Positions 1 to 64,000 of a stretch of 64,000 bases of DNA are shown here, piece after piece. This DNA is from Alphaproteobacteria bacterium. GTDB lineage: Bacteria; Pseudomonadota; Alphaproteobacteria; Rickettsiales; SXRF01. The DNA is taken from positions 310,001 through 374,000 of the forward strand of contig JAGVLO010000003.1 in assembly GCA_020049775.1 (NCBI GenBank). The letters are read 5' to 3'. Position numbers and translations under genes: made by a program. The notes under the pieces are model-generated. The model saw only the letters and a program-made list of their open reading frames with translations. It searched no databases and was not told the DNA's origin. Position 1 is the stretch's first letter. The number at the start of each line of letters is the position of its first letter.

Positions 1-605
1 TGTACGAATGGCAGTAATTGTTCCTGAAGCATGTCAATGCCGCTTTTGGTTTCTGCACTGGTAGCAATCAGTACCGGATGCGCTGCAACGTGGGATTTTA
101 ACGCTTTCTCTGTGCTTTGCAATACAGTGTTTAGGTCCTTTTCCGACACGGTATCGGTCTTGGTCAACACAATCTGGTAGCTGACGGCGGTTTCATCCAG
201 CATGTCCATGAATTCGTCGTCGGGTTTCATAACACCCCGTCGCGCGTCTATCAGTACGCAGGCACGCTTAAGGCTGGTGCGGCCCAGCAGGTACTGGCGG
301 ATAAGATGATCCCACTCGCCTTTCTGCTGTTTTGAGACTCTGGCAAAGCCGTAGCCCGGCATATCCACAATCACCAGCCCCTCGCCGACAGTAAAAAAAT
401 TGAGCTGTTTTGTAGCACCCGGGTTTTGTGAGGTACGCGCCAGCGCTTTTTGCCCTACCAGCGCGTTGACAAGGCTGGATTTGCCGACATTGGAGCGGCC
501 GATGAAAGCAATCTCCGGCAGCGTTACCGGTGGCAGCGATTCAAGGGTTGCCGCCCCTGCAATAAACTGGCAGGGACTGCGGAAAAAATTAAGGCCGATG
601 TTCAT
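1..605 (-). CDS. engB: Ribosome biogenesis GTP-binding protein EngB (YihA/YsxC), 3' end cut by window
   Basis: EngB is a TrmE-Era-EngA family GTPase needed for large ribosomal subunit assembly. The visible 201 codons carry the whole G-motif series: G1 GRSNVGKSS at residues 36-44, G3 DMPGYG at 81-86, G4 TKTD at 148-151 and G5 TSAE at 182-185. Family members are about 200-220 aa, so only the last few residues are missing beyond the left edge. The ATG follows the yidC TAA with no intervening base, so the gene is translated from the same message as yidC and lacks its own promoter here. The yidC-engB neighbourhood is common in alphaproteobacteria. The identification is secure from motifs and length. 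Confidence 0.96.
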   Translation of the reverse strand, partial: MNIGLNFFRSPCQFIAGAATLESLPPVTLPEIAFIGRSNVGKSSLVNALVGQKALARTSQNPGATKQLNFFTVGEGLVIVDMPGYGFARVSKQQKGEWDHLIRQYLLGRTSLKRACVLIDARRGVMKPDDEFMDMLDETAVSYQIVLTKTDTVSEKDLNTVLQSTEKALKSHVAAHPVLIATSAETKSGIDMLQEQLLPFV

Positions 606-2396
606 TTAGGCAGCAGCCCCGGAAGCCTTGGCGTGTTTGTTGTGGCGTTCCTTTTGTGCTTTGTGGCGCTTGGTAATCAAAGCTTGCTGGCCGATGGACA
701 GAACGTTGCTCCATGTCCAGTACAGCACTAGGCCTGCCGGCATTTTTGCAAATATCACCAGCATGAAATATGGCATGTAGGCAAAGACTTTTGCTTGCGT
801 CGGGTCAGTGGGTTTAGGTTGCTGTCTCATTTGTATGATCATACTTGCGCACATAAGAATCGGCAGTACGCCCAGATGCAGCCAGCCAGGAGCGCCCCAT
901 TCAAGTAGTCCGAAAGCGGTGAATATATTTGATGTATCCATGTCGGAAAGGTCCGTCAGCAAGCCGAAGAAAGGCGCGTGGCGCATTTCGATGGTGACAT
1001 AAAGCACTTTATACAGCGCGAAGAATACCGGCATCTGTATGAGTACGGGCAAACAGCCGGATGCCGGATTGACCTTTTCGCGCTTGTAGAGCGCCATCAT
1101 TTCCTTGTTAAGCGCAATCTGGTCACCAATATAACGTTCGCGCAGCTTGGCAACCTCCGGCTGCAGTTCGCGCATTTGCGTGGCGGCTTTGTAGGATTTG
1201 TTTGCCAGCGGAAACATGCACAGCTTGACGACAACGGTCAGCAGGAGAATGGCGATGCCGAAATTGCCTACGAGGTGATAAAAGAAATTGAGCATCTGGA
1301 ACATCGGTTTGCTCATAAAATAGAGCGTACCGAAATCCACTGCGCGGTCGAAGAATGGTATGGGCGCATCTTTGTTGTCGCCTGCGGCATAGCGGTCGAG
1401 TAGCGCCACTTCCTTGGCGCCGGCAAACAGCCGCACGCTGTAATTAGATGTGGCGTCCGGTGCGATGGTGATGGTTTTACCAAGGTAATCTGTCTGGTAG
1501 CGGTCCTGCCCGTTTTTCTGGTAATAGCTGAAAGTGACTTTGTAATTCTCGTCATTGGGAATGAGTGCTGCCAGCCAGTATTTATCCACAATACCCAGCC
1601 ATCCCGTTACATCGTCGTAGGCGATATTTTTCTTTTCATGCAGGTCACTGTATGGCACTTCGTTCAGCGTTCCCTGCATCACGCCGATAGGGCCTTCATG
1701 AAGGATGGCGTTATATTGCTGTTTGGACTGGTGATGCGAACGGTTGATGTAGGCGTAAGGCAGGAGTGATACTTCCTTGCCGCTTTTGTTTTCTACCTTC
1801 TGCACGATATTGAACATGTAATGTTCGTCCAGCGAGATGGCGAGGTGGAAGATGATACCGCTGCCGTTATCCCAGCTCAGATTGACGGTTTCACCTGCGC
1901 CAAGCGTTGTTTTGTCTGCCTTCCACGGAGTTTTTGCATCCGGCACTTTCACGCTGCCGTCTGCGGACACCCAGCCGATTTGCGAGAAATAGGCCGACTC
2001 ATCGCCGTTAGGTGATAGCAGCACGACTTCCGGACTGCCGGGGGCCAGGCTAGTGTGGTATTTGGCAAGTTGCAGATCATCGAAGCGCGCGCCGGTCAGC
2101 GAGATGGAACCGTCGATAGATTTATTCTTGATAATGATACGTTGGCTTTTAGCAATGCGCTGCGCACGCGTCAGGTTCGGGCTGTCCTCGGTCTCTGCCG
2201 ACTGGGTGGATACTTGCTGATTGTGCTTGCTGAAGGCTTCCTTTTCCTTTTGGCGTTCGGCAATCGTAAGCTGGCTGAGCGCCTGACGGCGCGGCCATTC
2301 CACCTGCGCTTGCCAGGTGATTAGAACCACGGCGGAAAGGAAAATCGCCATGAACAGGCGTTTATATTCGGGTTCTTCTTGATGCTTGAAATTCAT
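606..2396 (-). CDS. yidC: Membrane protein insertase YidC
   Basis: This 596-aa protein inserts and folds inner-membrane proteins, alone or with the Sec translocon. It has an N-terminal membrane segment (about residues 14-30), a large periplasmic domain typical of Gram-negative YidC (about 60-350) and a C-terminal Oxa1-type core from about residue 358 with five hydrophobic helices. The FPLANKSYKA stretch near residue 395-404 corresponds to the conserved start of the first cytoplasmic loop, and a PVLIQMPVFFALY segment follows. A basic tail rich in K, R and H ends the protein. The start ATG lies 6 bases after the yidD stop. The order rpmH-rnpA-yidD-yidC is the classical arrangement, so the call is firm. 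Confidence 0.98.
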   Translation of the reverse strand: MNFKHQEEPEYKRLFMAIFLSAVVLITWQAQVEWPRRQALSQLTIAERQKEKEAFSKHNQQVSTQSAETEDSPNLTRAQRIAKSQRIIIKNKSIDGSISLTGARFDDLQLAKYHTSLAPGSPEVVLLSPNGDESAYFSQIGWVSADGSVKVPDAKTPWKADKTTLGAGETVNLSWDNGSGIIFHLAISLDEHYMFNIVQKVENKSGKEVSLLPYAYINRSHHQSKQQYNAILHEGPIGVMQGTLNEVPYSDLHEKKNIAYDDVTGWLGIVDKYWLAALIPNDENYKVTFSYYQKNGQDRYQTDYLGKTITIAPDATSNYSVRLFAGAKEVALLDRYAAGDNKDAPIPFFDRAVDFGTLYFMSKPMFQMLNFFYHLVGNFGIAILLLTVVVKLCMFPLANKSYKAATQMRELQPEVAKLRERYIGDQIALNKEMMALYKREKVNPASGCLPVLIQMPVFFALYKVLYVTIEMRHAPFFGLLTDLSDMDTSNIFTAFGLLEWGAPGWLHLGVLPILMCASMIIQMRQQPKPTDPTQAKVFAYMPYFMLVIFAKMPAGLVLYWTWSNVLSIGQQALITKRHKAQKERHNKHAKASGAAA

Positions 2397-2402
2397 TTCG
2401 GC

Positions 2403-2654
2403 CTATTCCGTCTGTGCTGGGGGGACCGGATCATGGCCGGAGCGCCCGAAAGGGTTGCAGCGCAAAATGCGCTTAAATGCCAGCCAGCTTCCGCGGCAGG
2501 CGCCATGCTCGACCACGGCTGTTTGCGCATAATGCGAACAACTCGGTTCGAAACGGCAATGCGTACCCAGTAGCGGCGAGACGCAACATTGGTAGGTGCG
2601 AATCAGGAAAACAGCTATCTGGCGCGGCAGTGACATTGCTCTTAGAAACTTCAT
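2403..2654 (-). CDS. yidD: Membrane protein insertion efficiency factor YidD
   Basis: This 83-aa protein matches the YidD family: an amphipathic N-terminus, the Cys-rich core CRFEPSCSHYA near residues 33-43, a KRILRCNPFGRSGHDPVP stretch near 60-77, and a short tail. YidD proteins associate with the inner membrane and help YidC-dependent insertion. Its ATG overlaps the rnpA TGA as ATGA, so translation is coupled to rnpA, and yidC follows after 6 bases. Length and all signature residues agree with the family. Confidence 0.95.
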   Translation of the reverse strand: MKFLRAMSLPRQIAVFLIRTYQCCVSPLLGTHCRFEPSCSHYAQTAVVEHGACRGSWLAFKRILRCNPFGRSGHDPVPPAQTE

Positions 2655-3034
2655 GGTTGTTTGGGTTTTGTACGGTGCGTGTCTTTCATATAGGGAATTC
2701 GTGAAAATGCAAATTCCATATCGCGCAATAAATCAGAAAAGGGACAGGACAATGCCTTATGCCGTGAAATAATCACATAGTCGTGCTTTGGCAGGGCATG
2801 GAGCAAGGCAGAAAGCCGTACTGCTTCGCGCAGGCGGCGCTTTATGCGGTTGCGGGCCACAGCATTGCCCATTTGCTTGGTAACGGTAAAGCCAAAGCGT
2901 GCGTGTTCGCCTGTTACAGGATGGGTGTCGGGGCGGGCAAGCATTTGTAATACAAATGTTCCGGCAACGAACTTCTTTCCTTTGCTGGCTGCAGAAAGGA
3001 AGTCGCTGCGCTTCTGGATGGTGTTGAACTGCAC
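2651..3034 (-). CDS. rnpA: Ribonuclease P protein component RnpA
   Basis: RnpA is the small basic protein subunit of RNase P, which matures tRNA 5' ends. The 127-aa product contains the family signature around residues 49-70: GFTVTKQMGNAVARNRIKRR followed by LREAVR. The chosen start is a GTG. The frame stays open upstream to a TAA at about 3071, with no ATG, so either this GTG or a slightly earlier non-ATG start is used; the usual family N-terminus (short, leading into KRSDFL) favours the GTG. It lies 56 bases after rpmH and its TGA overlaps the yidD ATG. The C-terminal extension ending in TKPKQP is not conserved in the family as far as I know. Confidence 0.93.
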   Translation of the reverse strand: MQFNTIQKRSDFLSAASKGKKFVAGTFVLQMLARPDTHPVTGEHARFGFTVTKQMGNAVARNRIKRRLREAVRLSALLHALPKHDYVIISRHKALSCPFSDLLRDMEFAFSRIPYMKDTHRTKPKQP

Positions 3035-3090
3035 ACGGCCTCCGTGGTTGCGGATGCGGAAAATACTGGATTAGAGGTAAAGCAGATTCG

Positions 3091-3225
3091 TTAAGCGCTG
3101 AGGCGCTTGCGGCCCTTGGCGCGGCGAGCGTTGATGATGCGGCGTCCACCGACAGTAGCCATGCGTGCGCGGAAGCCGTGACGGCGCTTGCGAACTATTT
3201 TGCTTGGTTGATATGTCCGTTTCAT
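3091..3225 (-). CDS. rpmH: 50S ribosomal protein L34
   Basis: A 44-codon ORF reads [20 protein letters not shown], continuing with [15 protein letters not shown] and a KRLSA end. This is the near-invariant L34 sequence, a tiny Arg/Lys-rich protein of the large ribosomal subunit. The start ATG is preceded by a 77-base leader running from a near-consensus promoter. It is the first gene of the rpmH-rnpA-yidD-yidC-engB unit. Sequence and position leave no real alternative. Confidence 0.98.
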
Positions 3226-3308
3226 TGGATGTATCCCGTTGAATTGGCCCGAAATATTACTTGAGAAATATTAGGCGCAACAATGTGTTAATCGTTAAAA
3301 GGACGGTA

Positions 3309-3337
3309 CTTATAGCTATTATGCCGTGGGCTGTCAA
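3309..3337 (-). promoter_or_regulatory. Near-consensus sigma-70 promoter of the rpmH operon
   Basis: On the minus strand TTGACA (3337-3332) is followed after exactly 17 bases by TATAAG (3314-3309), five of six matches to TATAAT. Transcription would start near 3302, giving a leader of about 77 bases before rpmH. No other promoter of this quality is visible upstream of this five-gene set. Confidence 0.8.
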
Positions 3338-3431
3338 CATAATATCTGGCCTTGCGAACAGGGGGGCAATTACGGGTATTTATGAAGAAAACTCCTAAGG
3401 TTAACAGGGGCTTCTCTAAACCATTTGTTAA

Positions 3432-3454
3432 TCAGCCATAGGTAGAATGGCTGA
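3432..3454. promoter_or_regulatory. Perfect 8-bp inverted repeat upstream of the sensor kinase
   Basis: TCAGCCAT and ATGGCTGA form exact arms separated by 7 bases (AGGTAGA). The element lies about 78 bases before the kinase start, in the non-coding gap. Size and symmetry suit a dimeric repressor or activator site; no T-run follows, so it is not a terminator. The protein that would bind it is unknown. Confidence 0.4.
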
Positions 3455-3531
3455 ACAATCTCTGGAAATCCGCCTGCCTTGAGGCGAGCGGACATTTCTA
3501 GGACACACCAGAATGATGATATTTACCGCCC

Positions 3532-5004
3532 ATGTTTGCGTATCTGCGTATATTTTTTATCATAAGCCTGCTGACGTCACTGGCTCTGGCAGGTGCAGGC
3601 GGATTTTATTACCGCACGCTTTCGACCGAGCGCATCACGCAGTTGGCGCAGGTCACCAACACCAGCTTGGCACAAGCCTATATCAACGCTGTGTGGCAGC
3701 AATACCGGCAGGTGGTGGTGCCGTTGGCAGCGGGGGATGTTTCGCAGTTGGGAAATAACGCGCAGGTCGTTGAACTGGCGCAGAGTACGGCACGCTACTT
3801 CCAGCAGGTGTCGCTGACACGCATAAATATCTATACTGCAAAAGGCGCGTTGCTTATGGCAACCAGCATCAGCAACGAGCGCAAGCTCCCTGACAGCGTC
3901 ACCTCGCCGGATACGGCGTTTGCTGCCGCACAGCTGAGATCCACCACGCCAAACAGCATATTGTTGCATGGTGTGACACTTAAAAACGGGCAGCCAGCAT
4001 CGCTGGTTCAGACCATGTTCCCGATAATGGTGGCGGGCGCGGATAATGCTATGGCCGCCGAAGGATTTATCGAAGTCATCCATGATGTGACGGTAACATG
4101 GCAGGAGATGATGCAGTTCAGCTATTATGCCATGGGTTCTGTGGTCGGGCTGGTTTTCCTGCTGCTGCTGATTATCATGGTCGCTGCCAAAAGGGCGGAA
4201 GGCATCATCGCACGCCAGCATGAAGCGAATCTCGAATTGACCGCCGCCGCCGCCGCCGCACATGAGGAGAATCAGGAAAAATCACAGTTCCTCGCCAATA
4301 TCAGCCATGAGCTGCGCACGCCGCTGAACGCAATTATCGGTTTCTCCGACATTATCAAAAATGAAATCATCAACCCGATGAATAACGAGACTTACACGCG
4401 CTATATCACCGACATCAATTCGGCGGGCATTCACCTGCTGAGCCTGATTAACGATATTTTAGACTATTCCAAGGCCGAGGCGGGCAAGCTGGAAATGGAA
4501 GTTTCCGAAATCAACGCCAGCAAGCTGGTGCAAAATTGTATGCGCCTCGTGCAGCCGCGGGCCGAGGCAGGCAATGTGACACTTGCCGACCGCATGCCCA
4601 AGGAACAATTCGTCATTGTCAATGACGGCAAGAAATTCAAGCAGATATTGCTTAACCTGTTGTCCAACGCCGTGAAATTTACCCCCGCCGGCGGCGAGGT
4701 GTCGGTAACGGCATGGAGCAACGTGACCGAAGATACAGTGTCATTCGAGGTGCAGGACACGGGTATCGGCATTGCGCCCAAGGATATTTCCCGCGCCATG
4801 TCGGCCTTTGGCCAGGTTGACAACTCCCTGCAGCGCCGATATGAAGGCACGGGGCTGGGGCTGCCGCTTACCAAGAAATTCGTGGAACTGATGGGCGGCA
4901 AATTCGTGATTACCAGCGAAGTGAATGTGGGTACCAAAATTACCATTACCGTCCCGCGTGAGCTCAAACCCCACCACGGTGTGATAATCAAGCAGGCCTC
5001 TTAA
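3532..5004 (+). CDS. Membrane-bound sensor histidine kinase
   Basis: The 490-aa product has a membrane helix at about 7-26, a periplasmic sensing region to about 197, a second helix at about 198-218, a short Ala-rich linker, and a HisKA/HATPase kinase core. The H-box SHELRTPLNAIIGF puts the phospho-accepting His at 259. The N-box centres on N379, G1 is DTGIGI (409-414) and G2 is GTGLGLPL (439-446). No receiver domain or response regulator gene is adjacent, so its partner is elsewhere. The six-alanine linker near 239-244 is encoded by a GCC-type repeat. The stop is 18 bases before panB, suggesting one transcript, though a functional link to pantothenate synthesis is not evident. The signal sensed cannot be read from sequence. 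Confidence 0.92.
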   Translation: MFAYLRIFFIISLLTSLALAGAGGFYYRTLSTERITQLAQVTNTSLAQAYINAVWQQYRQVVVPLAAGDVSQLGNNAQVVELAQSTARYFQQVSLTRINIYTAKGALLMATSISNERKLPDSVTSPDTAFAAAQLRSTTPNSILLHGVTLKNGQPASLVQTMFPIMVAGADNAMAAEGFIEVIHDVTVTWQEMMQFSYYAMGSVVGLVFLLLLIIMVAAKRAEGIIARQHEANLELTAAAAAAHEENQEKSQFLANISHELRTPLNAIIGFSDIIKNEIINPMNNETYTRYITDINSAGIHLLSLINDILDYSKAEAGKLEMEVSEINASKLVQNCMRLVQPRAEAGNVTLADRMPKEQFVIVNDGKKFKQILLNLLSNAVKFTPAGGEVSVTAWSNVTEDTVSFEVQDTGIGIAPKDISRAMSAFGQVDNSLQRRYEGTGLGLPLTKKFVELMGGKFVITSEVNVGTKITITVPRELKPHHGVIIKQAS

Positions 5005-5022
5005 AATATTCGGACAACCACC

Positions 5023-5835
5023 ATGAAGCGCATCACTGTCCCCGAGATACTTGCCCGCAAGCGCGCTACCCCCATCGTGGTGCTGACCTGCTACACTGCA
5101 CCTATGGCCCGTATCCTTGATTCGCACGTGGACATCCTGCTGGTCGGCGATTCGCTGGGCATGGTGGTGTACGGGATGGACAGTACGCTGGGCGTAACGC
5201 TGGACATGATGATTGTCCATGGCCGCGCCGTGGCGAAAGAAGCCAAACATGCGCTGGTGGTGATTGATTTGCCGTTTGGCAGCTATCAGGAAAGCCATGA
5301 GCAGGCCTTTGCCGCTTGCGCGCGTGTGATGAATGAAACCGGCGCCCATGCCGTAAAGCTGGAAGGCGGCGTGGAAATGCAATCTACTATTCGTTTTCTT
5401 GTTGAACGCGGCATACCGGTGATGGGCCATGTCGGGCTGATGCCGCAGCGTGTACATTCTATGGGTGGCTACAAATATCAGGGCCGTAATGAAGACGAGG
5501 CCAATGCCATTCTTCAGGATGCACTGGCCGTGCAGGAAGCGGGTGCTTTTTCGATGGTGATTGAAGGCGTTAAGGAAGACGTGGCCCGCAACATCACCTC
5601 GCAGCTGCGTGTGCCGAGCATCGGCATCGGCGCATCCCCCGCCTGTGACGGGCAGGTGCTGGTGGTGGACGATATGCTCGGCCTGTCCGGCAGCGGCTAT
5701 ACCCCGAGTTTTGTGAAGCACTATGCCCACCTGTCGCAGATTATCGAGCAGGCGGTTAAAACCTACGGCGAAGAAGTGCGTAACCGCACCTTCCCGAGCG
5801 CCGAATATTGCTTCCCCTTCAAGAAAAAAAGCTAG
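5023..5835 (+). CDS. panB: 3-methyl-2-oxobutanoate hydroxymethyltransferase
   Basis: PanB makes ketopantoate from alpha-ketoisovalerate and methylene-tetrahydrofolate, the first committed step to pantothenate and CoA. The 270-aa product has the typical length and sequence: an early [13 protein letters not shown] stretch, the metal-site segment [13 protein letters not shown] near residues 40-52, VKLEGG near 115, GHVGLMPQ near 138-145, and the catalytic Glu region SMVIEGV near 180. It follows the sensor kinase by 18 bases. No panC or panD lies nearby, so the pathway is split in this genome. Confidence 0.97.
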
Positions 5836-5918
5836 CCTTTTAGCGCTTTACAGGCGCTCTAGTATGTATATGCTGACGGCGTTTCCACTCTAACCAGTAT
5901 TGATGTGTCCCGTCACCT

Positions 5919-6938
5919 ATGGCAAAGCAATTGCTGTCTTCCAACGATGAAATCATTCCCATGAAACCTGACGCAGTGCTTGATGCACACCGCCGTATTA
6001 AGGCGCATATAAACCGTACACCGGTGGTGCTTTCGACCATGCTCAATAACTGGCTTGGGCATGAGATAATGTTTAAGGTGGAAGGCTTCCAGAAAATAGG
6101 TGCGTTCAAAATACGCGGTGCGCTCAATGTGCTGCTTGCGCTCAAGGAACAAAATAACCTGCCTAAGGAAGTGGTGGCGTTCAGCTCCGGCAACCACGCG
6201 CAGGCCGTCGCGCTGGCCAGCCGTATGCTCGGTATCAAATCCACCGTCATCATGCCGGAGTTTGTTTCCAAAGTGAAACAGCAGGCCACGCGTTCTTACG
6301 GCGCCGAACTGATACTCACCAAAACACGGCAAGAAGCGGAAGCGCGCGCAAGCGAAATTCAGGCACGCGGCGCAAGGCTGATTCACCCGTCTGCCGATGA
6401 CATGATTATAGCAGGGCAGGGTACGGCCTGCTTTGAAGCCCTGCAGGACGGTGTAGAGGCGGATGCTATATTTGCGGCTTGCGGTGGCGGCGGCTTGCTG
6501 TCGGGTACATGGATGGCCGCGCAGCTGCTTGCGCCGAAGACAAAAATATTTGCCGCCGAGCCGAAGATGGCCAACGACGCTGCGCAATCATTTCACACTG
6601 GCAAGATTGTATCGTTCGACCAGACGCCGATGACGATTGCCGACGGTGCGCGCACGCTGCATATTTCTGAGCTGACCTTCCACTATCTCAAGCAGCTTGC
6701 GGGTTTTTATGAGGTGGAAGAAGAAAACATCATCTACTGGACGCAGTGGCTGCAGCATTTACTGAAAATGAACATAGAACCCACCGCTGCCATGGCGATG
6801 GCTGCCGCCTACCAGTGGCTTAAAACCCAGAAAACCAAACAGCGCGTGCTGGTGATTTTATCGGGCGGTAATATCGATGCTGCCACGCACCGCCAGATAT
6901 GGGCTAAAGACTATCTGGAACAAGTTCCCCAGATTTAA
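5919..6938 (+). CDS. PLP-dependent threonine/serine dehydratase family enzyme
   Basis: This 339-aa protein is a fold-type II PLP enzyme. The lysine that binds PLP sits in KIGAFKIRGA (about residues 53-62), the phosphate-side SSGNHAQAVA follows near 90-99, and the Gly-rich cofactor loop CGGGGLLSG is near 188-196. It lacks the C-terminal ACT regulatory domain of biosynthetic IlvA, so a catabolic threonine dehydratase, serine dehydratase, serine racemase or threo-3-hydroxyaspartate dehydratase is more likely; sequence alone does not separate these. The first ATG gives an N-terminus of 18 residues before a second Met at 5961; the later start is also possible. It converges on lhgO with a 3-base overlap. 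Confidence 0.88.
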   Translation: MAKQLLSSNDEIIPMKPDAVLDAHRRIKAHINRTPVVLSTMLNNWLGHEIMFKVEGFQKIGAFKIRGALNVLLALKEQNNLPKEVVAFSSGNHAQAVALASRMLGIKSTVIMPEFVSKVKQQATRSYGAELILTKTRQEAEARASEIQARGARLIHPSADDMIIAGQGTACFEALQDGVEADAIFAACGGGGLLSGTWMAAQLLAPKTKIFAAEPKMANDAAQSFHTGKIVSFDQTPMTIADGARTLHISELTFHYLKQLAGFYEVEEENIIYWTQWLQHLLKMNIEPTAAMAMAAAYQWLKTQKTKQRVLVILSGGNIDAATHRQIWAKDYLEQVPQI

Positions 6939-8149
6939 GATATGCGCTCATCGCAAATCCAATCAGCAAAAGGCAGGCTGCTGGTAAAAGCGGGTGACAC
7001 GGCGTTCAGCACATGCGTGCTGCCCTTGTCGCCTTCCACCACAAAATCATGCAACAGTTTCAGGCTGCGCTTGTCGATGAGCTGGGCGCGTATGCCAGGG
7101 CGCATCCATGTGTCGAAGCGCGAGGCATCAATGGATTTGACCATGTTGGCTGCCAGCGATGCCATGTGGCTCTTGGAATATTTTTTCATTTCGCGGAAGG
7201 CAAGGGCGCGGAAACCCGCGGCATCGAACATGAACATCGGCGCTTCCCAGCGCAGCACCTCCAGCAGTTCGGGTAATGAAAAACCGGAAAGCCCGCCATA
7301 ATTCTCACGCCAGAGCGCGGGTATAGCGGTCGGGCCGATTTTCACCGTGCCGTCCACGGTCACGCTGTAATGCACGCCAAGAAATGGGTTGCGCAGGTTG
7401 GGAACGGTGTAGATGCAACGGCGGATGGGTTTGTCGGGTCCGCTATATTTAAGGTACACGCCCTTGAAAGGAATGATGGCGTAATGTTCGCAAAAGCCGA
7501 ATTCGCGTGCGATGCGGTCGGCATAAAGCCCTGCGCAGTTGATGATGTGGCCAGCCTCGAAGCGCTTGCCGCCAGCGAGTATGGCGTTGCCGCTGATGCG
7601 GCGCCCGTAAGCGGTACTGAAATGGAAGATGACGCCTTGTGCGCTTAAGTCCCTGTGCAATGACTGGCAGGCTTCGTTCGGATCAACGATGGCGGTGCTG
7701 GGAGAATAAATCGCCTGCTGCGTAGTTTTAGCATTGGACTCAATCTCTGCTAGTTCTTTTTCATCCACCATCTGCAGCGGCACGCCGTTGACCTGCCCGC
7801 GCTTGAACAGCTCGTGCAGGGTGGGCAGTTCATCTTCGCTTTGCGCAACCACCACCTTGTGGCAATCATTCATGCGCAGGCCACTGCTTTGCGCATATGC
7901 GCGCCATGCCTTGTTACCCTCGCGGCAGAAGCGCGCCTTCAGCGAATCGGCGCTGTAGTAAAAACCAGCATGCAGTACGCCGCTGTTGCGGCCGCTGGCG
8001 TGGTGGGCAACGCCGGATTCTTTTTCGATAAGTGTAATAGAGGCACTAGGAAAACGTGTGCGCAATGAACGCGCCATGGCCAGCCCCATGATGCCGCCGC
8101 CGATGACCAGATAGTCTGTCAAGTGGTTTGATCGCTGTGCAGTTTCCAT
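6935..8149 (-). CDS. lhgO: L-2-hydroxyglutarate oxidase
   Basis: A 404-aa FAD-dependent oxidoreductase of the DAO family. It opens with the dinucleotide-binding VIGGGIMGLAMARSL (about 15-29) and has the LhgO hallmark GVLHAGFYYSADSLKA (about 57-72). E. coli LhgO oxidises L-2-hydroxyglutarate to 2-oxoglutarate and passes electrons to the membrane quinone pool. Length and motifs agree with the family. There is no clear Shine-Dalgarno; instead a perfect 7-bp inverted repeat ends on the A of the ATG. It sits downstream of greA on the same strand, and its 3' end overlaps that of the convergent dehydratase. Confidence 0.92.
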   Translation of the reverse strand: METAQRSNHLTDYLVIGGGIMGLAMARSLRTRFPSASITLIEKESGVAHHASGRNSGVLHAGFYYSADSLKARFCREGNKAWRAYAQSSGLRMNDCHKVVVAQSEDELPTLHELFKRGQVNGVPLQMVDEKELAEIESNAKTTQQAIYSPSTAIVDPNEACQSLHRDLSAQGVIFHFSTAYGRRISGNAILAGGKRFEAGHIINCAGLYADRIAREFGFCEHYAIIPFKGVYLKYSGPDKPIRRCIYTVPNLRNPFLGVHYSVTVDGTVKIGPTAIPALWRENYGGLSGFSLPELLEVLRWEAPMFMFDAAGFRALAFREMKKYSKSHMASLAANMVKSIDASRFDTWMRPGIRAQLIDKRSLKLLHDFVVEGDKGSTHVLNAVSPAFTSSLPFADWICDERIS

Positions 8150-8166
8150 GCCGTTATTGAACGGCA
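8149..8166 (-). promoter_or_regulatory. Perfect 7-bp inverted repeat abutting the lhgO start codon
   Basis: TGCCGTT (8149-8155) and AACGGCA (8160-8166) are exact complements with a 4-base spacer, and the A of the lhgO ATG is the last base of the minus-strand stem. It could act as a repressor operator or as an mRNA hairpin limiting initiation. No ribosome-binding site is visible upstream. Confidence 0.4.
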
Positions 8167-8188
8167 GGGAAGGGCTAAAAGCAAGGGC

Positions 8189-8662
8189 TTAGATATACTG
8201 TACTTTAAGCACTTCGTAGCTCTTGCTGCCTTTGGGCGTGTTGACTTCTACACTTGCCCCGGCCTTTTTGCCAATGAGGGCGCGGGCAAGCGGCGCGGTG
8301 ATAGATATTTTTTTCGCTTTCAGGTCGGCCTCGTATTCGCCGACAATCTGGTAGGTGTTTTCCTCACCACTGTCATCATCAGTCAGCGTGACGGTGGCGC
8401 CGAATTTGACGACGTCGCTTTTAAGCGACACAATATCAATGACGTCGGCGCGGGAGACTTTGTCTTCCAGTTCCTTGATGCGGCCTTCGATGAATCCCTG
8501 CTTTTCGCGTGCGGCGCTGTATTCGGCGTTTTCCGACAGGTCACCATGCGCGCGCGCTTCGGCAATCGCCTTGATGACAGCAGGGCGCTCGACGCTTTTC
8601 AACATTTTCAGCTCTGCTTCCATGCGGCTGAATCCACCTGCAGTAACGGGTATTTTCTCCAT
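8189..8662 (-). CDS. greA: Transcription elongation factor GreA
   Basis: GreA rescues backtracked RNA polymerase by stimulating cleavage of the 3' RNA end. From the ATG at 8662 the product is 157 aa, the family length, starting [18 protein letters not shown]. It has the N-terminal coiled coil with the acidic tip region [14 protein letters not shown], and the C-terminal FKBP-like domain ending in [10 protein letters not shown]. An ATG 48 bases further upstream is open, but the family N-terminus and a good AGGGAGA site 5-6 bases before 8662 favour the shorter form. It lies 101 bases downstream of carB, a placement seen in several alphaproteobacteria. Confidence 0.97.
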
Positions 8663-8763
8663 TACATTCTCCCTGGGCCACACTCTCTGGCCTAAAGTAT
8701 TTTTAAGCAATAAAAACCTGCCCCGCCTACCCTGAAGGGTTGTTTGCGAGGTCAGTAACCTTG

Positions 8764-11700
8764 TTAGTTGAAATACGCCTGTATTGACTTTACGTCAAGT
8801 CCTTCGCCTTTGGTGTTGCCCTGTTTGATAGCCATAATGGCTTGGGCTGTGGCTTTGGCGCCAGCTAAGGTGGTGTAATAGGGAATTTTGCCCAGCAGGG
8901 CCGTGCGGCGGATGCTGAAAGAGTCCAGTATGGATTCACCGCCCTCTGTGGTGTTGATGACCAGCGAGATATGGCCGTCCTTGAGCATATCCACGATATG
9001 CGGCCTGCCTTCACGCACTTTATTGACTATGTCAACGGCCAGTCCCTGCTTTTGCAGGTAGGTGGCGGTGCCGCGTGTGGCAACGGCCTTGAAGCCGAGC
9101 GACAGCAGGTCGCGTATGGCGGGGGTAATGGCCTGTTTGTCGCGGTCCTTGACCGACACGAAAACGGTGCCGCTTTGCGGGATAGTGCTGCCGGCGGAAA
9201 GCTGCGATTTAGCAAATGCGCGGGCAAAATCGCTGTCGATGCCCATGGCCTCGCCGGTGGATTTCATTTCCGGGCCTAAAATAACGTCCACACCCGGGAA
9301 GCGCGCAAACGGGAACACCGCTTCCTTGACGCTGACATGCTTGGGTACAGGTATATTTTCCAGCTTGAAGCTTTTGAGGTCTTCACCCGCCATCAGGCGC
9401 GCGGCGATTTTAGCCAGCGGAATACCGATGGATTTGGCGACAAACGGCACAGTGCGGCTGGCACGCGGGTTTACTTCAATAAGGTAGAGCTGATTGTCCT
9501 TAATGGCGAACTGCACGTTCATGAGGCCCACCACATTGAGCGCCTTGGCAAGTGCCACGGTTTGTTTGCGCACCTTGGCAAGGATGGTTTCACCCAGCGA
9601 ATAGGCAGGCAACGAGCAGGCGGAATCGCCGGAATGTATGCCCGCTTCCTCTATATGTTGCATAATACCTGCGACAAACACGTCCTTGCCGTCAGAAAGC
9701 GCGTCAACGTCCAGCTCGGTGGCATCCTGCAGGTAGGAGTCAATCAGGATAGGGCCGTCGCCAAACATCTTGGTGAGTTCGCCGACATATTCTTCCAGCG
9801 ATGCTTTGTCATACATAATCGCCATGCCGCGTCCGCCCAGTACATAGGAAGGGCGTACAAGCAGTGGGAACCCGACCTTGGAAGATGATTTGACGACTTG
9901 CGCGGCGTCGTGGCCGATGGCGCTCTTGGGTTGTTTGAGTTTCAGTTTCTCCACCAGCGCGCGGAAACGGTCGCGGTCTTCGGCGAGGTCGATTGAATCC
10001 GGCGATGTGCCGATGATGGGAACGCCTGCGCTTTCCAGTGCGCGCGCTAGCTTCAGCGGTGTCTGTCCGCCGAACTGCACAATCACGCCCTTGACGGTGC
10101 CGTTGGTTTGTTCGGTGGCAATCACCTCCAGCACGTCTTCAGCGGTTAGTGGTTCGAAATACAGGCGGTCGGAGGTATCATAATCGGTGGATACGGTTTC
10201 CGGATTACAGTTGATCATGATGGTCTCGTATCCGGCTTCCTTCAGCGCGTAGGCGGCATGTACGCAACAATAATCGAACTCGATACCCTGCCCGATGCGG
10301 TTGGGCCCGCCGCCGAGAATAATGATTTTCTCGCGGTCGGTGGGTTGTGATTCACATTCGGCCTGCGTCAGGCCGTTGCCTTCGTAGGTAGAATACATGT
10401 AGGGCGTTTGCGAATCGAACTCGGCGGCGCAGGTGTCCACACGTTTATACACCGGATAGATGCGCAGCTTGCGGCGCACATCGGCCACTTTTTTGGTCGT
10501 GGTTTTTGCAAGATCGGCGATGCGCGCGTCGGAAAAGCCCATGCGCTTGATGGCGGCCATTTCGATGGCTGATTCCCATTTACCGGCAATGATGCGTTTT
10601 TCAGCGGCGATGATGTCTTCCAGCTGGCGGATGAACCACGGGTCGTATTTAGCGATGGAGCAAATTTCCTCAGAGCTGACACCAAGGCGAAGCGCCTGGG
10701 CTGCCACCAGCAGGCGGTCAGGCGTTGGCTGTGTGAGTTTGGAGCGTGCGTCGTCGGCGTCTTTGAGCGGCAATTCATTCAGGCCGTTCAATCCTGTCTC
10801 CAGCGAGCGCAGGGCCTTTTGCAGCGATTCGGCAAAGTTGCGGCCCATAGCCATGGATTCACCCACTGACTTCATGGCGGTGGTGAGCATGGGTTCAGCG
10901 CCAGGGAATTTTTCAAAGGTGAAGCGCGGTATTTTGGTGACGATATAATCAATCGTTGGCTCAAACGAGGCGGGGGTAACTTTAGTTACGTCATTGAGGA
11001 TTTCATCAAGCGTATAGCCGACAGCGAGCTTGGCGGCAACTTTGGCAATCGGGAAGCCCGTGGCCTTGGACGCCAGCGCCGATGAGCGCGACACGCGCGG
11101 GTTCATTTCAATCACTACCATGCGGCCATCTTTGGGGTTTACGGCGAACTGCACGTTGGAGCCGCCGGTATCGACGCCGATTTCACGCAGTACGGCAAAC
11201 GACGCGTCGCGCATGATCTGGTATTCCTTGTCGGTCAGCGTTAGCGCCGGCGCGACAGTGATGGAGTCGCCGGTATGCACACCCATGGGGTCAACGTTTT
11301 CGATGGAGCAGACGATAATGCAGTTGTCACGCTTGTCGCGCACCACTTCCATTTCAAATTCTTTCCAGCCTAGTACGGATTCGTCAATCAGCACTTCGGT
11401 GGTGGGGGATGCATCAAGGCCGGAAGCAACAATCTGCTCGAATTCTTCGCGGTTATAGGCAATGCCGCCACCGCTGCCGCCCAGCGTGAATGATGGGCGG
11501 ATAACGGCGGGAAGGCCTACATATTTAAGCACTTCGCGCGCTTCTTCCAGTGTGTGTGCGATGCCGTTTTTTGGCACATCGAGGCCAATTTTTTTCATGG
11601 CTATGTTGAACAGCTCACGGTTTTCCGCTTTATTGATGGATTCCAGCTTTGCGCCGATAAGTTCAACATCATATTTATCGAGTATGCCGCTTTCTGCGAG

Positions 11701-12003
11701 CGCCTTGGCGCAGTTAAGCGCCGTCTGCCCGCCCATGGTCGGCAATATGGCGTTGGGGCGTTCTTTTTCGATGATTTTGGTGACCATTTCTGGCGTGATA
11801 GGTTCAATGTAGGTAGCGTCGGCCAGATCAGGATCGGTCATGATGGTGGCGGGATTGGAATTGACCAGAATGATGCGGTAGCCTTCTGCACGCAGGATTT
11901 TGCAGGCCTGTGAACCGGAATAATCAAATTCGCACGCCTGTCCGATAACAATCGGGCCAGCGCCGATGATGAGGATGGATTTTATGTCAGAGCGTTTAGG
12001 CAT
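8764..12003 (-). CDS. carB: Carbamoyl-phosphate synthase large subunit
   Basis: CarB makes carbamoyl phosphate from bicarbonate, ATP and ammonia delivered by CarA, feeding arginine and pyrimidine synthesis. The 1079-aa product has the two duplicated ATP-grasp halves ([20 protein letters not shown] near the start and [18 protein letters not shown] in the second half) and a C-terminal MGS-like allosteric domain from about residue 935. The start [12 protein letters not shown] is the conserved one; a longer ORF exists upstream but adds non-homologous residues. A GGAG lies 13 bases before the ATG. Its first 8 bases overlap the end of a 43-codon ORF. It is separated from carA by two extra genes, which is unusual. 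Confidence 0.98.
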
Positions 12004-12127
12004 AAGAAATCCCGACTCCAGTTGATATATGTTTATAACGATTGAGCGATTCGCGCACACGATCCATCCAGTAAATATTCTGCTCTGTAGCCGGTAGGTG
12101 CTTTAAGCTTTCATTTACAAAAGTCAT
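11996..12127 (-). CDS. Small ORF (43 aa) between the nucleotidyltransferase gene and carB
   Basis: This frame starts 4 bases after the stop of the nucleotidyltransferase gene and ends 8 bases inside carB. An AAAGGAAT ribosome-binding site sits 6 bases before its ATG, better than the site for carB itself. The product begins [20 protein letters not shown] and ends in VGISYA; it is charged, has no membrane segment and resembles nothing I recognise. Its tight fit between two stops and starts suggests either a real small protein or a translated leader that couples ribosomes into carB. Coding status rests on context only. Confidence 0.5.
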
Positions 12128-12131
12128 GCCG

Positions 12132-12896
12132 TTATTCCTTTGCCTTGGGAGGCTGAGACAGTTCTTTTTCGACCTGCTTTATGATTTCAAAGGTTTCCTT
12201 AATTGCCGCGGTGTATTCAGGCAGACGGGCCAAAAGGTCGCGGCGTACTTCCGGCGCACAGGTTTCTTTGGTATATTGCCATGCGGCAAGGATGTCTTCC
12301 CAGAGCAGGCGGTTCTTTACCCAGCCCATTTGTACGGCATAGCGCATAATAAGCACCGGCCCGTATTCGCGTATGCCTACAGCAAGCAGGGCGCGACGCA
12401 CTAAGCTGCGTATAAACAGGTCGATGTGAAAATGAAAATCTTTAAGACGCGCGTTGGCCTGTTCATCTTGCTGCGGCGCGGGTTTTGCCACTTCCTCTTG
12501 CAGGTGCTTCAATGCAGTGTCGAAATAGGCTATCTTGATTTTCAGCACGTCTATATGCTCGGCTGTCGTGCGATAATACAGTAGCGATTTAGTGTCATGG
12601 ATATGTTTATAGAACACATTGGAGCTGCTTAGCGTATCGAGACGCACCAGATCGATTTTGAGAAGTAAATTACCGCTATTTACAATTTGCTGTATTTTTG
12701 CCCAGTCCTCAGTCGTTGCCTCAGGGCATACAATAGCAAGGTCGAGGTCTGAATTTTCTGTGTAATCGCCACGCGAGCGCGATCCATGAATGTAGATGGC
12801 ATCTATGCAGGGTACGGCCTTTAACTGATTAAAAAAATTATAATCGCGAATATCTAGGGCGGGACTATCAGGCCGTTTATGCGATTCAGGCGACAT
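12132..12896 (-). CDS. Nucleotidyltransferase (MNT-type) with C-terminal HEPN-like domain
   Basis: The 254-aa protein starts with a minimal nucleotidyltransferase domain: GSRSRGD at residues 38-44, Asp 50 and Asp 52 in NSDLDLAIV, and a likely third catalytic Asp at 82 in KIDLV. From about residue 115 it is all-helical and resembles the HI0074-type nucleotidyltransferase substrate-binding (HEPN-like) domain, with a WEDILAAW segment at 199-206. The RNxxxH ribonuclease motif normally found after that point in HEPN toxins is absent here. The gene overlaps the end of carA by 11 bases and is followed by the 43-codon ORF and carB, so it is co-transcribed with pyrimidine/arginine genes. MNT/HEPN pairs act as toxin-antitoxin modules in other bacteria; a fused, apparently inactive HEPN suggests a different role. 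Confidence 0.8.
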   Translation of the reverse strand: MSPESHKRPDSPALDIRDYNFFNQLKAVPCIDAIYIHGSRSRGDYTENSDLDLAIVCPEATTEDWAKIQQIVNSGNLLLKIDLVRLDTLSSSNVFYKHIHDTKSLLYYRTTAEHIDVLKIKIAYFDTALKHLQEEVAKPAPQQDEQANARLKDFHFHIDLFIRSLVRRALLAVGIREYGPVLIMRYAVQMGWVKNRLLWEDILAAWQYTKETCAPEVRRDLLARLPEYTAAIKETFEIIKQVEKELSQPPKAKE

Positions 12897-14064
12897 TGGC
12901 GATATTCTTCTTCATCAGTTTGACGAAATCATCGAACAAATACTGGCTGTCGTGCGGTCCGGGGGAGGACTCAGGATGATACTGCACGGTAAAGATCGGC
13001 TTGTCGGTGGCGCGAAGTCCTTCCACTGTGCCGTCGAACAACGAGACATGCGTGACCTTTACGTCTTTGGGGAGACTATCTTCAATAACGGCAAAGCCGT
13101 GATTTTGACTGGTGATTTCTACTGCGCCCGTTTCAAGGTTTTTGACGGGGTGGTTGGCACCGCGGTGACCCTGTTCCAGTTTTTCGGTTTTTCCGCCAAG
13201 GGCAAGGCCGAGCAGCTGGTGGCCAAGGCAGATGCCGAATATCGGTGTGCCGGAATCAATCAGCTGCTTCAAAACGGGTACGGCGTATTCGCCGGTAGCT
13301 GCCGGATCGCCAGGGCCATTGGACAGGAAAATGCCATCGGGTTTCAGCTTTAGTATGTCTTCAGCATTTGTTTTGGCAGGCACGACCGTAACGCGGCATC
13401 CACGCTCGGCGAGGTTGCGCAGGATGTTGAGTTTTTCGCCGTAATCGACGGCTACCACATGGAACTGCGGCGAGGTAAGCTTGCCATAGCCCGTGCCGAG
13501 CTTCCACGCCGTCTGCGTCCATTCATAAGGTTTGCTGGTGCTGACGCTGGCGGCCAGTTCGCGGCCATGCATATCCGGACAGTCGGCGATGGTCTTTTGC
13601 ATGGCGTCGAAATCAAGCTGTTTGCCGTTTTTGGCAACCATGATGGCAGCGTTCTGTGCGCCATGGTGTCGGATATAGCGGGTCAGCGCCCGTGTATCCA
13701 CACCATGAATGCCGGTGATGCCATGTTTTTTAAGCCATGCGTCGAAGCTTTGGGTGCTTCGGAAATTAGAAGCTGCGGTGGGCAGTTCGCGCAATACCAG
13801 ACCGCTGACGGATGGTTTTACAGTTTCGATGTCTTCTTCGTTGCAGCCGACATTGCCGATATGGGGAAAGGTGAACGTGATAATCTGGCCGGCGAAGGAG
13901 GGGTCGGTGAGTACTTCCTGATAACCGGTCATGGCGGTGTTGAAACAAATTTCACCGCTGGTGAGGCCTTCTGCGCCGATGCCATTCCCAAAAAACACCT
14001 TGCCGTCCGCCAGCATAAGGCAGGCATTGGCATGGGGGGGGATTTGCATCGTCGTTTTTGGCAT
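12886..14064 (-). CDS. carA: Carbamoyl-phosphate synthase small subunit
   Basis: CarA is the glutamine amidotransferase that channels ammonia to CarB. The 392-aa product has the N-terminal CPSase small-chain domain and a class I GATase domain with the nucleophile Cys in GICLGHQLLG (about 274) and the catalytic His in QYHPES (about 361). The N-terminus MPKTTMQIPP contains a run of eight C bases on the coding strand (14034-14041). A good promoter lies 66 bases upstream. It overlaps the following nucleotidyltransferase gene. The identification is secure. Confidence 0.98.
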   Translation of the reverse strand: MPKTTMQIPPHANACLMLADGKVFFGNGIGAEGLTSGEICFNTAMTGYQEVLTDPSFAGQIITFTFPHIGNVGCNEEDIETVKPSVSGLVLRELPTAASNFRSTQSFDAWLKKHGITGIHGVDTRALTRYIRHHGAQNAAIMVAKNGKQLDFDAMQKTIADCPDMHGRELAASVSTSKPYEWTQTAWKLGTGYGKLTSPQFHVVAVDYGEKLNILRNLAERGCRVTVVPAKTNAEDILKLKPDGIFLSNGPGDPAATGEYAVPVLKQLIDSGTPIFGICLGHQLLGLALGGKTEKLEQGHRGANHPVKNLETGAVEITSQNHGFAVIEDSLPKDVKVTHVSLFDGTVEGLRATDKPIFTVQYHPESSPGPHDSQYLFDDFVKLMKKNIANVA

Positions 14065-14129
14065 CGTATGGTTCCGGCACCTCTTATACGCGTTGTTTTC
14101 TGGCCCTGCAAGCGGCAGAAACTGGGGTG

Positions 14130-14158
14130 GATATAAGGGATGGCGGCGTGTCAGTCAA
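14130..14158 (-). promoter_or_regulatory. Sigma-70-like promoter of the carA operon
   Basis: On the minus strand TTGACT (14158-14153) is spaced 17 bases from TATATC (14135-14130). Transcription would begin near 14123, leaving a leader of about 58 bases before carA. I see no obvious arginine or pyrimidine regulatory site or attenuator hairpin in that leader. Confidence 0.65.
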
Positions 14159-14189
14159 CAGCTATCAGGCTAAGGATTCTAATAAACCG

Positions 14190-15098
14190 TTATTTCAACC
14201 GTGAAGCGATGTTTTTTTCATTGTCTAGCGCACCGCTGGGGTGCTTGGAGCTGGCTATTTTGGCGCATAAATCTTCACAGGCGTTGATGGTCATTCTTGC
14301 ATCTTCTGCTGCTTCCGGCCTTTCCTTACGCATGGTATGCAGTTCGGTAAGCAGGTGATGGGCAAAGGCTGGCTGGTCAAATACTTCCAAGTGAGCCAGT
14401 GTATTACTGGCTTCCGGATAGGTGCGGTTGTGGATGGCTTTTATCCTGTTTATCAGGCCATTATCCTGCGATACCAGCATCAGGTCGGCATCCGGCTTGC
14501 CTTGTGCAAGATTTTTATACCATGCGGCGATGGCATCGTCGGCGAGGTTTTGCGAGAGATTCAGTTTGCTTAGTTTTTCGCGGAAGCTGGCACTGCGTTC
14601 GCAGGCGTCGAAGGCATGGGCAAAGAAACTGGCGTCCTTCATCAGGGCGGGCAGATCCGTTTCCGGATCGACAATGGAATCGCCCTGATTGCCTATCAGG
14701 TCATAGAATTTGTGGATATTCTGGTTATGTTGCATGTTGAGGTGGAAGATCATGAGGGTTTCCAACTTTTGTTCGACTTCAGAAAAAGGCGGGATTTCAA
14801 TATAGTCAGCATAGGCTTCTAGCACCTCATCCATGGTGACGTGTAAATCCTCATTACGGTCATTGCGTTTATGGTGATGCTTCTTGCCGTTATGCGTATG
14901 GTTTTTTTCCGGATGCAGCCGCTTGTGGCGTTTAAGAAGCGTATCGGAGCGTTTGATTTCGGCCAGCAGCATGGGCGGGAACACCACGCGTATATCGGCA
15001 TATTCAGCAAATTTTGCGGCCTCGGCAAAGGACACGGCAGCGTGGACGGCTTCAACGCTGCGCGAATTATTGTCGAGTATGATGTATTGCGTCCTCAT
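14190..15098 (-). CDS. PIN-like domain protein with large His-rich insertion
   Basis: I do not recognise a named family for this 302-aa protein, but its acidic residues fall as in PIN-domain nucleases: Asp 9 in IILDNNS, Glu 47 in LLAEIKR, Asp 187/188 in LADDAIAAWYKN, and Asp 212 in LMLVSQDNGLI. Between the second and third acidic sites lies an insertion of about 135 residues with a very His/Lys/Asn-rich patch at 64-85. The last 80 residues are helical. PIN domains cleave RNA in toxins and in RNA-processing factors; no antitoxin-like gene is adjacent. The gene follows phaZ by 58 bases on the same strand and precedes the carA promoter. The function is inferred from residue pattern only. Confidence 0.6.
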   Translation of the reverse strand: MRTQYIILDNNSRSVEAVHAAVSFAEAAKFAEYADIRVVFPPMLLAEIKRSDTLLKRHKRLHPEKNHTHNGKKHHHKRNDRNEDLHVTMDEVLEAYADYIEIPPFSEVEQKLETLMIFHLNMQHNQNIHKFYDLIGNQGDSIVDPETDLPALMKDASFFAHAFDACERSASFREKLSKLNLSQNLADDAIAAWYKNLAQGKPDADLMLVSQDNGLINRIKAIHNRTYPEASNTLAHLEVFDQPAFAHHLLTELHTMRKERPEAAEDARMTINACEDLCAKIASSKHPSGALDNEKNIASRLK

Positions 15099-15156
15099 GC
15101 CGTCACGTATGCGCCTTGGTCAGGCCGCATGTGAATCAACAGACGGCCGGGCTGGT

Positions 15157-16407
15157 TTAGTTGCGTTCTTGTTTCTTGATGAAATCGACGATGATGGGTA
15201 CGACATGGTCGCGGAACTTGCGGCCATTGAAAATACCGTAATGGCCCACGCCCTTCTGCACATAATGCTTGCGCATGCTGGCAGGCAGGTTGGTGCAGAG
15301 CGTTTGCGCTGCTTCCGTCTGGCCGACACCGGAAATATCGTCCAGCTCGCCCTCAAGCGTGAGCAGGGCGGTTTTGGTGATGGCTTGCGGTTTGACCTTT
15401 TTGCCATCAAACATGAATTCGCCCTTTGGCAACAGGTGATGCTGGAATACCTGTTCAATGCAATCGAGGTAAAATTCAGCCGGCAGATCGCATACCGACA
15501 GGTACTCGTCGTAGAACTTCTTGTGAGCGCCGGCGCTGTCGCCATCGCCTGCCACCAGATGCTTGAACAAATCGACATGGGCGTTGACATGGCGGTCGAG
15601 GTTTAAGGTCATGAAACCGGTCAGCTGCAAAAAGCCTGGATAGACGCGGCGCATGAAGCCCGGATAATGGAACGGTACGCGGGTAATCACATGTGATTCA
15701 AACCAGTGCAGCGACTTTTCCGATGCATGTTTGTTGACTTGCGTGGGGTTGATGCGTGTGTCAATCGGGCCGCCGATAAGCGTCATGGACGCGGGCGCCA
15801 TCTTGTCCTTGTTTTCGTTCATGACAGCAGAAGCAATCATCACCGGAACTGAAGGCTGGCAGACGGCCAGCAAATGCACATCCGGCCCTAGCATGCGTGT
15901 GTAGTCGATGGTGTAATGGATGTAATCCTCGAGGTGGAACGTACCGTGGAACATCGACACGTTGCGTGCGTCCAGCCAGTCGGTGATATATACGTCGAGG
16001 AAGGGAAGCAGAGCTTCCACAGTGCCGCGGAGCAGAGTGGCGTGGTGGCCGGACATCGGGGCCACAATCAGCATCTTGGGCTGTGCCTCAACCTTATCTT
16101 TTTTGAAATGGATCAGGCGGCAGAAGGGTTTTGTGTCCACTATCTCTTCATGCACGGTGACGCGTTTGCCATTTACCGTTGTGTGTCCAAGGCCGAAGAT
16201 CGGTTTGCCGTAACGGTGGGTGACGCGCTCCAGCACTTCCGACGCGGCGGCGACATGGCGGCCATAGCCGGTGTATGACAACGGGCTAAGCGGATGGCGG
16301 TGCAGTGCCTTGCTCGCGTTGGCAAGCAGGTTGATGGGTGTGATTGCTGCATAATGCATCTCATGCAAGTGATAGAGATGGCTGTTTTCGCGGATATGAA
16401 TCATCAC
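15157..16407 (-). CDS. phaZ: Intracellular polyhydroxyalkanoate depolymerase
   Basis: The 416-aa protein matches the intracellular PHB depolymerase family (about 400-420 aa), including an N-terminal LYHLHEMHYAAITPINLLA segment, the conserved APMSGHHATLLRGTVEALLP (about 116-135) and YITDWLDARNV (140-150). The nucleophile is a cysteine, Cys 183 in AVCQPS, as in the Ralstonia PhaZ1 enzyme, rather than a lipase-box serine. A C-terminal GVGHYGIFNGRKFR supplies the likely catalytic His. It mobilises stored PHB. An AAAGGA site lies upstream of the ATG. No PHA synthase or phasin is nearby. Confidence 0.93.
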   Translation of the reverse strand: MMIHIRENSHLYHLHEMHYAAITPINLLANASKALHRHPLSPLSYTGYGRHVAAASEVLERVTHRYGKPIFGLGHTTVNGKRVTVHEEIVDTKPFCRLIHFKKDKVEAQPKMLIVAPMSGHHATLLRGTVEALLPFLDVYITDWLDARNVSMFHGTFHLEDYIHYTIDYTRMLGPDVHLLAVCQPSVPVMIASAVMNENKDKMAPASMTLIGGPIDTRINPTQVNKHASEKSLHWFESHVITRVPFHYPGFMRRVYPGFLQLTGFMTLNLDRHVNAHVDLFKHLVAGDGDSAGAHKKFYDEYLSVCDLPAEFYLDCIEQVFQHHLLPKGEFMFDGKKVKPQAITKTALLTLEGELDDISGVGQTEAAQTLCTNLPASMRKHYVQKGVGHYGIFNGRKFRDHVVPIIVDFIKKQERN

Positions 16408-16620
16408 GCATCCTTTCGGGGGCTAGCTATTACCCAAAATTTACATTTCGGGCAGAAAAGTATAAGCTATTGTAAACGCATTATTATGAACAAAGACTTA
16501 ATTTTGACAGGCAATTTTAAGCTTTACCTTGTAAGTCATTGACAATACGTTGGCAATAATCCTAATCCTTTAGCATAAATAACGCAATTTTCAAAGAAAA
16601 ACCTTAAATGAGGCCCTTGT

Positions 16621-16932
16621 ATGAATGAAAGCGATTTCCACTGTTTTGCCGACGCCATGCTGGCAACGCTTGAAGATGTTCTGGAAGAGGCTGATCAGGC
16701 TGGATTTATTGATCTAGAGGCTGCCGATAGCACATTGACCGTTACCCTGGCTGACAAAAAGCAATTTGTACTCAGCAAACATGCACCCACACGCCAGCTC
16801 TGGCTTTCCTCGCCATTTTCCGGTGCGCACCATTTCAGCTATGATGCCGCAAAACAGGACTGGCTGCTTGCTGACGGCAAAAGCCTGAAAGCGTTGCTCG
16901 ACTCTGAGCTGGCACATGTTATAAATCCTTAA
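16621..16932 (+). CDS. cyaY: Iron donor / frataxin-like protein CyaY
   Basis: A 103-aa frataxin homologue. The first helix is acidic (DVLEEADQAG FIDLEAAD region), followed by beta strands with LTVTLADKKQFVLSKHAP, QLWLSSPFSGAHHF and a final helix LKALLDSEL. Frataxin binds iron through its acidic ridge and modulates Fe-S cluster assembly by IscS/IscU. Length and the SPFSGAHHFSY motif fit the bacterial CyaY family. The upstream 200 bases are AT-rich with TTGACA hexamers at 16504 and 16539 but no convincing -10 partner. Confidence 0.9.
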   Translation: MNESDFHCFADAMLATLEDVLEEADQAGFIDLEAADSTLTVTLADKKQFVLSKHAPTRQLWLSSPFSGAHHFSYDAAKQDWLLADGKSLKALLDSELAHVINP

Positions 16933-16986
16933 ATGAAATTGCTGGCCTTAAACAGACTGCTGGCTTAAACAAAATTACAGGGGACT

Positions 16987-17538
16987 ATGTCGGGTTTCTA
17001 CAATGACGCAACGCAGTTGCTGAAGCAGACCGAGCGTGACGTGAAGGCGTGGCTCGGGGCGCTTCAGTACGTGACCTATATCCGTCCGGCACGCCATGGG
17101 GTCATACGCAAACAGCGCGACGATGGTACGGTAGCTGAAAGCCATATCAGCAAGTCTGCTGACGGCTGGTTTGAAGGCCTCAAACGAACGCTTGAAGGAT
17201 CGCTTAAAAATGCAGAAGCGGCGCTTGAGAATGAATGGATGAAACGCCGTGACCCGCGCCATGACAATGAAGAATCGCGCGACCAGTTCGTCCACCGCTT
17301 TGAAGACAATGTTGCGCGGATTGCCACGGCTGTTCTTGACGCGGAAAATGACATCGGCAAGGGTGTTGTTAGACCTAACAGGGCCGTGCGTGAATCGATG
17401 GCGGAAGTAAAAGAAAGCCTGAAGAGGCTGATTAATCTCTACGACACGCATTGCTACGAGCTGACATTTCGCGAAACTGACATGAGCTTACTGGCGCTGC
17501 GCGCCCGCATTGTCGATGGGAACGCAAGGACACTGTAA
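16987..17538 (+). CDS. Conserved-looking hypothetical protein (183 aa)
   Basis: I do not recognise this protein. It is hydrophilic, rich in charged residues and predicted mostly helical, with no signal peptide or membrane segment. Notable pieces are WLGALQYVTYIRPARHGVIRK near the N-terminus and DAENDIGKGVVRPNRAVRES in the middle. It starts 54 bases after cyaY and ends 2 bases before the ABC exporter gene, so it is probably co-transcribed and perhaps translationally coupled with the exporter. It has no obvious catalytic motif. Confidence 0.75.
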   Translation: MSGFYNDATQLLKQTERDVKAWLGALQYVTYIRPARHGVIRKQRDDGTVAESHISKSADGWFEGLKRTLEGSLKNAEAALENEWMKRRDPRHDNEESRDQFVHRFEDNVARIATAVLDAENDIGKGVVRPNRAVRESMAEVKESLKRLINLYDTHCYELTFRETDMSLLALRARIVDGNARTL

Positions 17539-17540
17539 TT

Positions 17541-19322
17541 ATGGCACGAGGCGGCATCGCGGCATCGACACGTCCCAAGGGCGACCTGAAGCATTTATGG
17601 CCAATTTTTTCTTACCTGCGTCCGTACCGTTTGCAGGTGGCGATTGCGACAGTTGCATTGGTGTTCACTTCCTCGGCAGTTCTGGGACTGGGTAGCGGGT
17701 TGCGTTATCTGGTGGATGAAGGGCTGGGCAAAAATGACCAGCAGCTACTCGACCGCGCGTTTTATATTCTATCAGCAGTAACGATCCTGTTGGCGATCGC
17801 ATCGTATGCACGTTTTTATTTTGTGTCGCTGATTGGCGAGCGCGTGGTTGCGGACGTGCGCAACGATATTTACCGCCATTTGGTCGGCATGCATATCGGC
17901 TATTTTGAATCCACGCGTACCGGCGAATTGCTCTCACGCCTGACAACGGATACCACGCTGCTGCAAACGGTCATCGGCAGCTCGGTATCAGTGGCGTTGC
18001 GCAATACCCTGCTATTTGTAGGAGGCATTATTCTATTGTTGATTACCAGCGAGCGCCTGACCAGCTATATGCTGCTGATGCTGCCGCTGGTGGTGGTGCC
18101 GATTATTCTTCTTGGAAAGCGCGTGCGCCTGCTTGCGCGCGAGTCGCAGGCAAGGGTTGCAGATATCAGCGCCCATGCAGAGGAGAGCTTAAACGGCATA
18201 CGCACTGTGCAGTCGCTGGCGCTTGAGCCATATGACCAGCAGCGCTTTTCCGGCCATGTCGATGCGGCGTTGCAGATTGCCATAGGCCGTATCCGCACAC
18301 GCGCCATGCTAACGGCGCTGGTCATTATGCTGGTGTTCGGCTCGATTGTGACCGTGTTGTGGTTTGGTGGGCGCGACGTGCTGGCAGGGCGTATTACACC
18401 GGGTGATTTGTCGGCATTTATTTTTTATTCCGTGGTAGTGGCAGGCGCTATCGGCGCTATCAGCGAAGTGGTGGCTGATTTGCAGCGTGCTGCAGGCGCG
18501 GCAGAGCGCATATCGGAATTGCTCGAGATTGCACCGGAGGTGGCATCTCCCGTTGAATCTGTCCGGCTTCCAGATGTATCGCACGCGCAGGTAACGTTTG
18601 AGTCTGTTGGCTTCAGCTACCCGACGCGTAAAAACAAACCTGCGGTTGAGGAGTTTTCACTAAGCGTGGAATCGGGACGCACGGTGGCGCTGGTTGGGCC
18701 GTCGGGTGCCGGAAAAAGCACCATTTTCCAGCTGTTGCTGCGTTTTTATGATCCGGACAGCGGGGCGGTATTGCTCAATGGTGTGGACATCCGCCAGTTG
18801 CAGTTGGCGGATTTGCGCGGATTGATAGGCATTGTACCGCAAGATCCGGTGATTTTTTCTACCACAGTGCGTGAGAATATACGCCTTGGCCGCATTGACG
18901 CCAGTGACGAACAGATAGAAGCAGCGGCGAGTGCTGCCTGTGCGATGGAGTTTATCGAAAAGCTGCCGCAGGGCTTTGATACGCATCTTGGCGAAAAAGG
19001 TGTGCGTCTGTCCGGTGGACAGCGCCAGCGTGTGGCGATTGCGCGTGCGCTGGTACGCAACCCGAAGCTACTGCTGCTGGATGAGGCGACCAGTGCGCTG
19101 GATTCCGAAAACGAGCATCTTATCCAGAAAGCACTGGAGCAACTGATGCACGGGCGCACGACTTTTGTTATTGCCCACCGGCTTTCTACCATTACGCGTG
19201 CCGACCAGATTGTGCTGATGAACGAAGGGCGCATTGAGGCGCTCGGGTCGCACCATGAATTGCTTTCGCGCAGCAGGCTTTATGCAAGGCTGGCGGAATT
19301 ACAATTCAGAACAGCAGCTTAG
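17541..19322 (+). CDS. ABC exporter, fused permease/ATPase (MsbA-like)
   Basis: The 593-aa half-transporter has six membrane helices in the first 310 residues and a nucleotide-binding domain after about 345. Walker A is GPSGAGKS at 386-393, the signature is LSGGQRQR, Walker B is LLLLDEAT, and the H-loop is VIAHRLST. Coupling-helix sequences such as YFESTRTGELLSRLTTDT are typical of ABCB/MsbA-type exporters. Such proteins flip lipid A, lipids or drugs; the substrate cannot be assigned here. It begins 2 bases after the upstream hypothetical gene and acts as a homodimer in this family. The next gene has its own promoter. Confidence 0.93.
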   Translation: MARGGIAASTRPKGDLKHLWPIFSYLRPYRLQVAIATVALVFTSSAVLGLGSGLRYLVDEGLGKNDQQLLDRAFYILSAVTILLAIASYARFYFVSLIGERVVADVRNDIYRHLVGMHIGYFESTRTGELLSRLTTDTTLLQTVIGSSVSVALRNTLLFVGGIILLLITSERLTSYMLLMLPLVVVPIILLGKRVRLLARESQARVADISAHAEESLNGIRTVQSLALEPYDQQRFSGHVDAALQIAIGRIRTRAMLTALVIMLVFGSIVTVLWFGGRDVLAGRITPGDLSAFIFYSVVVAGAIGAISEVVADLQRAAGAAERISELLEIAPEVASPVESVRLPDVSHAQVTFESVGFSYPTRKNKPAVEEFSLSVESGRTVALVGPSGAGKSTIFQLLLRFYDPDSGAVLLNGVDIRQLQLADLRGLIGIVPQDPVIFSTTVRENIRLGRIDASDEQIEAAASAACAMEFIEKLPQGFDTHLGEKGVRLSGGQRQRVAIARALVRNPKLLLLDEATSALDSENEHLIQKALEQLMHGRTTFVIAHRLSTITRADQIVLMNEGRIEALGSHHELLSRSRLYARLAELQFRTAA

Positions 19323-19326
19323 AGCG

Positions 19327-19369
19327 TTAACCCCGTTTTAAGAAAATAGTAATAAAACACTGCTATACT
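19327..19369 (+). promoter_or_regulatory. CtrA-like box plus -10 element upstream of the EAL gene
   Basis: A perfect TTAA-N7-TTAA (19327-19341) matches the alphaproteobacterial CtrA consensus. A TATACT hexamer lies at 19364-19369, which places the CtrA box over the -35 region, the usual geometry for CtrA-activated promoters. Transcription would start near 19376, about 38 bases before the EAL start codon. The pattern is visible; binding is inferred. Confidence 0.55.
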
Positions 19370-19413
19370 TAAATAATTCGCATTTTCTCTCCCCCGTGAC
19401 AGGTAACTGGCGT

Positions 19414-20490
19414 ATGGCCGAAGTATCAGCAAAAAAATTCAACCTGCCATGGCACCAACATGACAGCTACTGGCTCACCCTTTATGCAGTGCAAGGCAAA
19501 TTCAGGCCGGATCTGTTTTCAGAATTGCAGAAAGCGGGCCTTCAGGAGCTTCCGGACAATGGTATCGCGCTGACGCAGGGCATGGGTTCGCAGGCCAACC
19601 GCACATGGAAAACGGTGTGGGCGCCGGTATATGAAGTGCTTTCGCGGATGAAGGCGGAAAACGAGGTGGAAGTGGCGTTGACGCCGGGTACGGAAATTCC
19701 GGGTGAACTGGTGGTGCAGCGCCAGAGCGCTACAGCTATGCAGGCTATTGCTGAAAGCCTGTGGCTTGGTGAAGCGCTGCTGGAAGACCGCATCATGTGT
19801 TACCTGCAGCCGGTGCTGAGCGCTCCGGGAAAAATATTTGGCTATGAATCATTTGCGCGTGTGGCGGGAGCGGACGGTGCGATTATCGCTGGTGACCGCA
19901 TCGTAACAGCCAGCAAGGCGCTGGGGATTGAATACATGATTGACCGCCACCTACAGGTGCAGGCGATTAAAACCTTCATGTCCAGCAAGTTTAACGGTTT
20001 CCTGTTCGTCAATTTCTTTCCGGGTTTTATCCACCGCCCTTCGGTGTATCTGGAAGGACTCAGTGATACGGTGAAAAGTTTTGGCATTGTGGCCAAGAAT
20101 ATTGTACTCGACTTCACCAAGTCTGAAATACCGCACGATCTGGCGCATTTAAAAAGCGTTTGCGAATATGGCCGCTCCTGCGGTTATTCGATTGCGCTCG
20201 ACGATGTGGAATCTGTAAAAAGCGTAAAGCGCCTGCTAACGGACATACGTCCCGACTTTGTCAAAGTCGATATGCAGCTAGTGCATAAAGTAGAACAACC
20301 TGAAGGTCGCGATACCATCCGCGAGATTGTGGAACTGGCACATGCGTCCAAGAGTACAGTAGTGGGCGAAGGTATCGAAACCGAAGCCATGTACCAGGCA
20401 CTGCGCCAGCTGGGCGTTGACCTGTTTCAGGGCTATCATTTCTCACCGCCTGTTCCTGTCGAAGTCGCGCTCAAGCGTACAGCCAATTAA
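19414..20490 (+). CDS. EAL-domain protein, probable cyclic-di-GMP phosphodiesterase
   Basis: The 358-aa protein carries an EAL domain from about residue 115 to the end and an unassigned N-terminal region. The signature EAL is ESF at 145-147, VNF (N200) supplies the metal-site Asn, LDFTK stands where LEITE is usual (Asp for Glu), ALDD gives Asp 263/264, FVKVD gives the catalytic-site Lys 284, and GEGIET supplies Glu 319; QGYHFSPP closes the domain. Nearly all catalytic residues are kept, so activity is plausible. No GGDEF domain is present. I chose the ATG preceded by AGGTAAC over a GTG 18 bases upstream that has no ribosome-binding site. A CtrA-like promoter precedes it. Confidence 0.88.
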   Translation: MAEVSAKKFNLPWHQHDSYWLTLYAVQGKFRPDLFSELQKAGLQELPDNGIALTQGMGSQANRTWKTVWAPVYEVLSRMKAENEVEVALTPGTEIPGELVVQRQSATAMQAIAESLWLGEALLEDRIMCYLQPVLSAPGKIFGYESFARVAGADGAIIAGDRIVTASKALGIEYMIDRHLQVQAIKTFMSSKFNGFLFVNFFPGFIHRPSVYLEGLSDTVKSFGIVAKNIVLDFTKSEIPHDLAHLKSVCEYGRSCGYSIALDDVESVKSVKRLLTDIRPDFVKVDMQLVHKVEQPEGRDTIREIVELAHASKSTVVGEGIETEAMYQALRQLGVDLFQGYHFSPPVPVEVALKRTAN

Positions 20491-20505
20491 TCGATTAGCA
20501 TTGAG

Positions 20506-21546
20506 TCAGGCTTTTTCCAGCGCCTTTGGCATTTGCGCATGGTAATAGGCGACGGTTTTTTTCAAGGCATCGCGTAGGCCCGTCGAAGGTTGCCAGCCGA
20601 GATATTGCTGTGCTTTTTCAATGCTGGGTATGCGTACTTCAACATCCTCATATCCCTTGCCGTAATAGTCGCTACCTTGTGAAGACGTGATTTCAATTCG
20701 CGATCTTATATTTTCATAGCCAGGGAATTCCGACATCACCTCAATCATCAACTCTGCCAGTTCGGCAATCGAACATAAATTGTCCGGATGTCCGATATTG
20801 AAAATGCGGCTTGCCGTATCATTATTGTTTTCCAGAATACGCATCAGCGCGTCAATTGCATCTTCGATATACAGGAAGCAGCGTTTCTGGCGTCCGCCAT
20901 CCACCAGCACGATATTTTCACGGTGAAATAGGTTGTGCAGGAACTGCGCGACCACGCGGTTGGTGGCATCTTTTGCCCATACATTGTCGAGCTTTGGCCC
21001 GAACCAGTTAAACGGCCTGAACAGCGTGAAATTAAGCCCGCGCTGCTGGCCATACGCGTAAATAACGCGGTCCATCAATTGTTTTGAGCTGGCATAAATC
21101 CAGCGCGGCTTGTTGATAGGGCCGGTAACCAGCCTGCTGGTTTCCTCGTCGTAGGGAATGTCCTCGCTCATGCCGTACACTTCGGACGTAGAGGGAAAAA
21201 CCAGCCGCTTTTTATAGGTGACGCAGTGGCGCACCACTTCTAAATTAGCCTCGAAATCCAGTTCGAACACGGCCAGCGGGTTTTTGACATACACGGCAGG
21301 GCTGGCAATGGCCACCAGCGGTAACACCGTGTCACACTTCTTGACATGGTATTCCACCCATTCCTTGTGGATGGTGATATCACCTTCGGTGAAATGAAAA
21401 CGCGGATGGGTAAGGCACTCGGCGAGCTTGCTGGCGCGTATGTCCATGGCATAGATATTCCAGTCGCGGTGCTTGAGTATATACGCGCATAAATGGCTGC
21501 CGATGAATCCATTGGCACCCAGAATCAGTAGATTACGCTGGCTCAC
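20506..21546 (-). CDS. ArnA-type UDP-glucuronate oxidative decarboxylase domain protein (no formyltransferase domain)
   Basis: The 346-aa SDR protein corresponds to the C-terminal half of E. coli ArnA, which converts UDP-glucuronate to UDP-4-keto-arabinose. It has the NAD site GANGFIGSHL (9-18), the catalytic PSTSEVYGM with the Ser-Glu pair, YASSKQ for the Tyr-Lys pair, and YYGKGYEDVEVRIPSI, where the Arg equivalent to ArnA Arg619 is retained. The N-terminal formyltransferase half of ArnA is absent, and the protein starts right at the Rossmann fold. It is the last gene of the arn-like operon, overlapping arnC by 4 bases (ATGA). Confidence 0.9.
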   Translation of the reverse strand: MSQRNLLILGANGFIGSHLCAYILKHRDWNIYAMDIRASKLAECLTHPRFHFTEGDITIHKEWVEYHVKKCDTVLPLVAIASPAVYVKNPLAVFELDFEANLEVVRHCVTYKKRLVFPSTSEVYGMSEDIPYDEETSRLVTGPINKPRWIYASSKQLMDRVIYAYGQQRGLNFTLFRPFNWFGPKLDNVWAKDATNRVVAQFLHNLFHRENIVLVDGGRQKRCFLYIEDAIDALMRILENNNDTASRIFNIGHPDNLCSIAELAELMIEVMSEFPGYENIRSRIEITSSQGSDYYGKGYEDVEVRIPSIEKAQQYLGWQPSTGLRDALKKTVAYYHAQMPKALEKA

Positions 21547-22475
21547 TTTTGCAACACCTGTTTTACAACATAGCGCGGACGATGGCGCACCTCTTTGTAG
21601 ATGCGGCCGACATATTCACCAAGGATACCCAGTCCGGTCATGGTGATGCTGATGAGGAAGAACAGCACCGCAAACAGGGTGAAAACGCCTTCGGCTTCCG
21701 GCCCGATGAAAAGGCGGCGGAATATGAGATAGCCCACAAGGATAAGGCTGGCGGTAGAAAGCAGCATGCCCACAATGGTGAAGAGTTGCAGCGGCACCAG
21801 CGAGAAGCCGGTAATCAGGTCGAAGTTGTAACGTATGAGCCTGTACAGGTTGTATTTTGAAGTGCCTCCGACGCGTGCCTCGTGGCCTACAGGGATTTCC
21901 ACCGGATTGGTCGCAAGCGATTGCGAAAGTGCTGTGATGAAAGGTGTAGCATCGCCGCTTTTTACAATCTGGTCGATAACGCTGCGGTGATAAGCGCGCA
22001 GCATGCAGCCATGGTCGCTCATTTTGATATGGGTGATGCGGTCGCGCATTATATTGGAAAGCTTGGATACCAGTCTGCGCCAGCCCAAATCTTTACGCTT
22101 GCTGCGTACACCGCCTACAACATCATGTCCCTTGTCGATCATTTCCAGCAGCTTGGGAATATCTTCCGGCGGGTTCTGCAGGTCGCAGTCCAGTGTGACC
22201 ACCACATCGCCGCGCGAATGCTCGAATCCAGCGACAATAGCAGGGTGCTGGCCGTAATTATGCACAAACTGCACTACGCGGATGACGTCCGGCCGTTTTT
22301 CGAAAAGCTCTGCCAGCTTTTTCTGTGACTGGTCAGTGCTGCCGTCATTGACGAAGATTACTTCGTAGGGTTTGCCGTGCTTGTCCATGGTGGGAAGCAG
22401 GCGACCGCACAGTATGGGAAGGGCCTCTTCCTCATTGTACACGGGAATAACGACGCTGATGCTCGGCTCGGTCAT
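21543..22475 (-). CDS. arnC: ArnC-like undecaprenyl-phosphate aminoarabinose (formamido-arabinose) transferase
   Basis: A 310-aa GT2 glycosyltransferase: N-terminal SVVIPVYNEEEALPIL, then NYGQHPAIVAGFEHS and VVTLDCDLQNPPEDIPKLL, which closely follow ArnC, and two C-terminal membrane helices (about 230-255 and 265-290). ArnC loads the aminoarabinose unit onto undecaprenyl phosphate at the inner membrane. E. coli ArnC uses the formylated sugar; here no formyltransferase is encoded nearby, so the donor may be unformylated. A dolichol-phosphate-mannose-type transferase is the alternative, but the operon context supports ArnC. The arnB stop lies 10 bases upstream. Confidence 0.87.
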   Translation of the reverse strand: MTEPSISVVIPVYNEEEALPILCGRLLPTMDKHGKPYEVIFVNDGSTDQSQKKLAELFEKRPDVIRVVQFVHNYGQHPAIVAGFEHSRGDVVVTLDCDLQNPPEDIPKLLEMIDKGHDVVGGVRSKRKDLGWRRLVSKLSNIMRDRITHIKMSDHGCMLRAYHRSVIDQIVKSGDATPFITALSQSLATNPVEIPVGHEARVGGTSKYNLYRLIRYNFDLITGFSLVPLQLFTIVGMLLSTASLILVGYLIFRRLFIGPEAEGVFTLFAVLFFLISITMTGLGILGEYVGRIYKEVRHRPRYVVKQVLQK

Positions 22476-22485
22476 AACGTTAGCT

Positions 22486-23649
22486 TTACCGCTTATGCAG
22501 TATTTTTTCCAGTGTTTTAATTACGCGCTCCTGCTCCCCGTCCGTCATGGTCGGAAACAGGGGCAGGCTGAAGATACGTTCTCCGGCTTGCAGCGCATTG
22601 GGCATATCGCCGGGCTGCCAGCCAAAATTGCGGCGATACCAGCTGAAGACATGGGCTGCCTGGTAATGCAGGCCAACGCCGATATTTTCACGCTTCATGG
22701 CTTCTATCAGCCAGTCGCGCCCAACAGCGGCCTTGTCGCTCAGGCGCGGGGTGAATAGGTGCCATGCGTGTGTATGTGCATAGTCCGGTGCGGCAGGCAA
22801 CACCAGCTCCGGCCAATCGGCGAAGGCTTCCATATAGCGCTTGGCTATGCGTGTGCGCGCTTCGATATAGTTACCCAGTTCCGGCAGCTGGTGAATGCCA
22901 AGCGATGCCTGCATGTCGGTAAGGTTGTATTTATAGCCAGGGCCTACCACGTCATAATATTGGCTGCCGCCCTTGCCCATACGTTCGGCGGCAGTGCGGT
23001 CGATACCATGAAAACGCAGGCATTCAATGGCGTAAACGGTGTCGATGCTGTCGGTAATGACGGCACCACCTTCACCGGTGGTAATATTTTTGTTGGGGTG
23101 GAAACTCATCACCTGTAAATCGCCGAACGAGCCAATGCGTTTGCCTTTGTAGCTGGCGCCGATGGCGTGTGCGCAGTCTTCCACCACGCGCAGCCCGTGT
23201 TTTTTGGCAATGCTGTATATGGCGTCCAGATCGGCGGGCAGGCCTGCAAAATGTACCGGCATGATGGCGCGTGTGCGCGGAGTGATGGCACGTTCAATCT
23301 GGTTTACGTTGATATTGAGGGTCGTGGGGTCAATATCTACTAGCACAGGTTTGCCGCCAGCCAGCACGATAGTGTTGAGCGTGGCCACAAAGGTAAGCGG
23401 CGTGGTGATGATTTCTTCATCACTCTGTAAACCAAGCGTGAGCAGGGCCGCATGCAGCCCGGCGGTGGCAGAAGAAACACAAAGTGCGCGCCTGCCTTCA
23501 TGGTAGGCGGTGAGCATGTCTTCGAAACGCTGCATGCGCGGCCCGCTGGTTATCCAGCCGGAGCGCAAGCAGGATACGACCTCTTCTATCGCCGCTTCGC
23601 TGATGTTGGGTTTGGAAAAGGGGATGAAGGGCGGAGGCGTATCGCTCAT
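22486..23649 (-). CDS. arnB: UDP-4-amino-4-deoxy-L-arabinose aminotransferase
   Basis: The 387-aa PLP enzyme of the DegT/DnrJ/EryC1 family starts MSDTPPPFIPFSKPNISEA and contains RSGWITSGPRMQRFE, the cofactor-phosphate region SSATAGLHAALL, and the PLP lysine in SFHPNKNITTGEGGA. ArnB transaminates UDP-4-keto-arabinose to UDP-Ara4N. The frame is open for 67 more codons upstream, but that part is the shadow of the preceding gene; the ATG at 23649 overlaps that gene's TGA by one base (TGATG). Length (E. coli ArnB is about 380 aa) and sequence agree. Confidence 0.93.
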   Translation of the reverse strand: MSDTPPPFIPFSKPNISEAAIEEVVSCLRSGWITSGPRMQRFEDMLTAYHEGRRALCVSSATAGLHAALLTLGLQSDEEIITTPLTFVATLNTIVLAGGKPVLVDIDPTTLNINVNQIERAITPRTRAIMPVHFAGLPADLDAIYSIAKKHGLRVVEDCAHAIGASYKGKRIGSFGDLQVMSFHPNKNITTGEGGAVITDSIDTVYAIECLRFHGIDRTAAERMGKGGSQYYDVVGPGYKYNLTDMQASLGIHQLPELGNYIEARTRIAKRYMEAFADWPELVLPAAPDYAHTHAWHLFTPRLSDKAAVGRDWLIEAMKRENIGVGLHYQAAHVFSWYRRNFGWQPGDMPNALQAGERIFSLPLFPTMTDGEQERVIKTLEKILHKR

Positions 23650-24014
23650 CAGGTCCTGCTTACCATCCACACGCCAATCATGATGACCAGCATACCGGCA
23701 AGACGCATGGGGCCGAGTGCTTCGCCCAGCCACGCATAGGCCACCATGCCGGTAAGGATGTAGCCGAGGCTCATCATCGGGTAGGCCATGCTGACTTCGA
23801 CACGTGACAGAACTACCAGCCATACCAGCACGCTCGAAACATAGCAGCATAGTCCGGTCAAAATCGGCAGGCTGGTGGCAACCTGCGATCCGATAGGTAC
23901 AAGATTTGCCATCGACACTTCAAACTGGCCGATGCGCGACATGCCGACTTTAAGCAACAGCTGGGCGGCGGTGTTGAATACAACGCCAATCAGTATAAGG
24001 ATAATGTGGTTCAT
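23649..24014 (-). CDS. EamA/SMR-type small membrane protein, ArnE/ArnF-like flippase subunit
   Basis: The 121-aa protein has four hydrophobic helices and reads like half an EamA transporter: an N-terminal helix with NTAAQLLLKVGM, a third helix AYPMMSLGYILTGMVAYAWLGEAL and a final helix. ArnE and ArnF, of similar size, form the heterodimeric flippase that moves undecaprenyl-P-aminoarabinose across the inner membrane. Only one such gene is present, so it may homodimerise or pair with a gene elsewhere. Its ATG overlaps the arnT stop as ATGA, and its stop overlaps arnB. Confidence 0.85.
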   Translation of the reverse strand: MNHIILILIGVVFNTAAQLLLKVGMSRIGQFEVSMANLVPIGSQVATSLPILTGLCCYVSSVLVWLVVLSRVEVSMAYPMMSLGYILTGMVAYAWLGEALGPMRLAGMLVIMIGVWMVSRT

Positions 24015-25480
24015 GGTGACTGCCTTTCCAGTAACACGGTATTGCCATATTTTGCGCGTATCTGCAACCGGCAGTTGGCGTGTTCCGGCAAAGCCTGATA
24101 GCTAGCCTCGGTTATGAAAACATAGAGATTATACGGAATTTGCGGGCAGCTCTTCCAGAATTGCTGTGCGGATATCATCCATTCGTGTGTGTTTGGATAG
24201 TGCGTAATGCCAAAATATAACTCGCCCGCCCAGCCCGCTACGGTGATATTCCGCTTTAAATATACAGGCAAATCCTGCCAGTAGCTTTCATAGGCAACCA
24301 CCGTGTCTTCCGGCTTTAATACTGGCAACAAATTATCCGTGAGCGGTTTGCTTGTGCGTATGGGGAAATAATGTGTCAGGAAATTGGCAGAGATAAAAGC
24401 AATAGAAGTCACCGCCACAATACCAGCGATAAAGTATTTTGGCCAATACTTGGGAGAACGCTTAGTCCAGAACGGTTCGAGCGCACGCGCAAGCACAATA
24501 GCCAGCGGCGGGAAAATCACAAAAATATAAGATAACAGTTTTGATTGTGAGAGTGAGAAGAATAGAAGCGGTAGCACAATCCAGAGCAATAAAAATACAT
24601 CCTGCGGGTTTTTGCGCGAATGGTTTTTCCATGCCAGCGGCAGAAATACAGACCATGGCAGAAGGCCCGCAAACGCAATGGCGATGAAAAACCACCACGG
24701 CGCGGTGCGCTGGTGGCTGTCGCTTACATAGCGCGTGAAATGCTCATGGATAAAATAAAACGCAGAAAAATCCGGATGGGTGTTGTGCATCACCACATGC
24801 CAGGGGCCAGCAATAACAAAAAATAGTAATGTACCCGTAACAAGTCTTGCCTCTTTGAGTACATGCCATTTGCCGCAGGCAATAATCCATGCGCCCATCA
24901 CCATGCCGGGAATGATGATGCCGATCAGCCCTTTGGTCATGGTTGCCAGCGCGGCACAAGCATACATCGCCAGATAGAAATAGGCGCGCATCCGCGGCGC
25001 TTGTGTGTATTGCGCCGCAATGAAAAAAACAATGCAGCCAGTGATGAATAATGCCACCGGTACATCCAGCGTAACAAATCGGCTAAGCCCATACCCCATC
25101 ACGCTGGTGGCAAGCACGGTGGCGGCAAGCAAGCCGCACAGTCGGCTATAGAACATCCGCGTAGCGGCGTAAGTGATAATACAGGTGGCCGAGAGCATCA
25201 GTATGGTGAGGGCGCGTCCTGCGAATTCACCTGTCCCAAACAGCTGCAACATGCTGGCCTGCAGCCAGTAGAAGAGGGGTGGTTTTTCAAAATAAGGTAC
25301 GCCGTTGATACGCGGCGTCAGCCAGTCACCTGTCTGCAGCATCTGCATCGGTATGGCGATATAGCGCGCCTCGCTGGGAAGTGTATAGGGGCGCGTACCA
25401 AGGCCGATGGAAAAGAAAATAATGGTGAGTATGGCAATGCGCAGGCAATCACGTTGCCATGATGCCGTTTTATCCGGCAT
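24011..25480 (-). CDS. arnT: ArnT-like lipid A aminoarabinose transferase (GT39/GT83 family)
   Basis: The 489-aa polytopic GT-C glycosyltransferase has about 11-12 membrane helices, an early FSIGLGTRPYTLPSEARYIAIPMQML with the acidic residue of the first periplasmic loop, and GVPYFEKPPLFYWLQA, a hallmark of the ArnT/PMT group. ArnT transfers aminoarabinose from undecaprenyl phosphate to lipid A in the periplasm, lowering negative charge and polymyxin binding. The C-terminal soluble part is shorter than in E. coli ArnT (550 aa). It overlaps the CDF transporter gene upstream by 11 bases and the EamA gene downstream by 4. Substrate is inferred from the operon. Confidence 0.86.
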   Translation of the reverse strand: MPDKTASWQRDCLRIAILTIIFFSIGLGTRPYTLPSEARYIAIPMQMLQTGDWLTPRINGVPYFEKPPLFYWLQASMLQLFGTGEFAGRALTILMLSATCIITYAATRMFYSRLCGLLAATVLATSVMGYGLSRFVTLDVPVALFITGCIVFFIAAQYTQAPRMRAYFYLAMYACAALATMTKGLIGIIIPGMVMGAWIIACGKWHVLKEARLVTGTLLFFVIAGPWHVVMHNTHPDFSAFYFIHEHFTRYVSDSHQRTAPWWFFIAIAFAGLLPWSVFLPLAWKNHSRKNPQDVFLLLWIVLPLLFFSLSQSKLLSYIFVIFPPLAIVLARALEPFWTKRSPKYWPKYFIAGIVAVTSIAFISANFLTHYFPIRTSKPLTDNLLPVLKPEDTVVAYESYWQDLPVYLKRNITVAGWAGELYFGITHYPNTHEWMISAQQFWKSCPQIPYNLYVFITEASYQALPEHANCRLQIRAKYGNTVLLERQSP

Positions 25481-26411
25481 GGCTGGACAAGGCGCAAGGG
25501 TCGGCGCTGTTGCCGATTTCTATTTGCAGTGTGGCATGGTTGATATTGAAACGGTGTTCGAGCTCATGGGTTGTGCTGTGAATGAAGGCGTCACCTGGAT
25601 GTCCGGCGGGCATCAGCAAATGGGCGGAAAGGGCAACGCCGGTGGTACTCATGGCCCAGACATGCAGGTCATGTACTTCGCTTACGCCGTCGAGACCTTT
25701 GAGGTAGGCTTTTACTTCCCCGATATCGATATTGCGCGGAACGGCGTGCAACGCAAGACTGGTGGAATCGCGTAGCAGCGACCATGTGCCAGCCACAATT
25801 ACCAATGCAATGACAAGGCTGACCAGCGGGTCGATCCATAGCCAGCCCGTATTCATCATGACAATACCGGATACGACAACCCCTACCGACACGGTAGCAT
25901 CGGCCAGCATATGCAGGTATGCGCTCCTGATATTCAGGTCTTTATGATGCCCCGCATGCAGGAAGTAAGCGGTTATGCCATTGATAAAAACGCCAACAGC
26001 GGCCACCACTATCATGGTCATAGCGGCGGGTTGTTCAGGCTGCGATAAACGTTGCAGGGCTTCCCAGCTTATGCCGCCGACGGCGACCAACAACAGCAGT
26101 GCATTGGCCAGTGCCGCCATTATCGAGGCGCTTTGCAGGCCGTAGGTAAAACGCTTTGAGGGCTTGCGCAGGGCAAGGCGCATGGCGATAAGCGCTATCA
26201 CCAGCCCCAGCACGTCGCTGGCGTTATGGCCCGCATCTGCCAGCAATGCCAGCGAGTTTGCCTGCAACCCATAGGCGATCTCAATCGCTACAAATGCCAC
26301 GTTAAGCGCTATACCGATAGCAAGGCTGCGGCTGACGGCGTGCCGCCCATGGTTGCAATGCCCATGATGGAGATGAGGGGGATGTGCGTGTTCGTTCATA
26401 TTTATATGCAT
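25470..26411 (-). CDS. Cation diffusion facilitator family transporter (CzcD/ZitB-like)
   Basis: The 313-aa CDF transporter has six membrane helices, a His-rich N-terminus (HPPHLHHGHCNHGRH), the metal-site HxxxD/DxxxD signatures LLADAGHNASDVLGL and YLHMLADATVSVGVV, and a cytoplasmic domain with VHDLHVWAMSTTG. CzcD/ZitB proteins export zinc, cobalt or cadmium in exchange for protons. ATGs at 26411 and 26399 are both possible and neither has a good ribosome-binding site; a TTG further upstream is less likely. It is the first gene of the operon that continues into arnT, with an 11-base overlap, an unusual pairing of metal efflux and lipid A modification. Confidence 0.9.
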   Translation of the reverse strand: MHINMNEHAHPPHLHHGHCNHGRHAVSRSLAIGIALNVAFVAIEIAYGLQANSLALLADAGHNASDVLGLVIALIAMRLALRKPSKRFTYGLQSASIMAALANALLLLVAVGGISWEALQRLSQPEQPAAMTMIVVAAVGVFINGITAYFLHAGHHKDLNIRSAYLHMLADATVSVGVVVSGIVMMNTGWLWIDPLVSLVIALVIVAGTWSLLRDSTSLALHAVPRNIDIGEVKAYLKGLDGVSEVHDLHVWAMSTTGVALSAHLLMPAGHPGDAFIHSTTHELEHRFNINHATLQIEIGNSADPCALSSHAG

Positions 26412-26428
26412 AGCAAGAAACTGAGCGA

Positions 26429-26456
26429 TTGACAAACCGTTGCTAATTCACAATAA
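26429..26456 (+). promoter_or_regulatory. Candidate promoter for the ABC permease operon
   Basis: TTGACA (26429-26434) is followed after 16 bases by CAATAA (26451-26456), with a predicted start near 26463 and a strong AAGGAG ribosome-binding site at 26475-26480. The -35 is perfect, the -10 is weak. It overlaps the upstream region of the divergent CDF operon. Confidence 0.45.
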
Positions 26457-26487
26457 CGGCAGCAACCCCTAAGCAAGGAGCGATAAC

Positions 26488-28251
26488 TTGCAGGAACTCC
26501 GCATTTCCCATCGCCTGATTCCCCGTATTGCCACCATAAGCGCTATTGGCAGGCCGGTGACTGCGCGCCATTTTTGGTTTGACACGCTGGCCTTTGCCAT
26601 TGTGGCGGCATTCCTTGTCTATATTTCCTGGGGGATGAGTGAAATGTCGGCCCCGATTCTGCAATTGCAGCAGGAGCCTATCAGCCTTGATACGTCTAAC
26701 CTGCCGGAATACGCCATGCGCACAACACTGCGTATGCTGATTGCCGTGCTTGCAGCACTGGTCTTTACCCTGATTTACGCAACGGCTGCCGCCAAAAGCC
26801 GCAAGGCAGGCCAAATACTGATTCCCATGCTCAATGTGCTGCAATCTGTGCCGGTGCTGGGCTTTATTTCCTTCACGGTCACCGGCTTTATCGCGCTTTT
26901 CCCCGGCAGCATGCTGGGTGCGGAGTGCGCGGCCATATTTGCTATTTTCACGTCACAGGTATGGAATATGACTTTCAGCCTGTACCAGTCGCTGCGCACT
27001 GTTCCGCGTGATATTGACGAGGTGGCGTCGTCCTTCCGCCTGTCGGGCTGGCAGAAATTCTGGAAAATGGAATTGCCGTTCGCCATGCCCGGGCTGGTAT
27101 GGAACACCATGATTTCTATGTCGGGCGGCTGGTTTTTCGTGGTGGCGTCGGAAGCGATTACGGTGGGCAACCAGAAATATATCCTGCCGGGTATCGGCTC
27201 GTATATCAGCGTGGCTATCGAGCAGCGCGACCTTGGCGCTATCGGCTGGGCGATTTTTGCCATGACGGTGGTGATTGCGCTTTACGACCAGTTTTTATTC
27301 CGCCCGCTGGTGGCATGGTCGGCCAAGTTCCGCTACGAAATGACGGCGGGCGATGACGTGCCGCGCTCGTGGGTACTTGATTTGTTCGGCAAAAGCCGCT
27401 TTGCCAAAAAACTGTTTGCGCCCGTGGGCTGGGTGTCGGACATGGTGACGCGTGTGCCGTTGTTCAAGCCTTCGATGGCGCAGTATCATATCACCCAGTC
27501 GCAGGCGCGCATCTTTGATTATGGCTGGTACGCGCTGCTGGTGTTTGCGGGCGTGTTTGCGGTGTGGCATGTAGTGATGTTCCTCGGTACCAGTGTTACA
27601 TTGGCCGATATTGCCGAGGTATTGTGGCTTGCCTGCCTGACGCTGCTGCGGGTGATGGTGCTTATCATAATCGCGTCCATGATCTGGGTGCCGCTGGGCG
27701 TTTATATCGGTCTGCGCCCGAAACTTGCGCGTGTGGCGCAACCGGTGGCGCAATTCCTTGCCGCATTTCCGGCCAACCTGTTTTTTCCGGTGGCGGTGAT
27801 GCTTATCAGCCATTACCGGCTGACGCCGGATATCTGGCTCAGCCCGCTGATGATTCTGGGTACTCAGTGGTATATCCTGTTCAACATCATCGCAGGCGCA
27901 TCTACGCTTCCCAACGACCTGCGCGAAGCGGCGCGCAATTTCCGTGTCAAAGGCTGGCTGCGTTGGCAGCGTATGATTATCCCCGCGATTTTCCCTTACT
28001 ACCTTACCGGCGCTATCAATGCCTTTGGCGGAGCGTGGAACGCCAGTATTGTGGCCGAGGTGGTGACATGGGGCGACACGCGCTATGAGGCAGCAGGGCT
28101 GGGCGCTTATATTGCTAATATGACGCTGGCAGGCGATTTCCCGCGCACGGTGCTTGGGGTTGGCGTTATGTCGCTTGCAGTGGTACTGTCAACGCGCTAT
28201 TTCTGGCAGCCGCTCTATGTGTTTGCCGCTAAAAAACTACGTTTCGACTGA
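26488..28251 (+). CDS. ABC transporter permease, two fused BPD_transp_1 domains (NitT/TauT type)
   Basis: The 587-aa protein contains two tandem permease domains, each with about six helices and an EAA loop: EVASSFRLSGWQKFWKMELP in the first half and EAARNFRVKGWLRWQRMIIP in the second. The layout matches nitrate/sulfonate/taurine-type importers in which the two membrane halves are fused. The start is a TTG preceded at 7 bases by a perfect AAGGAG; no ATG occurs for the next 49 codons. The ATPase gene follows after 7 bases. No periplasmic substrate-binding protein gene is nearby, so the ligand is unknown. Confidence 0.9.
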   Translation: MQELRISHRLIPRIATISAIGRPVTARHFWFDTLAFAIVAAFLVYISWGMSEMSAPILQLQQEPISLDTSNLPEYAMRTTLRMLIAVLAALVFTLIYATAAAKSRKAGQILIPMLNVLQSVPVLGFISFTVTGFIALFPGSMLGAECAAIFAIFTSQVWNMTFSLYQSLRTVPRDIDEVASSFRLSGWQKFWKMELPFAMPGLVWNTMISMSGGWFFVVASEAITVGNQKYILPGIGSYISVAIEQRDLGAIGWAIFAMTVVIALYDQFLFRPLVAWSAKFRYEMTAGDDVPRSWVLDLFGKSRFAKKLFAPVGWVSDMVTRVPLFKPSMAQYHITQSQARIFDYGWYALLVFAGVFAVWHVVMFLGTSVTLADIAEVLWLACLTLLRVMVLIIIASMIWVPLGVYIGLRPKLARVAQPVAQFLAAFPANLFFPVAVMLISHYRLTPDIWLSPLMILGTQWYILFNIIAGASTLPNDLREAARNFRVKGWLRWQRMIIPAIFPYYLTGAINAFGGAWNASIVAEVVTWGDTRYEAAGLGAYIANMTLAGDFPRTVLGVGVMSLAVVLSTRYFWQPLYVFAAKKLRFD

Positions 28252-28258
28252 GAACAGC

Positions 28259-29557
28259 ATGACCGGATTACTACAGCTCAATGCCATTGCCAAATCATTC
28301 CACAACCAGGAAGGACGTGACTTCAAGGTGCTGGACGGCATCAACCTGTCACTGAAAGACGGTGAGATTGTAGCGCTGCTCGGCAAGTCCGGCTCGGGCA
28401 AATCAACGTTGCTGCGTATTATCGCAGGGTTGCTCGCTCCCAGTGAAGGCGAGGTGTTGTTCAACGGCGCACCGGTGCAGGCGGATTCGCACGGTATCGC
28501 TATGGTGTTCCAGACCTTTGCTTTGTTCCCGTGGCTGACCGTGCTTGAAAATGTGGAACTGGGGCTGGAGGCGCTGCGCATTCCTGAAAAGGAACGCCGC
28601 AAACGTGCGCTGGAAGCTATCGATCTTATCGGTCTTGACGGATATGAATCCGCATACCCGCGCGAGCTTTCCGGCGGCATGAAACAGCGTGTGGGGTTTG
28701 CGCGCGCGCTGGTGGTCAATCCCTCGCTGCTGTTAATGGATGAAGCGTTTTCAGCTCTTGACGTGTTGACGGCAGAAACACTCAAGACCGATTTTATCGA
28801 GTTGTGGGCAGACCGTAAAACACCTATCAAATCCGTGTTGCTGGTGACGCATAATATCGAAGAAACCGTGTTGATGGCCGACCGCATTTTACTGCTCGAC
28901 GCCAACCCGGGCCGTATCGCCGCCGAGGTGCGTGTGGACATGCCGCACCCGCGTGACCGCCAGTCCGTTGCCTTTCGCAATATGGTGGATTACATCTATA
29001 TGCTGATTACGTCCGGTATGCCTAAACGTGACCATAGCACGCCTGTTCCGGCAGCTGAGCGCGGTATCTATGATAAACTTGCGCATGTGTCACCCAACCA
29101 GATGTCGGGGCTTATGGAAGCGCTGGCGGCATCACCTTACCACGGACGCGCCGACCTGCCGGAACTGGACCAGACCTTCGGCCTTGGCACGGAAGATGTA
29201 TTGCAACTGGTGGAAGCGCTGCGCCTGCTGAAATTCGCGGAAGTGGCAGCAGCCGATATCAGCCTGACGCCGGCGGCCAAGCAATTTGTGGATTCCGATA
29301 CGCAGAAACGCAAACAGATATTCTCTGAGCAGTTGATACAAAACGTGCCGCTGGGTGCTTATATCCACCGTGTGTTGCAGGAACGCCCGGGCAACCACGC
29401 GCCGCGCATACGCTTTCTTGCCCGCCTCGAAGACCACATGGCGGAAAACGATGCTGACGAAGCGCTGACGGCAGTGACCAGCTGGGCGCGTTATGCCGAG
29501 CTGTTCGCGTATGATGATAATACGGAAATGTTCAGTTTAGAAAACCCGTCAGCCTAG
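28259..29557 (+). CDS. ABC transporter ATPase with C-terminal AAA-associated domain
   Basis: The 432-aa protein has an ABC ATPase in its first 250 residues: Walker A GKSGSGKST, Q-loop VFQTFALFPWL, signature LSGGMKQR, Walker B LLLMDEAFSALD, and H-loop LVTHNIEE. A second region from about 260 to 410 resembles the AAA-associated C-terminal domain found on nitrate/sulfonate-type ATPases (winged-helix-like: LVEALRLLKFAEV, then LTPAAKQFVDSD). The ATG used begins MTGLLQLNAIAKSF; a longer open frame upstream lies inside the permease gene. It converges with the next minus-strand gene, overlapping by 4 bases. Confidence 0.92.
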   Translation: MTGLLQLNAIAKSFHNQEGRDFKVLDGINLSLKDGEIVALLGKSGSGKSTLLRIIAGLLAPSEGEVLFNGAPVQADSHGIAMVFQTFALFPWLTVLENVELGLEALRIPEKERRKRALEAIDLIGLDGYESAYPRELSGGMKQRVGFARALVVNPSLLLMDEAFSALDVLTAETLKTDFIELWADRKTPIKSVLLVTHNIEETVLMADRILLLDANPGRIAAEVRVDMPHPRDRQSVAFRNMVDYIYMLITSGMPKRDHSTPVPAAERGIYDKLAHVSPNQMSGLMEALAASPYHGRADLPELDQTFGLGTEDVLQLVEALRLLKFAEVAAADISLTPAAKQFVDSDTQKRKQIFSEQLIQNVPLGAYIHRVLQERPGNHAPRIRFLARLEDHMAENDADEALTAVTSWARYAELFAYDDNTEMFSLENPSA

Positions 29558-30057
29558 ACGCTGAAACCTTCAAGGCTTCCCGCTATCGCCTTTACCGCAT
29601 CTGCCACACTTTTGCGCGCGGCGTTGCTGGTGGCGTTTTGCGCGCTGTTATACGCGTTGATGGCGTTTTGCACAGTGGCGCTGTTTGCCGCCTTGTTGTT
29701 AGCGGCCTGCGCGCGGGAGGTGGCGAGTACCTGATTGAGCGGAGCGTTTGAGGAAAGCTCAAACAAGGCTGTCCTCAGTACGCCGGACTGATTGCCGGAC
29801 AAGCTGCCGCTGCTGTCAAACAGGTTGGAGAGTATGCGCCCCCCGCGTGATATAGAGCTGGAGGAATTAAGCAAATCCAGTGCATTTTGCGTCAGGTCCA
29901 CACGGTCAACTGGCTGGGACGTATTTTGTGTTGTGCTGTTGCTAGCGAGCAGTGTTCCTACGCCGGTTGGTTTGGGTGTGGCCGTAGGCTTGTTGCCCTT
30001 GATCTGGTCAAGGTAACTTTGGGCATCGAAGCTGGAACTGGTGTTGGTGGTTACCAT
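29554..30057 (-). CDS. Ser/Asn/Ala-rich hypothetical protein with DLT-x2-A-x2-L motif
   Basis: The 167-aa product is low in complexity, without cysteine or signal peptide. It carries VDRVDLTQNALDLL at about residues 50-63, resembling the D-x-V-x-L-S-x-x-A motif of many flagellum-associated alphaproteobacterial proteins, and an Ala/Asn-rich helical C-terminus. The divergent neighbour has the same kind of motif and a sigma-54 promoter. This gene's upstream region has a TATAAT (minus strand, 30092-30087) with no good -35; the nearest sigma-54-like match has the wrong spacing. A flagellar or secreted structural role is only a suggestion. Confidence 0.65.
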   Translation of the reverse strand: MVTTNTSSSFDAQSYLDQIKGNKPTATPKPTGVGTLLASNSTTQNTSQPVDRVDLTQNALDLLNSSSSISRGGRILSNLFDSSGSLSGNQSGVLRTALFELSSNAPLNQVLATSRAQAANNKAANSATVQNAINAYNSAQNATSNAARKSVADAVKAIAGSLEGFSV

Positions 30058-30172
30058 TACAGGCCTTTGGATGAGTGCGTTAACTAATTATAACACAAGC
30101 GAGGCAGGCAAGCATTAACCAAAATAATATTGTAATACAGCATATTAAAATATTTCATCTGCAGCCGTGTTA

Positions 30173-30187
30173 GGCACGCTTCTTGCT
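30173..30187 (+). promoter_or_regulatory. Sigma-54 (RpoN) promoter
   Basis: AGGCACGCTTCTTGCT (30172-30187) matches the RpoN consensus TGGCAC-N5-TTGCA: GG at 30173-30174 and GC at 30185-30186 are separated by exactly 10 bases. Transcription would start near 30198, and a GGAGG ribosome-binding site precedes the ATG at 30223. An enhancer-binding activator site was not identified. Confidence 0.7.
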
Positions 30188-30222
30188 CATAATACATTCA
30201 GATAGAAATTTTTGGAGGCTTT

Positions 30223-30855
30223 ATGAGCAATATCAACACCTCGATAGGCGGCGCGGGCTATTACCAGCTCAACCAGCAATCCGGTGGCGCTAACAACTCT
30301 GCTAATAACCTTGGCAGGTCACCCGCCAACGTGGGTACGCTTGCCAGTGCATTGCAGGCAACAGGTAACAATTCGAATACGCAATCGCCGAACGGTGCCT
30401 ACCTGCTCGACCTGAGTCCGCTGGCGCAGCAATATCTGGCTACCAACGGTCAGGCCTCGCAGTCCTCCGCCGTGGGCGGTAGCAGCACACAGACATTCCT
30501 GCTGAAGCCGGAGCAGAGACAAACCATCGCTGATATCATCGCCAGCTACAAGGATGCGCCGTTTACGCAGGAGACCTTCAACCAGCTTCAGGATGATTTA
30601 GAGAAGGAAGGGCTGGGCGCACAGCAACTAGCCATGATTGATAACGCTGAGTCATTCAACCCGACGCAGATTCTGGTGGATGCGCTTTCGGGCCGCAGCA
30701 GCAGCTTCAGCGGCACGGCGAGTACGCAGTCGCAGCAAGCCAAGGTCGATAATTTCATGCAGGATATTGTTAAGCAGTGGCGTAATATTTCCACCACCGC
30801 AGATGAAGTACCCAGTGATGCAGTAGCAGCAGCAGGTGGCAGCGCCGAATCTTAA
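30223..30855 (+). CDS. Hypothetical protein under sigma-54 control, flagellar-type LDLSPLAQ motif
   Basis: The 210-aa protein has a disordered Asn/Ser/Gln-rich first third, the motif AYLLDLSPLAQQYL at about 59-72, a folded-looking middle with LLKPEQRQTIADIIASYKDAPFT (about 92-114) and LQDDLEKEGLG, and a disordered C-terminus. It has no signal peptide, cysteine or membrane helix. The D-L-S-P-x-A motif and the RpoN promoter are both common among alphaproteobacterial flagellar accessory proteins, so a flagellar assembly or regulatory role is the best guess. It ends 4 bases inside the convergent SDR gene. I cannot assign a family. Confidence 0.75.
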   Translation: MSNINTSIGGAGYYQLNQQSGGANNSANNLGRSPANVGTLASALQATGNNSNTQSPNGAYLLDLSPLAQQYLATNGQASQSSAVGGSSTQTFLLKPEQRQTIADIIASYKDAPFTQETFNQLQDDLEKEGLGAQQLAMIDNAESFNPTQILVDALSGRSSSFSGTASTQSQQAKVDNFMQDIVKQWRNISTTADEVPSDAVAAAGGSAES

Positions 30856-31601
30856 AGTGCCTTATCGACAATCCAGAAATATATCCGGTAGGGCAGCAGG
30901 CTTAGGAACTTAAGCCCGAGGGAAAGCCGCTTGGGGAAGTGCGTTTCAAAGCGTCCGGATTCCAGCCCTTTGATAATGCGCGTTGCCGCTTCTTCGGCGG
31001 TGATGATGAATGGCATCGGGAATTCATTTTTCTCGGTGAGCCGCGTTTTCACAAACCCGGGATTGACCACCTGCACCCTGATATTATGTGCCGCTAAATC
31101 CACGCGCAGATTTTCCGCAAGATGGATAAGCGCCGCTTTGCTCGCGCCATAACCGATGGCTTTGGGCAGGCCGCGAAAACCAGCCACGCTTCCCACCAGA
31201 ATGATATGGCCTGCTTTCGCCTGCACATAAGCAGGTAGCACCGGCTGCAGCACATGCAGTATGCCGCCGAAATTTACATCCATCATGCGCTGTGCGCGCG
31301 CAAGGTCATATTCAGCTGCGCCCATGGGGTCATACGTGCCCGCGTTGTAAATCACCACATCCACCGATGGCCACTGCTTGGTCAGCATCTGCCACGCCAG
31401 CTGCACGGATTCAAGTTTGGTTACGTCCAGCGGTATGGCGAGGTGGCCGTGGCCGCCCAGTTGCGAGGCCAGCGATTTTATTTTATCTTCGCTGCGTGCG
31501 CTAAGTGCAATAATTGCGCCCTGTGCCGCGAGTTTCTTTGCCAGTGCTTCGCCGATGCCTTCGCTGGCGCCGACCATCCATATGCGTTTGCCTGCGAACA
31601 T
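30852..31601 (-). CDS. SDR family oxidoreductase
   Basis: The 249-aa classical short-chain dehydrogenase has the cofactor motif VGASEGIGEALAKKL (about 11-25), NAG at about 90-92, catalytic Ser in VGSVAGFRG, and YGASKAAL with the Tyr-Lys pair near 150-154. The later PGFVKTRLTE is typical. Such enzymes reduce or oxidise alcohol/ketone groups with NAD(P)H. It is the last gene of the seven-gene lipid-related operon; the DUF3833 gene ends 3 bases upstream. The family is secure, the substrate is unknown. Confidence 0.9.
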   Translation of the reverse strand: MFAGKRIWMVGASEGIGEALAKKLAAQGAIIALSARSEDKIKSLASQLGGHGHLAIPLDVTKLESVQLAWQMLTKQWPSVDVVIYNAGTYDPMGAAEYDLARAQRMMDVNFGGILHVLQPVLPAYVQAKAGHIILVGSVAGFRGLPKAIGYGASKAALIHLAENLRVDLAAHNIRVQVVNPGFVKTRLTEKNEFPMPFIITAEEAATRIIKGLESGRFETHFPKRLSLGLKFLSLLPYRIYFWIVDKAL

Positions 31602-31604
31602 AAA

Positions 31605-32135
31605 TTATTTCTTCCTGAAGGTGATGAACAGCTCGCCGACTTTAATACCGAACTTTCGCATGGTCACGCGGTTGATAACGGTTTTTTCATCCATCATATA
31701 CATCCAGTCGTCCATGGAAATGTCATAGCTAGAACCCTTTACCGGCACGCGCAATACATAGCGCATGTTGACGGCATTACCGTATTGCCCGCCTTTTGCT
31801 ATGCCCACCACGTCATGCGCGGTGGCGGTGAAATGGTGATCGTCGGTGAACTGCACGCTCCATGTGCGGTACTCGTCCTTGCGGCCATCACTGTAGGTGA
31901 AATGCTCTTCCAGCGTTCCGCTGTCGCCTTTCCATACGCCTTTCATTTTCACGTTAAACTGCGGATCAGCCATACCTGCGCGGTCGATATACACACCCAT
32001 GGCTTCGACTTCACCATTGAAATAGTTGCGTATGTCGATTGCAGGTTTTTTGTCTGCGTAGTTTTCAACTTTGGCATTACTACAGCCGCCGAGGAACACC
32101 AGCAGTCCGGCAAGTATTGAGGATATGGATTTCAT
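31605..32135 (-). CDS. DUF3833 family lipoprotein
   Basis: The 176-aa protein has a lipoprotein signal with lipobox LGGC (Cys 18) and matches the DUF3833 pattern: IDIRNYFNGEVEAMGVYIDR, GTLEEHFTYSDGRKDEYRTW, DVVGIAKGGQYGNAVNMRY, MDDWMYMMDEKTVINRVTMRKFG. Its biochemical role is not known. The family typically sits beside CFA-type methyltransferases, DUF1365, a chalcone-isomerase-like protein and an FAD oxidoreductase, as here. Its ATG overlaps the transporter stop as ATGA. Confidence 0.9.
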   Translation of the reverse strand: MKSISSILAGLLVFLGGCSNAKVENYADKKPAIDIRNYFNGEVEAMGVYIDRAGMADPQFNVKMKGVWKGDSGTLEEHFTYSDGRKDEYRTWSVQFTDDHHFTATAHDVVGIAKGGQYGNAVNMRYVLRVPVKGSSYDISMDDWMYMMDEKTVINRVTMRKFGIKVGELFITFRKK

Positions 32136-33394
32136 GCGCTGTTCCTTTTATCGAGTGGGCTGATATGCAAAAATACAATAGCAATAGCCTTGAACAGGCA
32201 CGGCAGCAAGGCATAGCACATGGAAAGTTGTGCGAGCGCTTCCGGTGTGTTGGCTGCACCTGGCTGGTAATTGCCGAAAGCCAGCAGCGGTAGCGCGATG
32301 CCAGCAGCCAGTGCCATGGTAAGCTTACTGCATAAATTCCACAGGCCAAAAGCGGTAGCGGTACCTTCGGGTTTGTCGGTCAGTGTGTCGGCCATGATGG
32401 AGGGAAGCAGCGTGACATCTGCGCCCATGGTGATGCCGGAAAGCACGCAGATAATATAGAACGCGGTGATATCGCCGCCACCCAGACCCCATGCCCAGAT
32501 AAAACAGGCAATCGCCACCGCCATGGCTAAGCGCAGGCTGAACTTTTTACCGTAGCGCACACTCAGGTGTGACCATAAAGGCATACCGGCAGCAGCGCTC
32601 AGGAAATACACGGCCAGCATCGGCCCGCTATGTTCCTCCGCCTTAAGCACATCACTGGTGAAGAACATAAATAATGTGGATGTAATGGCAGTGGGTATGG
32701 CATTGCAAAATCCAATGAACAAAACCCAGCGCAGCGGTTTGTCGGAGAGTAATTGTAAAAATGAAATGGGCGAGCTGTCTTTTGTGCGGACACGCGGAGC
32801 AGGCACACCAATGAGTGTTGCCATACAGCCGATAAGCAGCAGCGGCGCCAGCATAAAGCTGAACAGGCTGTAGGCTTCGGGCATGTCATAATGTTGAAGC
32901 AGCACGGTGGGCAAGATGGACGCAAGCAACACGCCTACCAGCATCGATCCTTCGCGGAAGGCGGCGGCGCGTGTGTTGTCGTGGTAGTCTGCCGCTACAT
33001 CGAGCGCCATGGCATAGTAATTAATCATCAATGTGCTGAAGGCGAGATAGACAATGCCAAGGCAAGCCACCAACCATAGCAGCGGATTAGTCTCCGCCCA
33101 CGAAGGCGGGTTGAAAAGTCCGATATAACCCGCCAGCAATAATGGCGAGGCAAGCACCATGATGGTGCGCCGCCAGCGGCGAAGCTTATCGCTGACCACA
33201 CCGATAAGCGGGTCGATGAAGGCGTCGAGCAGGCGGATGACCAGCAGCACCGTGCCAAGCAATGCAAGGTTTACGCCAAGCGTATCGGTATAGAATTTGG
33301 GAACATGTACATAAACGGGAAGGCCGGCAAAGGCGAGTGGAATACCTAAAATGCCGTAGCGAAGCAGCTGCGGCAGGCTCGCCTTGTTATGCAC
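32132..33394 (-). CDS. GPH/MelB-type MFS transporter
   Basis: The 420-aa protein has about 12 membrane helices. The first-half signature FYTDTLGVNLALLGTVLLVIRLLDAF..PLIGVVSDKLR resembles the glycoside-pentoside-hexuronide (MelB-like) cation symporters. The start is a GTG overlapping the chalcone-isomerase-like gene by 8 bases; no ATG is better placed. In related clusters a sugar:cation-symporter-like protein accompanies lipid-modification enzymes, and it may move a lipid or precursor rather than a sugar. That role is inference. Confidence 0.85.
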   Translation of the reverse strand: MHNKASLPQLLRYGILGIPLAFAGLPVYVHVPKFYTDTLGVNLALLGTVLLVIRLLDAFIDPLIGVVSDKLRRWRRTIMVLASPLLLAGYIGLFNPPSWAETNPLLWLVACLGIVYLAFSTLMINYYAMALDVAADYHDNTRAAAFREGSMLVGVLLASILPTVLLQHYDMPEAYSLFSFMLAPLLLIGCMATLIGVPAPRVRTKDSSPISFLQLLSDKPLRWVLFIGFCNAIPTAITSTLFMFFTSDVLKAEEHSGPMLAVYFLSAAAGMPLWSHLSVRYGKKFSLRLAMAVAIACFIWAWGLGGGDITAFYIICVLSGITMGADVTLLPSIMADTLTDKPEGTATAFGLWNLCSKLTMALAAGIALPLLAFGNYQPGAANTPEALAQLSMCYALLPCLFKAIAIVFLHISPLDKRNSA

Positions 33395-33923
33395 CTTGCT
33401 TACCTATGAGGGCGGAGCGCAGCTTTGGCTCGGATGTTTGCGGCGACAGCCAGATACCAAGGAAATGTTTTGCAAAAGTAAGGTCGTTGATTTCTCCGGT
33501 CTTGCGATTGTTGTGGAAAAATATCACGCCCTTGTTAGGCAGAAACATGGCGGTAATGACATCATTCTTGCGCACATCGGGAAAAAGCTTCGACAATTGC
33601 TGGCCGTAGGTCGCCAGTGTTTCCTTGGACAGTTTATTGATGCGTTCGATTTCCTCAATGCTCTTCTCAACAATTTCGTCGCTGGAGAAATCCATGCCAT
33701 AGCGAAGCGATAGCGCGTAAGGTGCGTCCATCGACCATTCCTGTGAATCGGTCCATAGCGATGCGTCATAGCCTTTCAGCCACAGGCGCGTAAGCGCACC
33801 CTGACCGATGGGGCTTTCTGCTTTGATGTAGGGCGCTAGCTCTGGCGGTTTCTCCATGGTTTCTGCGAATGCAAAATGCGGTAGCAGAACCACCAGCAGG
33901 AACGCAATATATTTATGCAGCAT
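33387..33923 (-). CDS. Exported chalcone-isomerase-like protein
   Basis: From the ATG at 33923 the product is 178 aa with a clear signal peptide (MLHKYIAFLLVVLLPHFAFA, cleavage before ETMEK). The mature part resembles bacterial chalcone-isomerase-like proteins: LTRLWLKGYDASLWTDS, YALSLRYGMDFSSDEIVEKSIEEIERI, and a C-terminal FLGIWLSPQTSEPKLRSALIG. A longer open frame upstream lies within the CFA gene and would bury the signal peptide. The family is thought to bind fatty-acid-like ligands and is a regular partner of DUF3833 and CFA-type enzymes. It overlaps the methyltransferase gene by 11 bases. Confidence 0.88.
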   Translation of the reverse strand: MLHKYIAFLLVVLLPHFAFAETMEKPPELAPYIKAESPIGQGALTRLWLKGYDASLWTDSQEWSMDAPYALSLRYGMDFSSDEIVEKSIEEIERINKLSKETLATYGQQLSKLFPDVRKNDVITAMFLPNKGVIFFHNNRKTGEINDLTFAKHFLGIWLSPQTSEPKLRSALIGKQGA

Positions 33924-35085
33924 GAGCCAGCTCCATCTGTACAACGTTGGTACGATTAATCGCAAAGGCAGCAGCGCAAATGCCAAGATAGAACTGCCAG
34001 TTGCGTATGAAGTTGTCATTATAACCCATATTCAATATGTCCGCACGTTTTTCGTCAATGCGGTTTGACCACTCGCGCAGTGTTTTTGCGTAATCCTGCC
34101 CGAAAGAGAATGTATCCACGCATTGCAGGCCAGCTTTTTCTGCCTCTTCGCGGAAGCGTTGCGCTGACGGCAGCATACCGCCGGGGAATACATAATGGCG
34201 GATGAAGTCGCTGCGTGTACGGTAGTCGTTGAAAAATTCATCGCCGATGGTGATGGTTTGTATCACGGCTTTGCCGCCGCGTTTCAGGCGTTCGGCCACT
34301 GCCTTGAAATAGGTCGGCCAGTATTTCTCGCCCACAGCCTCAAACATTTCGATGGAGACAATGGCATCAAACGTGCCGCCTGTGTCGCGGTAATCCTGCA
34401 ACCGTATGTCGGCATTACCGCCGAGGCGTTCGTTTGCATAAGCGTGTTGCGCGGGCGATACGGTCAAGCCAGTTACTTTGCGGGAATCACGAATGGCTTC
34501 TTCAGCGAAGCCGCCCCAGCCGCAGCCGATTTCCAGCACCGATTCAGCGCCATCATTCAGCTTGCTAAGGATACGGCGGTATTTTGCCTGCTGCGCGGAT
34601 TTCAGGTCATTGTCCGGCTGGTTATATAATGCAGACGAATAGGTCATGGTTTCGTCCAGCCACAGCTTGTAGAAATCATTACCCACGTCGTAATGGGCCT
34701 TGATATTTTTGCTGCTGCCACGGCGGTTGTTGCGGCAGATGATGCGGTTGTAAATCAGAAACCCGATACGGCGCATCCAGTCGCCATGGGCATAGCCGTC
34801 GAGCTGGTCCATGTTCAGCATGAATACGGCGAATAGATTCTCGATGCTTTCTGTTGCCCACAATCCGGCGATATAATCCTCGCCGAGCGCAATATCACCA
34901 CCGGTCATGGCATTGCGGATGACTTTCCAGTCATGGATGATGAATTCTGCCGAAGGGCCGGGCTTCGGCCCTGCAAATGCGTAGGTCTTGCCTTCGGGCG
35001 TGACGACTCTGATTTTGCCATATTCAAGGCCTTCCAGCGTTTTGAACAGCTGGCTGGCAATCAGTGATGAGGGGATAAGATTCAT
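33913..35085 (-). CDS. CFA-type SAM-dependent fatty-acyl methyltransferase
   Basis: The 390-aa protein belongs to the cyclopropane-fatty-acyl-phospholipid synthase family. It has the N-terminal lipid-interacting part, IKAHYDVGNDFYKLWLDETMTYSSA, the SAM motif VLEIGCGWGGFAEEA, and SIEMFEAVGEKYWPTYF and IRHYVFPGGMLPS further on, all CFA hallmarks. The substrate would be the double bond of membrane phospholipid acyl chains, giving a cyclopropane or methylated chain. Because of the FAD and DUF1365 partners, a methylated or furan-type fatty acid is as likely as a cyclopropane. A strong CGGAGGT site precedes the ATG, which overlaps the DUF1365 stop as ATGA. Confidence 0.93.
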   Translation of the reverse strand: MNLIPSSLIASQLFKTLEGLEYGKIRVVTPEGKTYAFAGPKPGPSAEFIIHDWKVIRNAMTGGDIALGEDYIAGLWATESIENLFAVFMLNMDQLDGYAHGDWMRRIGFLIYNRIICRNNRRGSSKNIKAHYDVGNDFYKLWLDETMTYSSALYNQPDNDLKSAQQAKYRRILSKLNDGAESVLEIGCGWGGFAEEAIRDSRKVTGLTVSPAQHAYANERLGGNADIRLQDYRDTGGTFDAIVSIEMFEAVGEKYWPTYFKAVAERLKRGGKAVIQTITIGDEFFNDYRTRSDFIRHYVFPGGMLPSAQRFREEAEKAGLQCVDTFSFGQDYAKTLREWSNRIDEKRADILNMGYNDNFIRNWQFYLGICAAAFAINRTNVVQMELAHAA

Positions 35086-35849
35086 CGTGATACCTCCGTA
35101 GGCGGCAGCTTTTGCCGTTTGATGTAGCGTATGCCTTTCAACCACAGCTTGAGCGCCTGATAATGAATAAGACTTATAACCTTGAGCGTTACCAAAGGGT
35201 AACGGAAAAAACATTTAAGTAAACCCCCAGATGTAAGGGGCTGGCGTTTACCGATAAGGGAAGTGGTAAGCATCAGGCCGTTTTCATCGTGATGGTCAAT
35301 CCACACGCCGACCTTATTTTCGCGGTAGGCAAAACGGAACATGTAATGCCCTTTGATTTCGATAAAGGGCGATACATGGAATACTTTGTCGGCACGCAGC
35401 AAGTCATTTTGCGTGATGGGGCGGCGATCGTCATGGAATGAAATATAGCAGTGGCGGTCGCCGAACGTGTTGCTGACTTCCGATAGCACGGCGCGCAAGC
35501 CTCCCTGTTTATCAAGGCAGAACCAGAAACTGACAGGGTTGAACACATAACCCATCAGGCGCGGCAATGTCAGTAATATGATACGGCCATCCGCCTGCGG
35601 AATATCCCATTCCTTAAGCATGCCATGTATCCATTCATCCAGCGACGAACCGTCGCGCTTGCCGTAGTCACGGTCGTGGAAACTAAACAGGTTAAAGCGG
35701 TTATAAGATAACAGGGAAAGCTTGCCGAGCTGCGAAAGGTCATCCAGCGCAAAGCACAAGTAATACACGCCGTAATGAAATGCGTTGCGCTTGGGCATGT
35801 GCCGCGCATGGGCGACGTCGGCAACCAGCAGACCGTTTCCAATCACCAT
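35082..35849 (-). CDS. DUF1365 family protein
   Basis: The 255-aa protein matches DUF1365: HARHMPKRNAFHYGVYYLC at the N-terminus, FSFHDRDYGKRDGSSLDEWI, LPRLMGYVFNPVSFWFCLD and SEVSNTFGDRHCYIS, then KVFHVSPFIEIKGHYMFRF. The function is unknown, but the family is almost always encoded between an FAD-dependent oxidoreductase and a CFA-type methyltransferase, exactly as here. The ATG at 35849 is chosen because the upstream open frame is inside the FAD gene; the two genes overlap by 7 bases. Confidence 0.92.
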   Translation of the reverse strand: MVIGNGLLVADVAHARHMPKRNAFHYGVYYLCFALDDLSQLGKLSLLSYNRFNLFSFHDRDYGKRDGSSLDEWIHGMLKEWDIPQADGRIILLTLPRLMGYVFNPVSFWFCLDKQGGLRAVLSEVSNTFGDRHCYISFHDDRRPITQNDLLRADKVFHVSPFIEIKGHYMFRFAYRENKVGVWIDHHDENGLMLTTSLIGKRQPLTSGGLLKCFFRYPLVTLKVISLIHYQALKLWLKGIRYIKRQKLPPTEVSR

Positions 35850-37096
35850 GGCTTTTGCACTCCCATGCGTTCGGCAACCGCCACGGCGCTTGCCAGTCCG
35901 TCTTCGTGGAATCCGTTGCGCAGGTGTGCGCCGCAGAACCATGTATTGCGCTTGCCTTGCAGTGAATGTATTAGTTTTTGCGATTTCATGGCTTCCGTAG
36001 TATAAACCGGATGCTCGAATTCATGCTCGTCAAAAATATGTTCCGGCGCTATTGGCTTAATGGGGTTGAGTGTTACGAACAACGGATAGTCATTATCAAT
36101 GTTTTGCAGCAGGTTCATCCAGTAAGTCACGGGTATGGTTTCGTCCTTGCGGCCCTTGTCCGAATGATAGACCCAGCTGGCCCAGCAGCGTTTGCGCTTT
36201 GGCATAATACCAGCATCTTTATGCAAAAACGCGCGATTTTTCTGGTAGCGGAACGCGCCCAGCACACTGCGTTCTTCCAGCGATGCATCCTTTAATAATG
36301 CCAGTGCCTGATCGCCGTGACAGGCTAGTACGACGTGGTCATATTCAAGCGTTTCGCCGCGTGCGTCTTGTATGCTGACTTTGTTGCCTGAGCGGGTGAT
36401 GGCGGTTGCGCCGCAATTGGTGCGGATGCGATCGGAAAAGGGCGCGGTCAGGCGTTTGACATATTCCTGAGAACCACCGGTGACAGTGTACCATTGTGGC
36501 TGGCCGATGGGTGACATAAGCCCGTGAGCTTTGAAAAAGCGTACAAAGTCGAGGGCAGGGAATGACAAGATGCTATCCAGAGGACAGCTCCAAATTGCGC
36601 CGCCCATGGGTAGAATATAATATTTCATGAACCACTCGCCCAACCCCATTTTATCCAGCATCTGCTTAAGCGTAAGTTGGGGATGGCGCTCTACGAAAGA
36701 CGGCGCTCGCACGAAGAAATGCAACACATCGGCAATCATGCGCAGGAAGTACGGATTTAGCAGGTTGCTGCGTTGGCCAAACAACGCGTTCAGATTTTTT
36801 GCTCCCCATTCGAATGCGCCATCATCCATGGTAACGGCGAATGTCATATCGCTTTTCTCAACCGGCACATTATAATGCCTGAACATGGCCGACAGGTTTG
36901 GGTAGTTTTGATAGTTGAATACGATAAAACCGGTATCCACCGCTATGCTGCGGCCGCCATAATTGATAGTGCGTGTGCGCGTATGTCCGCCGATTTCAGT
37001 GGCTTTCTCATATACGGTGATATCATGGGCCGGGTGCAGCAGTGCGGCAGCGCCCATGCCCGAAATCCCGGTGCCGATGATGGCGATGCTAGGCAT
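35843..37096 (-). CDS. FAD-dependent amine-oxidase-type oxidoreductase
   Basis: From the ATG at 37096 the product is 417 aa, with the FAD-binding IIGTGISGMGAAALL (GxGxxG at 8-13) and EKATEIGGHTRTRT, as in the flavin amine oxidase/protoporphyrinogen oxidase superfamily. Homologues next to CFA and DUF1365 genes include the Rhodobacter RSP_1091 group, implicated in fatty-acid desaturation or furan fatty acid formation. It ends in FCGAHLRNGFHEDGLASAVAVAERMG, the usual C-terminal FAD contact. An AAGGAA lies about 12 bases before the ATG. It is the first gene of the operon, divergent from the TetR gene across a 116-base region with a long inverted repeat. Confidence 0.9.
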   Translation of the reverse strand: MPSIAIIGTGISGMGAAALLHPAHDITVYEKATEIGGHTRTRTINYGGRSIAVDTGFIVFNYQNYPNLSAMFRHYNVPVEKSDMTFAVTMDDGAFEWGAKNLNALFGQRSNLLNPYFLRMIADVLHFFVRAPSFVERHPQLTLKQMLDKMGLGEWFMKYYILPMGGAIWSCPLDSILSFPALDFVRFFKAHGLMSPIGQPQWYTVTGGSQEYVKRLTAPFSDRIRTNCGATAITRSGNKVSIQDARGETLEYDHVVLACHGDQALALLKDASLEERSVLGAFRYQKNRAFLHKDAGIMPKRKRCWASWVYHSDKGRKDETIPVTYWMNLLQNIDNDYPLFVTLNPIKPIAPEHIFDEHEFEHPVYTTEAMKSQKLIHSLQGKRNTWFCGAHLRNGFHEDGLASAVAVAERMGVQKPW

Positions 37097-37126
37097 GGTA
37101 AAAGATGATTCCTTGAGCAAAACAAT

Positions 37127-37172
37127 ACTGGACTTTGTGCCAAGATAGCAGTAGCATTCCACAAAGTCTAGT
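37127..37172. promoter_or_regulatory. Long inverted repeat between the FAD operon and tetR
   Basis: Arms of 13 bases, ACTGGACTTTGTG (37127-37139) and CACAAAGTCTAGT (37160-37172), match at 12 of 13 positions and are separated by 20 bases. They sit in the middle of the divergent promoter region. Centre-to-centre distance is 33 bp, about three helical turns, so two TetR dimers or a looped complex could bind. Binding is inferred from position. Confidence 0.55.
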
Positions 37173-37212
37173 AATAAACTCAACGGTCTATTTTTAAATA
37201 GTAATCATACTA

Positions 37213-37860
37213 ATGAGTGTGAAACCAAGAAGGCTCCCTGACGAGGCAAAGCACGCAGCGATTCTGAAATCGGCGGTGAAGCTTTTTTTAAAAAAAGGCT
37301 TTCAAAACACCACGATGGACGCAATTGCCGATGCTGCACGCGTAACCAAACAAACCGTCTATGCGCATTATCACAGCAAGGAAGAGCTATTCAAACAAAT
37401 GATTTCCGAGCTGTGCCGCAAGCATACGCCGGAAGCATCACTTCTGGCTGATCCAAATAAAAAAATAGAAAGCCTGCTATTTGAGCTTGGGCTTGGATTT
37501 TTTAACATGCTTACCAGCCCGGAAGGTTTGGCGGCGGCGCGGCTGGTGGTAGGAGAAGCAACCCGTTATCCCAAGCTATCACAGATGTATTATGACAGCG
37601 GTACACTTGGCATGATGCAGTCTGTGGCCGATTTTCTCAAGCAGTGCAACAAGCGTGGCCAACTTTCTATTGTGGATGCAGAGAGCGCCGCTTCGTATTT
37701 CATTGCTCTTCTCAAGGGCCGCTATCATTTGCGTATGGTGCTTTGCATCAAGCCATCGCCAACGAACAAAGAAAAAGAAGAACATGTGCAGGAAGTGGTG
37801 CAAATGTTCATGGCACTGTATGGCGGCAAGAATCCCATACAAACGCGCGGCGCACTCTAG
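37213..37860 (+). CDS. TetR/AcrR family transcriptional regulator
   Basis: The 215-aa protein has an N-terminal TetR helix-turn-helix (TTMDAIADAARVTKQTVYAHY, about 34-54, then KEELFKQMI) and an all-helical ligand-binding region with VVGEATRYPKLSQMYYDSG. It is divergent from the FAD-led lipid operon and directly upstream of the esterase and photolyase genes, so it probably represses one or both arms. Codons 22-28 are encoded by a T7-A7 homopolymer run, a possible slippage site. The ligand is unknown. Confidence 0.92.
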   Translation: MSVKPRRLPDEAKHAAILKSAVKLFLKKGFQNTTMDAIADAARVTKQTVYAHYHSKEELFKQMISELCRKHTPEASLLADPNKKIESLLFELGLGFFNMLTSPEGLAAARLVVGEATRYPKLSQMYYDSGTLGMMQSVADFLKQCNKRGQLSIVDAESAASYFIALLKGRYHLRMVLCIKPSPTNKEKEEHVQEVVQMFMALYGGKNPIQTRGAL

Positions 37861-37875
37861 CGGCACAGGCAGCGC

Positions 37876-38733
37876 ATGAGGCTGGTTAAACATATAGTTC
37901 TAGTAGTAGCTGGTCTTGCGCAGTTGTGCGGATGCTCCGGCGCAGGCCTGATTGACCTGACCATTCCCCACACGGGGTATAAGCTACACAAGGATATTGC
38001 CTATGGCCCGGGCGCACGCCACCAGCTAGACGTGTATGTGCCGGAAACCCCGGACCCGTCGAAAGGCGTCGTCGTGTTTTTCTATGGTGGCAGCTGGCAG
38101 AAAGGTAGCAAAGATATCTACCGCTTTGTCGGCCAGAAATTCGCGTCAGAAGGGTTTGTGACTGTGATTGCTGATTACCGCCTGTATCCCAAGGCCTATT
38201 TCCCTGACTTTATACAAGATGGTGCGCAGGCAGTGTCGTGGGTACGAAAGCATATCGGCCAGTATGGCGGCGACCCCAAAAACATCTTTCTTTCTGGCCA
38301 TTCGGCAGGCGCTTACATTGCCGTTATGCTCACGGTCAATGATGATTACCTGAAAGCCATCGGCGGCAATTCCACATGGATACGGGGTACAATTGGTATA
38401 GCAGGCCCATATGATTTCTTGCCTTTCACCGACCCGAAAATAAAAGCGATTTTTAGCACTGCCAGCGATGAGCGCACGCAGCCCATCACCTATGCTGCCG
38501 CCGGTGCGCCGCCGATGTTGCTGCTGAGCGGCGATTCTGATCCTGATGTCGGTGTGAAGAACACTAAAAATCTTGCGGCAAAATTGCGTGAAGCCGGAAG
38601 TCCCGTGCAGGTACGCGTTTATCCCGAGGTTGAACATATCGGCATCATACTCGGGGTGGCGGATGGTTTTGAAGACAAAGCGCCCACGCTTCAGGATATG
38701 CTGACCTTCATACGCGAGCATGGAAAATCCTGA
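37876..38733 (+). CDS. Alpha/beta hydrolase lipoprotein (esterase)
   Basis: The 285-aa protein starts with a lipoprotein signal; the lipobox LCGC puts the lipidated Cys at about 20. The catalytic domain has FFYGGSWQKGS (oxyanion-hole loop, HGGxW-like with Tyr for His), the nucleophile elbow GHSAGAY, Asp in LSGDSDPDVG and a late His in EVEHIG. It belongs to the carboxylesterase/BD-FAE group. It lies 15 bases after tetR and overlaps the photolyase start by one base (TGATG), so the three genes form one unit. A periplasmic lipid or acyl esterase role fits the neighbourhood but is inference. Confidence 0.88.
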   Translation: MRLVKHIVLVVAGLAQLCGCSGAGLIDLTIPHTGYKLHKDIAYGPGARHQLDVYVPETPDPSKGVVVFFYGGSWQKGSKDIYRFVGQKFASEGFVTVIADYRLYPKAYFPDFIQDGAQAVSWVRKHIGQYGGDPKNIFLSGHSAGAYIAVMLTVNDDYLKAIGGNSTWIRGTIGIAGPYDFLPFTDPKIKAIFSTASDERTQPITYAAAGAPPMLLLSGDSDPDVGVKNTKNLAAKLREAGSPVQVRVYPEVEHIGIILGVADGFEDKAPTLQDMLTFIREHGKS

Positions 38734-40148
38734 TGAACAAAGCATTATCACTTGTCTGGCTTCGCCGTGATTTAAGGCTGTATGACCATGCGGCCCTGTT
38801 TTCTGCGTTGCAACAGCAAGGGGATGTGCAGCCGGTATTTGTGTTTGATACCGATATACTAAAACATTTTCCGTCTAAGCACGACCGCCGATTATCTTTT
38901 ATAGCTGCCGCGCTATGCAACATGCACCGCGAATTGCAGCAAAAAGGCAGCGGGATGCTGGTGCTGTACGGCAGCGCGCAGGAATTATTGCCAAAGCTGG
39001 TGCAGGCGTTGCAGGCGCAGTATGTATTTGCCGCCGAAGATTATGAACCAGCAGCGCGCGCTCGTGATGGGCATGTAGCAAAGAAACTACAAGGCACAGC
39101 ACAACTGCACTGCGTCAAAGATCAGGTGATATTCTCGCCTACCGAAATACTGCGCGATGGCAACGCGCCCTACAGAGTATTCACGCCATATTCGCGCGCA
39201 TGGCGCAGCATGCTTACGCCCGCGTCATCAGCACCCTATGATATGAAAGATAACGGGCGGTATGCTGATTATGCGCAGCTTGTAAAAACGGCGGATGTGG
39301 CGGGTATCAAGACACTGAGATGCGGCGATGAAAAATCCATACTGGCCATGGTTGGGTATGAATATCAACCAGATAATTTATGGCCGATTAGCGAAGCAAG
39401 AAAACGGCTTTCGCAGTTTATCAAACATCACGCTAAAGCCTACCCACAAATGCGTGACATGGTAGCTGAAGACGGCACTAGCCGCCTGTCGCCCTATTTT
39501 CGTTTTGGGCTGGTGTCAGTGCGTGAATGTGTAGCCGAGGCGCTGCGCTCAGGCGCCGATAAATGGCTGTCTGAATTGATATGGCGTGAATTCTATGCCA
39601 CGATTCTGTATCATTTTCCTGAGTCCGTGAACCTGGAGTGGAATCCGAAATATCGCGGCACGCTTAACTGGTCACATAACGAAACTTTATTCAAAGCATG
39701 GTGTGACGGCAATACCGGTTATCCGATGGTGGATGCCGCCATGCGGCATTTAAAAACCGACGGCTGGATGCATAACCGTGCGCGCATGGTGGTGGCGAGC
39801 TTCCTGACCAAGCATCTGCGCATTGACTGGCGCATGGGCGAAGAACATTTCGCGCAGTGGCTGATGGATTATGACATGGCGTCCAATGTGGGTGGGTGGC
39901 AATGGGCAGCTTCTACCGGAACGGATGCACAACCTTATTTCCGCGTGTTCAATCCCATTCTGCAAAGCAAGAAATTTGATCCTGATGCTGCATATATACG
40001 CAAATATGTACCCGAGCTTAGCGAACTGCGCGGAGATGACATACATGCGCCGTGGGAGCAGAATTTTAAACTGGTATATCCAAAACCCGTGGTTGATCAC
40101 GCAAAAGCGCGTGATGAAGCGCTGGCCATGTTCAAGGCAGTAGGATAA
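38733..40148 (+). CDS. phrB: Deoxyribodipyrimidine photolyase
   Basis: The 471-aa DNA photolyase repairs cyclobutane pyrimidine dimers with blue light. It has the N-terminal antenna domain opening WLRRDLRLYDHAAL, and the FAD domain with SRLSPYFRFGLVS, LIWREFYATIL, TGYPMVDAAMRHLKTDGWMHNRARMVVASFLTKHL, MASNVGGWQWAASTG and QPYFRVFNP, which mark class I CPD photolyases. It is coupled to the esterase gene upstream. Photolyases are regular members of the singlet-oxygen regulon together with CFA-type genes. Confidence 0.95.
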   Translation: MNKALSLVWLRRDLRLYDHAALFSALQQQGDVQPVFVFDTDILKHFPSKHDRRLSFIAAALCNMHRELQQKGSGMLVLYGSAQELLPKLVQALQAQYVFAAEDYEPAARARDGHVAKKLQGTAQLHCVKDQVIFSPTEILRDGNAPYRVFTPYSRAWRSMLTPASSAPYDMKDNGRYADYAQLVKTADVAGIKTLRCGDEKSILAMVGYEYQPDNLWPISEARKRLSQFIKHHAKAYPQMRDMVAEDGTSRLSPYFRFGLVSVRECVAEALRSGADKWLSELIWREFYATILYHFPESVNLEWNPKYRGTLNWSHNETLFKAWCDGNTGYPMVDAAMRHLKTDGWMHNRARMVVASFLTKHLRIDWRMGEEHFAQWLMDYDMASNVGGWQWAASTGTDAQPYFRVFNPILQSKKFDPDAAYIRKYVPELSELRGDDIHAPWEQNFKLVYPKPVVDHAKARDEALAMFKAVG

Positions 40149-40152
40149 GGGC

Positions 40153-40395
40153 TTATCGTTCTACGACCTTGCGCAGCAGGCAGGGCATCTGGTCTATCTT
40201 GATGGCCGCATATACCAGTAGTGCGATAGCGGCTGCTCCGGCGGTAAACTGCATGGCAGGTGTGCTGAAGAAAGAAGCTGCGATGATGGCCGTAAGCGGA
40301 AGCGCAGGAATAGCCACAATCAGTTTTGCCCAGAAGCAATAATTAAACCCGCTCTTGCAAGTTTTGGTGGCTGGCTTGGTATCAGTGTCGCTCAT
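40153..40395 (-). CDS. Small membrane protein (80 aa), unknown
   Basis: The protein has a short Thr/Lys-rich N-terminus with two cysteines and two hydrophobic helices (about 23-43 and 49-66), followed by a basic tail. An AGGGAG ribosome-binding site precedes the ATG at a good distance. It converges with the photolyase gene, leaving only 4 bases between stops. I do not recognise a family. Small two-helix proteins of this sort can be transporter accessory subunits or holin-like, but nothing here decides. Confidence 0.6.
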   Translation of the reverse strand: MSDTDTKPATKTCKSGFNYCFWAKLIVAIPALPLTAIIAASFFSTPAMQFTAGAAAIALLVYAAIKIDQMPCLLRKVVER

Positions 40396-40652
40396 ATAAA
40401 CTCCCTTGTTTTCTTATTATTATACCCTGATTATACCGCATAGGGACGTAATTTTCTACTAAACTCATCGGTATGATTTTAGAAAAATACACCATTGCCA
40501 ACGTGGATAACGCACTGATTTTCAATAATATGGCTGTTTCATTGTAGGATTGTGGGTTTTTTCTGGCATTATTTGGGGCGGACACTATCCTAGCGTTAAC
40601 AACACCTGCCTGAAGAGCAGGACTATAAAAAACAGTAACAGGACGTATAGCA

Positions 40653-41981
40653 ATGGATTTATTTGAACGCATAAAACAGGCGCGCGAACAGGCCAAGACC
40701 AGTTCACGCGATGCACTGAATACACTTTTTGGACATGAAGAGGACGCTGCCGCTAAATTGAGCAAGCGTTCTGTTGATCCTAAATCCGAAGAAGGCAAAA
40801 AACAACGCCGCCAGAAAAAAACTCCGGCACAGCGATTTATAAATTCGCCCATAGGTGCCGCACTTTTTGCATCCGCAGAGCATAAATTCTTGTTTGAGCC
40901 GGATGCCGTGTTCAGTGGCGCCGACCCCGCACCTGAACCCAAACACCCAACCGAGTATGGGCTGGAGGGCTACGAGGCTTACCATCTGTCTGGCCCGAAT
41001 AGCGAACGCTACCTCGCATGGTATAAACCCGCCGCGGAAGGTTTTCCGACGATTGCCTATTGCCCGGGCAATGCCGGACCGCTCAGCGTGCGCACAACCG
41101 TTATCAAGGCGATGTCGGACCGCGGGTTTGGTGTGATGATTGTTGCCTATCCAGGATTCAAGGGCAGCAAGGTTAACGCAAAAGGACAGCCACAATATCC
41201 GTCGGAACCCGGATGCAAGCGTGCGGCCTATTCCATGGTAGAAAATCTGGAAGAGCATTTTCATGTGCCGACCGACAAGATTGTGCTGTTTGGCGAATCG
41301 CTGGGCGGTGCCATGGCGCTTTATACGGCGCGTGATATGGAGCGCGGCAAGCGCGTACGCAACAGTAAAAACCCGCTGGAATCATGGCGCGAATCTGGGC
41401 GTGAATCCGCTGAACCGAAGGAAGGTGAAGAGAAACTCGGGCTGGTTGGACGTGTGCAAAAAGCAGTCAATGACTCTATGTTTCCCGAGCCGCGCCTGAA
41501 ATATGTGCGTGAACCGCGAAAGCCTGCGGTGATTATCGGACTCAATATTTTTGCCTCTATGCGCCGCCGCGTGAAAGAGGAATACCCGCTGCTTCCGATA
41601 GATAGTATGCAAAACAGCTTTGATTCCGAGCGGATAGTGCATGATGTAAAAACGGATACGCTATTGATGCATGCCATTGAAGACGAGGTGACTGGCCCGC
41701 ACCATTCGCGCATTCTGAAAGATCTGGGGGGCGATAACATCACCCTTGAATATCTGGAAGGCACAAGTCACCGGCTGGCAAAGCCCGGCGAAGAGATGGT
41801 GAATATTGATGTTGTGAATATGGTCCTCGATAAGGCACAGCTGTATATGGCGGATCGCGGCTTGTGTCCTGCGCCCGGGGTGAAGCTGGAAGATGCGCCT
41901 CTGGCCTCCGAGATGCATCGGCAGGCACTACGCGACAGGGATTCCAAAAAGAAATCCGTTCAGCCCCACCTGAACTTCTGA
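40653..41981 (+). CDS. Alpha/beta hydrolase with charged N-terminal and mid-domain insertions
   Basis: The 442-aa protein begins with a basic, probably disordered region (about 1-60), then an alpha/beta hydrolase fold: IAYCPGNAGPLSVRT (oxyanion strand, Bem46/ABHD13-like), the nucleophile elbow FGESLGGAM, an inserted charged segment (KNPLESWRESGRESAEPKEG and onward, about 245-290), Asp in IEDEVTG and His in GTSHRLAKPG. It is a probable serine hydrolase of unknown substrate. No signal peptide is present. An AGGACG site precedes the ATG. It is alone on its strand between the photolyase and the kinase operon. Confidence 0.8.
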   Translation: MDLFERIKQAREQAKTSSRDALNTLFGHEEDAAAKLSKRSVDPKSEEGKKQRRQKKTPAQRFINSPIGAALFASAEHKFLFEPDAVFSGADPAPEPKHPTEYGLEGYEAYHLSGPNSERYLAWYKPAAEGFPTIAYCPGNAGPLSVRTTVIKAMSDRGFGVMIVAYPGFKGSKVNAKGQPQYPSEPGCKRAAYSMVENLEEHFHVPTDKIVLFGESLGGAMALYTARDMERGKRVRNSKNPLESWRESGRESAEPKEGEEKLGLVGRVQKAVNDSMFPEPRLKYVREPRKPAVIIGLNIFASMRRRVKEEYPLLPIDSMQNSFDSERIVHDVKTDTLLMHAIEDEVTGPHHSRILKDLGGDNITLEYLEGTSHRLAKPGEEMVNIDVVNMVLDKAQLYMADRGLCPAPGVKLEDAPLASEMHRQALRDRDSKKKSVQPHLNF

Positions 41982-42003
41982 TGTCCCATAAACGAACTAT
42001 TCT

Positions 42004-42018
42004 TTAAGCGGCGGTTAA
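42004..42018. promoter_or_regulatory. Perfect CtrA-type box TTAA-N7-TTAA
   Basis: TTAA, seven bases (GCGGCGG), TTAA lies about 170 bases before the histidine kinase start. The match to the alphaproteobacterial CtrA consensus is exact. No -10 is clearly paired with it, so its role is less certain than that of the box upstream of the EAL gene. Confidence 0.4.
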
Positions 42019-42093
42019 TATTGCGTTGCATGCAATTATTCTGGCAATGCTTTATTAACCCAGTGACTTTAATAAGCCTCATATTGCTGTAAA

Positions 42094-42108
42094 TTAACTA
42101 AATATTAG
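42094..42108. promoter_or_regulatory. Near-perfect CtrA-type box (TTAA-N7-TTAG)
   Basis: TTAA, seven bases, TTAG lies about 80 bases before the kinase start, in an AT-rich stretch. It differs from the consensus by one base. A further pair of GTTAAC palindromes spaced 10 bases apart follows near 42125-42140. Together with the upstream perfect box this suggests regulated transcription of the kinase operon. Confidence 0.35.
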
Positions 42109-42188
42109 CAATGCTCCCTTAGTGTTAACGTTGGTTAACAATGGCATGTCACGTCCAGTGACAGCACTCGGGAGTGGTACAATACATC

Positions 42189-43721
42189 ATGTCTATCAAG
42201 CGTAAATTGACCTTGATGATGATTGGCATCAGCGTAATGGCTGTGATGCTTACTATTCTTAGCATCGGTGCATTTCTTATTTATGATATCCGCGCCAGTA
42301 AAGCGCAGGAACTTTCGGTGACAGCAGCTATTACGGGTGACCGCAACGGTGCGGCGCTTTTGTTCCTTGATAACGAGCGCGTGCAGCGCAACCTGGAAAT
42401 TTTCAGGCTCAATCCGTCGGTGCTGGTTTCCTGTATCTATAACGATCAGGGTGTGTTGTTCGCAGGTTATAAGGCTGACGGCAGCACCATAGCCTGCCCC
42501 GAACAGGCATCGGCGCTTCAGTCCGTCATACCAGGCATGCTGATTGCATTGCAGGATATCAAGCAGAACATGCAGGCGCTGGGTAAGGTCTATATCGTGG
42601 CTGACACGCGCGAGATAGATGCCTACATCAACAAGATTTTGATTATCAGCGGCATTGTGACATTGGTGGTGTGTTCTGCGGTGTGGCTGCTGGCGATGTA
42701 TATGCAGCGCAGCATCTCCACACCGATTCTCCAGTTGGCATCCACCGCACAGAAAATTACTGCGAACCATGATTACAGCATCGAGGCCAAATCAGATTAT
42801 TCGGATGAAACAGGCGTGCTGGCACGTGCCTTCAATGAAATGATTAATGTGGTGCATGAGCGTGACATTGAACTCAAGCAGGCCAATGAAACACTTGAGC
42901 AAAAAGTCGAGATACGTACCCGCCAGCTGGAAGAATCGAAGCGCAGGGCAGAAATGGCGAGCGAAGCCAAGAGCGAATTTCTCCGCAATATGTCACATGA
43001 ATTCCGCACGCCGCTGCATGCACTGATTAGTTTTTCATCCTACGGCATCAAAGAATATGAAACGGCAGAACGCTCGCAGCTGCAGCAATATTTCAGCATG
43101 ATGCAAAAGGGCGCGCAGCGCCTTTCAAAGCTGGTCAACGAAGTACTCGACCTCGCACGCATGGAGCAGGGCGAACAGATGTTCACTATGTCCAAATCCA
43201 ACATGGTCGATATCGCTGCGCGCTCTGCCGAGCTGGTGCAGTCGCTGGCCAATGAAAAGAAACTTACGCTACGCATTGAGCATGCGCTGCCTGCTATTGA
43301 TGTGGTGTGCGATCAGGATAAGATCATGCAGGTGATTACCAACTTGCTGGCCAATGCTATCAAGTTTACGCCAAATGGTAATGCCATCACCATCGAGATG
43401 GTGGTGAATAATCAGGATACCGACCGCCGCATCACTGTGGCGGTTGTTGACGAAGGCGTCGGAATACCTGACAATGAAGTGGAAATGATATTTGAATCCT
43501 TCCGCCAAAGTTCGCGCACGAATACCGGCGCAGGCGGCACAGGCCTCGGCCTTGCCATCTGCCGCAGTATTGTGCAGGCGCATAGCGGGAGAATATGGGC
43601 ACAGAATAATCCCAGCGGTAAAGGCGCACGCGTGGCATTCACCATGCCATGCATGCTGGCCGAGGGGAGTAGAATTGTAGCGAATCAGACAGTGGAGGTT
43701 AAGTATGAGCGCGCAGCGTAG
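42189..43721 (+). CDS. Histidine kinase with CHASE8-like sensor and HAMP
   Basis: From the ATG the product is 510 aa. Two membrane helices (about 10-32 and 150-170) flank a periplasmic domain resembling CHASE8 (AAITGDRNGAALLFLDNERV, then VSCIYNDQGVLFAGY). A HAMP domain (SISTPILQLASTAQ) and a coiled linker follow, then HisKA with SHEFRTPLHALISF (His 270) and HATPase_c with LLANAIKFTPNG, VDEGVGIP and GTGLGLAICRSI. A GTG 15 bases upstream is an alternative start. The last 17 bases overlap the REC-HATPase gene, which is its likely phosphorylation partner. Confidence 0.92.
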   Translation: MSIKRKLTLMMIGISVMAVMLTILSIGAFLIYDIRASKAQELSVTAAITGDRNGAALLFLDNERVQRNLEIFRLNPSVLVSCIYNDQGVLFAGYKADGSTIACPEQASALQSVIPGMLIALQDIKQNMQALGKVYIVADTREIDAYINKILIISGIVTLVVCSAVWLLAMYMQRSISTPILQLASTAQKITANHDYSIEAKSDYSDETGVLARAFNEMINVVHERDIELKQANETLEQKVEIRTRQLEESKRRAEMASEAKSEFLRNMSHEFRTPLHALISFSSYGIKEYETAERSQLQQYFSMMQKGAQRLSKLVNEVLDLARMEQGEQMFTMSKSNMVDIAARSAELVQSLANEKKLTLRIEHALPAIDVVCDQDKIMQVITNLLANAIKFTPNGNAITIEMVVNNQDTDRRITVAVVDEGVGIPDNEVEMIFESFRQSSRTNTGAGGTGLGLAICRSIVQAHSGRIWAQNNPSGKGARVAFTMPCMLAEGSRIVANQTVEVKYERAA

Positions 43722-44649
43722 ACGTACCATCGTAGCGGTGGATGATGACGATATAAATCTGATGATCCTGACCAAGAACGCGCAGGACGCTGGTTATACG
43801 GTGAAGTCATTCACTAGTGGCGAAACGGCATGGGACTATATGTCCAACAATCCTAGCGAGGTGGACATTGCCGTACTCGACAAAATGATGCCAGGCATGA
43901 GTGGCATCGACCTGTTGCGCCGTATCAAAACCACCAAGCCGCTGCGCCATATCCCTGTAATCATTCAGACGGGTGATGTCGGCGTAGCGCAAATGCATGA
44001 AGGGCTTGCCGAAGGTGCGTATTATTACTTGACCAAGCCGTTCCACCCTGAGATTTTCACCGGTATCCTGATTTCGGCTGACAATGAATGTTCATTGCGC
44101 GAAGAGCTGGTGGGGCAGTTAGCAGAGGGCCACGCCAAGTTCATGGGCCTGCTGCGTGAAGGCGAGTTTGAAATCCACAGTCATGAGGAAGCAAGCCTTC
44201 TGGCTGTCACGTTGGCACAGGTGGCGCTATATCCCGAATTCGTAGCTGTTGGGTTGATGGAACTGCTATCGAATGCTATCGAGCATGGCAATCTCGAGAT
44301 TGGCTATGACCGTAAAAGCCAGTGCCTTATCACGAACCGCTGGGCAGAAGAGCTGGAAGCACGCATGAAAGACCCGCAATATAGTGGCCGTAAAGTGCGC
44401 GTGATTATCCAGAGGACGCCGGAAGGTTTCCATATCAACATCAAGGATGAGGGCAAGGGCTTTGACTGGCAGAAACTGCTGACCGATGATCCGATGGCAG
44501 CGCGCCTGACCAGCCCGAACGGACGCGGCATATCCAAAGCGCGTGTGATGCTCGATGATGTGCGCCACAGCGGTAACGGCAATATGGTTTCGTGCAATAT
44601 TCCGGTGCTGCAGGTGAAGTCTGGCGGCGGTGTGGAGCAGGCGGCGTAA
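43705..44649 (+). CDS. Response regulator with C-terminal HATPase (RsbW-like) domain
   Basis: The 314-aa protein starts with a receiver domain: acidic pocket VDDDD (12-16), phospho-accepting Asp 59 in IAVLDKMMPG, Thr 89 in QTGD and Lys 111 in YLTKPF. The C-terminal half is a GHKL ATPase of the anti-sigma-kinase type: N-box VGLMELLSNAIEHGNL, G1 DEGKGFDW, G2 NGRGISKA. There is no H-box, so it is not a histidine kinase; phosphorylation of the receiver could control a serine kinase or a partner-binding module. It overlaps the kinase gene by 17 bases. A hairpin follows 32 bases after the stop. Confidence 0.9.
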   Translation: MSAQRRRTIVAVDDDDINLMILTKNAQDAGYTVKSFTSGETAWDYMSNNPSEVDIAVLDKMMPGMSGIDLLRRIKTTKPLRHIPVIIQTGDVGVAQMHEGLAEGAYYYLTKPFHPEIFTGILISADNECSLREELVGQLAEGHAKFMGLLREGEFEIHSHEEASLLAVTLAQVALYPEFVAVGLMELLSNAIEHGNLEIGYDRKSQCLITNRWAEELEARMKDPQYSGRKVRVIIQRTPEGFHINIKDEGKGFDWQKLLTDDPMAARLTSPNGRGISKARVMLDDVRHSGNGNMVSCNIPVLQVKSGGGVEQAA

Positions 44650-44681
44650 ACGCCACTAAAACACTGTTTTTACAAAGATGA

Positions 44682-44705
44682 GTGGCAGGCTATCAGGCCC
44701 GCCAC
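44682..44705 (+). terminator. Hairpin after the REC-HATPase gene, possible terminator
   Basis: GTGGCAGGC and GCCCGCCAC pair at 8 of 9 positions around a 6-base loop. The stem is GC-rich but no T-run follows, so it would be a weak or factor-dependent terminator, or an mRNA 3' end stabiliser. Confidence 0.35.
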
Positions 44706-44863
44706 CTTAGGGCTTGAATGTGTTGGCGGTTTAAAAACACAATCCATATCAAATAGTTAAAATTTAGCGCTTCAGGCCATAAAAATTATGGTTTTGTTAA
44801 CCAATTCTTTGTGCTAAAAGAAGCCTGCTATACAGATTTAAATCATTATTTATAAATAAAAAT

Positions 44864-45856
44864 ATGGGCGCACCGGAACGAAAGCCGATGGTCATGTCGC
44901 CGCGAAAGTTTGTAATCGCGGAATATGGCGATATTGAAATTGCACTCAAGCAGCGCATGTTGCTTGATGGCGGCGAGCTGAAGGTGCAGACGGCTTTCAT
45001 GTATGGCGGCGAACGCGAACGTGATGTGGCGAAGCTGGATACATCGCAGGAGGGCGTTGAGCGCGTCATGGATGTGGTGGACAGGCACTGGGATGAAGCT
45101 TGCAACGAGAGCGCCGATATTTGCGAAACAGCTGAGCGCTACCTCGAGATTAAAACACGTGATAATGCCACACCGGAATTATCGGCAGAGGTGCTGCGTC
45201 AGGCAATGGATGATTTTATGACGGAAATGCCTGTACCTCAATATGTCATAAGCGAATATGCAAGAGGCGAGCCGGGCGAAGAGAAAGACATGTATTTTCC
45301 TGTTACCGGATTTTGTGACCGCATGTTTTGTTATCGAAAAGTGATTGCAGACGCTGATGTCGGCGGGTTGGAAGGCGCCCTGAAACTTGATGACATTGAA
45401 AAGCTCATCATGCGCGGAGAAAAAAGACTCGAGAAACTGAGGCAAACTATGCGGGAGGCTATCCCTGAAGATGATGGATTGCCGCCAAGTGTTGCCGAAG
45501 AGCATTTCGCGGATTTTCGTAATGCCGCGCTTGATGCGCTTGATGCTGCCAACCACGCATGGTGGGACGCCGCTAACTGGATACATAACGGCGAACCGCT
45601 GGCGATAGACGAGCTGGAGGTTCATGCGGCAAAGATGCAAAAAAGCCTTGCGGATGCAAAGCAGGCGTTTGAGGCATTCAAGGATGAATCACGCGAGATA
45701 AATCCGGCCTATGATGTTGATGCTATGAACGAAGTAGTTTACAGCGAAAAAGGATTATTTCCGGCGTTGGAAAAGCTGGCAAGCGTCGTTGGCCGTGACA
45801 ATTTACTGCAGTCGGCTATTGAAAAAGGCCTTGCACCGCAGCGCAGCAAGCAATGA
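44864..45856 (+). CDS. Hypothetical protein (330 aa)
   Basis: I do not recognise this protein. It is acidic, soluble and mostly helical in the second half, with two adjacent Trp-rich turns (HAWWDAANWIHNG near 238-250). A beta-rich N-terminus (KFVIAEYGDIEIALKQRMLLDGG) precedes it. No signal, membrane segment or catalytic motif is evident. The first ATG lacks a ribosome-binding site; ATGs at 44888 and 44894 would shorten the protein by 8 or 10 residues. It precedes the tandem-HTH gene by 34 bases on the same strand, so the two are probably co-transcribed. Confidence 0.7.
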   Translation: MGAPERKPMVMSPRKFVIAEYGDIEIALKQRMLLDGGELKVQTAFMYGGERERDVAKLDTSQEGVERVMDVVDRHWDEACNESADICETAERYLEIKTRDNATPELSAEVLRQAMDDFMTEMPVPQYVISEYARGEPGEEKDMYFPVTGFCDRMFCYRKVIADADVGGLEGALKLDDIEKLIMRGEKRLEKLRQTMREAIPEDDGLPPSVAEEHFADFRNAALDALDAANHAWWDAANWIHNGEPLAIDELEVHAAKMQKSLADAKQAFEAFKDESREINPAYDVDAMNEVVYSEKGLFPALEKLASVVGRDNLLQSAIEKGLAPQRSKQ

Positions 45857-45890
45857 ATAGTATGAGTGAAGAAGTGAACAGGAAGTAGTT

Positions 45891-47960
45891 ATGTCTAATA
45901 CAACAACAATAAGCAGGGATTTACAGATCGTAGATGAAGCACCAGCCGATGAATCGGCAAATGTGCCGTTTATTCCCTTGCTGAACCGTTATTACAAGCG
46001 CTGGAGTAATGGCAGCGGCCCACTGGAACGCAAATGGCAACCATCAGCCGAATTTGCCGAGAGAATCAATAAACACCTTGTCGGGCTGAATGTGCAGGAA
46101 CAGGATATTGATGCGGATAAAGTAAGGCAGATGATGATGGGTGAAATACTGCCCACGCCTGAGCAACTGATGGCCATGTGCATAGAGTTCAAATTGTACG
46201 GCGATGCGCGGTCAACGTTGCGGACCAGTGCTGTAGCGGAGCAGCAGGCACGTATTGACGCAAAAGACCGCGACATGCAGATGCGCATATTACCGTTGCG
46301 CAAAAGCAATCCCGCGGGCGATTTAAACCTGCTCTCTTTTGCTGAAATGGTGGAGGAAAGTTACCGTGCGAAATGCGCAGGTGAAAGTGATGAAACGATT
46401 GTAACGTTGTTGTGGGGGCGTGTGTTCAATGCATGGAAGCGCGACGGAAGCGATATGTCGCCGGAGCAGTTCTGTGCGCTGATTGAAACCAACAACGCCA
46501 ACAGTGATGGCAAGGCGCGCCTGACAAACACATCTATCTATAACTGGCGTAACCATCCTGAAAAGTTCAAGCCTATCGCAGAAACAGTAGAAGTCATATG
46601 CAGGGCGTTCGGCATGTTGCCCAAGTCTGAAAATCCGGAAGCAGAAGAATATATGCACGAATTGATGCTTTGGAAAATCATAGACGGCAGGCAATTTCGA
46701 AATCCCTATCCATCGCTGGCTGCTGCTGGGGATAATGGTGACAACATTGCTGATACAGTGCCGGTAGCTACCAGCGGGCTTGATGAGGCAATTGTTTCCG
46801 CAAAGGCGGCGGGCAATCATGGTGCGCTGGTGCGCGAGTTGATTGATGCGTCCGGCATATCGCTCAGCCGCCTGCAAACATTGCTCAATTGCCAACAGAT
46901 CCATCAATGGTGCAAGGGTGCATGTATTGAGGATGTGGCGACCGCGCGCAAATTCATGGCGCTTACCTGTCCGGATGCTAAGGAGAACAAGGCTCTGCTG
47001 GGGCTATTGACCGGCAGGATATTCGATGTTCAGGCAATTATCGACGAAGCCGTAAAACAACCGATGACGCGCAAACAGGATTCCGAAGAACTGGTGATTG
47101 ATACTATTGCCGATGCTGAAATCAACCATGGCGGCAAATTGCTCGTGCTGTTGACCGGAAGGAAAGGGCTGGTGACAATATCAGCCAAGGATCTGGCAGA
47201 GGCGATGTCTGTCAAAGGCCACAAAATATCAGAAGAAAAAGTTAAAAAAATGCGGGCTTCCTCGTTTGAGCGCGGGGGCAGGATTACAGAGCCGATGGCG
47301 CGGTCCATACTTGAGACTGTGCAGGAAAAAGCGGCCATGAAATTAAGTGATGTCGAAACGGCGCAATGCGTAGATATCCTTACAAATTGCCCAACGCCCT
47401 CCGTGTTACTTGCACGCTGTGTAAAAGGTGAAATAAAAATAGGCGATCTGCTCCGTCAGACCTATGAGCGAAAAGGCATGCGGCTTGAAGATCTTCAAAA
47501 TGAGGTCGAACTTGCGCACCTGACTAATTTTCTTTTGGGTAAGGCAAGCCTTGACCATGAAAGTGCTACCAAGATGGCAAACTGGCTTCAGTTTGAGGGT
47601 GATGACCGCCGCAAATTTATGGTACTGGCCACCGGCCATGACGTATCGATTGATCCGTTGGCCATTCTGGATAGGGTGCGTTCTGGAGAATTAATTCAGA
47701 CAGAGGGCCTGAGGCAGATTTATGACGCCAGCGGCATGACGCGCTCGGAGCTGGCCAAGGCGTCGGGCGTAGATATTGCCTATAGCGTCACTGAAAAATC
47801 TAAGGGGCGGATCACTGCCGCCCCTGAGAATATGCGTAAATTAGCTGCTCTATGTGGCTTGGGAGAAAGGGTTCAGGATTTTACCGAAACCTTCTCTGGC
47901 CGCTGGACCGCTCGCGCTATCCAGATCCCCGCACCCGATAAGCTGCGGGAGCTTGGCTGA
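45891..47960 (+). CDS. Large protein of tandem HTH-like (Xre-type) repeat units
   Basis: This 689-aa protein has at least three units of about 65 residues that align to each other: 313-376 (LVRELIDASGISLSRLQ to LLTG), 519-582 (DLLRQTYERKGMRLEDLQ to LATG) and 606-671 (GLRQIYDASGMTRSELAK to FSGR). A divergent copy covers about 415-480, and related helical patterns occur at about 55-105 and 150-245. Each unit resembles an Xre/Cro helix-turn-helix (L-x6-SG-[IM]-[ST]-x3-L, then W/F-x2-G) and ends in [LF]-x-[TS]-G. No enzymatic, membrane or signal sequence is seen. An AGGAAG site precedes the ATG. It could be a DNA- or protein-binding scaffold; function unknown. Confidence 0.75.
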   Translation: MSNTTTISRDLQIVDEAPADESANVPFIPLLNRYYKRWSNGSGPLERKWQPSAEFAERINKHLVGLNVQEQDIDADKVRQMMMGEILPTPEQLMAMCIEFKLYGDARSTLRTSAVAEQQARIDAKDRDMQMRILPLRKSNPAGDLNLLSFAEMVEESYRAKCAGESDETIVTLLWGRVFNAWKRDGSDMSPEQFCALIETNNANSDGKARLTNTSIYNWRNHPEKFKPIAETVEVICRAFGMLPKSENPEAEEYMHELMLWKIIDGRQFRNPYPSLAAAGDNGDNIADTVPVATSGLDEAIVSAKAAGNHGALVRELIDASGISLSRLQTLLNCQQIHQWCKGACIEDVATARKFMALTCPDAKENKALLGLLTGRIFDVQAIIDEAVKQPMTRKQDSEELVIDTIADAEINHGGKLLVLLTGRKGLVTISAKDLAEAMSVKGHKISEEKVKKMRASSFERGGRITEPMARSILETVQEKAAMKLSDVETAQCVDILTNCPTPSVLLARCVKGEIKIGDLLRQTYERKGMRLEDLQNEVELAHLTNFLLGKASLDHESATKMANWLQFEGDDRRKFMVLATGHDVSIDPLAILDRVRSGELIQTEGLRQIYDASGMTRSELAKASGVDIAYSVTEKSKGRITAAPENMRKLAALCGLGERVQDFTETFSGRWTARAIQIPAPDKLRELG

Positions 47961-48305
47961 TTAGCCGCGGCCTACACCACCATTTTGGCGGCCGGGAATA
48001 TTGCCCGGGCTAGGTGAGTCCATAGCTACCTGCTGGCCCTGTGAAACGGGTGTAAAGCCCGAAGCTGGGGGAGTCGCATCAGCTGAACGGTTGCCGCCGG
48101 TAATCATTGGCAGCACCACTTCTTTAATAAGCATTGTGGCAGCACCACCAAGAAGTGCGGCAGGAACAGCACCAAGGCCGATAGCGGGTCCAAGCAAGAA
48201 TGCACCTGCAGCTGCACCGGCACCTGCGGTGAGTATGTTGCCCCATTTTATGCCGTTTTCGTCAAAAACCATACTTTTTAATTTATCTAACAATCCACCA
48301 AGCAT
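47961..48305 (-). CDS. Small glycine-zipper membrane protein (114 aa)
   Basis: The protein has an amphipathic N-terminus, then Gly/Ala-rich hydrophobic segments (ILTAGAGAAAGAFLLGPAIGLGAVPAALL split over about 24-52 and continuing to a second helix at about 53-68), and a disordered Pro/Gly/Ser tail. Glycine-zipper segments like this occur in small membrane or pore-associated proteins. Its stop directly abuts the stop of the tandem-HTH gene. No family was recognised. Confidence 0.6.
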   Translation of the reverse strand: MLGGLLDKLKSMVFDENGIKWGNILTAGAGAAAGAFLLGPAIGLGAVPAALLGGAATMLIKEVVLPMITGGNRSADATPPASGFTPVSQGQQVAMDSPSPGNIPGRQNGGVGRG

Positions 48306-48633
48306 ATATCTTCTCCGTATTTCAGTTTTGGCCGTTATTATGGCTCTTTTTAATGAGTCATGAGTTATCTTCCCATGTATTCTAGCATCCTACAAATGAT
48401 GATTTGATTAACGCCATTGTGACAGATTTATGATGCCATGTCAATATACTGATATATATTAATATAATTAATATTTTTCGAGGGCGCAGCGGACCTTTGC
48501 ACATAGGGATAATACATAAAAAACTATCTATTTAGACCATCAAAAGATTTACATGTATTAACCATTTTGTTATGCCTATAGCTCATATTAATTATGCGCC
48601 CACATAAAAAGGCTCACCAAAAGGAAATATTCC
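48306..48633. other. AT-rich divergent intergenic region
   Basis: These 328 bases separate the glycine-zipper gene from the 611-aa gene. They are clearly more AT-rich than the flanks, with a TATA/TTAATATAATTAATAT stretch near 48450-48475. A candidate plus-strand promoter is TTTACA (48548-48553), 17 bases, TATGCC (48571-48576). No ORF, tRNA or stable hairpin is seen. Confidence 0.5.
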
Positions 48634-50469
48634 ATGTCTAAAAAAGACCCTCGCAAAGAAACCGGAAACCTGCTTGGAAAAAAAGGATTGCCATTTGATT
48701 TGAAGGGCGGACTGCTCGGCGATCTTGGTGGAATAGGTGAAGGGCTGGAATTAGGACAAGTGCCTACTGGTCCGGGCAGGCTCGGCATGATTAAAAGCCT
48801 GATGGCCAAAAGCGAAGATAAAAGGGGAAAGCTTGAAATGCTGGCGGCGATGCCGGAATCGCCGGAAAACAGCATGGCCGATATCATCAAACCCAGCGAT
48901 GCCGAAACCCAGCGTGTGGGTGAACTTATAAATGCATTTTTTGGTGAGTTTGGTACAGCCATGCGCAGTTATGCCTTTGCCAAACATGGTGATGATTTGA
49001 CACCTGATATTGAAAAATTCATGGAAAACAAAAATCCGGATGTTGAGACGGACGAATTGCACAAGCTGGGCTGGGAATCATTCAAGCAGCTAACGCAGGA
49101 GCTATCCATGCCGGTGATGCATCTCCAGAATGCGCGCAAGAAGGCTGGTGAGGATTTAGAAAGCGCGGACATAAAAGATGCCATGGCATTACGTATCCGC
49201 GATAACCAGATTTTACCGGTACTGCGCCGCTATGTGGACGCGCACGGGCTTTTTGACCTTAATGCTTCGGAAGATGAGCGTATAGAGGACATTAAATCAC
49301 AAGTGCCGGGCTATGCCATTATCGTAGCAGCCATGATGCACGATCAGGAAACGCGCGGTATGCATTATGCGCTGAACAAGAAAGTGCATGGTGAAAAACT
49401 GGATGACAAGGAAATAAAGCTGCTTGCGGACCATGCCGATATTGTGGAAACAGCGGAAAGCATGTTGGCATCGGCGGGCATGGGTTATGCAACTGCCCCC
49501 TGCAATCAGGTATATGGTGCTTCTGCCCGCGCAACTACTGCATGGACAGAATATATGAAAGAAGTGCGCCTGGCGAATGCTGAGCAGGAAAATGCTTCCC
49601 CATTCATCGCCAAGACGCATATGGAACAGGCGATGAAGCACCATAAGGCTGCGCTCGAAGAGTTTCAGGCAGTCGTAGAAGGCCTCACGCCTGTGTGTGA
49701 TTTGATTAATACTCTGGTAGACAGCAGTGGCACCAGAGTTGCAATTGAAGACTATACAGTGGATAAGGTGAGTTCATTAGTGGGTGGCATTCCGGAACTG
49801 CCTAGCGAACAGCGCATCAAGTTTGACTTCGAGCGTGTAAAGTCAGCAGTTGAGCGCGTACACAAACAGGAGCGCGGCAGCTTTGATACGGTAGGCGAGT
49901 ATGCGCTGCGCGCTGCGCGCGTAAACCAGTATGCCGAAACGGCAAGCGCAGATACTAAAAAACTTGTGGAGCAGGTTGGCGTGTTGAAGGCGGCGTTTAA
50001 AGAAAGCGCTGATGGCAAAATATCGATTACTGACATGCGCTACCGCGATGTGTTCATGGGTGCGCGTGCGCTTGCCGACCGCCTCGAGATGATGACCATG
50101 GCGGCAGAGCAGCTCCATAACGATATGGGCAGGATTACCGGAAAAACCAATCCGGAGTGGAAAGCGAAAGAAACGGAAGGTGAACGTGCCCAGTTTACGC
50201 CGCCTGCAAATCCCAGTGAGAAGATCAAGCGTGTTGCAGAAGAATTGCAGCGTCTGAGTACGGCGCAACATGAAGTGGCAAGTAAACACCGTGCGGATCT
50301 GCTTGCGGTGTTAGAAGGTCTTGGCGAAGGCATGGATCGTTTCGACATCATCCTTGATTTCTTCTCGCGCCTGAAAGACCGCGTTGGCGAACAGGTTCAG
50401 GCCATGGAAGAACGTCAGGCTAAATGGGACGTCGCCCACCCGGGCGCTGGCGCGGCCAAGGCCGTCTAA
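48634..50469 (+). CDS. Large helical hypothetical protein (611 aa)
   Basis: I do not recognise this protein. A Gly/Leu-rich, basic N-terminus (GNLLGKKGLPFDLKGGLLGD near 11-30) is followed by about 550 mostly helical, charged residues with no membrane helix or signal peptide. Only one Cys pair region (ATAPCNQVYG and LTPVCDLINT) stands out. Near the C-terminus NPSEKIKRVAEELQRLSTAQHEVASK suggests a coiled coil. An AAAAGGAAA ribosome-binding site supports the start. It converges with putA, leaving 6 bases between stops. It may be a structural or scaffold protein; no function can be assigned. Confidence 0.75.
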   Translation: MSKKDPRKETGNLLGKKGLPFDLKGGLLGDLGGIGEGLELGQVPTGPGRLGMIKSLMAKSEDKRGKLEMLAAMPESPENSMADIIKPSDAETQRVGELINAFFGEFGTAMRSYAFAKHGDDLTPDIEKFMENKNPDVETDELHKLGWESFKQLTQELSMPVMHLQNARKKAGEDLESADIKDAMALRIRDNQILPVLRRYVDAHGLFDLNASEDERIEDIKSQVPGYAIIVAAMMHDQETRGMHYALNKKVHGEKLDDKEIKLLADHADIVETAESMLASAGMGYATAPCNQVYGASARATTAWTEYMKEVRLANAEQENASPFIAKTHMEQAMKHHKAALEEFQAVVEGLTPVCDLINTLVDSSGTRVAIEDYTVDKVSSLVGGIPELPSEQRIKFDFERVKSAVERVHKQERGSFDTVGEYALRAARVNQYAETASADTKKLVEQVGVLKAAFKESADGKISITDMRYRDVFMGARALADRLEMMTMAAEQLHNDMGRITGKTNPEWKAKETEGERAQFTPPANPSEKIKRVAEELQRLSTAQHEVASKHRADLLAVLEGLGEGMDRFDIILDFFSRLKDRVGEQVQAMEERQAKWDVAHPGAGAAKAV

Positions 50470-50475
50470 TACCCT

Positions 50476-53400
50476 TTAGGAAGCAAGCAGCGTGACGTTG
50501 CCGCCGATGGCTGCCGTGTTTATAGTGGTGGTGCGCTCGGTGAGGAAACGCAGCAGGTAATAAGGCCCACCCGCTTTGGGACCCGTGCCGGACAGTCCTT
50601 CGCCACCGAAGGGTTGCACGCCGACGGTGGCGCCAATCATACTTCGGTTCACATAAATATTGCCTGCATGCACCTGTGACGCCAGCAGGCGTATATGGTC
50701 GTCCACGCGGCTATGTATGCCGAAGGTAAGGCCGTAGCCCGTGCTGTTGATGGCGTCTATCACCTGCGGCAGTGTTCCGGTTTTAAAGCGTATGACATGC
50801 AGCACAGGGCCAAATATTTCGCGCTCCAGCTCCCCGATATTTTTTATCTCGAAGGCATGCGGTGCAACGAAAGTACCGCTGAGTCCGGATGGCATGGGTG
50901 CAGCAGCGACCAGCTTTGCCGATTTTTTCATTTTCTCGATATGGGCAAGCAACTGTCCTTGCGCTTCCTTGTCAATCACCGGCCCGATATCGGTGGTGAG
51001 GTCGGAAGGATTGCCGAGCTTCAATTCTTGCATGGCGCCCCCCAGCAGCTCCAGCAAGTCATTGGCGATGTCTTCCTGCAGGAAGAGTACACGTAGTGCC
51101 GAGCAGCGTTGGCCTGCGCTACCGAAAGCAGAAAGGATAATGTCATCGACGGCCTGTTCGGGTAATGCCGAGGAATCCACTACCATGCAGTTCATGCCTC
51201 CGGTTTCGGCAATCAACGGCACCAGTGCGCCGCCGCGCGTGGCGAGCGATTGCTGTATGCGCTGGGCAGTCTCCACCGAGCCGGTAAACACGATACCATC
51301 AATATGTTTGTTGGCCACCAGCCCTGCGCCAATGGTTTCACCCGTGCCGCAGACCAGCCTTAAAACATTATTCGGAATGCCTGCCTTGTGGAATAATTCT
51401 ACAGCGCGTTTGGCAATGCGCGGAGTTTGCTCGGCTGGCTTGGCGATTACGCAGTTGCCGGTGGCGAGTGCGGCGGCGACCTGTCCGGTGAAAATCGCCA
51501 GCGGGAAATTCCACGGACTGATGCAGCCGAATACGCCGCGCGCGTGCAGCGACAAGGTGTTGCTTTCACCGGCAGGGCCAACCAGCGCGTGTGGCTTGTG
51601 CAGGCTTCGCGCCTGCTGCGCATAGTAGCGGCAGAAATCGGCAGCTTCGCGCACTTCGGCCACGCCGTCGGCGAGTGTCTTTCCTGCTTCCGTGCAGCAA
51701 AGCGCAATCAGCTCGGCGTAGTTTTCTTCCAGTATATCGGCCATGCGCTCCAAAATAGCGGTGCGCTTTTCAATATCCGTGGTTGCCCATGCGGGGAAGG
51801 CGGCACGCGCGGCGGTAATGGCTTCCAGCAATAGGGCAGTTGTATCATCCATCACAGGCGCTAGCGGTTCTTTAGTATGTTTTGCAACGGCGCTAGCGAG
51901 TGCATCGAGCTGTGCGCGGTTACCGAAATCAAATCCGGCGGAATTTTTACGGGCATCACCATACAGTTTGGAAGGAACCGGTATCGCCATGTTGTAAAGC
52001 TCCTTGTAGGTTTTGGTTACGGCCACGGGGTCGGCCAGTATTTCTTCCGGCGATTTGCTATGGTCCATCAGCAAATGTACGAACGAGCTGTTGGCGCCGT
52101 TTTCCAGCAGGCGGCGGATGAGATAAGCCAGCAAATCCTTGTGCGCGCCGACGGGTGCGTAAATGCGTGACGGCACGTCTTTGACAATCAGGTTGTGCAG
52201 TGCTTCGCCCATACCATGCAGGCGCTGGAATTCAAACCTGCCTTTTTGCCACCCGTAATTTTCTGACACCTGCATGATGCTGGCAATGGTGCGCGCGTTG
52301 TGCGTGGCGAATTGCGGGTAGAAGGCATCTTTGTAGGAAAGGATTTTATCGGCGCAGGCGAGGTATGACACGTCGGTGTTCTCTTTACGAGTAAACACAG
52401 GATAAGACGGCAGGCCGGAAAGCTGCGCCCATTTGATTTCCGAATCCCAGTACGCGCCCTTGACGAGGCGCAGCGGGATGACGCGGTTATGTTTTTTTGC
52501 CAGTTCCGCTAGCCAGTCGATGACGTAAAACGCACGTTTCTGGTAGCCCTGCACCACAAGGCCAATACCGTTCCATCCGGCGAAACGCGGGTCGGCAATA
52601 AGTTTTTCAAACAACATCAGTTCAATATCAAGGCGCGAGGCTTCTTCGGCGTCGATAGCAACGGCTACGCCTGCTTGCTTCGCGCAGGCGAGGATATCGG
52701 CAAGGCGTGGCAGCAATTCATTCATCACGCGCTCGGACTTGGTCAGGCTGTAGCGTGCATGCAGCGCCGAGAGTTTTACGGAAATGCCGGGAGCTTCAAA
52801 CAGCGATGTGCCTTTGGGGATGGTTTTACCGATGAGTGCAATGCCCTCGCGGTAGGAGCTGACGTACTCTTGCGCCTGCACGTCGCTGCGCGCGCCTTCG
52901 CCGAGAATATCATACGAAAAGCGGTAGCCCTTTTTCAGGTGCGACTTGCTGTTGTCCAGCGCTTCGGCCACGCTTTCGCCGAGTACGAACTGCCCACCGA
53001 TGAGTTTCATGGCTTTTTTCAGTGCCTCGCGGATGATGGGTTCGCCGGTCTTTGCCACAAGGTTGCGCAGCAGTTTTGTAATTTTGGCCTGCGGATCATT
53101 CCCGAAATCCACCACTGTTCCGGTGAGCAGCAATCCCCAGCTCGACAGATTCACCAACCACGAATCGCCGCTGCCGGTATAGCTTGCCCAGTTGCGGCCT
53201 TCGAATGTGTCGCGTATTAGTGCGTCGGCAGTCTGGCTGTCAGGAATGCGTAAGAGCGCTTCGGCAAGGCACATCAGCGCCACGCCTTCATTAGTGTCTA
53301 GTCCGTAGGCATTGAGGAAAGCTTCTACGCCGTGGCCGATGCCTTCCGAGCGAATCTGGCGCGTCCAGTATCCGGCCTGTGCCATGATACGGTCTTCCAG

Positions 53401-53505
53401 TGGGGCGAGTTTTTCCACATGCACCAGCAGCGCTTGTATGGCCTCGGTTTCGTCCATGAAGGCGTTTGTGCTGATGGTTTTTAGTTGTGCGTCGGATGCA
53501 TCCAT
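50476..53505 (-). CDS. putA: Bifunctional proline dehydrogenase / L-glutamate-gamma-semialdehyde dehydrogenase
   Basis: PutA oxidises proline to glutamate in two steps. The 1009-aa product has an FAD-dependent PRODH domain (about 150-470, ending with RRLLENGANSSFVHLL, which carries the substrate-binding arginines) and an ALDH domain (about 520-1000) with IAETGGMN for the general-base Glu and GSAGQRCSALR for the nucleophile Cys. The N-terminal ribbon-helix-helix DNA-binding domain of E. coli PutA is absent, so this is a non-regulatory, shorter PutA (E. coli has 1320 aa). The helical-membrane gene upstream on the same strand ends 55 bases before it. Confidence 0.96.
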   Translation of the reverse strand: MDASDAQLKTISTNAFMDETEAIQALLVHVEKLAPLEDRIMAQAGYWTRQIRSEGIGHGVEAFLNAYGLDTNEGVALMCLAEALLRIPDSQTADALIRDTFEGRNWASYTGSGDSWLVNLSSWGLLLTGTVVDFGNDPQAKITKLLRNLVAKTGEPIIREALKKAMKLIGGQFVLGESVAEALDNSKSHLKKGYRFSYDILGEGARSDVQAQEYVSSYREGIALIGKTIPKGTSLFEAPGISVKLSALHARYSLTKSERVMNELLPRLADILACAKQAGVAVAIDAEEASRLDIELMLFEKLIADPRFAGWNGIGLVVQGYQKRAFYVIDWLAELAKKHNRVIPLRLVKGAYWDSEIKWAQLSGLPSYPVFTRKENTDVSYLACADKILSYKDAFYPQFATHNARTIASIMQVSENYGWQKGRFEFQRLHGMGEALHNLIVKDVPSRIYAPVGAHKDLLAYLIRRLLENGANSSFVHLLMDHSKSPEEILADPVAVTKTYKELYNMAIPVPSKLYGDARKNSAGFDFGNRAQLDALASAVAKHTKEPLAPVMDDTTALLLEAITAARAAFPAWATTDIEKRTAILERMADILEENYAELIALCCTEAGKTLADGVAEVREAADFCRYYAQQARSLHKPHALVGPAGESNTLSLHARGVFGCISPWNFPLAIFTGQVAAALATGNCVIAKPAEQTPRIAKRAVELFHKAGIPNNVLRLVCGTGETIGAGLVANKHIDGIVFTGSVETAQRIQQSLATRGGALVPLIAETGGMNCMVVDSSALPEQAVDDIILSAFGSAGQRCSALRVLFLQEDIANDLLELLGGAMQELKLGNPSDLTTDIGPVIDKEAQGQLLAHIEKMKKSAKLVAAAPMPSGLSGTFVAPHAFEIKNIGELEREIFGPVLHVIRFKTGTLPQVIDAINSTGYGLTFGIHSRVDDHIRLLASQVHAGNIYVNRSMIGATVGVQPFGGEGLSGTGPKAGGPYYLLRFLTERTTTINTAAIGGNVTLLAS

Positions 53506-53560
53506 AATGGCCGGATGCTAGCAGGAGCAAATAAAATGTAAATGAGTACGTTAGTGCCGA

Positions 53561-54652
53561 CTACAGGGTAGGGGATACGGCAGCGGCGGGCTGGGTTTGC
53601 AGCTTGGCCTGCCAACTTTTATTCCCCGTGGTGGGGGTTTCAGGCGCGTTTTTACCTACGGTTTTCAGCTTGTCATGCAGCAGCTTGCTGATTTCATCGG
53701 CTTTCATCTGGGTTTCTGGTTGCGAGGCAAGGAAACCGGAAATCTGTTCTACCAGCGCATTCTGCACTTCCTGTGGCTGGGCGGCAATCACAACGGCAGC
53801 GGAGTCTGCCAGCTTCTGGGTGGCCTCCATGCCTTCTTTTTTATTGTCAGCATGGCCTTTGGACGACATGGACAACATGGCATTGGCGAAGATATAGCTG
53901 CCTGCAGTCACCAGTTTGGCAATGCTGCTTGCGCGGTTTGTGTTCCAGTTGTCATAGACATTTTTCAGCAGGAATGCATTGCCCGCCCAGTAAAAAGCGC
54001 TGGAAAGCCGCAGCGGTTTTTCCTGTATCCATGACATGGCCTTTGCAAACATGCCTTTGGGCGGATTTTGCGGGTCTGGTTTTTTCTCAGGGATGAGCAG
54101 GCCGGTGAGCGCACCTGCTGCGACCAGCACACCCGTTGCCAGATCGCTGAACCCGCCGGTTTTTTTGCCGAGTGCGCCAGCGCCTTCGCTGATAAGGCCG
54201 AGCGAGCCGACCGCATAGGCGGCGTTCAATGCTTCAGAAGGATGCGCGTATAAAAATTTCTCGATGTGGTCTATCACCCCGCCTTTTTTGGCAAGCAATT
54301 CCGTGGTGGGGTTTTGCGGGATGGCGATGCCTTGTTGCTTCAGGTAATCGCCAAGCCGCGTGCTTAAGATTTCCAGCTGCTTTTCAGCGGTAGGGTTTCC
54401 ATAACGTGCAGCGCCGATACCGCCAATGGCCCATATAGCGCCAGTTAATGCCTGTCCCTTAATGTCTGCAGTAGTAATTCGGCCATTTTCCTGCCAGCTT
54501 TTCAGCAATCCGGCAGCAAACAATGCCGCGTCACCGATAAGATACGCGGTTCCCGCGACACTGAGGCTGTTATCCGTCAACGACTCGGTTTTCGGTTTTT
54601 TTGCCTCTGCAGTGTCAGCGTTTTTTTCATTATCTGTGGTGGCGTAGGCCAT
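53561..54652 (-). CDS. Multi-helix membrane protein, paralogue of the 529-aa protein
   Basis: From the ATG at 54652 (AAGGAAA six bases before it) the product is 363 aa. A charged N-terminus is followed by several hydrophobic helices (about 32-52, 70-87, 150-170, 175-190, 220-240, 255-275), then a soluble C-terminal region ending in a Pro/Thr/Ala-rich tail. The order of segments follows the 529-aa protein at 56603: an IxG-x-LTGAIW-type helix, a soluble QLEILSTRLGDYL stretch, a KFLYAHPSEALN helix start, and a helical tail. No family is known to me. It lies upstream of putA on the same strand and divergent from the AGCS symporter. Confidence 0.75.
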   Translation of the reverse strand: MAYATTDNEKNADTAEAKKPKTESLTDNSLSVAGTAYLIGDAALFAAGLLKSWQENGRITTADIKGQALTGAIWAIGGIGAARYGNPTAEKQLEILSTRLGDYLKQQGIAIPQNPTTELLAKKGGVIDHIEKFLYAHPSEALNAAYAVGSLGLISEGAGALGKKTGGFSDLATGVLVAAGALTGLLIPEKKPDPQNPPKGMFAKAMSWIQEKPLRLSSAFYWAGNAFLLKNVYDNWNTNRASSIAKLVTAGSYIFANAMLSMSSKGHADNKKEGMEATQKLADSAAVVIAAQPQEVQNALVEQISGFLASQPETQMKADEISKLLHDKLKTVGKNAPETPTTGNKSWQAKLQTQPAAAVSPTL

Positions 54653-54767
54653 CCGATTTCCTTCATGTTTTCGGCACTTACTCAATTTGTACTATACAGT
54701 TTCATTGTTACAGTTTAATGTCTGCTGTCAATGCAAATAAAAACAACGGCTTAGCAGGGATAACCGT

Positions 54768-56168
54768 ATGATATCAGAACTCTTTCAGATGCTTGTAAAT
54801 GCACTGGCCGCAGTCCTCTTTTTTGATATAGCGGGTTTCCCCTTTATTGTGTTGTGGCTGATTATTGCGGCCTTCTTTTTCACCTTCTATCTGGGCGGTG
54901 TCAATTTCCGCCTGTTCGGTCATGCGCTGAAAATCGCCATGGGTAAATATGACCGCAAGGAAGACGCCGGTGAAGTAAGCCATCTGCAAGCCTTGCTCTC
55001 TGCGCTTTCGGCTACCGTGGGTCTGGGATCGATTGCCGGTATTTCCGTGGGTGTGGCGATTGGCGGCCCGGGCGCGATTTTCTGGATTGTGGCGGCAGGT
55101 CTGCTTGGTATGGCAACCAAATTCGCTGAGGTGACGCTCAGCATGTGCTACCGCCGCATCGATAGCGACGGCAAGGTTTACGGCGGACCGTTCCAGTATA
55201 TCGAACGTGGCCTGCGCGACATGAATATGCCGGGCTTAGGCCGTGCGCTGGCGCTGGTGTTTGCGGTGTTCTGCCTCGGTGGTGCTATCGGCGGCGGCAA
55301 CATGTTCCAGTCGAATCAGGCGGTAAAAATCATGACGCAGACGTTTGAATCGCTGCGTGATCTAGGGTGGCTGCTGTCGCTCGGTTTTGCCGCGCTGGTG
55401 TTCGTGGTGCTGCTGGGCAGTATCAAACGCATCGCCAAGGTAGCAGAAGCGATTGTGCCGATGAAGGGCATTCTCTATCTCATTTGCGCGGTGATTGTGG
55501 TGGGTGCGAATATCGAACATCTGCCTGCGACGTTTGGCATGATTTTCAGCAACGCTTTTACAGGTGAAGCGGCAACGGGTGGCTTTATCGGCATGATTGC
55601 CGTGGCCTTCAAGCGCGCTAGCTTTGCCAACGAAGCAGGCCTTGGCTCGGCGCCGATTGCGCATGCCGCCGCCAGAACGCAGGAACCGGTGCGTGAAGCC
55701 GCCGTTGCGCTGCTCGAGCCATTCTTTGCGGCGATGATTGCGCTGCTCACCGGCTTGATGGTGGTGATAACAGGTGCGTATCTTGGCGCATCGGCCTCTG
55801 ATGGCGTGATGATTGCCAGCAAGGCGTTTGAAACAGTGGCGCCGTGGTTTACCGTGTTGCTAGCTGCCAATGTGTTTTTATTCGCTTATTCCACCACGAT
55901 TGGCTGGAGCTATTACGGCGAAATCGCGTGGTGTTTCTTGTTTGGCCGCAAGCAGATAAAGCTGTTTTATGTGCTGTTCTGTGTGGCTACCTTCCTTGGC
56001 GGCATCATGAATTTCGGCGTGGTGCTTGATTTTTCAGATTTGCTGATTCTGGGCATGTCGCTGCCGAACATCATTGTGTTGTATATTATGCGTAAACGCA
56101 TCAGGGAAGAAATGCATAAATATATGGGGTCGCTGCGTTCAAACCCTGAATACAAAATGCATTTTTAG
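54768..56168 (+). CDS. Alanine/glycine:cation symporter (AGCS family)
   Basis: The 466-aa transporter has about 10-11 membrane helices. It contains SATVGLGSIAGISVGVAIGG, GAIFWIVAAGLLGMATKFAEV, YGGPFQYIERGL, the family signature NEAGLGSAPIAHAAART, and TTIGWSYYGE in the C-terminal half. These are diagnostic of sodium- or proton-coupled alanine/glycine uptake (DagA/AlsT). An AGGGATAACC ribosome-binding site precedes the ATG. The 115-base gap to the divergent membrane-protein gene must carry both promoters. Confidence 0.95.
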   Translation: MISELFQMLVNALAAVLFFDIAGFPFIVLWLIIAAFFFTFYLGGVNFRLFGHALKIAMGKYDRKEDAGEVSHLQALLSALSATVGLGSIAGISVGVAIGGPGAIFWIVAAGLLGMATKFAEVTLSMCYRRIDSDGKVYGGPFQYIERGLRDMNMPGLGRALALVFAVFCLGGAIGGGNMFQSNQAVKIMTQTFESLRDLGWLLSLGFAALVFVVLLGSIKRIAKVAEAIVPMKGILYLICAVIVVGANIEHLPATFGMIFSNAFTGEAATGGFIGMIAVAFKRASFANEAGLGSAPIAHAAARTQEPVREAAVALLEPFFAAMIALLTGLMVVITGAYLGASASDGVMIASKAFETVAPWFTVLLAANVFLFAYSTTIGWSYYGEIAWCFLFGRKQIKLFYVLFCVATFLGGIMNFGVVLDFSDLLILGMSLPNIIVLYIMRKRIREEMHKYMGSLRSNPEYKMHF

Positions 56169-56602
56169 CCATTTTTACGCGATAATAGCGGGATATTCTT
56201 TTTGTAAAATAAATGGTTACCAAAGCAGGGGCTGCCCGCAAACCAATCAAAATATCAGCTTAAATGCGGATGACTGGGGCTTTTTGGCCGCTTGGACAGA
56301 GCAGCATTTGTTGCGTTGCAACCAGATTTTTGTGGTTAAAACCAGTTAAAACATCCCTTTAAAATGCCATCGTTTTTGGCGTGGTTTTTATGCGGCAAAA
56401 ACACCTGAAAATCAATAAAAAATAGATAGTTACTTTTTTGTCATACAAACTTAACAAATGTGCAGTTTCAAGCCTAGGCAGTGTAAATTAGAATGTGTGT
56501 AATAAGAAAAAGACCGATGACGCAAAAGGCAGCCTGTTAGTTTGCGGTGTTTCCCCGTTGAAAACAATCAGGATAAACGCATAGGACCGAATACAAAGCA
56601 CG
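56169..56602. other. Gene-free AT-rich gap (434 bp)
   Basis: Between the symporter and the 529-aa gene I see no supported ORF, tRNA or clear terminator. The region is AT-rich with short near-palindromes (for example GTTGCAAC and GCCTAGGC) and a repeated ACCAG element near 56318-56345. A good promoter for the downstream gene was not found; the AT-rich stretch at 56395-56500 is the likely place. Confidence 0.5.
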
Positions 56603-58192
56603 ATGGCAACGTTTAATAACACCCGTAAAGATTCGCCTATCTCGGCCGTGGAATTCATCAAGGTTCCGGATGGAAACTTCACGTTTTTTTATGTGGATTC
56701 GCCGTCGCAGAAGGAAGCAGTCAAGCAGTGGCTGACTTCAAAAGATGTCGGTCAGGAAGTCATTGCGGAAACCAAGATACATAAAACCGACGACATGGTC
56801 GAAGACCGTACCGTGATTGTAACGCATGGTGACAAGACCGAAGCGGACCTACGCAAATTGCTTGCGGACAAGGGTGATACCCTTGAGCCGAAGAAAGACA
56901 AGCAAGCATTGATGGATTTCTGGACGCTGCGCAGCATTATCAGCGTGGTAGGCCAGTCGCTGCAGATCTTCTCTTCGTATTTCCGCCTTACTGAAAATAA
57001 AACTACAGGTGCGTGGGAGCGCAGGGGCATAGACGGCTCCATCATGACATTTGCCGTACTTAACATGCTTGCGAATGCCTCGAACTTTTTGTTTGGCTCG
57101 GAAAAAAAGCCGGATGATGACCATCTCGATTTCTTAAAGAAGCGCTTCAATGAAAAAATTAGCCCGCATCTTCCGCCCGGCGAACAGCCGATAGACCCGA
57201 ACGATAGTTGCGTTAAGCAGCGTGAAGGCGAAGGCAGGCCGCCGAGCATGGGTGAAAAGATGTGGGAATTCATGCGCCAGAATTCAGTGCGCGTGGGTGA
57301 AATCGGTCTGCGCTTTGCAGCAGCTATTGCTCTTGTAGTGCCTATGAACAAAGGCCGTGATACTTTTGGAGGCTGGCGTGAATTAATTAAAGGCATATTC
57401 ACCGGCAACGGCGTAGAAGCGCTGAAAGCTGGCCTAAACAAAAACTCCCTGCAACTGGCCGCAGGTAGTTTGTATCTGGGCGGAAAAACGCTTGCGCTCT
57501 TTACCAAAGTCGCGGATCCGTATGAGAAAAAGAAACACACTATGCTCGATACGGTGCGTGAAGATTATGTCTTTCAGATTGGTTCGCTGACCGAAGCCGT
57601 AGCAGGCAGCATTGTGGCGTTGAACGCCTACAACAGCAAAATTGAAGTGGGCGGCAAAGCGGTGCGTGACTGGGCGGGTACTATTGGCGGCGGTTTATTC
57701 TCTACTGGTTATCTGATTCGCCTTGGCGCCAAGTTCGGCGAAAAGCAAATGAACATGAAAGAATTGCAGGCGCATGTTACCGATAACCTTGCTAAGGTTA
57801 CTCCCGCGCAATTGCCACAGTTGCTTGCTGAATCTGCTGCGGCAATCAAAGATCATTTCAAGGATAAACCTCTGGAATTTGGGCAGGTCTATACGCAGAT
57901 GATGAGCGACCTGTACCGCTATCACCATATCGCTTTTGATAATCTTGGCACCGAGCCGCAGGAGCGCCTTGCTAAAATCAAAAGCAAATGCGACCAGAGT
58001 TTGGCAGACCCCAATCATCCCGGCCACACGCCGGAAGAGGCTGCTTTGTGCAAAATTGTTTCTGAGCCTGCGTCGCAAGAAAAAGATACGCGTAACAAGA
58101 AATTGGCACAAATTGCCAACCGTACACCCGCCACTACCTATGTGGAAAAGACAATCAAGTCTGACGAACCTGCCGTCAATCTGGGTATTTAG
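56603..58192 (+). CDS. Large membrane-associated hypothetical protein, paralogue of the 363-aa protein
   Basis: The 529-aa protein has a soluble N-terminal domain (about 1-105, with FIKVPDGNFTFFYVDSPSQ), then hydrophobic helices at about 110-130, 145-165, 235-255, 290-310, 330-350 and 365-385 in the order seen in the 363-aa protein, and a helical C-terminal region with VTPAQLPQLLAESAAAIKDHF. Shared features with the paralogue are the segment order, GSIMTFAVLNMLANASNFLFG versus ALTGAIWAIGGIGAARYG, and a terminal helical domain. No named domain was recognised. It converges with the DctA-type gene, 20 bases apart. Confidence 0.75.
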   Translation: MATFNNTRKDSPISAVEFIKVPDGNFTFFYVDSPSQKEAVKQWLTSKDVGQEVIAETKIHKTDDMVEDRTVIVTHGDKTEADLRKLLADKGDTLEPKKDKQALMDFWTLRSIISVVGQSLQIFSSYFRLTENKTTGAWERRGIDGSIMTFAVLNMLANASNFLFGSEKKPDDDHLDFLKKRFNEKISPHLPPGEQPIDPNDSCVKQREGEGRPPSMGEKMWEFMRQNSVRVGEIGLRFAAAIALVVPMNKGRDTFGGWRELIKGIFTGNGVEALKAGLNKNSLQLAAGSLYLGGKTLALFTKVADPYEKKKHTMLDTVREDYVFQIGSLTEAVAGSIVALNAYNSKIEVGGKAVRDWAGTIGGGLFSTGYLIRLGAKFGEKQMNMKELQAHVTDNLAKVTPAQLPQLLAESAAAIKDHFKDKPLEFGQVYTQMMSDLYRYHHIAFDNLGTEPQERLAKIKSKCDQSLADPNHPGHTPEEAALCKIVSEPASQEKDTRNKKLAQIANRTPATTYVEKTIKSDEPAVNLGI

Positions 58193-58212
58193 CTTAAGCT
58201 TACAAATTTGCT

Positions 58213-59577
58213 TTAGTGCTTCTGAGCAATCATCTCACCGATGCCGCCTTGCGTTTCCAGCACACCGAAATCCGCTTCTTTCTTACCGGATAGTACGTCC
58301 TGTGCCAGTTTATGGTCGAGGGCATTTTCCCACTTGGCGATAACAATCGTTGCGATACCGTTGCCAATCAGGTTGATGATGGCGCGGCCGGTGGACATGA
58401 AGCGGTCGATGGCGAAAATAAGCGCCAGGCCGACTTGCAGGTTCTGCTCGGGGATAATGTTCATGGACGAAAGCGTGGCCGCCAGCACGATGAAGGCGCT
58501 GCCGGTAACGCCCGCAGCACCCTTGGAGGTAACCAGCAATACGCCAAGCAATGCCATTTCCTGACCGAAGGTCAGCGGTGTGTCTGTAGCATAGGCGATG
58601 AAGATAGCAGCCATGGTGAAATAGAGCGACGAACCGTCGAGGTTGAAGGAGTAGCCTGCAGGCACGACAAGACCCACCACCGACTTGGAGCAGCCCATGG
58701 CGGTCAGGCGCTCGATCATGCGCGGCAGCACGCTTTCCGACGAGGATGTACCCAGCACGATAAGAAGCTCTTCCTTGATGTATTTAACGAATTGCCACAG
58801 GCTGAGCTTGCAGTAAAAGCGCATGATGGGCGCAAGTAGGCACACGACAAATACAAAACCTGTGAAATAGAACAGCAATATAAGTTCGCCCAAATCTTTC
58901 AGCGAACCGATGCCGAACTTGCCCACGGTGTAGGCCATAGCGCCAAATGCACCGATGGGCGCAAGCTTGGTGATGATATCAATCATCTTGAACAGAACGT
59001 GCGAGAATGATTCGATAATCGCTACCACGTCCTTGCCTTTTTCACCGAGTGCGGTGAGGCCGGCAGCAAACAGGATGGAAATCACCAGTACCTGTAATAT
59101 ATTTCCTTCAGAAAATGCGCCGACAAGCGTGTGCGGTATCATGCCCATGATGAAATCCACCGTCGAGGGCATATGCGGGGCATTGCTGCCAACCTTGCCA
59201 GCAATGGCGCTGGTGTCGTAGCTCGCTACGTCGATATTAAGGTCGCTTCCGGGCTGGAAGAAATTGACTACCAAAAGGCCAAATACCAGTGCGATGGTGG
59301 TGATGACTTCGAAGTAAAGGATGGCTTTGGCGCCTACGCGTCCTACGCTTTTGACATTGCCCATGCCGGCGATGCCGGTAACCATGGTGCAGAAAATGAT
59401 GGGGGCGATCATCATCTTAATCAGGTTGATGAAGCCTTCGCCCAGTGGCTTCATGGCGGTGGCCTGCTGCGGATAGAAATAGCCAAATAAAATACCGATA
59501 ACGATGGCGCTGATCACCTGTACGAACAGGTCTTTGTAAAGGGGCTTTTTCTTGGTCGGGTTTTTGGAAGCGGCCAT
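58213..59577 (-). CDS. dctA: DctA-type dicarboxylate/amino acid:cation symporter
   Basis: The 454-aa DAACS transporter has eight helices plus re-entrant loops. Diagnostic segments are FINLIKMMIAPIIFCTMVTGIAGM, the serine-rich loop GTSSSESVLPRMIERL and SFNLDGSSLYFTMAAIF. DctA imports succinate, fumarate and malate; DAACS members can also carry glutamate or aspartate, so the substrate is likely but not proven. An AGGGAACAG site precedes the ATG. No dctBD two-component pair is nearby. Confidence 0.92.
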   Translation of the reverse strand: MAASKNPTKKKPLYKDLFVQVISAIVIGILFGYFYPQQATAMKPLGEGFINLIKMMIAPIIFCTMVTGIAGMGNVKSVGRVGAKAILYFEVITTIALVFGLLVVNFFQPGSDLNIDVASYDTSAIAGKVGSNAPHMPSTVDFIMGMIPHTLVGAFSEGNILQVLVISILFAAGLTALGEKGKDVVAIIESFSHVLFKMIDIITKLAPIGAFGAMAYTVGKFGIGSLKDLGELILLFYFTGFVFVVCLLAPIMRFYCKLSLWQFVKYIKEELLIVLGTSSSESVLPRMIERLTAMGCSKSVVGLVVPAGYSFNLDGSSLYFTMAAIFIAYATDTPLTFGQEMALLGVLLVTSKGAAGVTGSAFIVLAATLSSMNIIPEQNLQVGLALIFAIDRFMSTGRAIINLIGNGIATIVIAKWENALDHKLAQDVLSGKKEADFGVLETQGGIGEMIAQKH

Positions 59578-59687
59578 ATTCTGTTCCCTGTATTTTATTC
59601 GTTATTGCCATCCCTCTTAAAGGCGGAAAAACGTATCTACGATAAAATCATAGGGAATGCCAGCGAAAAACGAGGTGGCGGGCGGTG

Positions 59688-60134
59688 TTAACGTTGCCGT
59701 GGCCCTAGTTTGTAATGCTCGCGCAGCTTGGCAACAAAGGCATTGATTTGCTTTAGGAAATCCGCCTTGTCCGTGTCGCCATAGCCTTCAAGATCCATAG
59801 CCAGCTTTTTATCGCTTCCTGTCACCAGGTGGCGGCGCATGTCAGGATTAAGGGGGCTGGAGCGCTGACGCAGTGCAGCGCCGGTTTCTGCCACCTCGGC
59901 ATCCAATTTCTGTGCCGCTGCCGCGAGCAGGCCTACAAATGAAGCCAGTGTAGCATATTCAGCCGCCAGTTTTTTCTGGTCTATCATGGGCAGGTCCGGC
60001 TCGATCTGGGTGCGCGCCATGGCAACCAGAGACTCCTGTAAATCAATCAGCCGCTCGGCAAAGGGGATGACATTCTCGAAATAGCTATGGTCGCTATCGT
60101 CTCTGTAATCCGGCGGCAGTCGGTTGGTACTCAT
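59688..60134 (-). CDS. Hypothetical protein (148 aa)
   Basis: I do not recognise this small soluble protein. It starts with a polar, acidic N-terminus, has a helical core (NVIPFAERLIDLQESLVAM and LAAEYATLASFVGLLAAAAQKLDAEVAE), and ends basic (KLGPRQR). It has no cysteine, signal or membrane segment. It is alone on its strand, divergent from the DHH phosphoesterase gene with a 117-base gap. Possibly a small dimerising helical protein; no function assigned. Confidence 0.6.
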   Translation of the reverse strand: MSTNRLPPDYRDDSDHSYFENVIPFAERLIDLQESLVAMARTQIEPDLPMIDQKKLAAEYATLASFVGLLAAAAQKLDAEVAETGAALRQRSSPLNPDMRRHLVTGSDKKLAMDLEGYGDTDKADFLKQINAFVAKLREHYKLGPRQR

Positions 60135-60251
60135 GCGGTTGCCTGTTTGTTATTGTGAACCATATGCTTAGATGGTGCAAAATAATCGTTCATTTATTAA
60201 GCGTTATTAATATAATCATTTTTTACGCCAGTGCAAAACAGGAAATAGACA

Positions 60252-61322
60252 ATGTCGGCCAGCCAGCAGGAAAAAGTCACCGTGTTCTACCATTCCCCGT
60301 GCCTCGACGGTGCGGCGGCTGCGTGGGCGGCATATCAGAAATGGGGCGACAGCGCCCAGTATATTGGCATCAACCATGACAAAAGCGAAAATGTCCGTGA
60401 TCTCATCATGCAGAATATCGACAGCGATACACATGTCATCTTTGCGGATTTCACCCCGCCGGTAAACCATGCCGATGACCCGCCATGGAAACTGATGGAC
60501 GATGTAGCCGACATAGCAAGGCAGGTGACGGTGTATGACCACCATCACTCTGCCATAAATGACATGGAAGGGTATGAAAACAGCAAAGTGAAGCTGGTGT
60601 TTGACGAAGAGCGCTCGGGCGCATCGATTGTGTATAACGAGCTTTTCCCGCGCAAGAAATTGCCGCAGGCGGTGGAGCTGGCCGAGATGATTGACCTCGA
60701 GCATGCCAGCCGCAAGGATTTCTTCTCGATTGCTGCCTATGTCGATTCGCTGCCGATTGGCACTATCACGGAATCGGTTCAGGCGTTTGAGCAGGTCAAT
60801 AACCAGTCGATGGACGACATCATTAAACAAGGGCAGTCCATACGCCGCTACCATGCCATCTCGATTGACAAGACTATTGCCTCGGCTTCATGGGCAAAAA
60901 TACAAATCCTGCCAAATACGGATGCGGTCTATGTATCTATCATTAACGCCAACCCGCACCATCTGGGCCGCGAATTCAATATCCGCTTGCGCCAGCTGGC
61001 AGAAAAAAGCGCGCCGGGATTTGTAGCGCTCAGCTGGTTTGAAGACAAAGGCGTGGTGCGCGTGAGCGTGCGCACTAACGGTGTGCCGGATGCCGGAAAA
61101 ATAGCCGCGCATATCGGCAGTTTTGGTCTTGGTGGTGGTGGACATTCCAATTCGGCGGCTGCACAATTCACCATCGACCAGTTTAATTCTGTGTTCAGGC
61201 GCCTGCGTCAGGAAGAAGTGGTACAGGCCATTACGCAGCCGGAAGATTTTGTCATCGACCAGCCAGATGCCAGGCAGGTGGGTCGCAAACGCGGCACGCA
61301 GGGAAGGGCGGTAGGAAAATGA
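60252..61322 (+). CDS. DHH family phosphoesterase
   Basis: The 356-aa protein has DHH motifs: motif I YHSPCLDGAAAA with His 14 and Asp 19, an acidic VIFADFTPP near 62-70 (motif II position), and motif III DHHH at 96-99. A DHHA1-type C-terminal part carries GGGGHSNSAAAQF, the nucleotide-binding GGGH motif. The family includes nanoRNases and cyclic-dinucleotide or oligoribonucleotide hydrolases; the YHSPCxDG subgroup is less characterised. An AGGAAA site precedes the ATG. The TGA overlaps the next ATG as ATGA, so the 83-aa protein is translationally coupled to it. Confidence 0.9.
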   Translation: MSASQQEKVTVFYHSPCLDGAAAAWAAYQKWGDSAQYIGINHDKSENVRDLIMQNIDSDTHVIFADFTPPVNHADDPPWKLMDDVADIARQVTVYDHHHSAINDMEGYENSKVKLVFDEERSGASIVYNELFPRKKLPQAVELAEMIDLEHASRKDFFSIAAYVDSLPIGTITESVQAFEQVNNQSMDDIIKQGQSIRRYHAISIDKTIASASWAKIQILPNTDAVYVSIINANPHHLGREFNIRLRQLAEKSAPGFVALSWFEDKGVVRVSVRTNGVPDAGKIAAHIGSFGLGGGGHSNSAAAQFTIDQFNSVFRRLRQEEVVQAITQPEDFVIDQPDARQVGRKRGTQGRAVGK

Positions 61323-61570
61323 GTAGCTACGCTGCAAAAGTAATGCATGATGACGGTGAGCAGATGGTGTATCTGGTTACCGGCCTGCGTGCGGCAATTC
61401 CCGTGTGGTGCTATGCAATGGTACCTTCGCGCACGCGCGCGTCTTTCTCGCAGGCAGTGCGGCAGGGCAAGGTGAATATTGCACAATTCGGACAAATACT
61501 GTTTTCCGGCCAAGGCATACAGCCGCCGCAGGAAATAGAGGCTATAGTAAGCAACTATTATTCAGATTAG
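61319..61570 (+). CDS. Small protein (83 aa) coupled to the DHH phosphoesterase
   Basis: The protein is hydrophilic, with a short beta-like core (QMVYLVTGLRAAIPVWCYAMV) and a helical C-terminus (RQGKVNIAQFGQILFSGQG, then PPQEIEAIVSNYYSD). It starts within the DHH stop codon (ATGA overlap), which suggests a subunit or regulator made in equal amounts. No family was recognised. Nothing follows on the same strand before the convergent methyltransferase fusion gene. Confidence 0.7.
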   Translation: MSSYAAKVMHDDGEQMVYLVTGLRAAIPVWCYAMVPSRTRASFSQAVRQGKVNIAQFGQILFSGQGIQPPQEIEAIVSNYYSD

Positions 61571-61611
61571 GCGTGCGCTGAAAGCATCTGGAAATTATCC
61601 GGTCAATATTG

Positions 61612-63372
61612 CTATTGCAGTTTTTTGCTGCTCGTATCCGGCGATGTGCGGCGCTCGAGAATCATTTTCACATGCGTGTTGTCCGGCAGCTCTGCGCCGT
61701 CAAATTCCTTACGGATGCGCTGCGTGCTGTAACCATGCTTGTGGTGATCAAGGTGCTTGAGGTCGTAATGCTGGGGAATTGAACCGAGAAAATCCTCGAG
61801 ATTGAAGGGTAAATAGTCTTCGTTCATTTCGCGCGTCCAGTTTTCCTTATAAGGAGACGTCAGCAGAAAATGCACAAGCGAGCGGTTATTTTCAAGCGGC
61901 CCCCATCGTTGTTCCCATTCGGCCAGCCGGTCGGGGTCGTAGTTTTTTCGTACCTTTTCCACAACTTCCGGATCAGATGGTCGGTCAGTCTTGGTACTGA
62001 CCATCATGTCGCGGATGGCGATATAATCAAATTCCGAATTCCACACCTTGTCCCAGAATTGCTCGCGTTCCTTGGGAGGCAGATAGGCATAAATCTCATG
62101 GATGAGTGAAGACAGTACCAGCACGGATTTTCCCGGATTTTCCTTGCGCGCTTCCTTTACCTTATCGCACACGTCCTGCCAGTTATTGCTGAACTCAACA
62201 CCCATGGCATCTTTGCGTGCAAGCGCCAGCATGGGTTCTGAAATATCGTAACCAATACATATGCGCTCAGGGTTTTCCTGTTTCAGGTATTTAAGCATGG
62301 CGCCATCAGCACAGCCGAAATCAACTATGATGCCCGCGTTTTCAATGCGGTTGAGGTAGTCCACCTTGTCCGGCATACCCTGGCGCATACGATCGATATA
62401 GGTCTGCATGGCGGGAATGAAGGTGTCGAACCCTTTTTGCGGCACGAGTGTTTGCAGCGCTTCCTTGCCGTAATTTGCAACCACCGCAAGCGTGGCAGGG
62501 TGGAACAAATACTCCTGCAGTGAAACGCCGCTGGGGTCGTAATATTCGGTGCCGAAATCGAACACGCTTTTCATCTGGTTGATGTCGCGTTGCTTCTGCA
62601 AGGTATCATCCAGCACATGTGCGCAACCCGCAAAATCCACCTTGCCGTGCTGTTTCTGGCACATGCCGATAACTTGGCGCGTGCGTATGCCTGCTTCTTT
62701 GCTTACGCGGTCAAGCGTAAGGTCAAACAGGCTTACGGGAATATTATGTTGTTCAAGCAATGCGCGGTCGGGGTTTGCGGCGCGCGCCTTCTGCGCCAAC
62801 TCTAGCATATAGTCTTTGTTGCAGAATGACAGGTTGTCATCCGCACTCAGTTCCACGCCTAGTTGCGAGGTACGCCATGCCGGTACATTTACCGGCTCAC
62901 TATTATATTCCAGTGATGGAAGACCTTCTTTGATAATCTGTTTGGCTACGAGCGGCGCGTCAAGCAGGAATGTTTTCCCATCGTCTGTGTTGCGTCGCTC
63001 CGGCCTTGTCATAAGCACAGTTTCGCTGCGTATGCCCTGCGGCGTATCCAGTCCGCATTTTTTTAGGAAAGCGGTGTCATCTAGCTTAGCAAGCAAAGCC
63101 TTTGACCATGATTGTTCTGCATCAAAATCTGCCATGGGAATAATGACAGCGCCTGAAGATGGTGGCACGGCACGTTTGATGTCTTCTACCTGTTGTTCAA
63201 GCGTCAGCGGTGTTTTAATCGGGTCATAAGACGGGTGTTCGTGGTTGTTTTGTGAACGCACCACAATAACAGGCGTAAGTCCGCGGGCTTTCGCTTCCTC
63301 CACCTGTTCAAGGTGACGCTCTGAGAAGGGCTGGAAGCGGTGGATAATCAGGGCGTATTTAGGATCGGTCAT
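61612..63372 (-). CDS. Fusion of a degenerate NMNAT-like nucleotidyltransferase domain and a SAM methyltransferase
   Basis: The 586-aa protein starts with a nucleotidylyltransferase-like segment, IIHRFQPFSERHLEQVEEA (9-27), where the usual RFQPFHxGH motif has Ser 17 and Arg 19 in place of His and Gly while His 20 remains. A Rossmann-like stretch follows (PVIVVRSQNNHEHPSYDPIKTP). Residues 140-340 are helical and unassigned. From 345 a class I methyltransferase fold has motif I VDFGCADG (350-357) and GYDISEPM (374-381), then VLVLSSLIHEIYAYLP. I know no named family with this order. Its ATG overlaps the upstream membrane-protein stop (ATGA). The substrate may be a nucleotide or RNA, but this is a guess. 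Confidence 0.75.
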   Translation of the reverse strand: MTDPKYALIIHRFQPFSERHLEQVEEAKARGLTPVIVVRSQNNHEHPSYDPIKTPLTLEQQVEDIKRAVPPSSGAVIIPMADFDAEQSWSKALLAKLDDTAFLKKCGLDTPQGIRSETVLMTRPERRNTDDGKTFLLDAPLVAKQIIKEGLPSLEYNSEPVNVPAWRTSQLGVELSADDNLSFCNKDYMLELAQKARAANPDRALLEQHNIPVSLFDLTLDRVSKEAGIRTRQVIGMCQKQHGKVDFAGCAHVLDDTLQKQRDINQMKSVFDFGTEYYDPSGVSLQEYLFHPATLAVVANYGKEALQTLVPQKGFDTFIPAMQTYIDRMRQGMPDKVDYLNRIENAGIIVDFGCADGAMLKYLKQENPERICIGYDISEPMLALARKDAMGVEFSNNWQDVCDKVKEARKENPGKSVLVLSSLIHEIYAYLPPKEREQFWDKVWNSEFDYIAIRDMMVSTKTDRPSDPEVVEKVRKNYDPDRLAEWEQRWGPLENNRSLVHFLLTSPYKENWTREMNEDYLPFNLEDFLGSIPQHYDLKHLDHHKHGYSTQRIRKEFDGAELPDNTHVKMILERRTSPDTSSKKLQ

Positions 63373-64000
63373 TTGCTTTTGCCCCCGTCGAGTTCACGCA
63401 TGCCCTGAACTGCCGTCAATATGTCGTTTAGCCCTTCCATCAATTCATTGCCCCGGGCAGTCCACATCATAGAAGGCGGTAGGCTGGCGACTTTAGCATG
63501 GTCACCTACCAGTAGAAAAATCACACCGAACAAAACACCCTTTCCGCGTGCCAGCATTTTTCGGTAACCATCATAAAATTCGCTGCGGTCTTTGCCGGTT
63601 TTTTCGAACTCCTTTTTACGCTTGACCTCTTCCTCATGCAATCCGGCTTCTATCATGCCGTATGCCGCAGGAACCGATGCGAGTTGTATAGCTGTGCCGA
63701 GTAACCAGCGGCGATTATACTTTTTCTCATACTCTATCAGCGGCTCGTGCATATAGGCATAATTGATGCTTCTTATTTCGCTGTCGCTCAAACCTTCTTT
63801 TTCGTCTTTTGCTTCCAGCCTTTGTATTTTTGCCTCGGTATATTCTGTACTGGCTTCACTAAGCATTCTTTTCTCAAAACCGCTGAGTACGCGGTTGATG
63901 GGAATGTCGCGTGACAGCGCGTTTTGCAGCCGTGTAAAAAAACTGGTGACGGCCTTGTCGCCTTTAGCGAATAATTTTTCGATAAAACGTTTGGCCGTGC
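63369..64000 (-). CDS. C-terminal part of a membrane protein, 5' end beyond window
   Basis: The frame is open from the right edge to a TGA that overlaps the start of the methyltransferase fusion gene. About 209 codons are visible. An ATG at 63866 exists, but the reading continues upstream without a stop through plausible protein sequence (FIEKLFAKGDKAVTSFF, then LSRDIPINRVLSGFEKR), so the real start is probably outside. A charged, helical region is followed by two hydrophobic helices (around WLLGTAIQLASVPAAYGMIEA and GVLFGVIFLLVG) and a soluble tail. I recognise no family. The coupling implies the two proteins work together. Confidence 0.7.
   Translation of the reverse strand, partial: TAKRFIEKLFAKGDKAVTSFFTRLQNALSRDIPINRVLSGFEKRMLSEASTEYTEAKIQRLEAKDEKEGLSDSEIRSINYAYMHEPLIEYEKKYNRRWLLGTAIQLASVPAAYGMIEAGLHEEEVKRKKEFEKTGKDRSEFYDGYRKMLARGKGVLFGVIFLLVGDHAKVASLPPSMMWTARGNELMEGLNDILTAVQGMRELDGGKSK

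Follow-up and report, generated by a model that had tools for sequence, protein, structure and literature searches.

What does a protein do in which a nucleotidylyltransferase-like domain that has lost catalytic residues is followed by a complete methyltransferase (MT)? This question is raised by an ORF in the window, i.e., the whole 64,000-nucleotide stretch of DNA analyzed here. A sequence-only reading had described a degenerate NMN adenylyltransferase (NMNAT) domain with a complete class I MT behind it, and this description was confirmed: the 586-aa ORF with its ATG start, the RFQPF stretch at residues 12-16 (RFQPFSERH over residues 12-20), the replacement of His17 by Ser, the retained His20, and the MT motif I are all present. 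The parts of the ORF and the adjoining gene are as follows.

61612..63372, minus strand: whole ORF (586 aa), comprising an NMNAT-like domain, a linker, and a class I MT
62641..63372, minus strand: residues 1-244, degenerate NMNAT (nucleotidylyltransferase-like) domain, from homology, family alignment A4, lost residues, the 1ej2 profile match, and the model with VIA-align
63322-63324 and 63313-63315, minus strand: codons of Ser17 and His20, respectively
62419..62640, minus strand: residues 245-318, linker, mostly helical by prediction and partly of low confidence (full-length model m70a1f5473e05)
61648..62418, minus strand: residues 319-575, class I SAM-dependent MT, corresponding to the whole length of its phage homologues, from Pfam, phage matches, and the model
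62302-62325, minus strand: MT motif I VDFGCADG, residues 350-357
63369..64000, minus strand: upstream gene (237 aa in full, L010:11370-12083), sharing an ATGA overlap with the fusion ORF

The fusion ORF is intact at C12:371615-373372 in the window's genome (2.54 Mb, 15 contigs) and is probably co-transcribed with the upstream gene, for which we found neither a family nor a match among the 54 relatives searched. Relatives of the linker were not seen either. GC3 is 0.525 in the N-terminal part and 0.597 in the MT part. The neighbors of the fusion gene are genes for a DHHA1-domain protein and a sulfatase, an orphan gene, and a Kdo-kinase-like gene below cut-off; no NAD gene was found among the neighbors examined, which we count against a function in NAD metabolism. 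Elsewhere in the window, a 529-aa protein (56603-58192, plus strand) passed the cut-off of no Pfam or NCBIfam model, and a PHROG search at E 0.1 yielded nothing for it. Beyond the right end of the window, an AbiEi/AbiEii toxin-antitoxin pair lies beside a 2OG-Fe(II) oxygenase (AlkB-like) gene (L010:17127-19388). A defence-island reading was dropped, because PADLOC returned a single weak motif-I match for the fusion protein (mad2, E 2.7e-4) and the AbiE pair is several genes away.

The nearest relative of the N-terminal domain was found in the same genome, on another contig. Residues 5-244 matched a 1222-aa NMNAT-NAD synthetase (NMNAT-NadE) protein (L011:6390-10058) with an E-value of 1.4e-26 and 35% identity (range, 32-35%). 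Following its NMNAT start, this protein has CN_hydrolase and NAD_synthase domains above the Pfam cut-offs, i.e., a glutaminase and an NAD synthetase, where the window protein has an MT. The gene adjoins nicotinamidase-like and nicotinate phosphoribosyltransferase (NAPRT)-like genes in an NAD-salvage locus (L011:6390-13517, G000:C13), in which Pfam NAPRTase_N was above cut-off and the NCBIfam nicotinamidase and NAPRT models were below it; the nicotinamidase-like gene had no Pfam match at E 0.01. An apparently ordinary NadD gene (L132) is also present in the genome. Two genes beside the NAD locus (L011:3421-6380, minus strand) encode a radical-SAM protein, assigned by Pfam, and a protein of 519 aa without a Pfam family at E 0.01.

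Judged by its sequence, residues 1-244 are a member of a small NMNAT subfamily. A subfamily profile (A3) gave some match in 31 of 343 genomes of the order and strong matches (at least 160 bits) at ten places in nine genomes, namely four open frames of more than 1100 aa, four stand-alone genes, one gene truncated where its contig ends, and the window protein itself; the same profile found nothing in viral contigs. Those of the long frames that were scanned (L011, L012, and, partially, L140) are NMNAT-NadE proteins. Beside the L012 gene, a phosphoribosyltransferase gene (NCBIfam PRK09198; L012:6798-8412, plus strand) is split over two overlapping frames, apparently through a frameshift that is either in the gene itself or an assembly error. 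The window domain itself scored just below the cut-off of Pfam CTP_transf_like (E 4.9e-4, 20.7 bits against 21), and the ten-row profile A4 matched the archaeal NMN adenylyltransferase 1ej2 (E 1.7e-8). Weak matches to PDB sequences of angiotensin-converting enzyme (E 0.06) were taken as chance, and an hhalign comparison of A4 with alignment A7 was left out because its score was inflated by the presence of the window row in both.

An AlphaFold model of residues 1-244, built with 37 viral NMNAT rows in the alignment, which favors an NMNAT fold, predicted a Rossmann-like core with a mean pLDDT of 69 (blocks of 69-94 within the first 120 residues, lower thereafter). The best VIA-align partners of this model were NMN adenylyltransferases, led by NMNAT-Nudix 2qjo (Z 13.1, rmsd 3.5, 187 aligned residues) and 2r5w/2qjt (Z 12.2) and followed by archaeal NMNATs and phosphopantetheine adenylyltransferases. 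The N-terminus thus has a predicted nucleotidylyltransferase fold, the lack of which had been named in advance as evidence against the sequence-only reading. Foldseek was weak, with no match at E 0.001 or better and the best NMNAT at rank 7 (E 0.025). Since the full-length model, made without NMNAT rows, has the same order of strands and helices over the first 100 residues, the concern that the fold was imposed by the NMNAT rows is reduced. A combined two-domain alignment (A8) was discarded, as it placed NMNAT rows on the MT half.

NadM-type NMNATs (1ej2; NMNAT-Nudix 2qjo and 2qjt) therefore share a fold and a sequence family with residues 1-244, yet the window copy is heavily altered. In alignment A4, 12 of the 31 positions invariant in nine relatives are changed (G11H, R13F, H17S, G39R, N54T, Q64D, K125E, D128N, R169S, A184C, P186K, and T214S) and 19 are kept, whereas other subfamily members change 0-3 of the invariant positions, or up to five when the window row is omitted. 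R13F is no loss, because Phe occupies this position in all 37 viral NMNATs. Measured against these viral enzymes, the window copy has lost 14 of 29 near-invariant positions, including G11, H17, G19, and G39, and has kept the other 15, including R12, P15, H20, D82, and W89; the viral rows themselves show a median loss of 0 and a worst loss of 4. In the GxxxPxHxxH motif, Gly11 has become His and His17, present in 9 of 9 relatives and 37 of 37 viral rows, has become Ser, with His20 retained. In the C-terminal S/N-A-x-x-(L/I)R motif, the Arg invariant in the nine relatives is Ser169 in A4; it is also missing in A7. As confidence is low in this stretch, the precise column of the Arg is uncertain. 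The sequence-only reading had named the first His and the Gly of the active-site motif as lost. The former is indeed gone, but the latter (Arg19 in the window copy) is weaker evidence, being Gly in only four of the nine nearest relatives (A4), though in 37 of 37 viral rows, and the stronger losses of Gly11, Gly39, and the SAxxLR Arg had been overlooked. The own-genome NMNAT-NadE and its relatives in the order have a similar N-domain with the catalytic residues intact. Unlike the NMNAT-Nudix proteins, the window protein has no Nudix match, its C-terminal part being an MT.

Asp82 and Trp89 align with Asp80 and Trp87 of 1ej2, residues that we take to line the nicotinamide pocket. The domain may therefore still bind a pyridine nucleotide, for which the remaining pocket is plausible, and the earlier proposal that it binds a nucleotide rather than adenylylating it is borne out in direction by this pattern of lost catalytic and kept, presumably pyridine-site, residues. 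In cyanobacterial NMNAT-C, Ala at either motif His is reported to lower the activity substantially and Ala at both to nearly abolish it (PMC13036487). Because one motif His is lost and one kept, the sequence by itself is compatible with weak activity; as Gly residues and the Arg have been lost too, no or very poor adenylyl transfer is predicted, and the domain is most likely a pseudoenzyme.

The METHYLTRANSFERASE half of the protein, the MT, scored above cut-off for the Pfam families Methyltransf_23, Methyltransf_25, and Methyltransf_11. Seven phage records, two of them of one phage, were matched by residues 297-575 at most, the matches spanning nearly the whole phage proteins at 33.5-43% identity. 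Among them, the MTs of Sinorhizobium phage Phosso (XYS97204.1) and Agrobacterium phage Atu_ph07 (AUZ95404.1) are 40-43% identical over the whole MT part but stand alone, without an NMNAT-like N-terminus, and are annotated only as methyltransferase or hypothetical protein. Single-sequence scans of genome contigs and viral contigs found no relative, and profiles were needed; with these, the family was located at 70 IMG/VR loci and 17 genome-contig loci (one of them matched over just 39 residues), and it also occurs in one plasmid record, Rhizobium leguminosarum pRlX5. The family is mainly a jumbo-phage one. The window MT keeps 30 of the 32 positions that are at least 90% conserved; alignment A6 of the family covered 58 of the 93 loci. 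In a tree of 63 chosen rows, it pairs with a viral row (98/93) within a supported nine-row clade that includes Phosso and Atu_ph07, and a second tree of 55 rows, from a set without Phosso, recovered the same clade with eight rows. The model has a class I fold with an intact motif I and a pLDDT of about 92-98 over most of residues 331-570. Its best structural neighbors, CouO, NovO, BamL, MrsA, and Hen1 (Z 13.9-15.0), lie close together and do not tell the substrate, and the variety of substrates on which they act was counted against an NAD function.

On Clostridia MAG contigs, the MT family was repeatedly found among NAD-salvage genes. In the family of the Clostridiales MAG carrying locus L124, 20 of 308 genomes have the MT, and in 14 of these it lies within about 5 kb of a nicotinamidase-like gene together with one or more of an NrtR-like Nudix gene, NadE, and NAPRT, commonly in the operon order NrtR, nicotinamidase, MT, NadE, and NAPRT. 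The 14 include the near-copies L280 and L281, and eight of the 20 loci (six of them linked) overlap the 17 genome-contig loci. The gene identities were checked for L275 and L284, the rest being assigned by phmmer similarity to NAD-gene queries; where a Nudix gene was labeled NMNAT, the label stems from the Nudix part of NMNAT-Nudix queries. At L275, NrtR_WHD, NUDIX, Isochorismatase, NAD_synthase, and NAPRTase were above the Pfam cut-offs, and among the NCBIfam models nadE (TIGR00552) and NAPRTase were above and those for NrtR and nicotinamidase below. At L284 (1378-3291, minus strand), the MT (residues 101-373) and NadE (residues 381-634) form one open frame with no stop between them, possibly through a stop missed by sequencing error; otherwise the operon MTs (L124, L275, and relatives) are separate genes. 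In the second tree, NAD-type neighbors occur in the main operon clade (13 rows) and, on other branches, at L291, L049/L104, L065/L117, and L114. The last, on a Lentisphaeria MAG contig (L114:5279-7832, plus strand), belongs to the window's own clade and carries in a row an NrtR-like gene below the NCBIfam cut-off, the MT, and an ADP-ribosylglycohydrolase gene that overlaps the MT by one base. Not all observations agree: we count against an NAD function that six of the 20 Clostridia genomes lack the linkage, that one of these six, L286, falls inside the operon clade with no NAD-salvage gene within 5 kb, and that an operon-branch MT is only 32% identical to the window MT over 210 residues. If an NAD-salvage-linked MT family is defined, as we do here, by shared invariant residues and NAD-gene neighbors, the window MT has the invariant columns of the operonic MTs and lacks the neighbors. 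Its own link to NAD is the fused NMNAT-like domain.

Viral loci gave a less clear picture. NAD genes were not enriched near the viral MTs (3 of 76 loci) compared with control loci of ribonucleotide reductase (3 of 73), which again counts against an NAD function. The former number becomes four with the nicotinamidase-like gene located 40 bases from the MT at L049, whose identity was checked with family models and which the count misses because it was made without queries taken from viral MT loci. All control matches were Nudix genes, two of the three (L303 and L364) looking like one phage, whereas those at the MT loci included nicotinamidase, NAPRT, and NadE. A neighbor scan marked 13 of 93 MT loci with NAD-type genes; L052 was not counted, since its sole NMNAT match (E 5e-6, 3.2 kb away) was unrepeated in the control comparison. 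A NAPRTase-family gene occurs in 12 of 30 chosen MT-bearing viral records and in 10 of the 15 of at least 200 kb, a co-occurrence that is only suggestive because the records are non-independent and have no matched control. A published survey gives NadV for 33% of jumbo phages (PMC9503650).

We looked for a second copy of the fusion, as the sequence-only reading had advised, and found none; the NMNAT-like/MT fusion was seen once. In the examined MT loci (the 93 without L103 and L110, which have stops in the match frame), the stretches N-terminal to the MT are short, and the exceptions L053, L079, and L082 have 111-196 residues before the MT match, too short for the 244-residue domain. The stretch in the viral L082 protein (L082:5431-6771, plus strand) is radical-SAM-like, with a Cys-rich motif recognized by eye. 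An MT profile search at E 1e-8 gave four other matches in 385 genomes of the class, all of a partial domain, and no matches in 398 genomes of the phylum. The two parts are thus separate in the relatives examined, as the sequence-only reading had envisaged as a refutation should they prove to be separate and unrelated genes; each part alone is tied to NAD metabolism, however, so that they are not unrelated.

The two halves differ in origin, one coming from a host NAD-synthesis protein and the other from a family shared with jumbo phages, and as both lead to NAD, the simplest joint account is an MT for a pyridine or NAD compound. Accordingly, we give about an even chance to the view that the gene encodes an MT of NAD (pyridine-nucleotide) metabolism, in which the NMNAT domain, dead for adenylyl transfer, acts as a module for substrate binding or recruitment. 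The pyridine sub-site of the N-domain would still bind NMN, NaMN, or a dinucleotide, and the C-domain would move a methyl group from SAM to a pyridine base, a pyridine nucleotide, or a linked NAD/ADP-ribose compound, with the dead domain either keeping hold of the substrate or guiding the enzyme to it.

An RNA target, which the sequence-only reading had also raised in the form of an RNA end, seems unlikely to us and was unsupported by the findings. Here the C-domain would modify tRNA or an RNA end, e.g., an NAD-capped 5' end, with the NMNAT-like domain recognizing the NAD or nucleotide moiety. In PHROG, the MT best matches an entry labeled tRNA methyltransferase (E 1.5e-5), and bacterial Hen1, an RNA 2'-O-methyltransferase, is a near structural neighbor sharing the class I fold (Z 13.9); however, both sequence matches cover mainly the SAM-binding motif, and the Hen1 model (NCBIfam TIGR04074) reached 13.9 bits against a cut-off of 340, over residues 344-387 only. 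RNA-ligase-like and P-loop-kinase-like genes lie near some phage MTs (3 and 4 of 93 loci by clustering, identified by eye), but in bacteria the family is repeatedly beside NAD-salvage genes. NMNATs commonly form oligomers, and dead paralogues frequently have regulatory roles, so that the domain might instead assemble with the NMNAT-NadE of its own genome, the MT modifying that protein or acting beside it. The presence of the nearest N-domain relative in the same genome and the existence of one MT-NadE open frame favor such a partnership, which we nevertheless hold to be improbable: phages and other hosts carry the MT without this NMNAT subfamily, and the fusion and NMNAT-NadE genes are on different contigs. 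Equally doubtful is an accidental fusion of a phage-origin MT to a decaying, functionless NMNAT duplicate; only a single copy was found, and its N-part is much changed and of lower GC3, but this part has stayed open and keeps its 19 invariant residues and predicted core.

Both domain types are already known, and in the accessible portion of the open-licence literature we saw no description of the NMNAT-like-then-MT order or of the MT in NrtR/nicotinamidase/NadE/NAPRT operons. Extending the pyridine-nucleotide MT reading to the family, we consider it possible, at somewhat short of an even chance, that an undescribed SAM-dependent MT family has a working role in bacterial NAD salvage in NrtR-type operons, is also shared by jumbo phages, and produces a methylated pyridine or NAD compound; the window protein would be a self-contained version whose dead NMNAT domain captures the pyridine nucleotide. 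If this is true, the NAD salvage of some bacteria would include an extra SAM-dependent step whose enzyme is carried by jumbo phages, which would bear on NAD-based phage defence and counter-defence, and the window protein would be an instance in which a nucleotidylyltransferase fold has been converted to a binding module.
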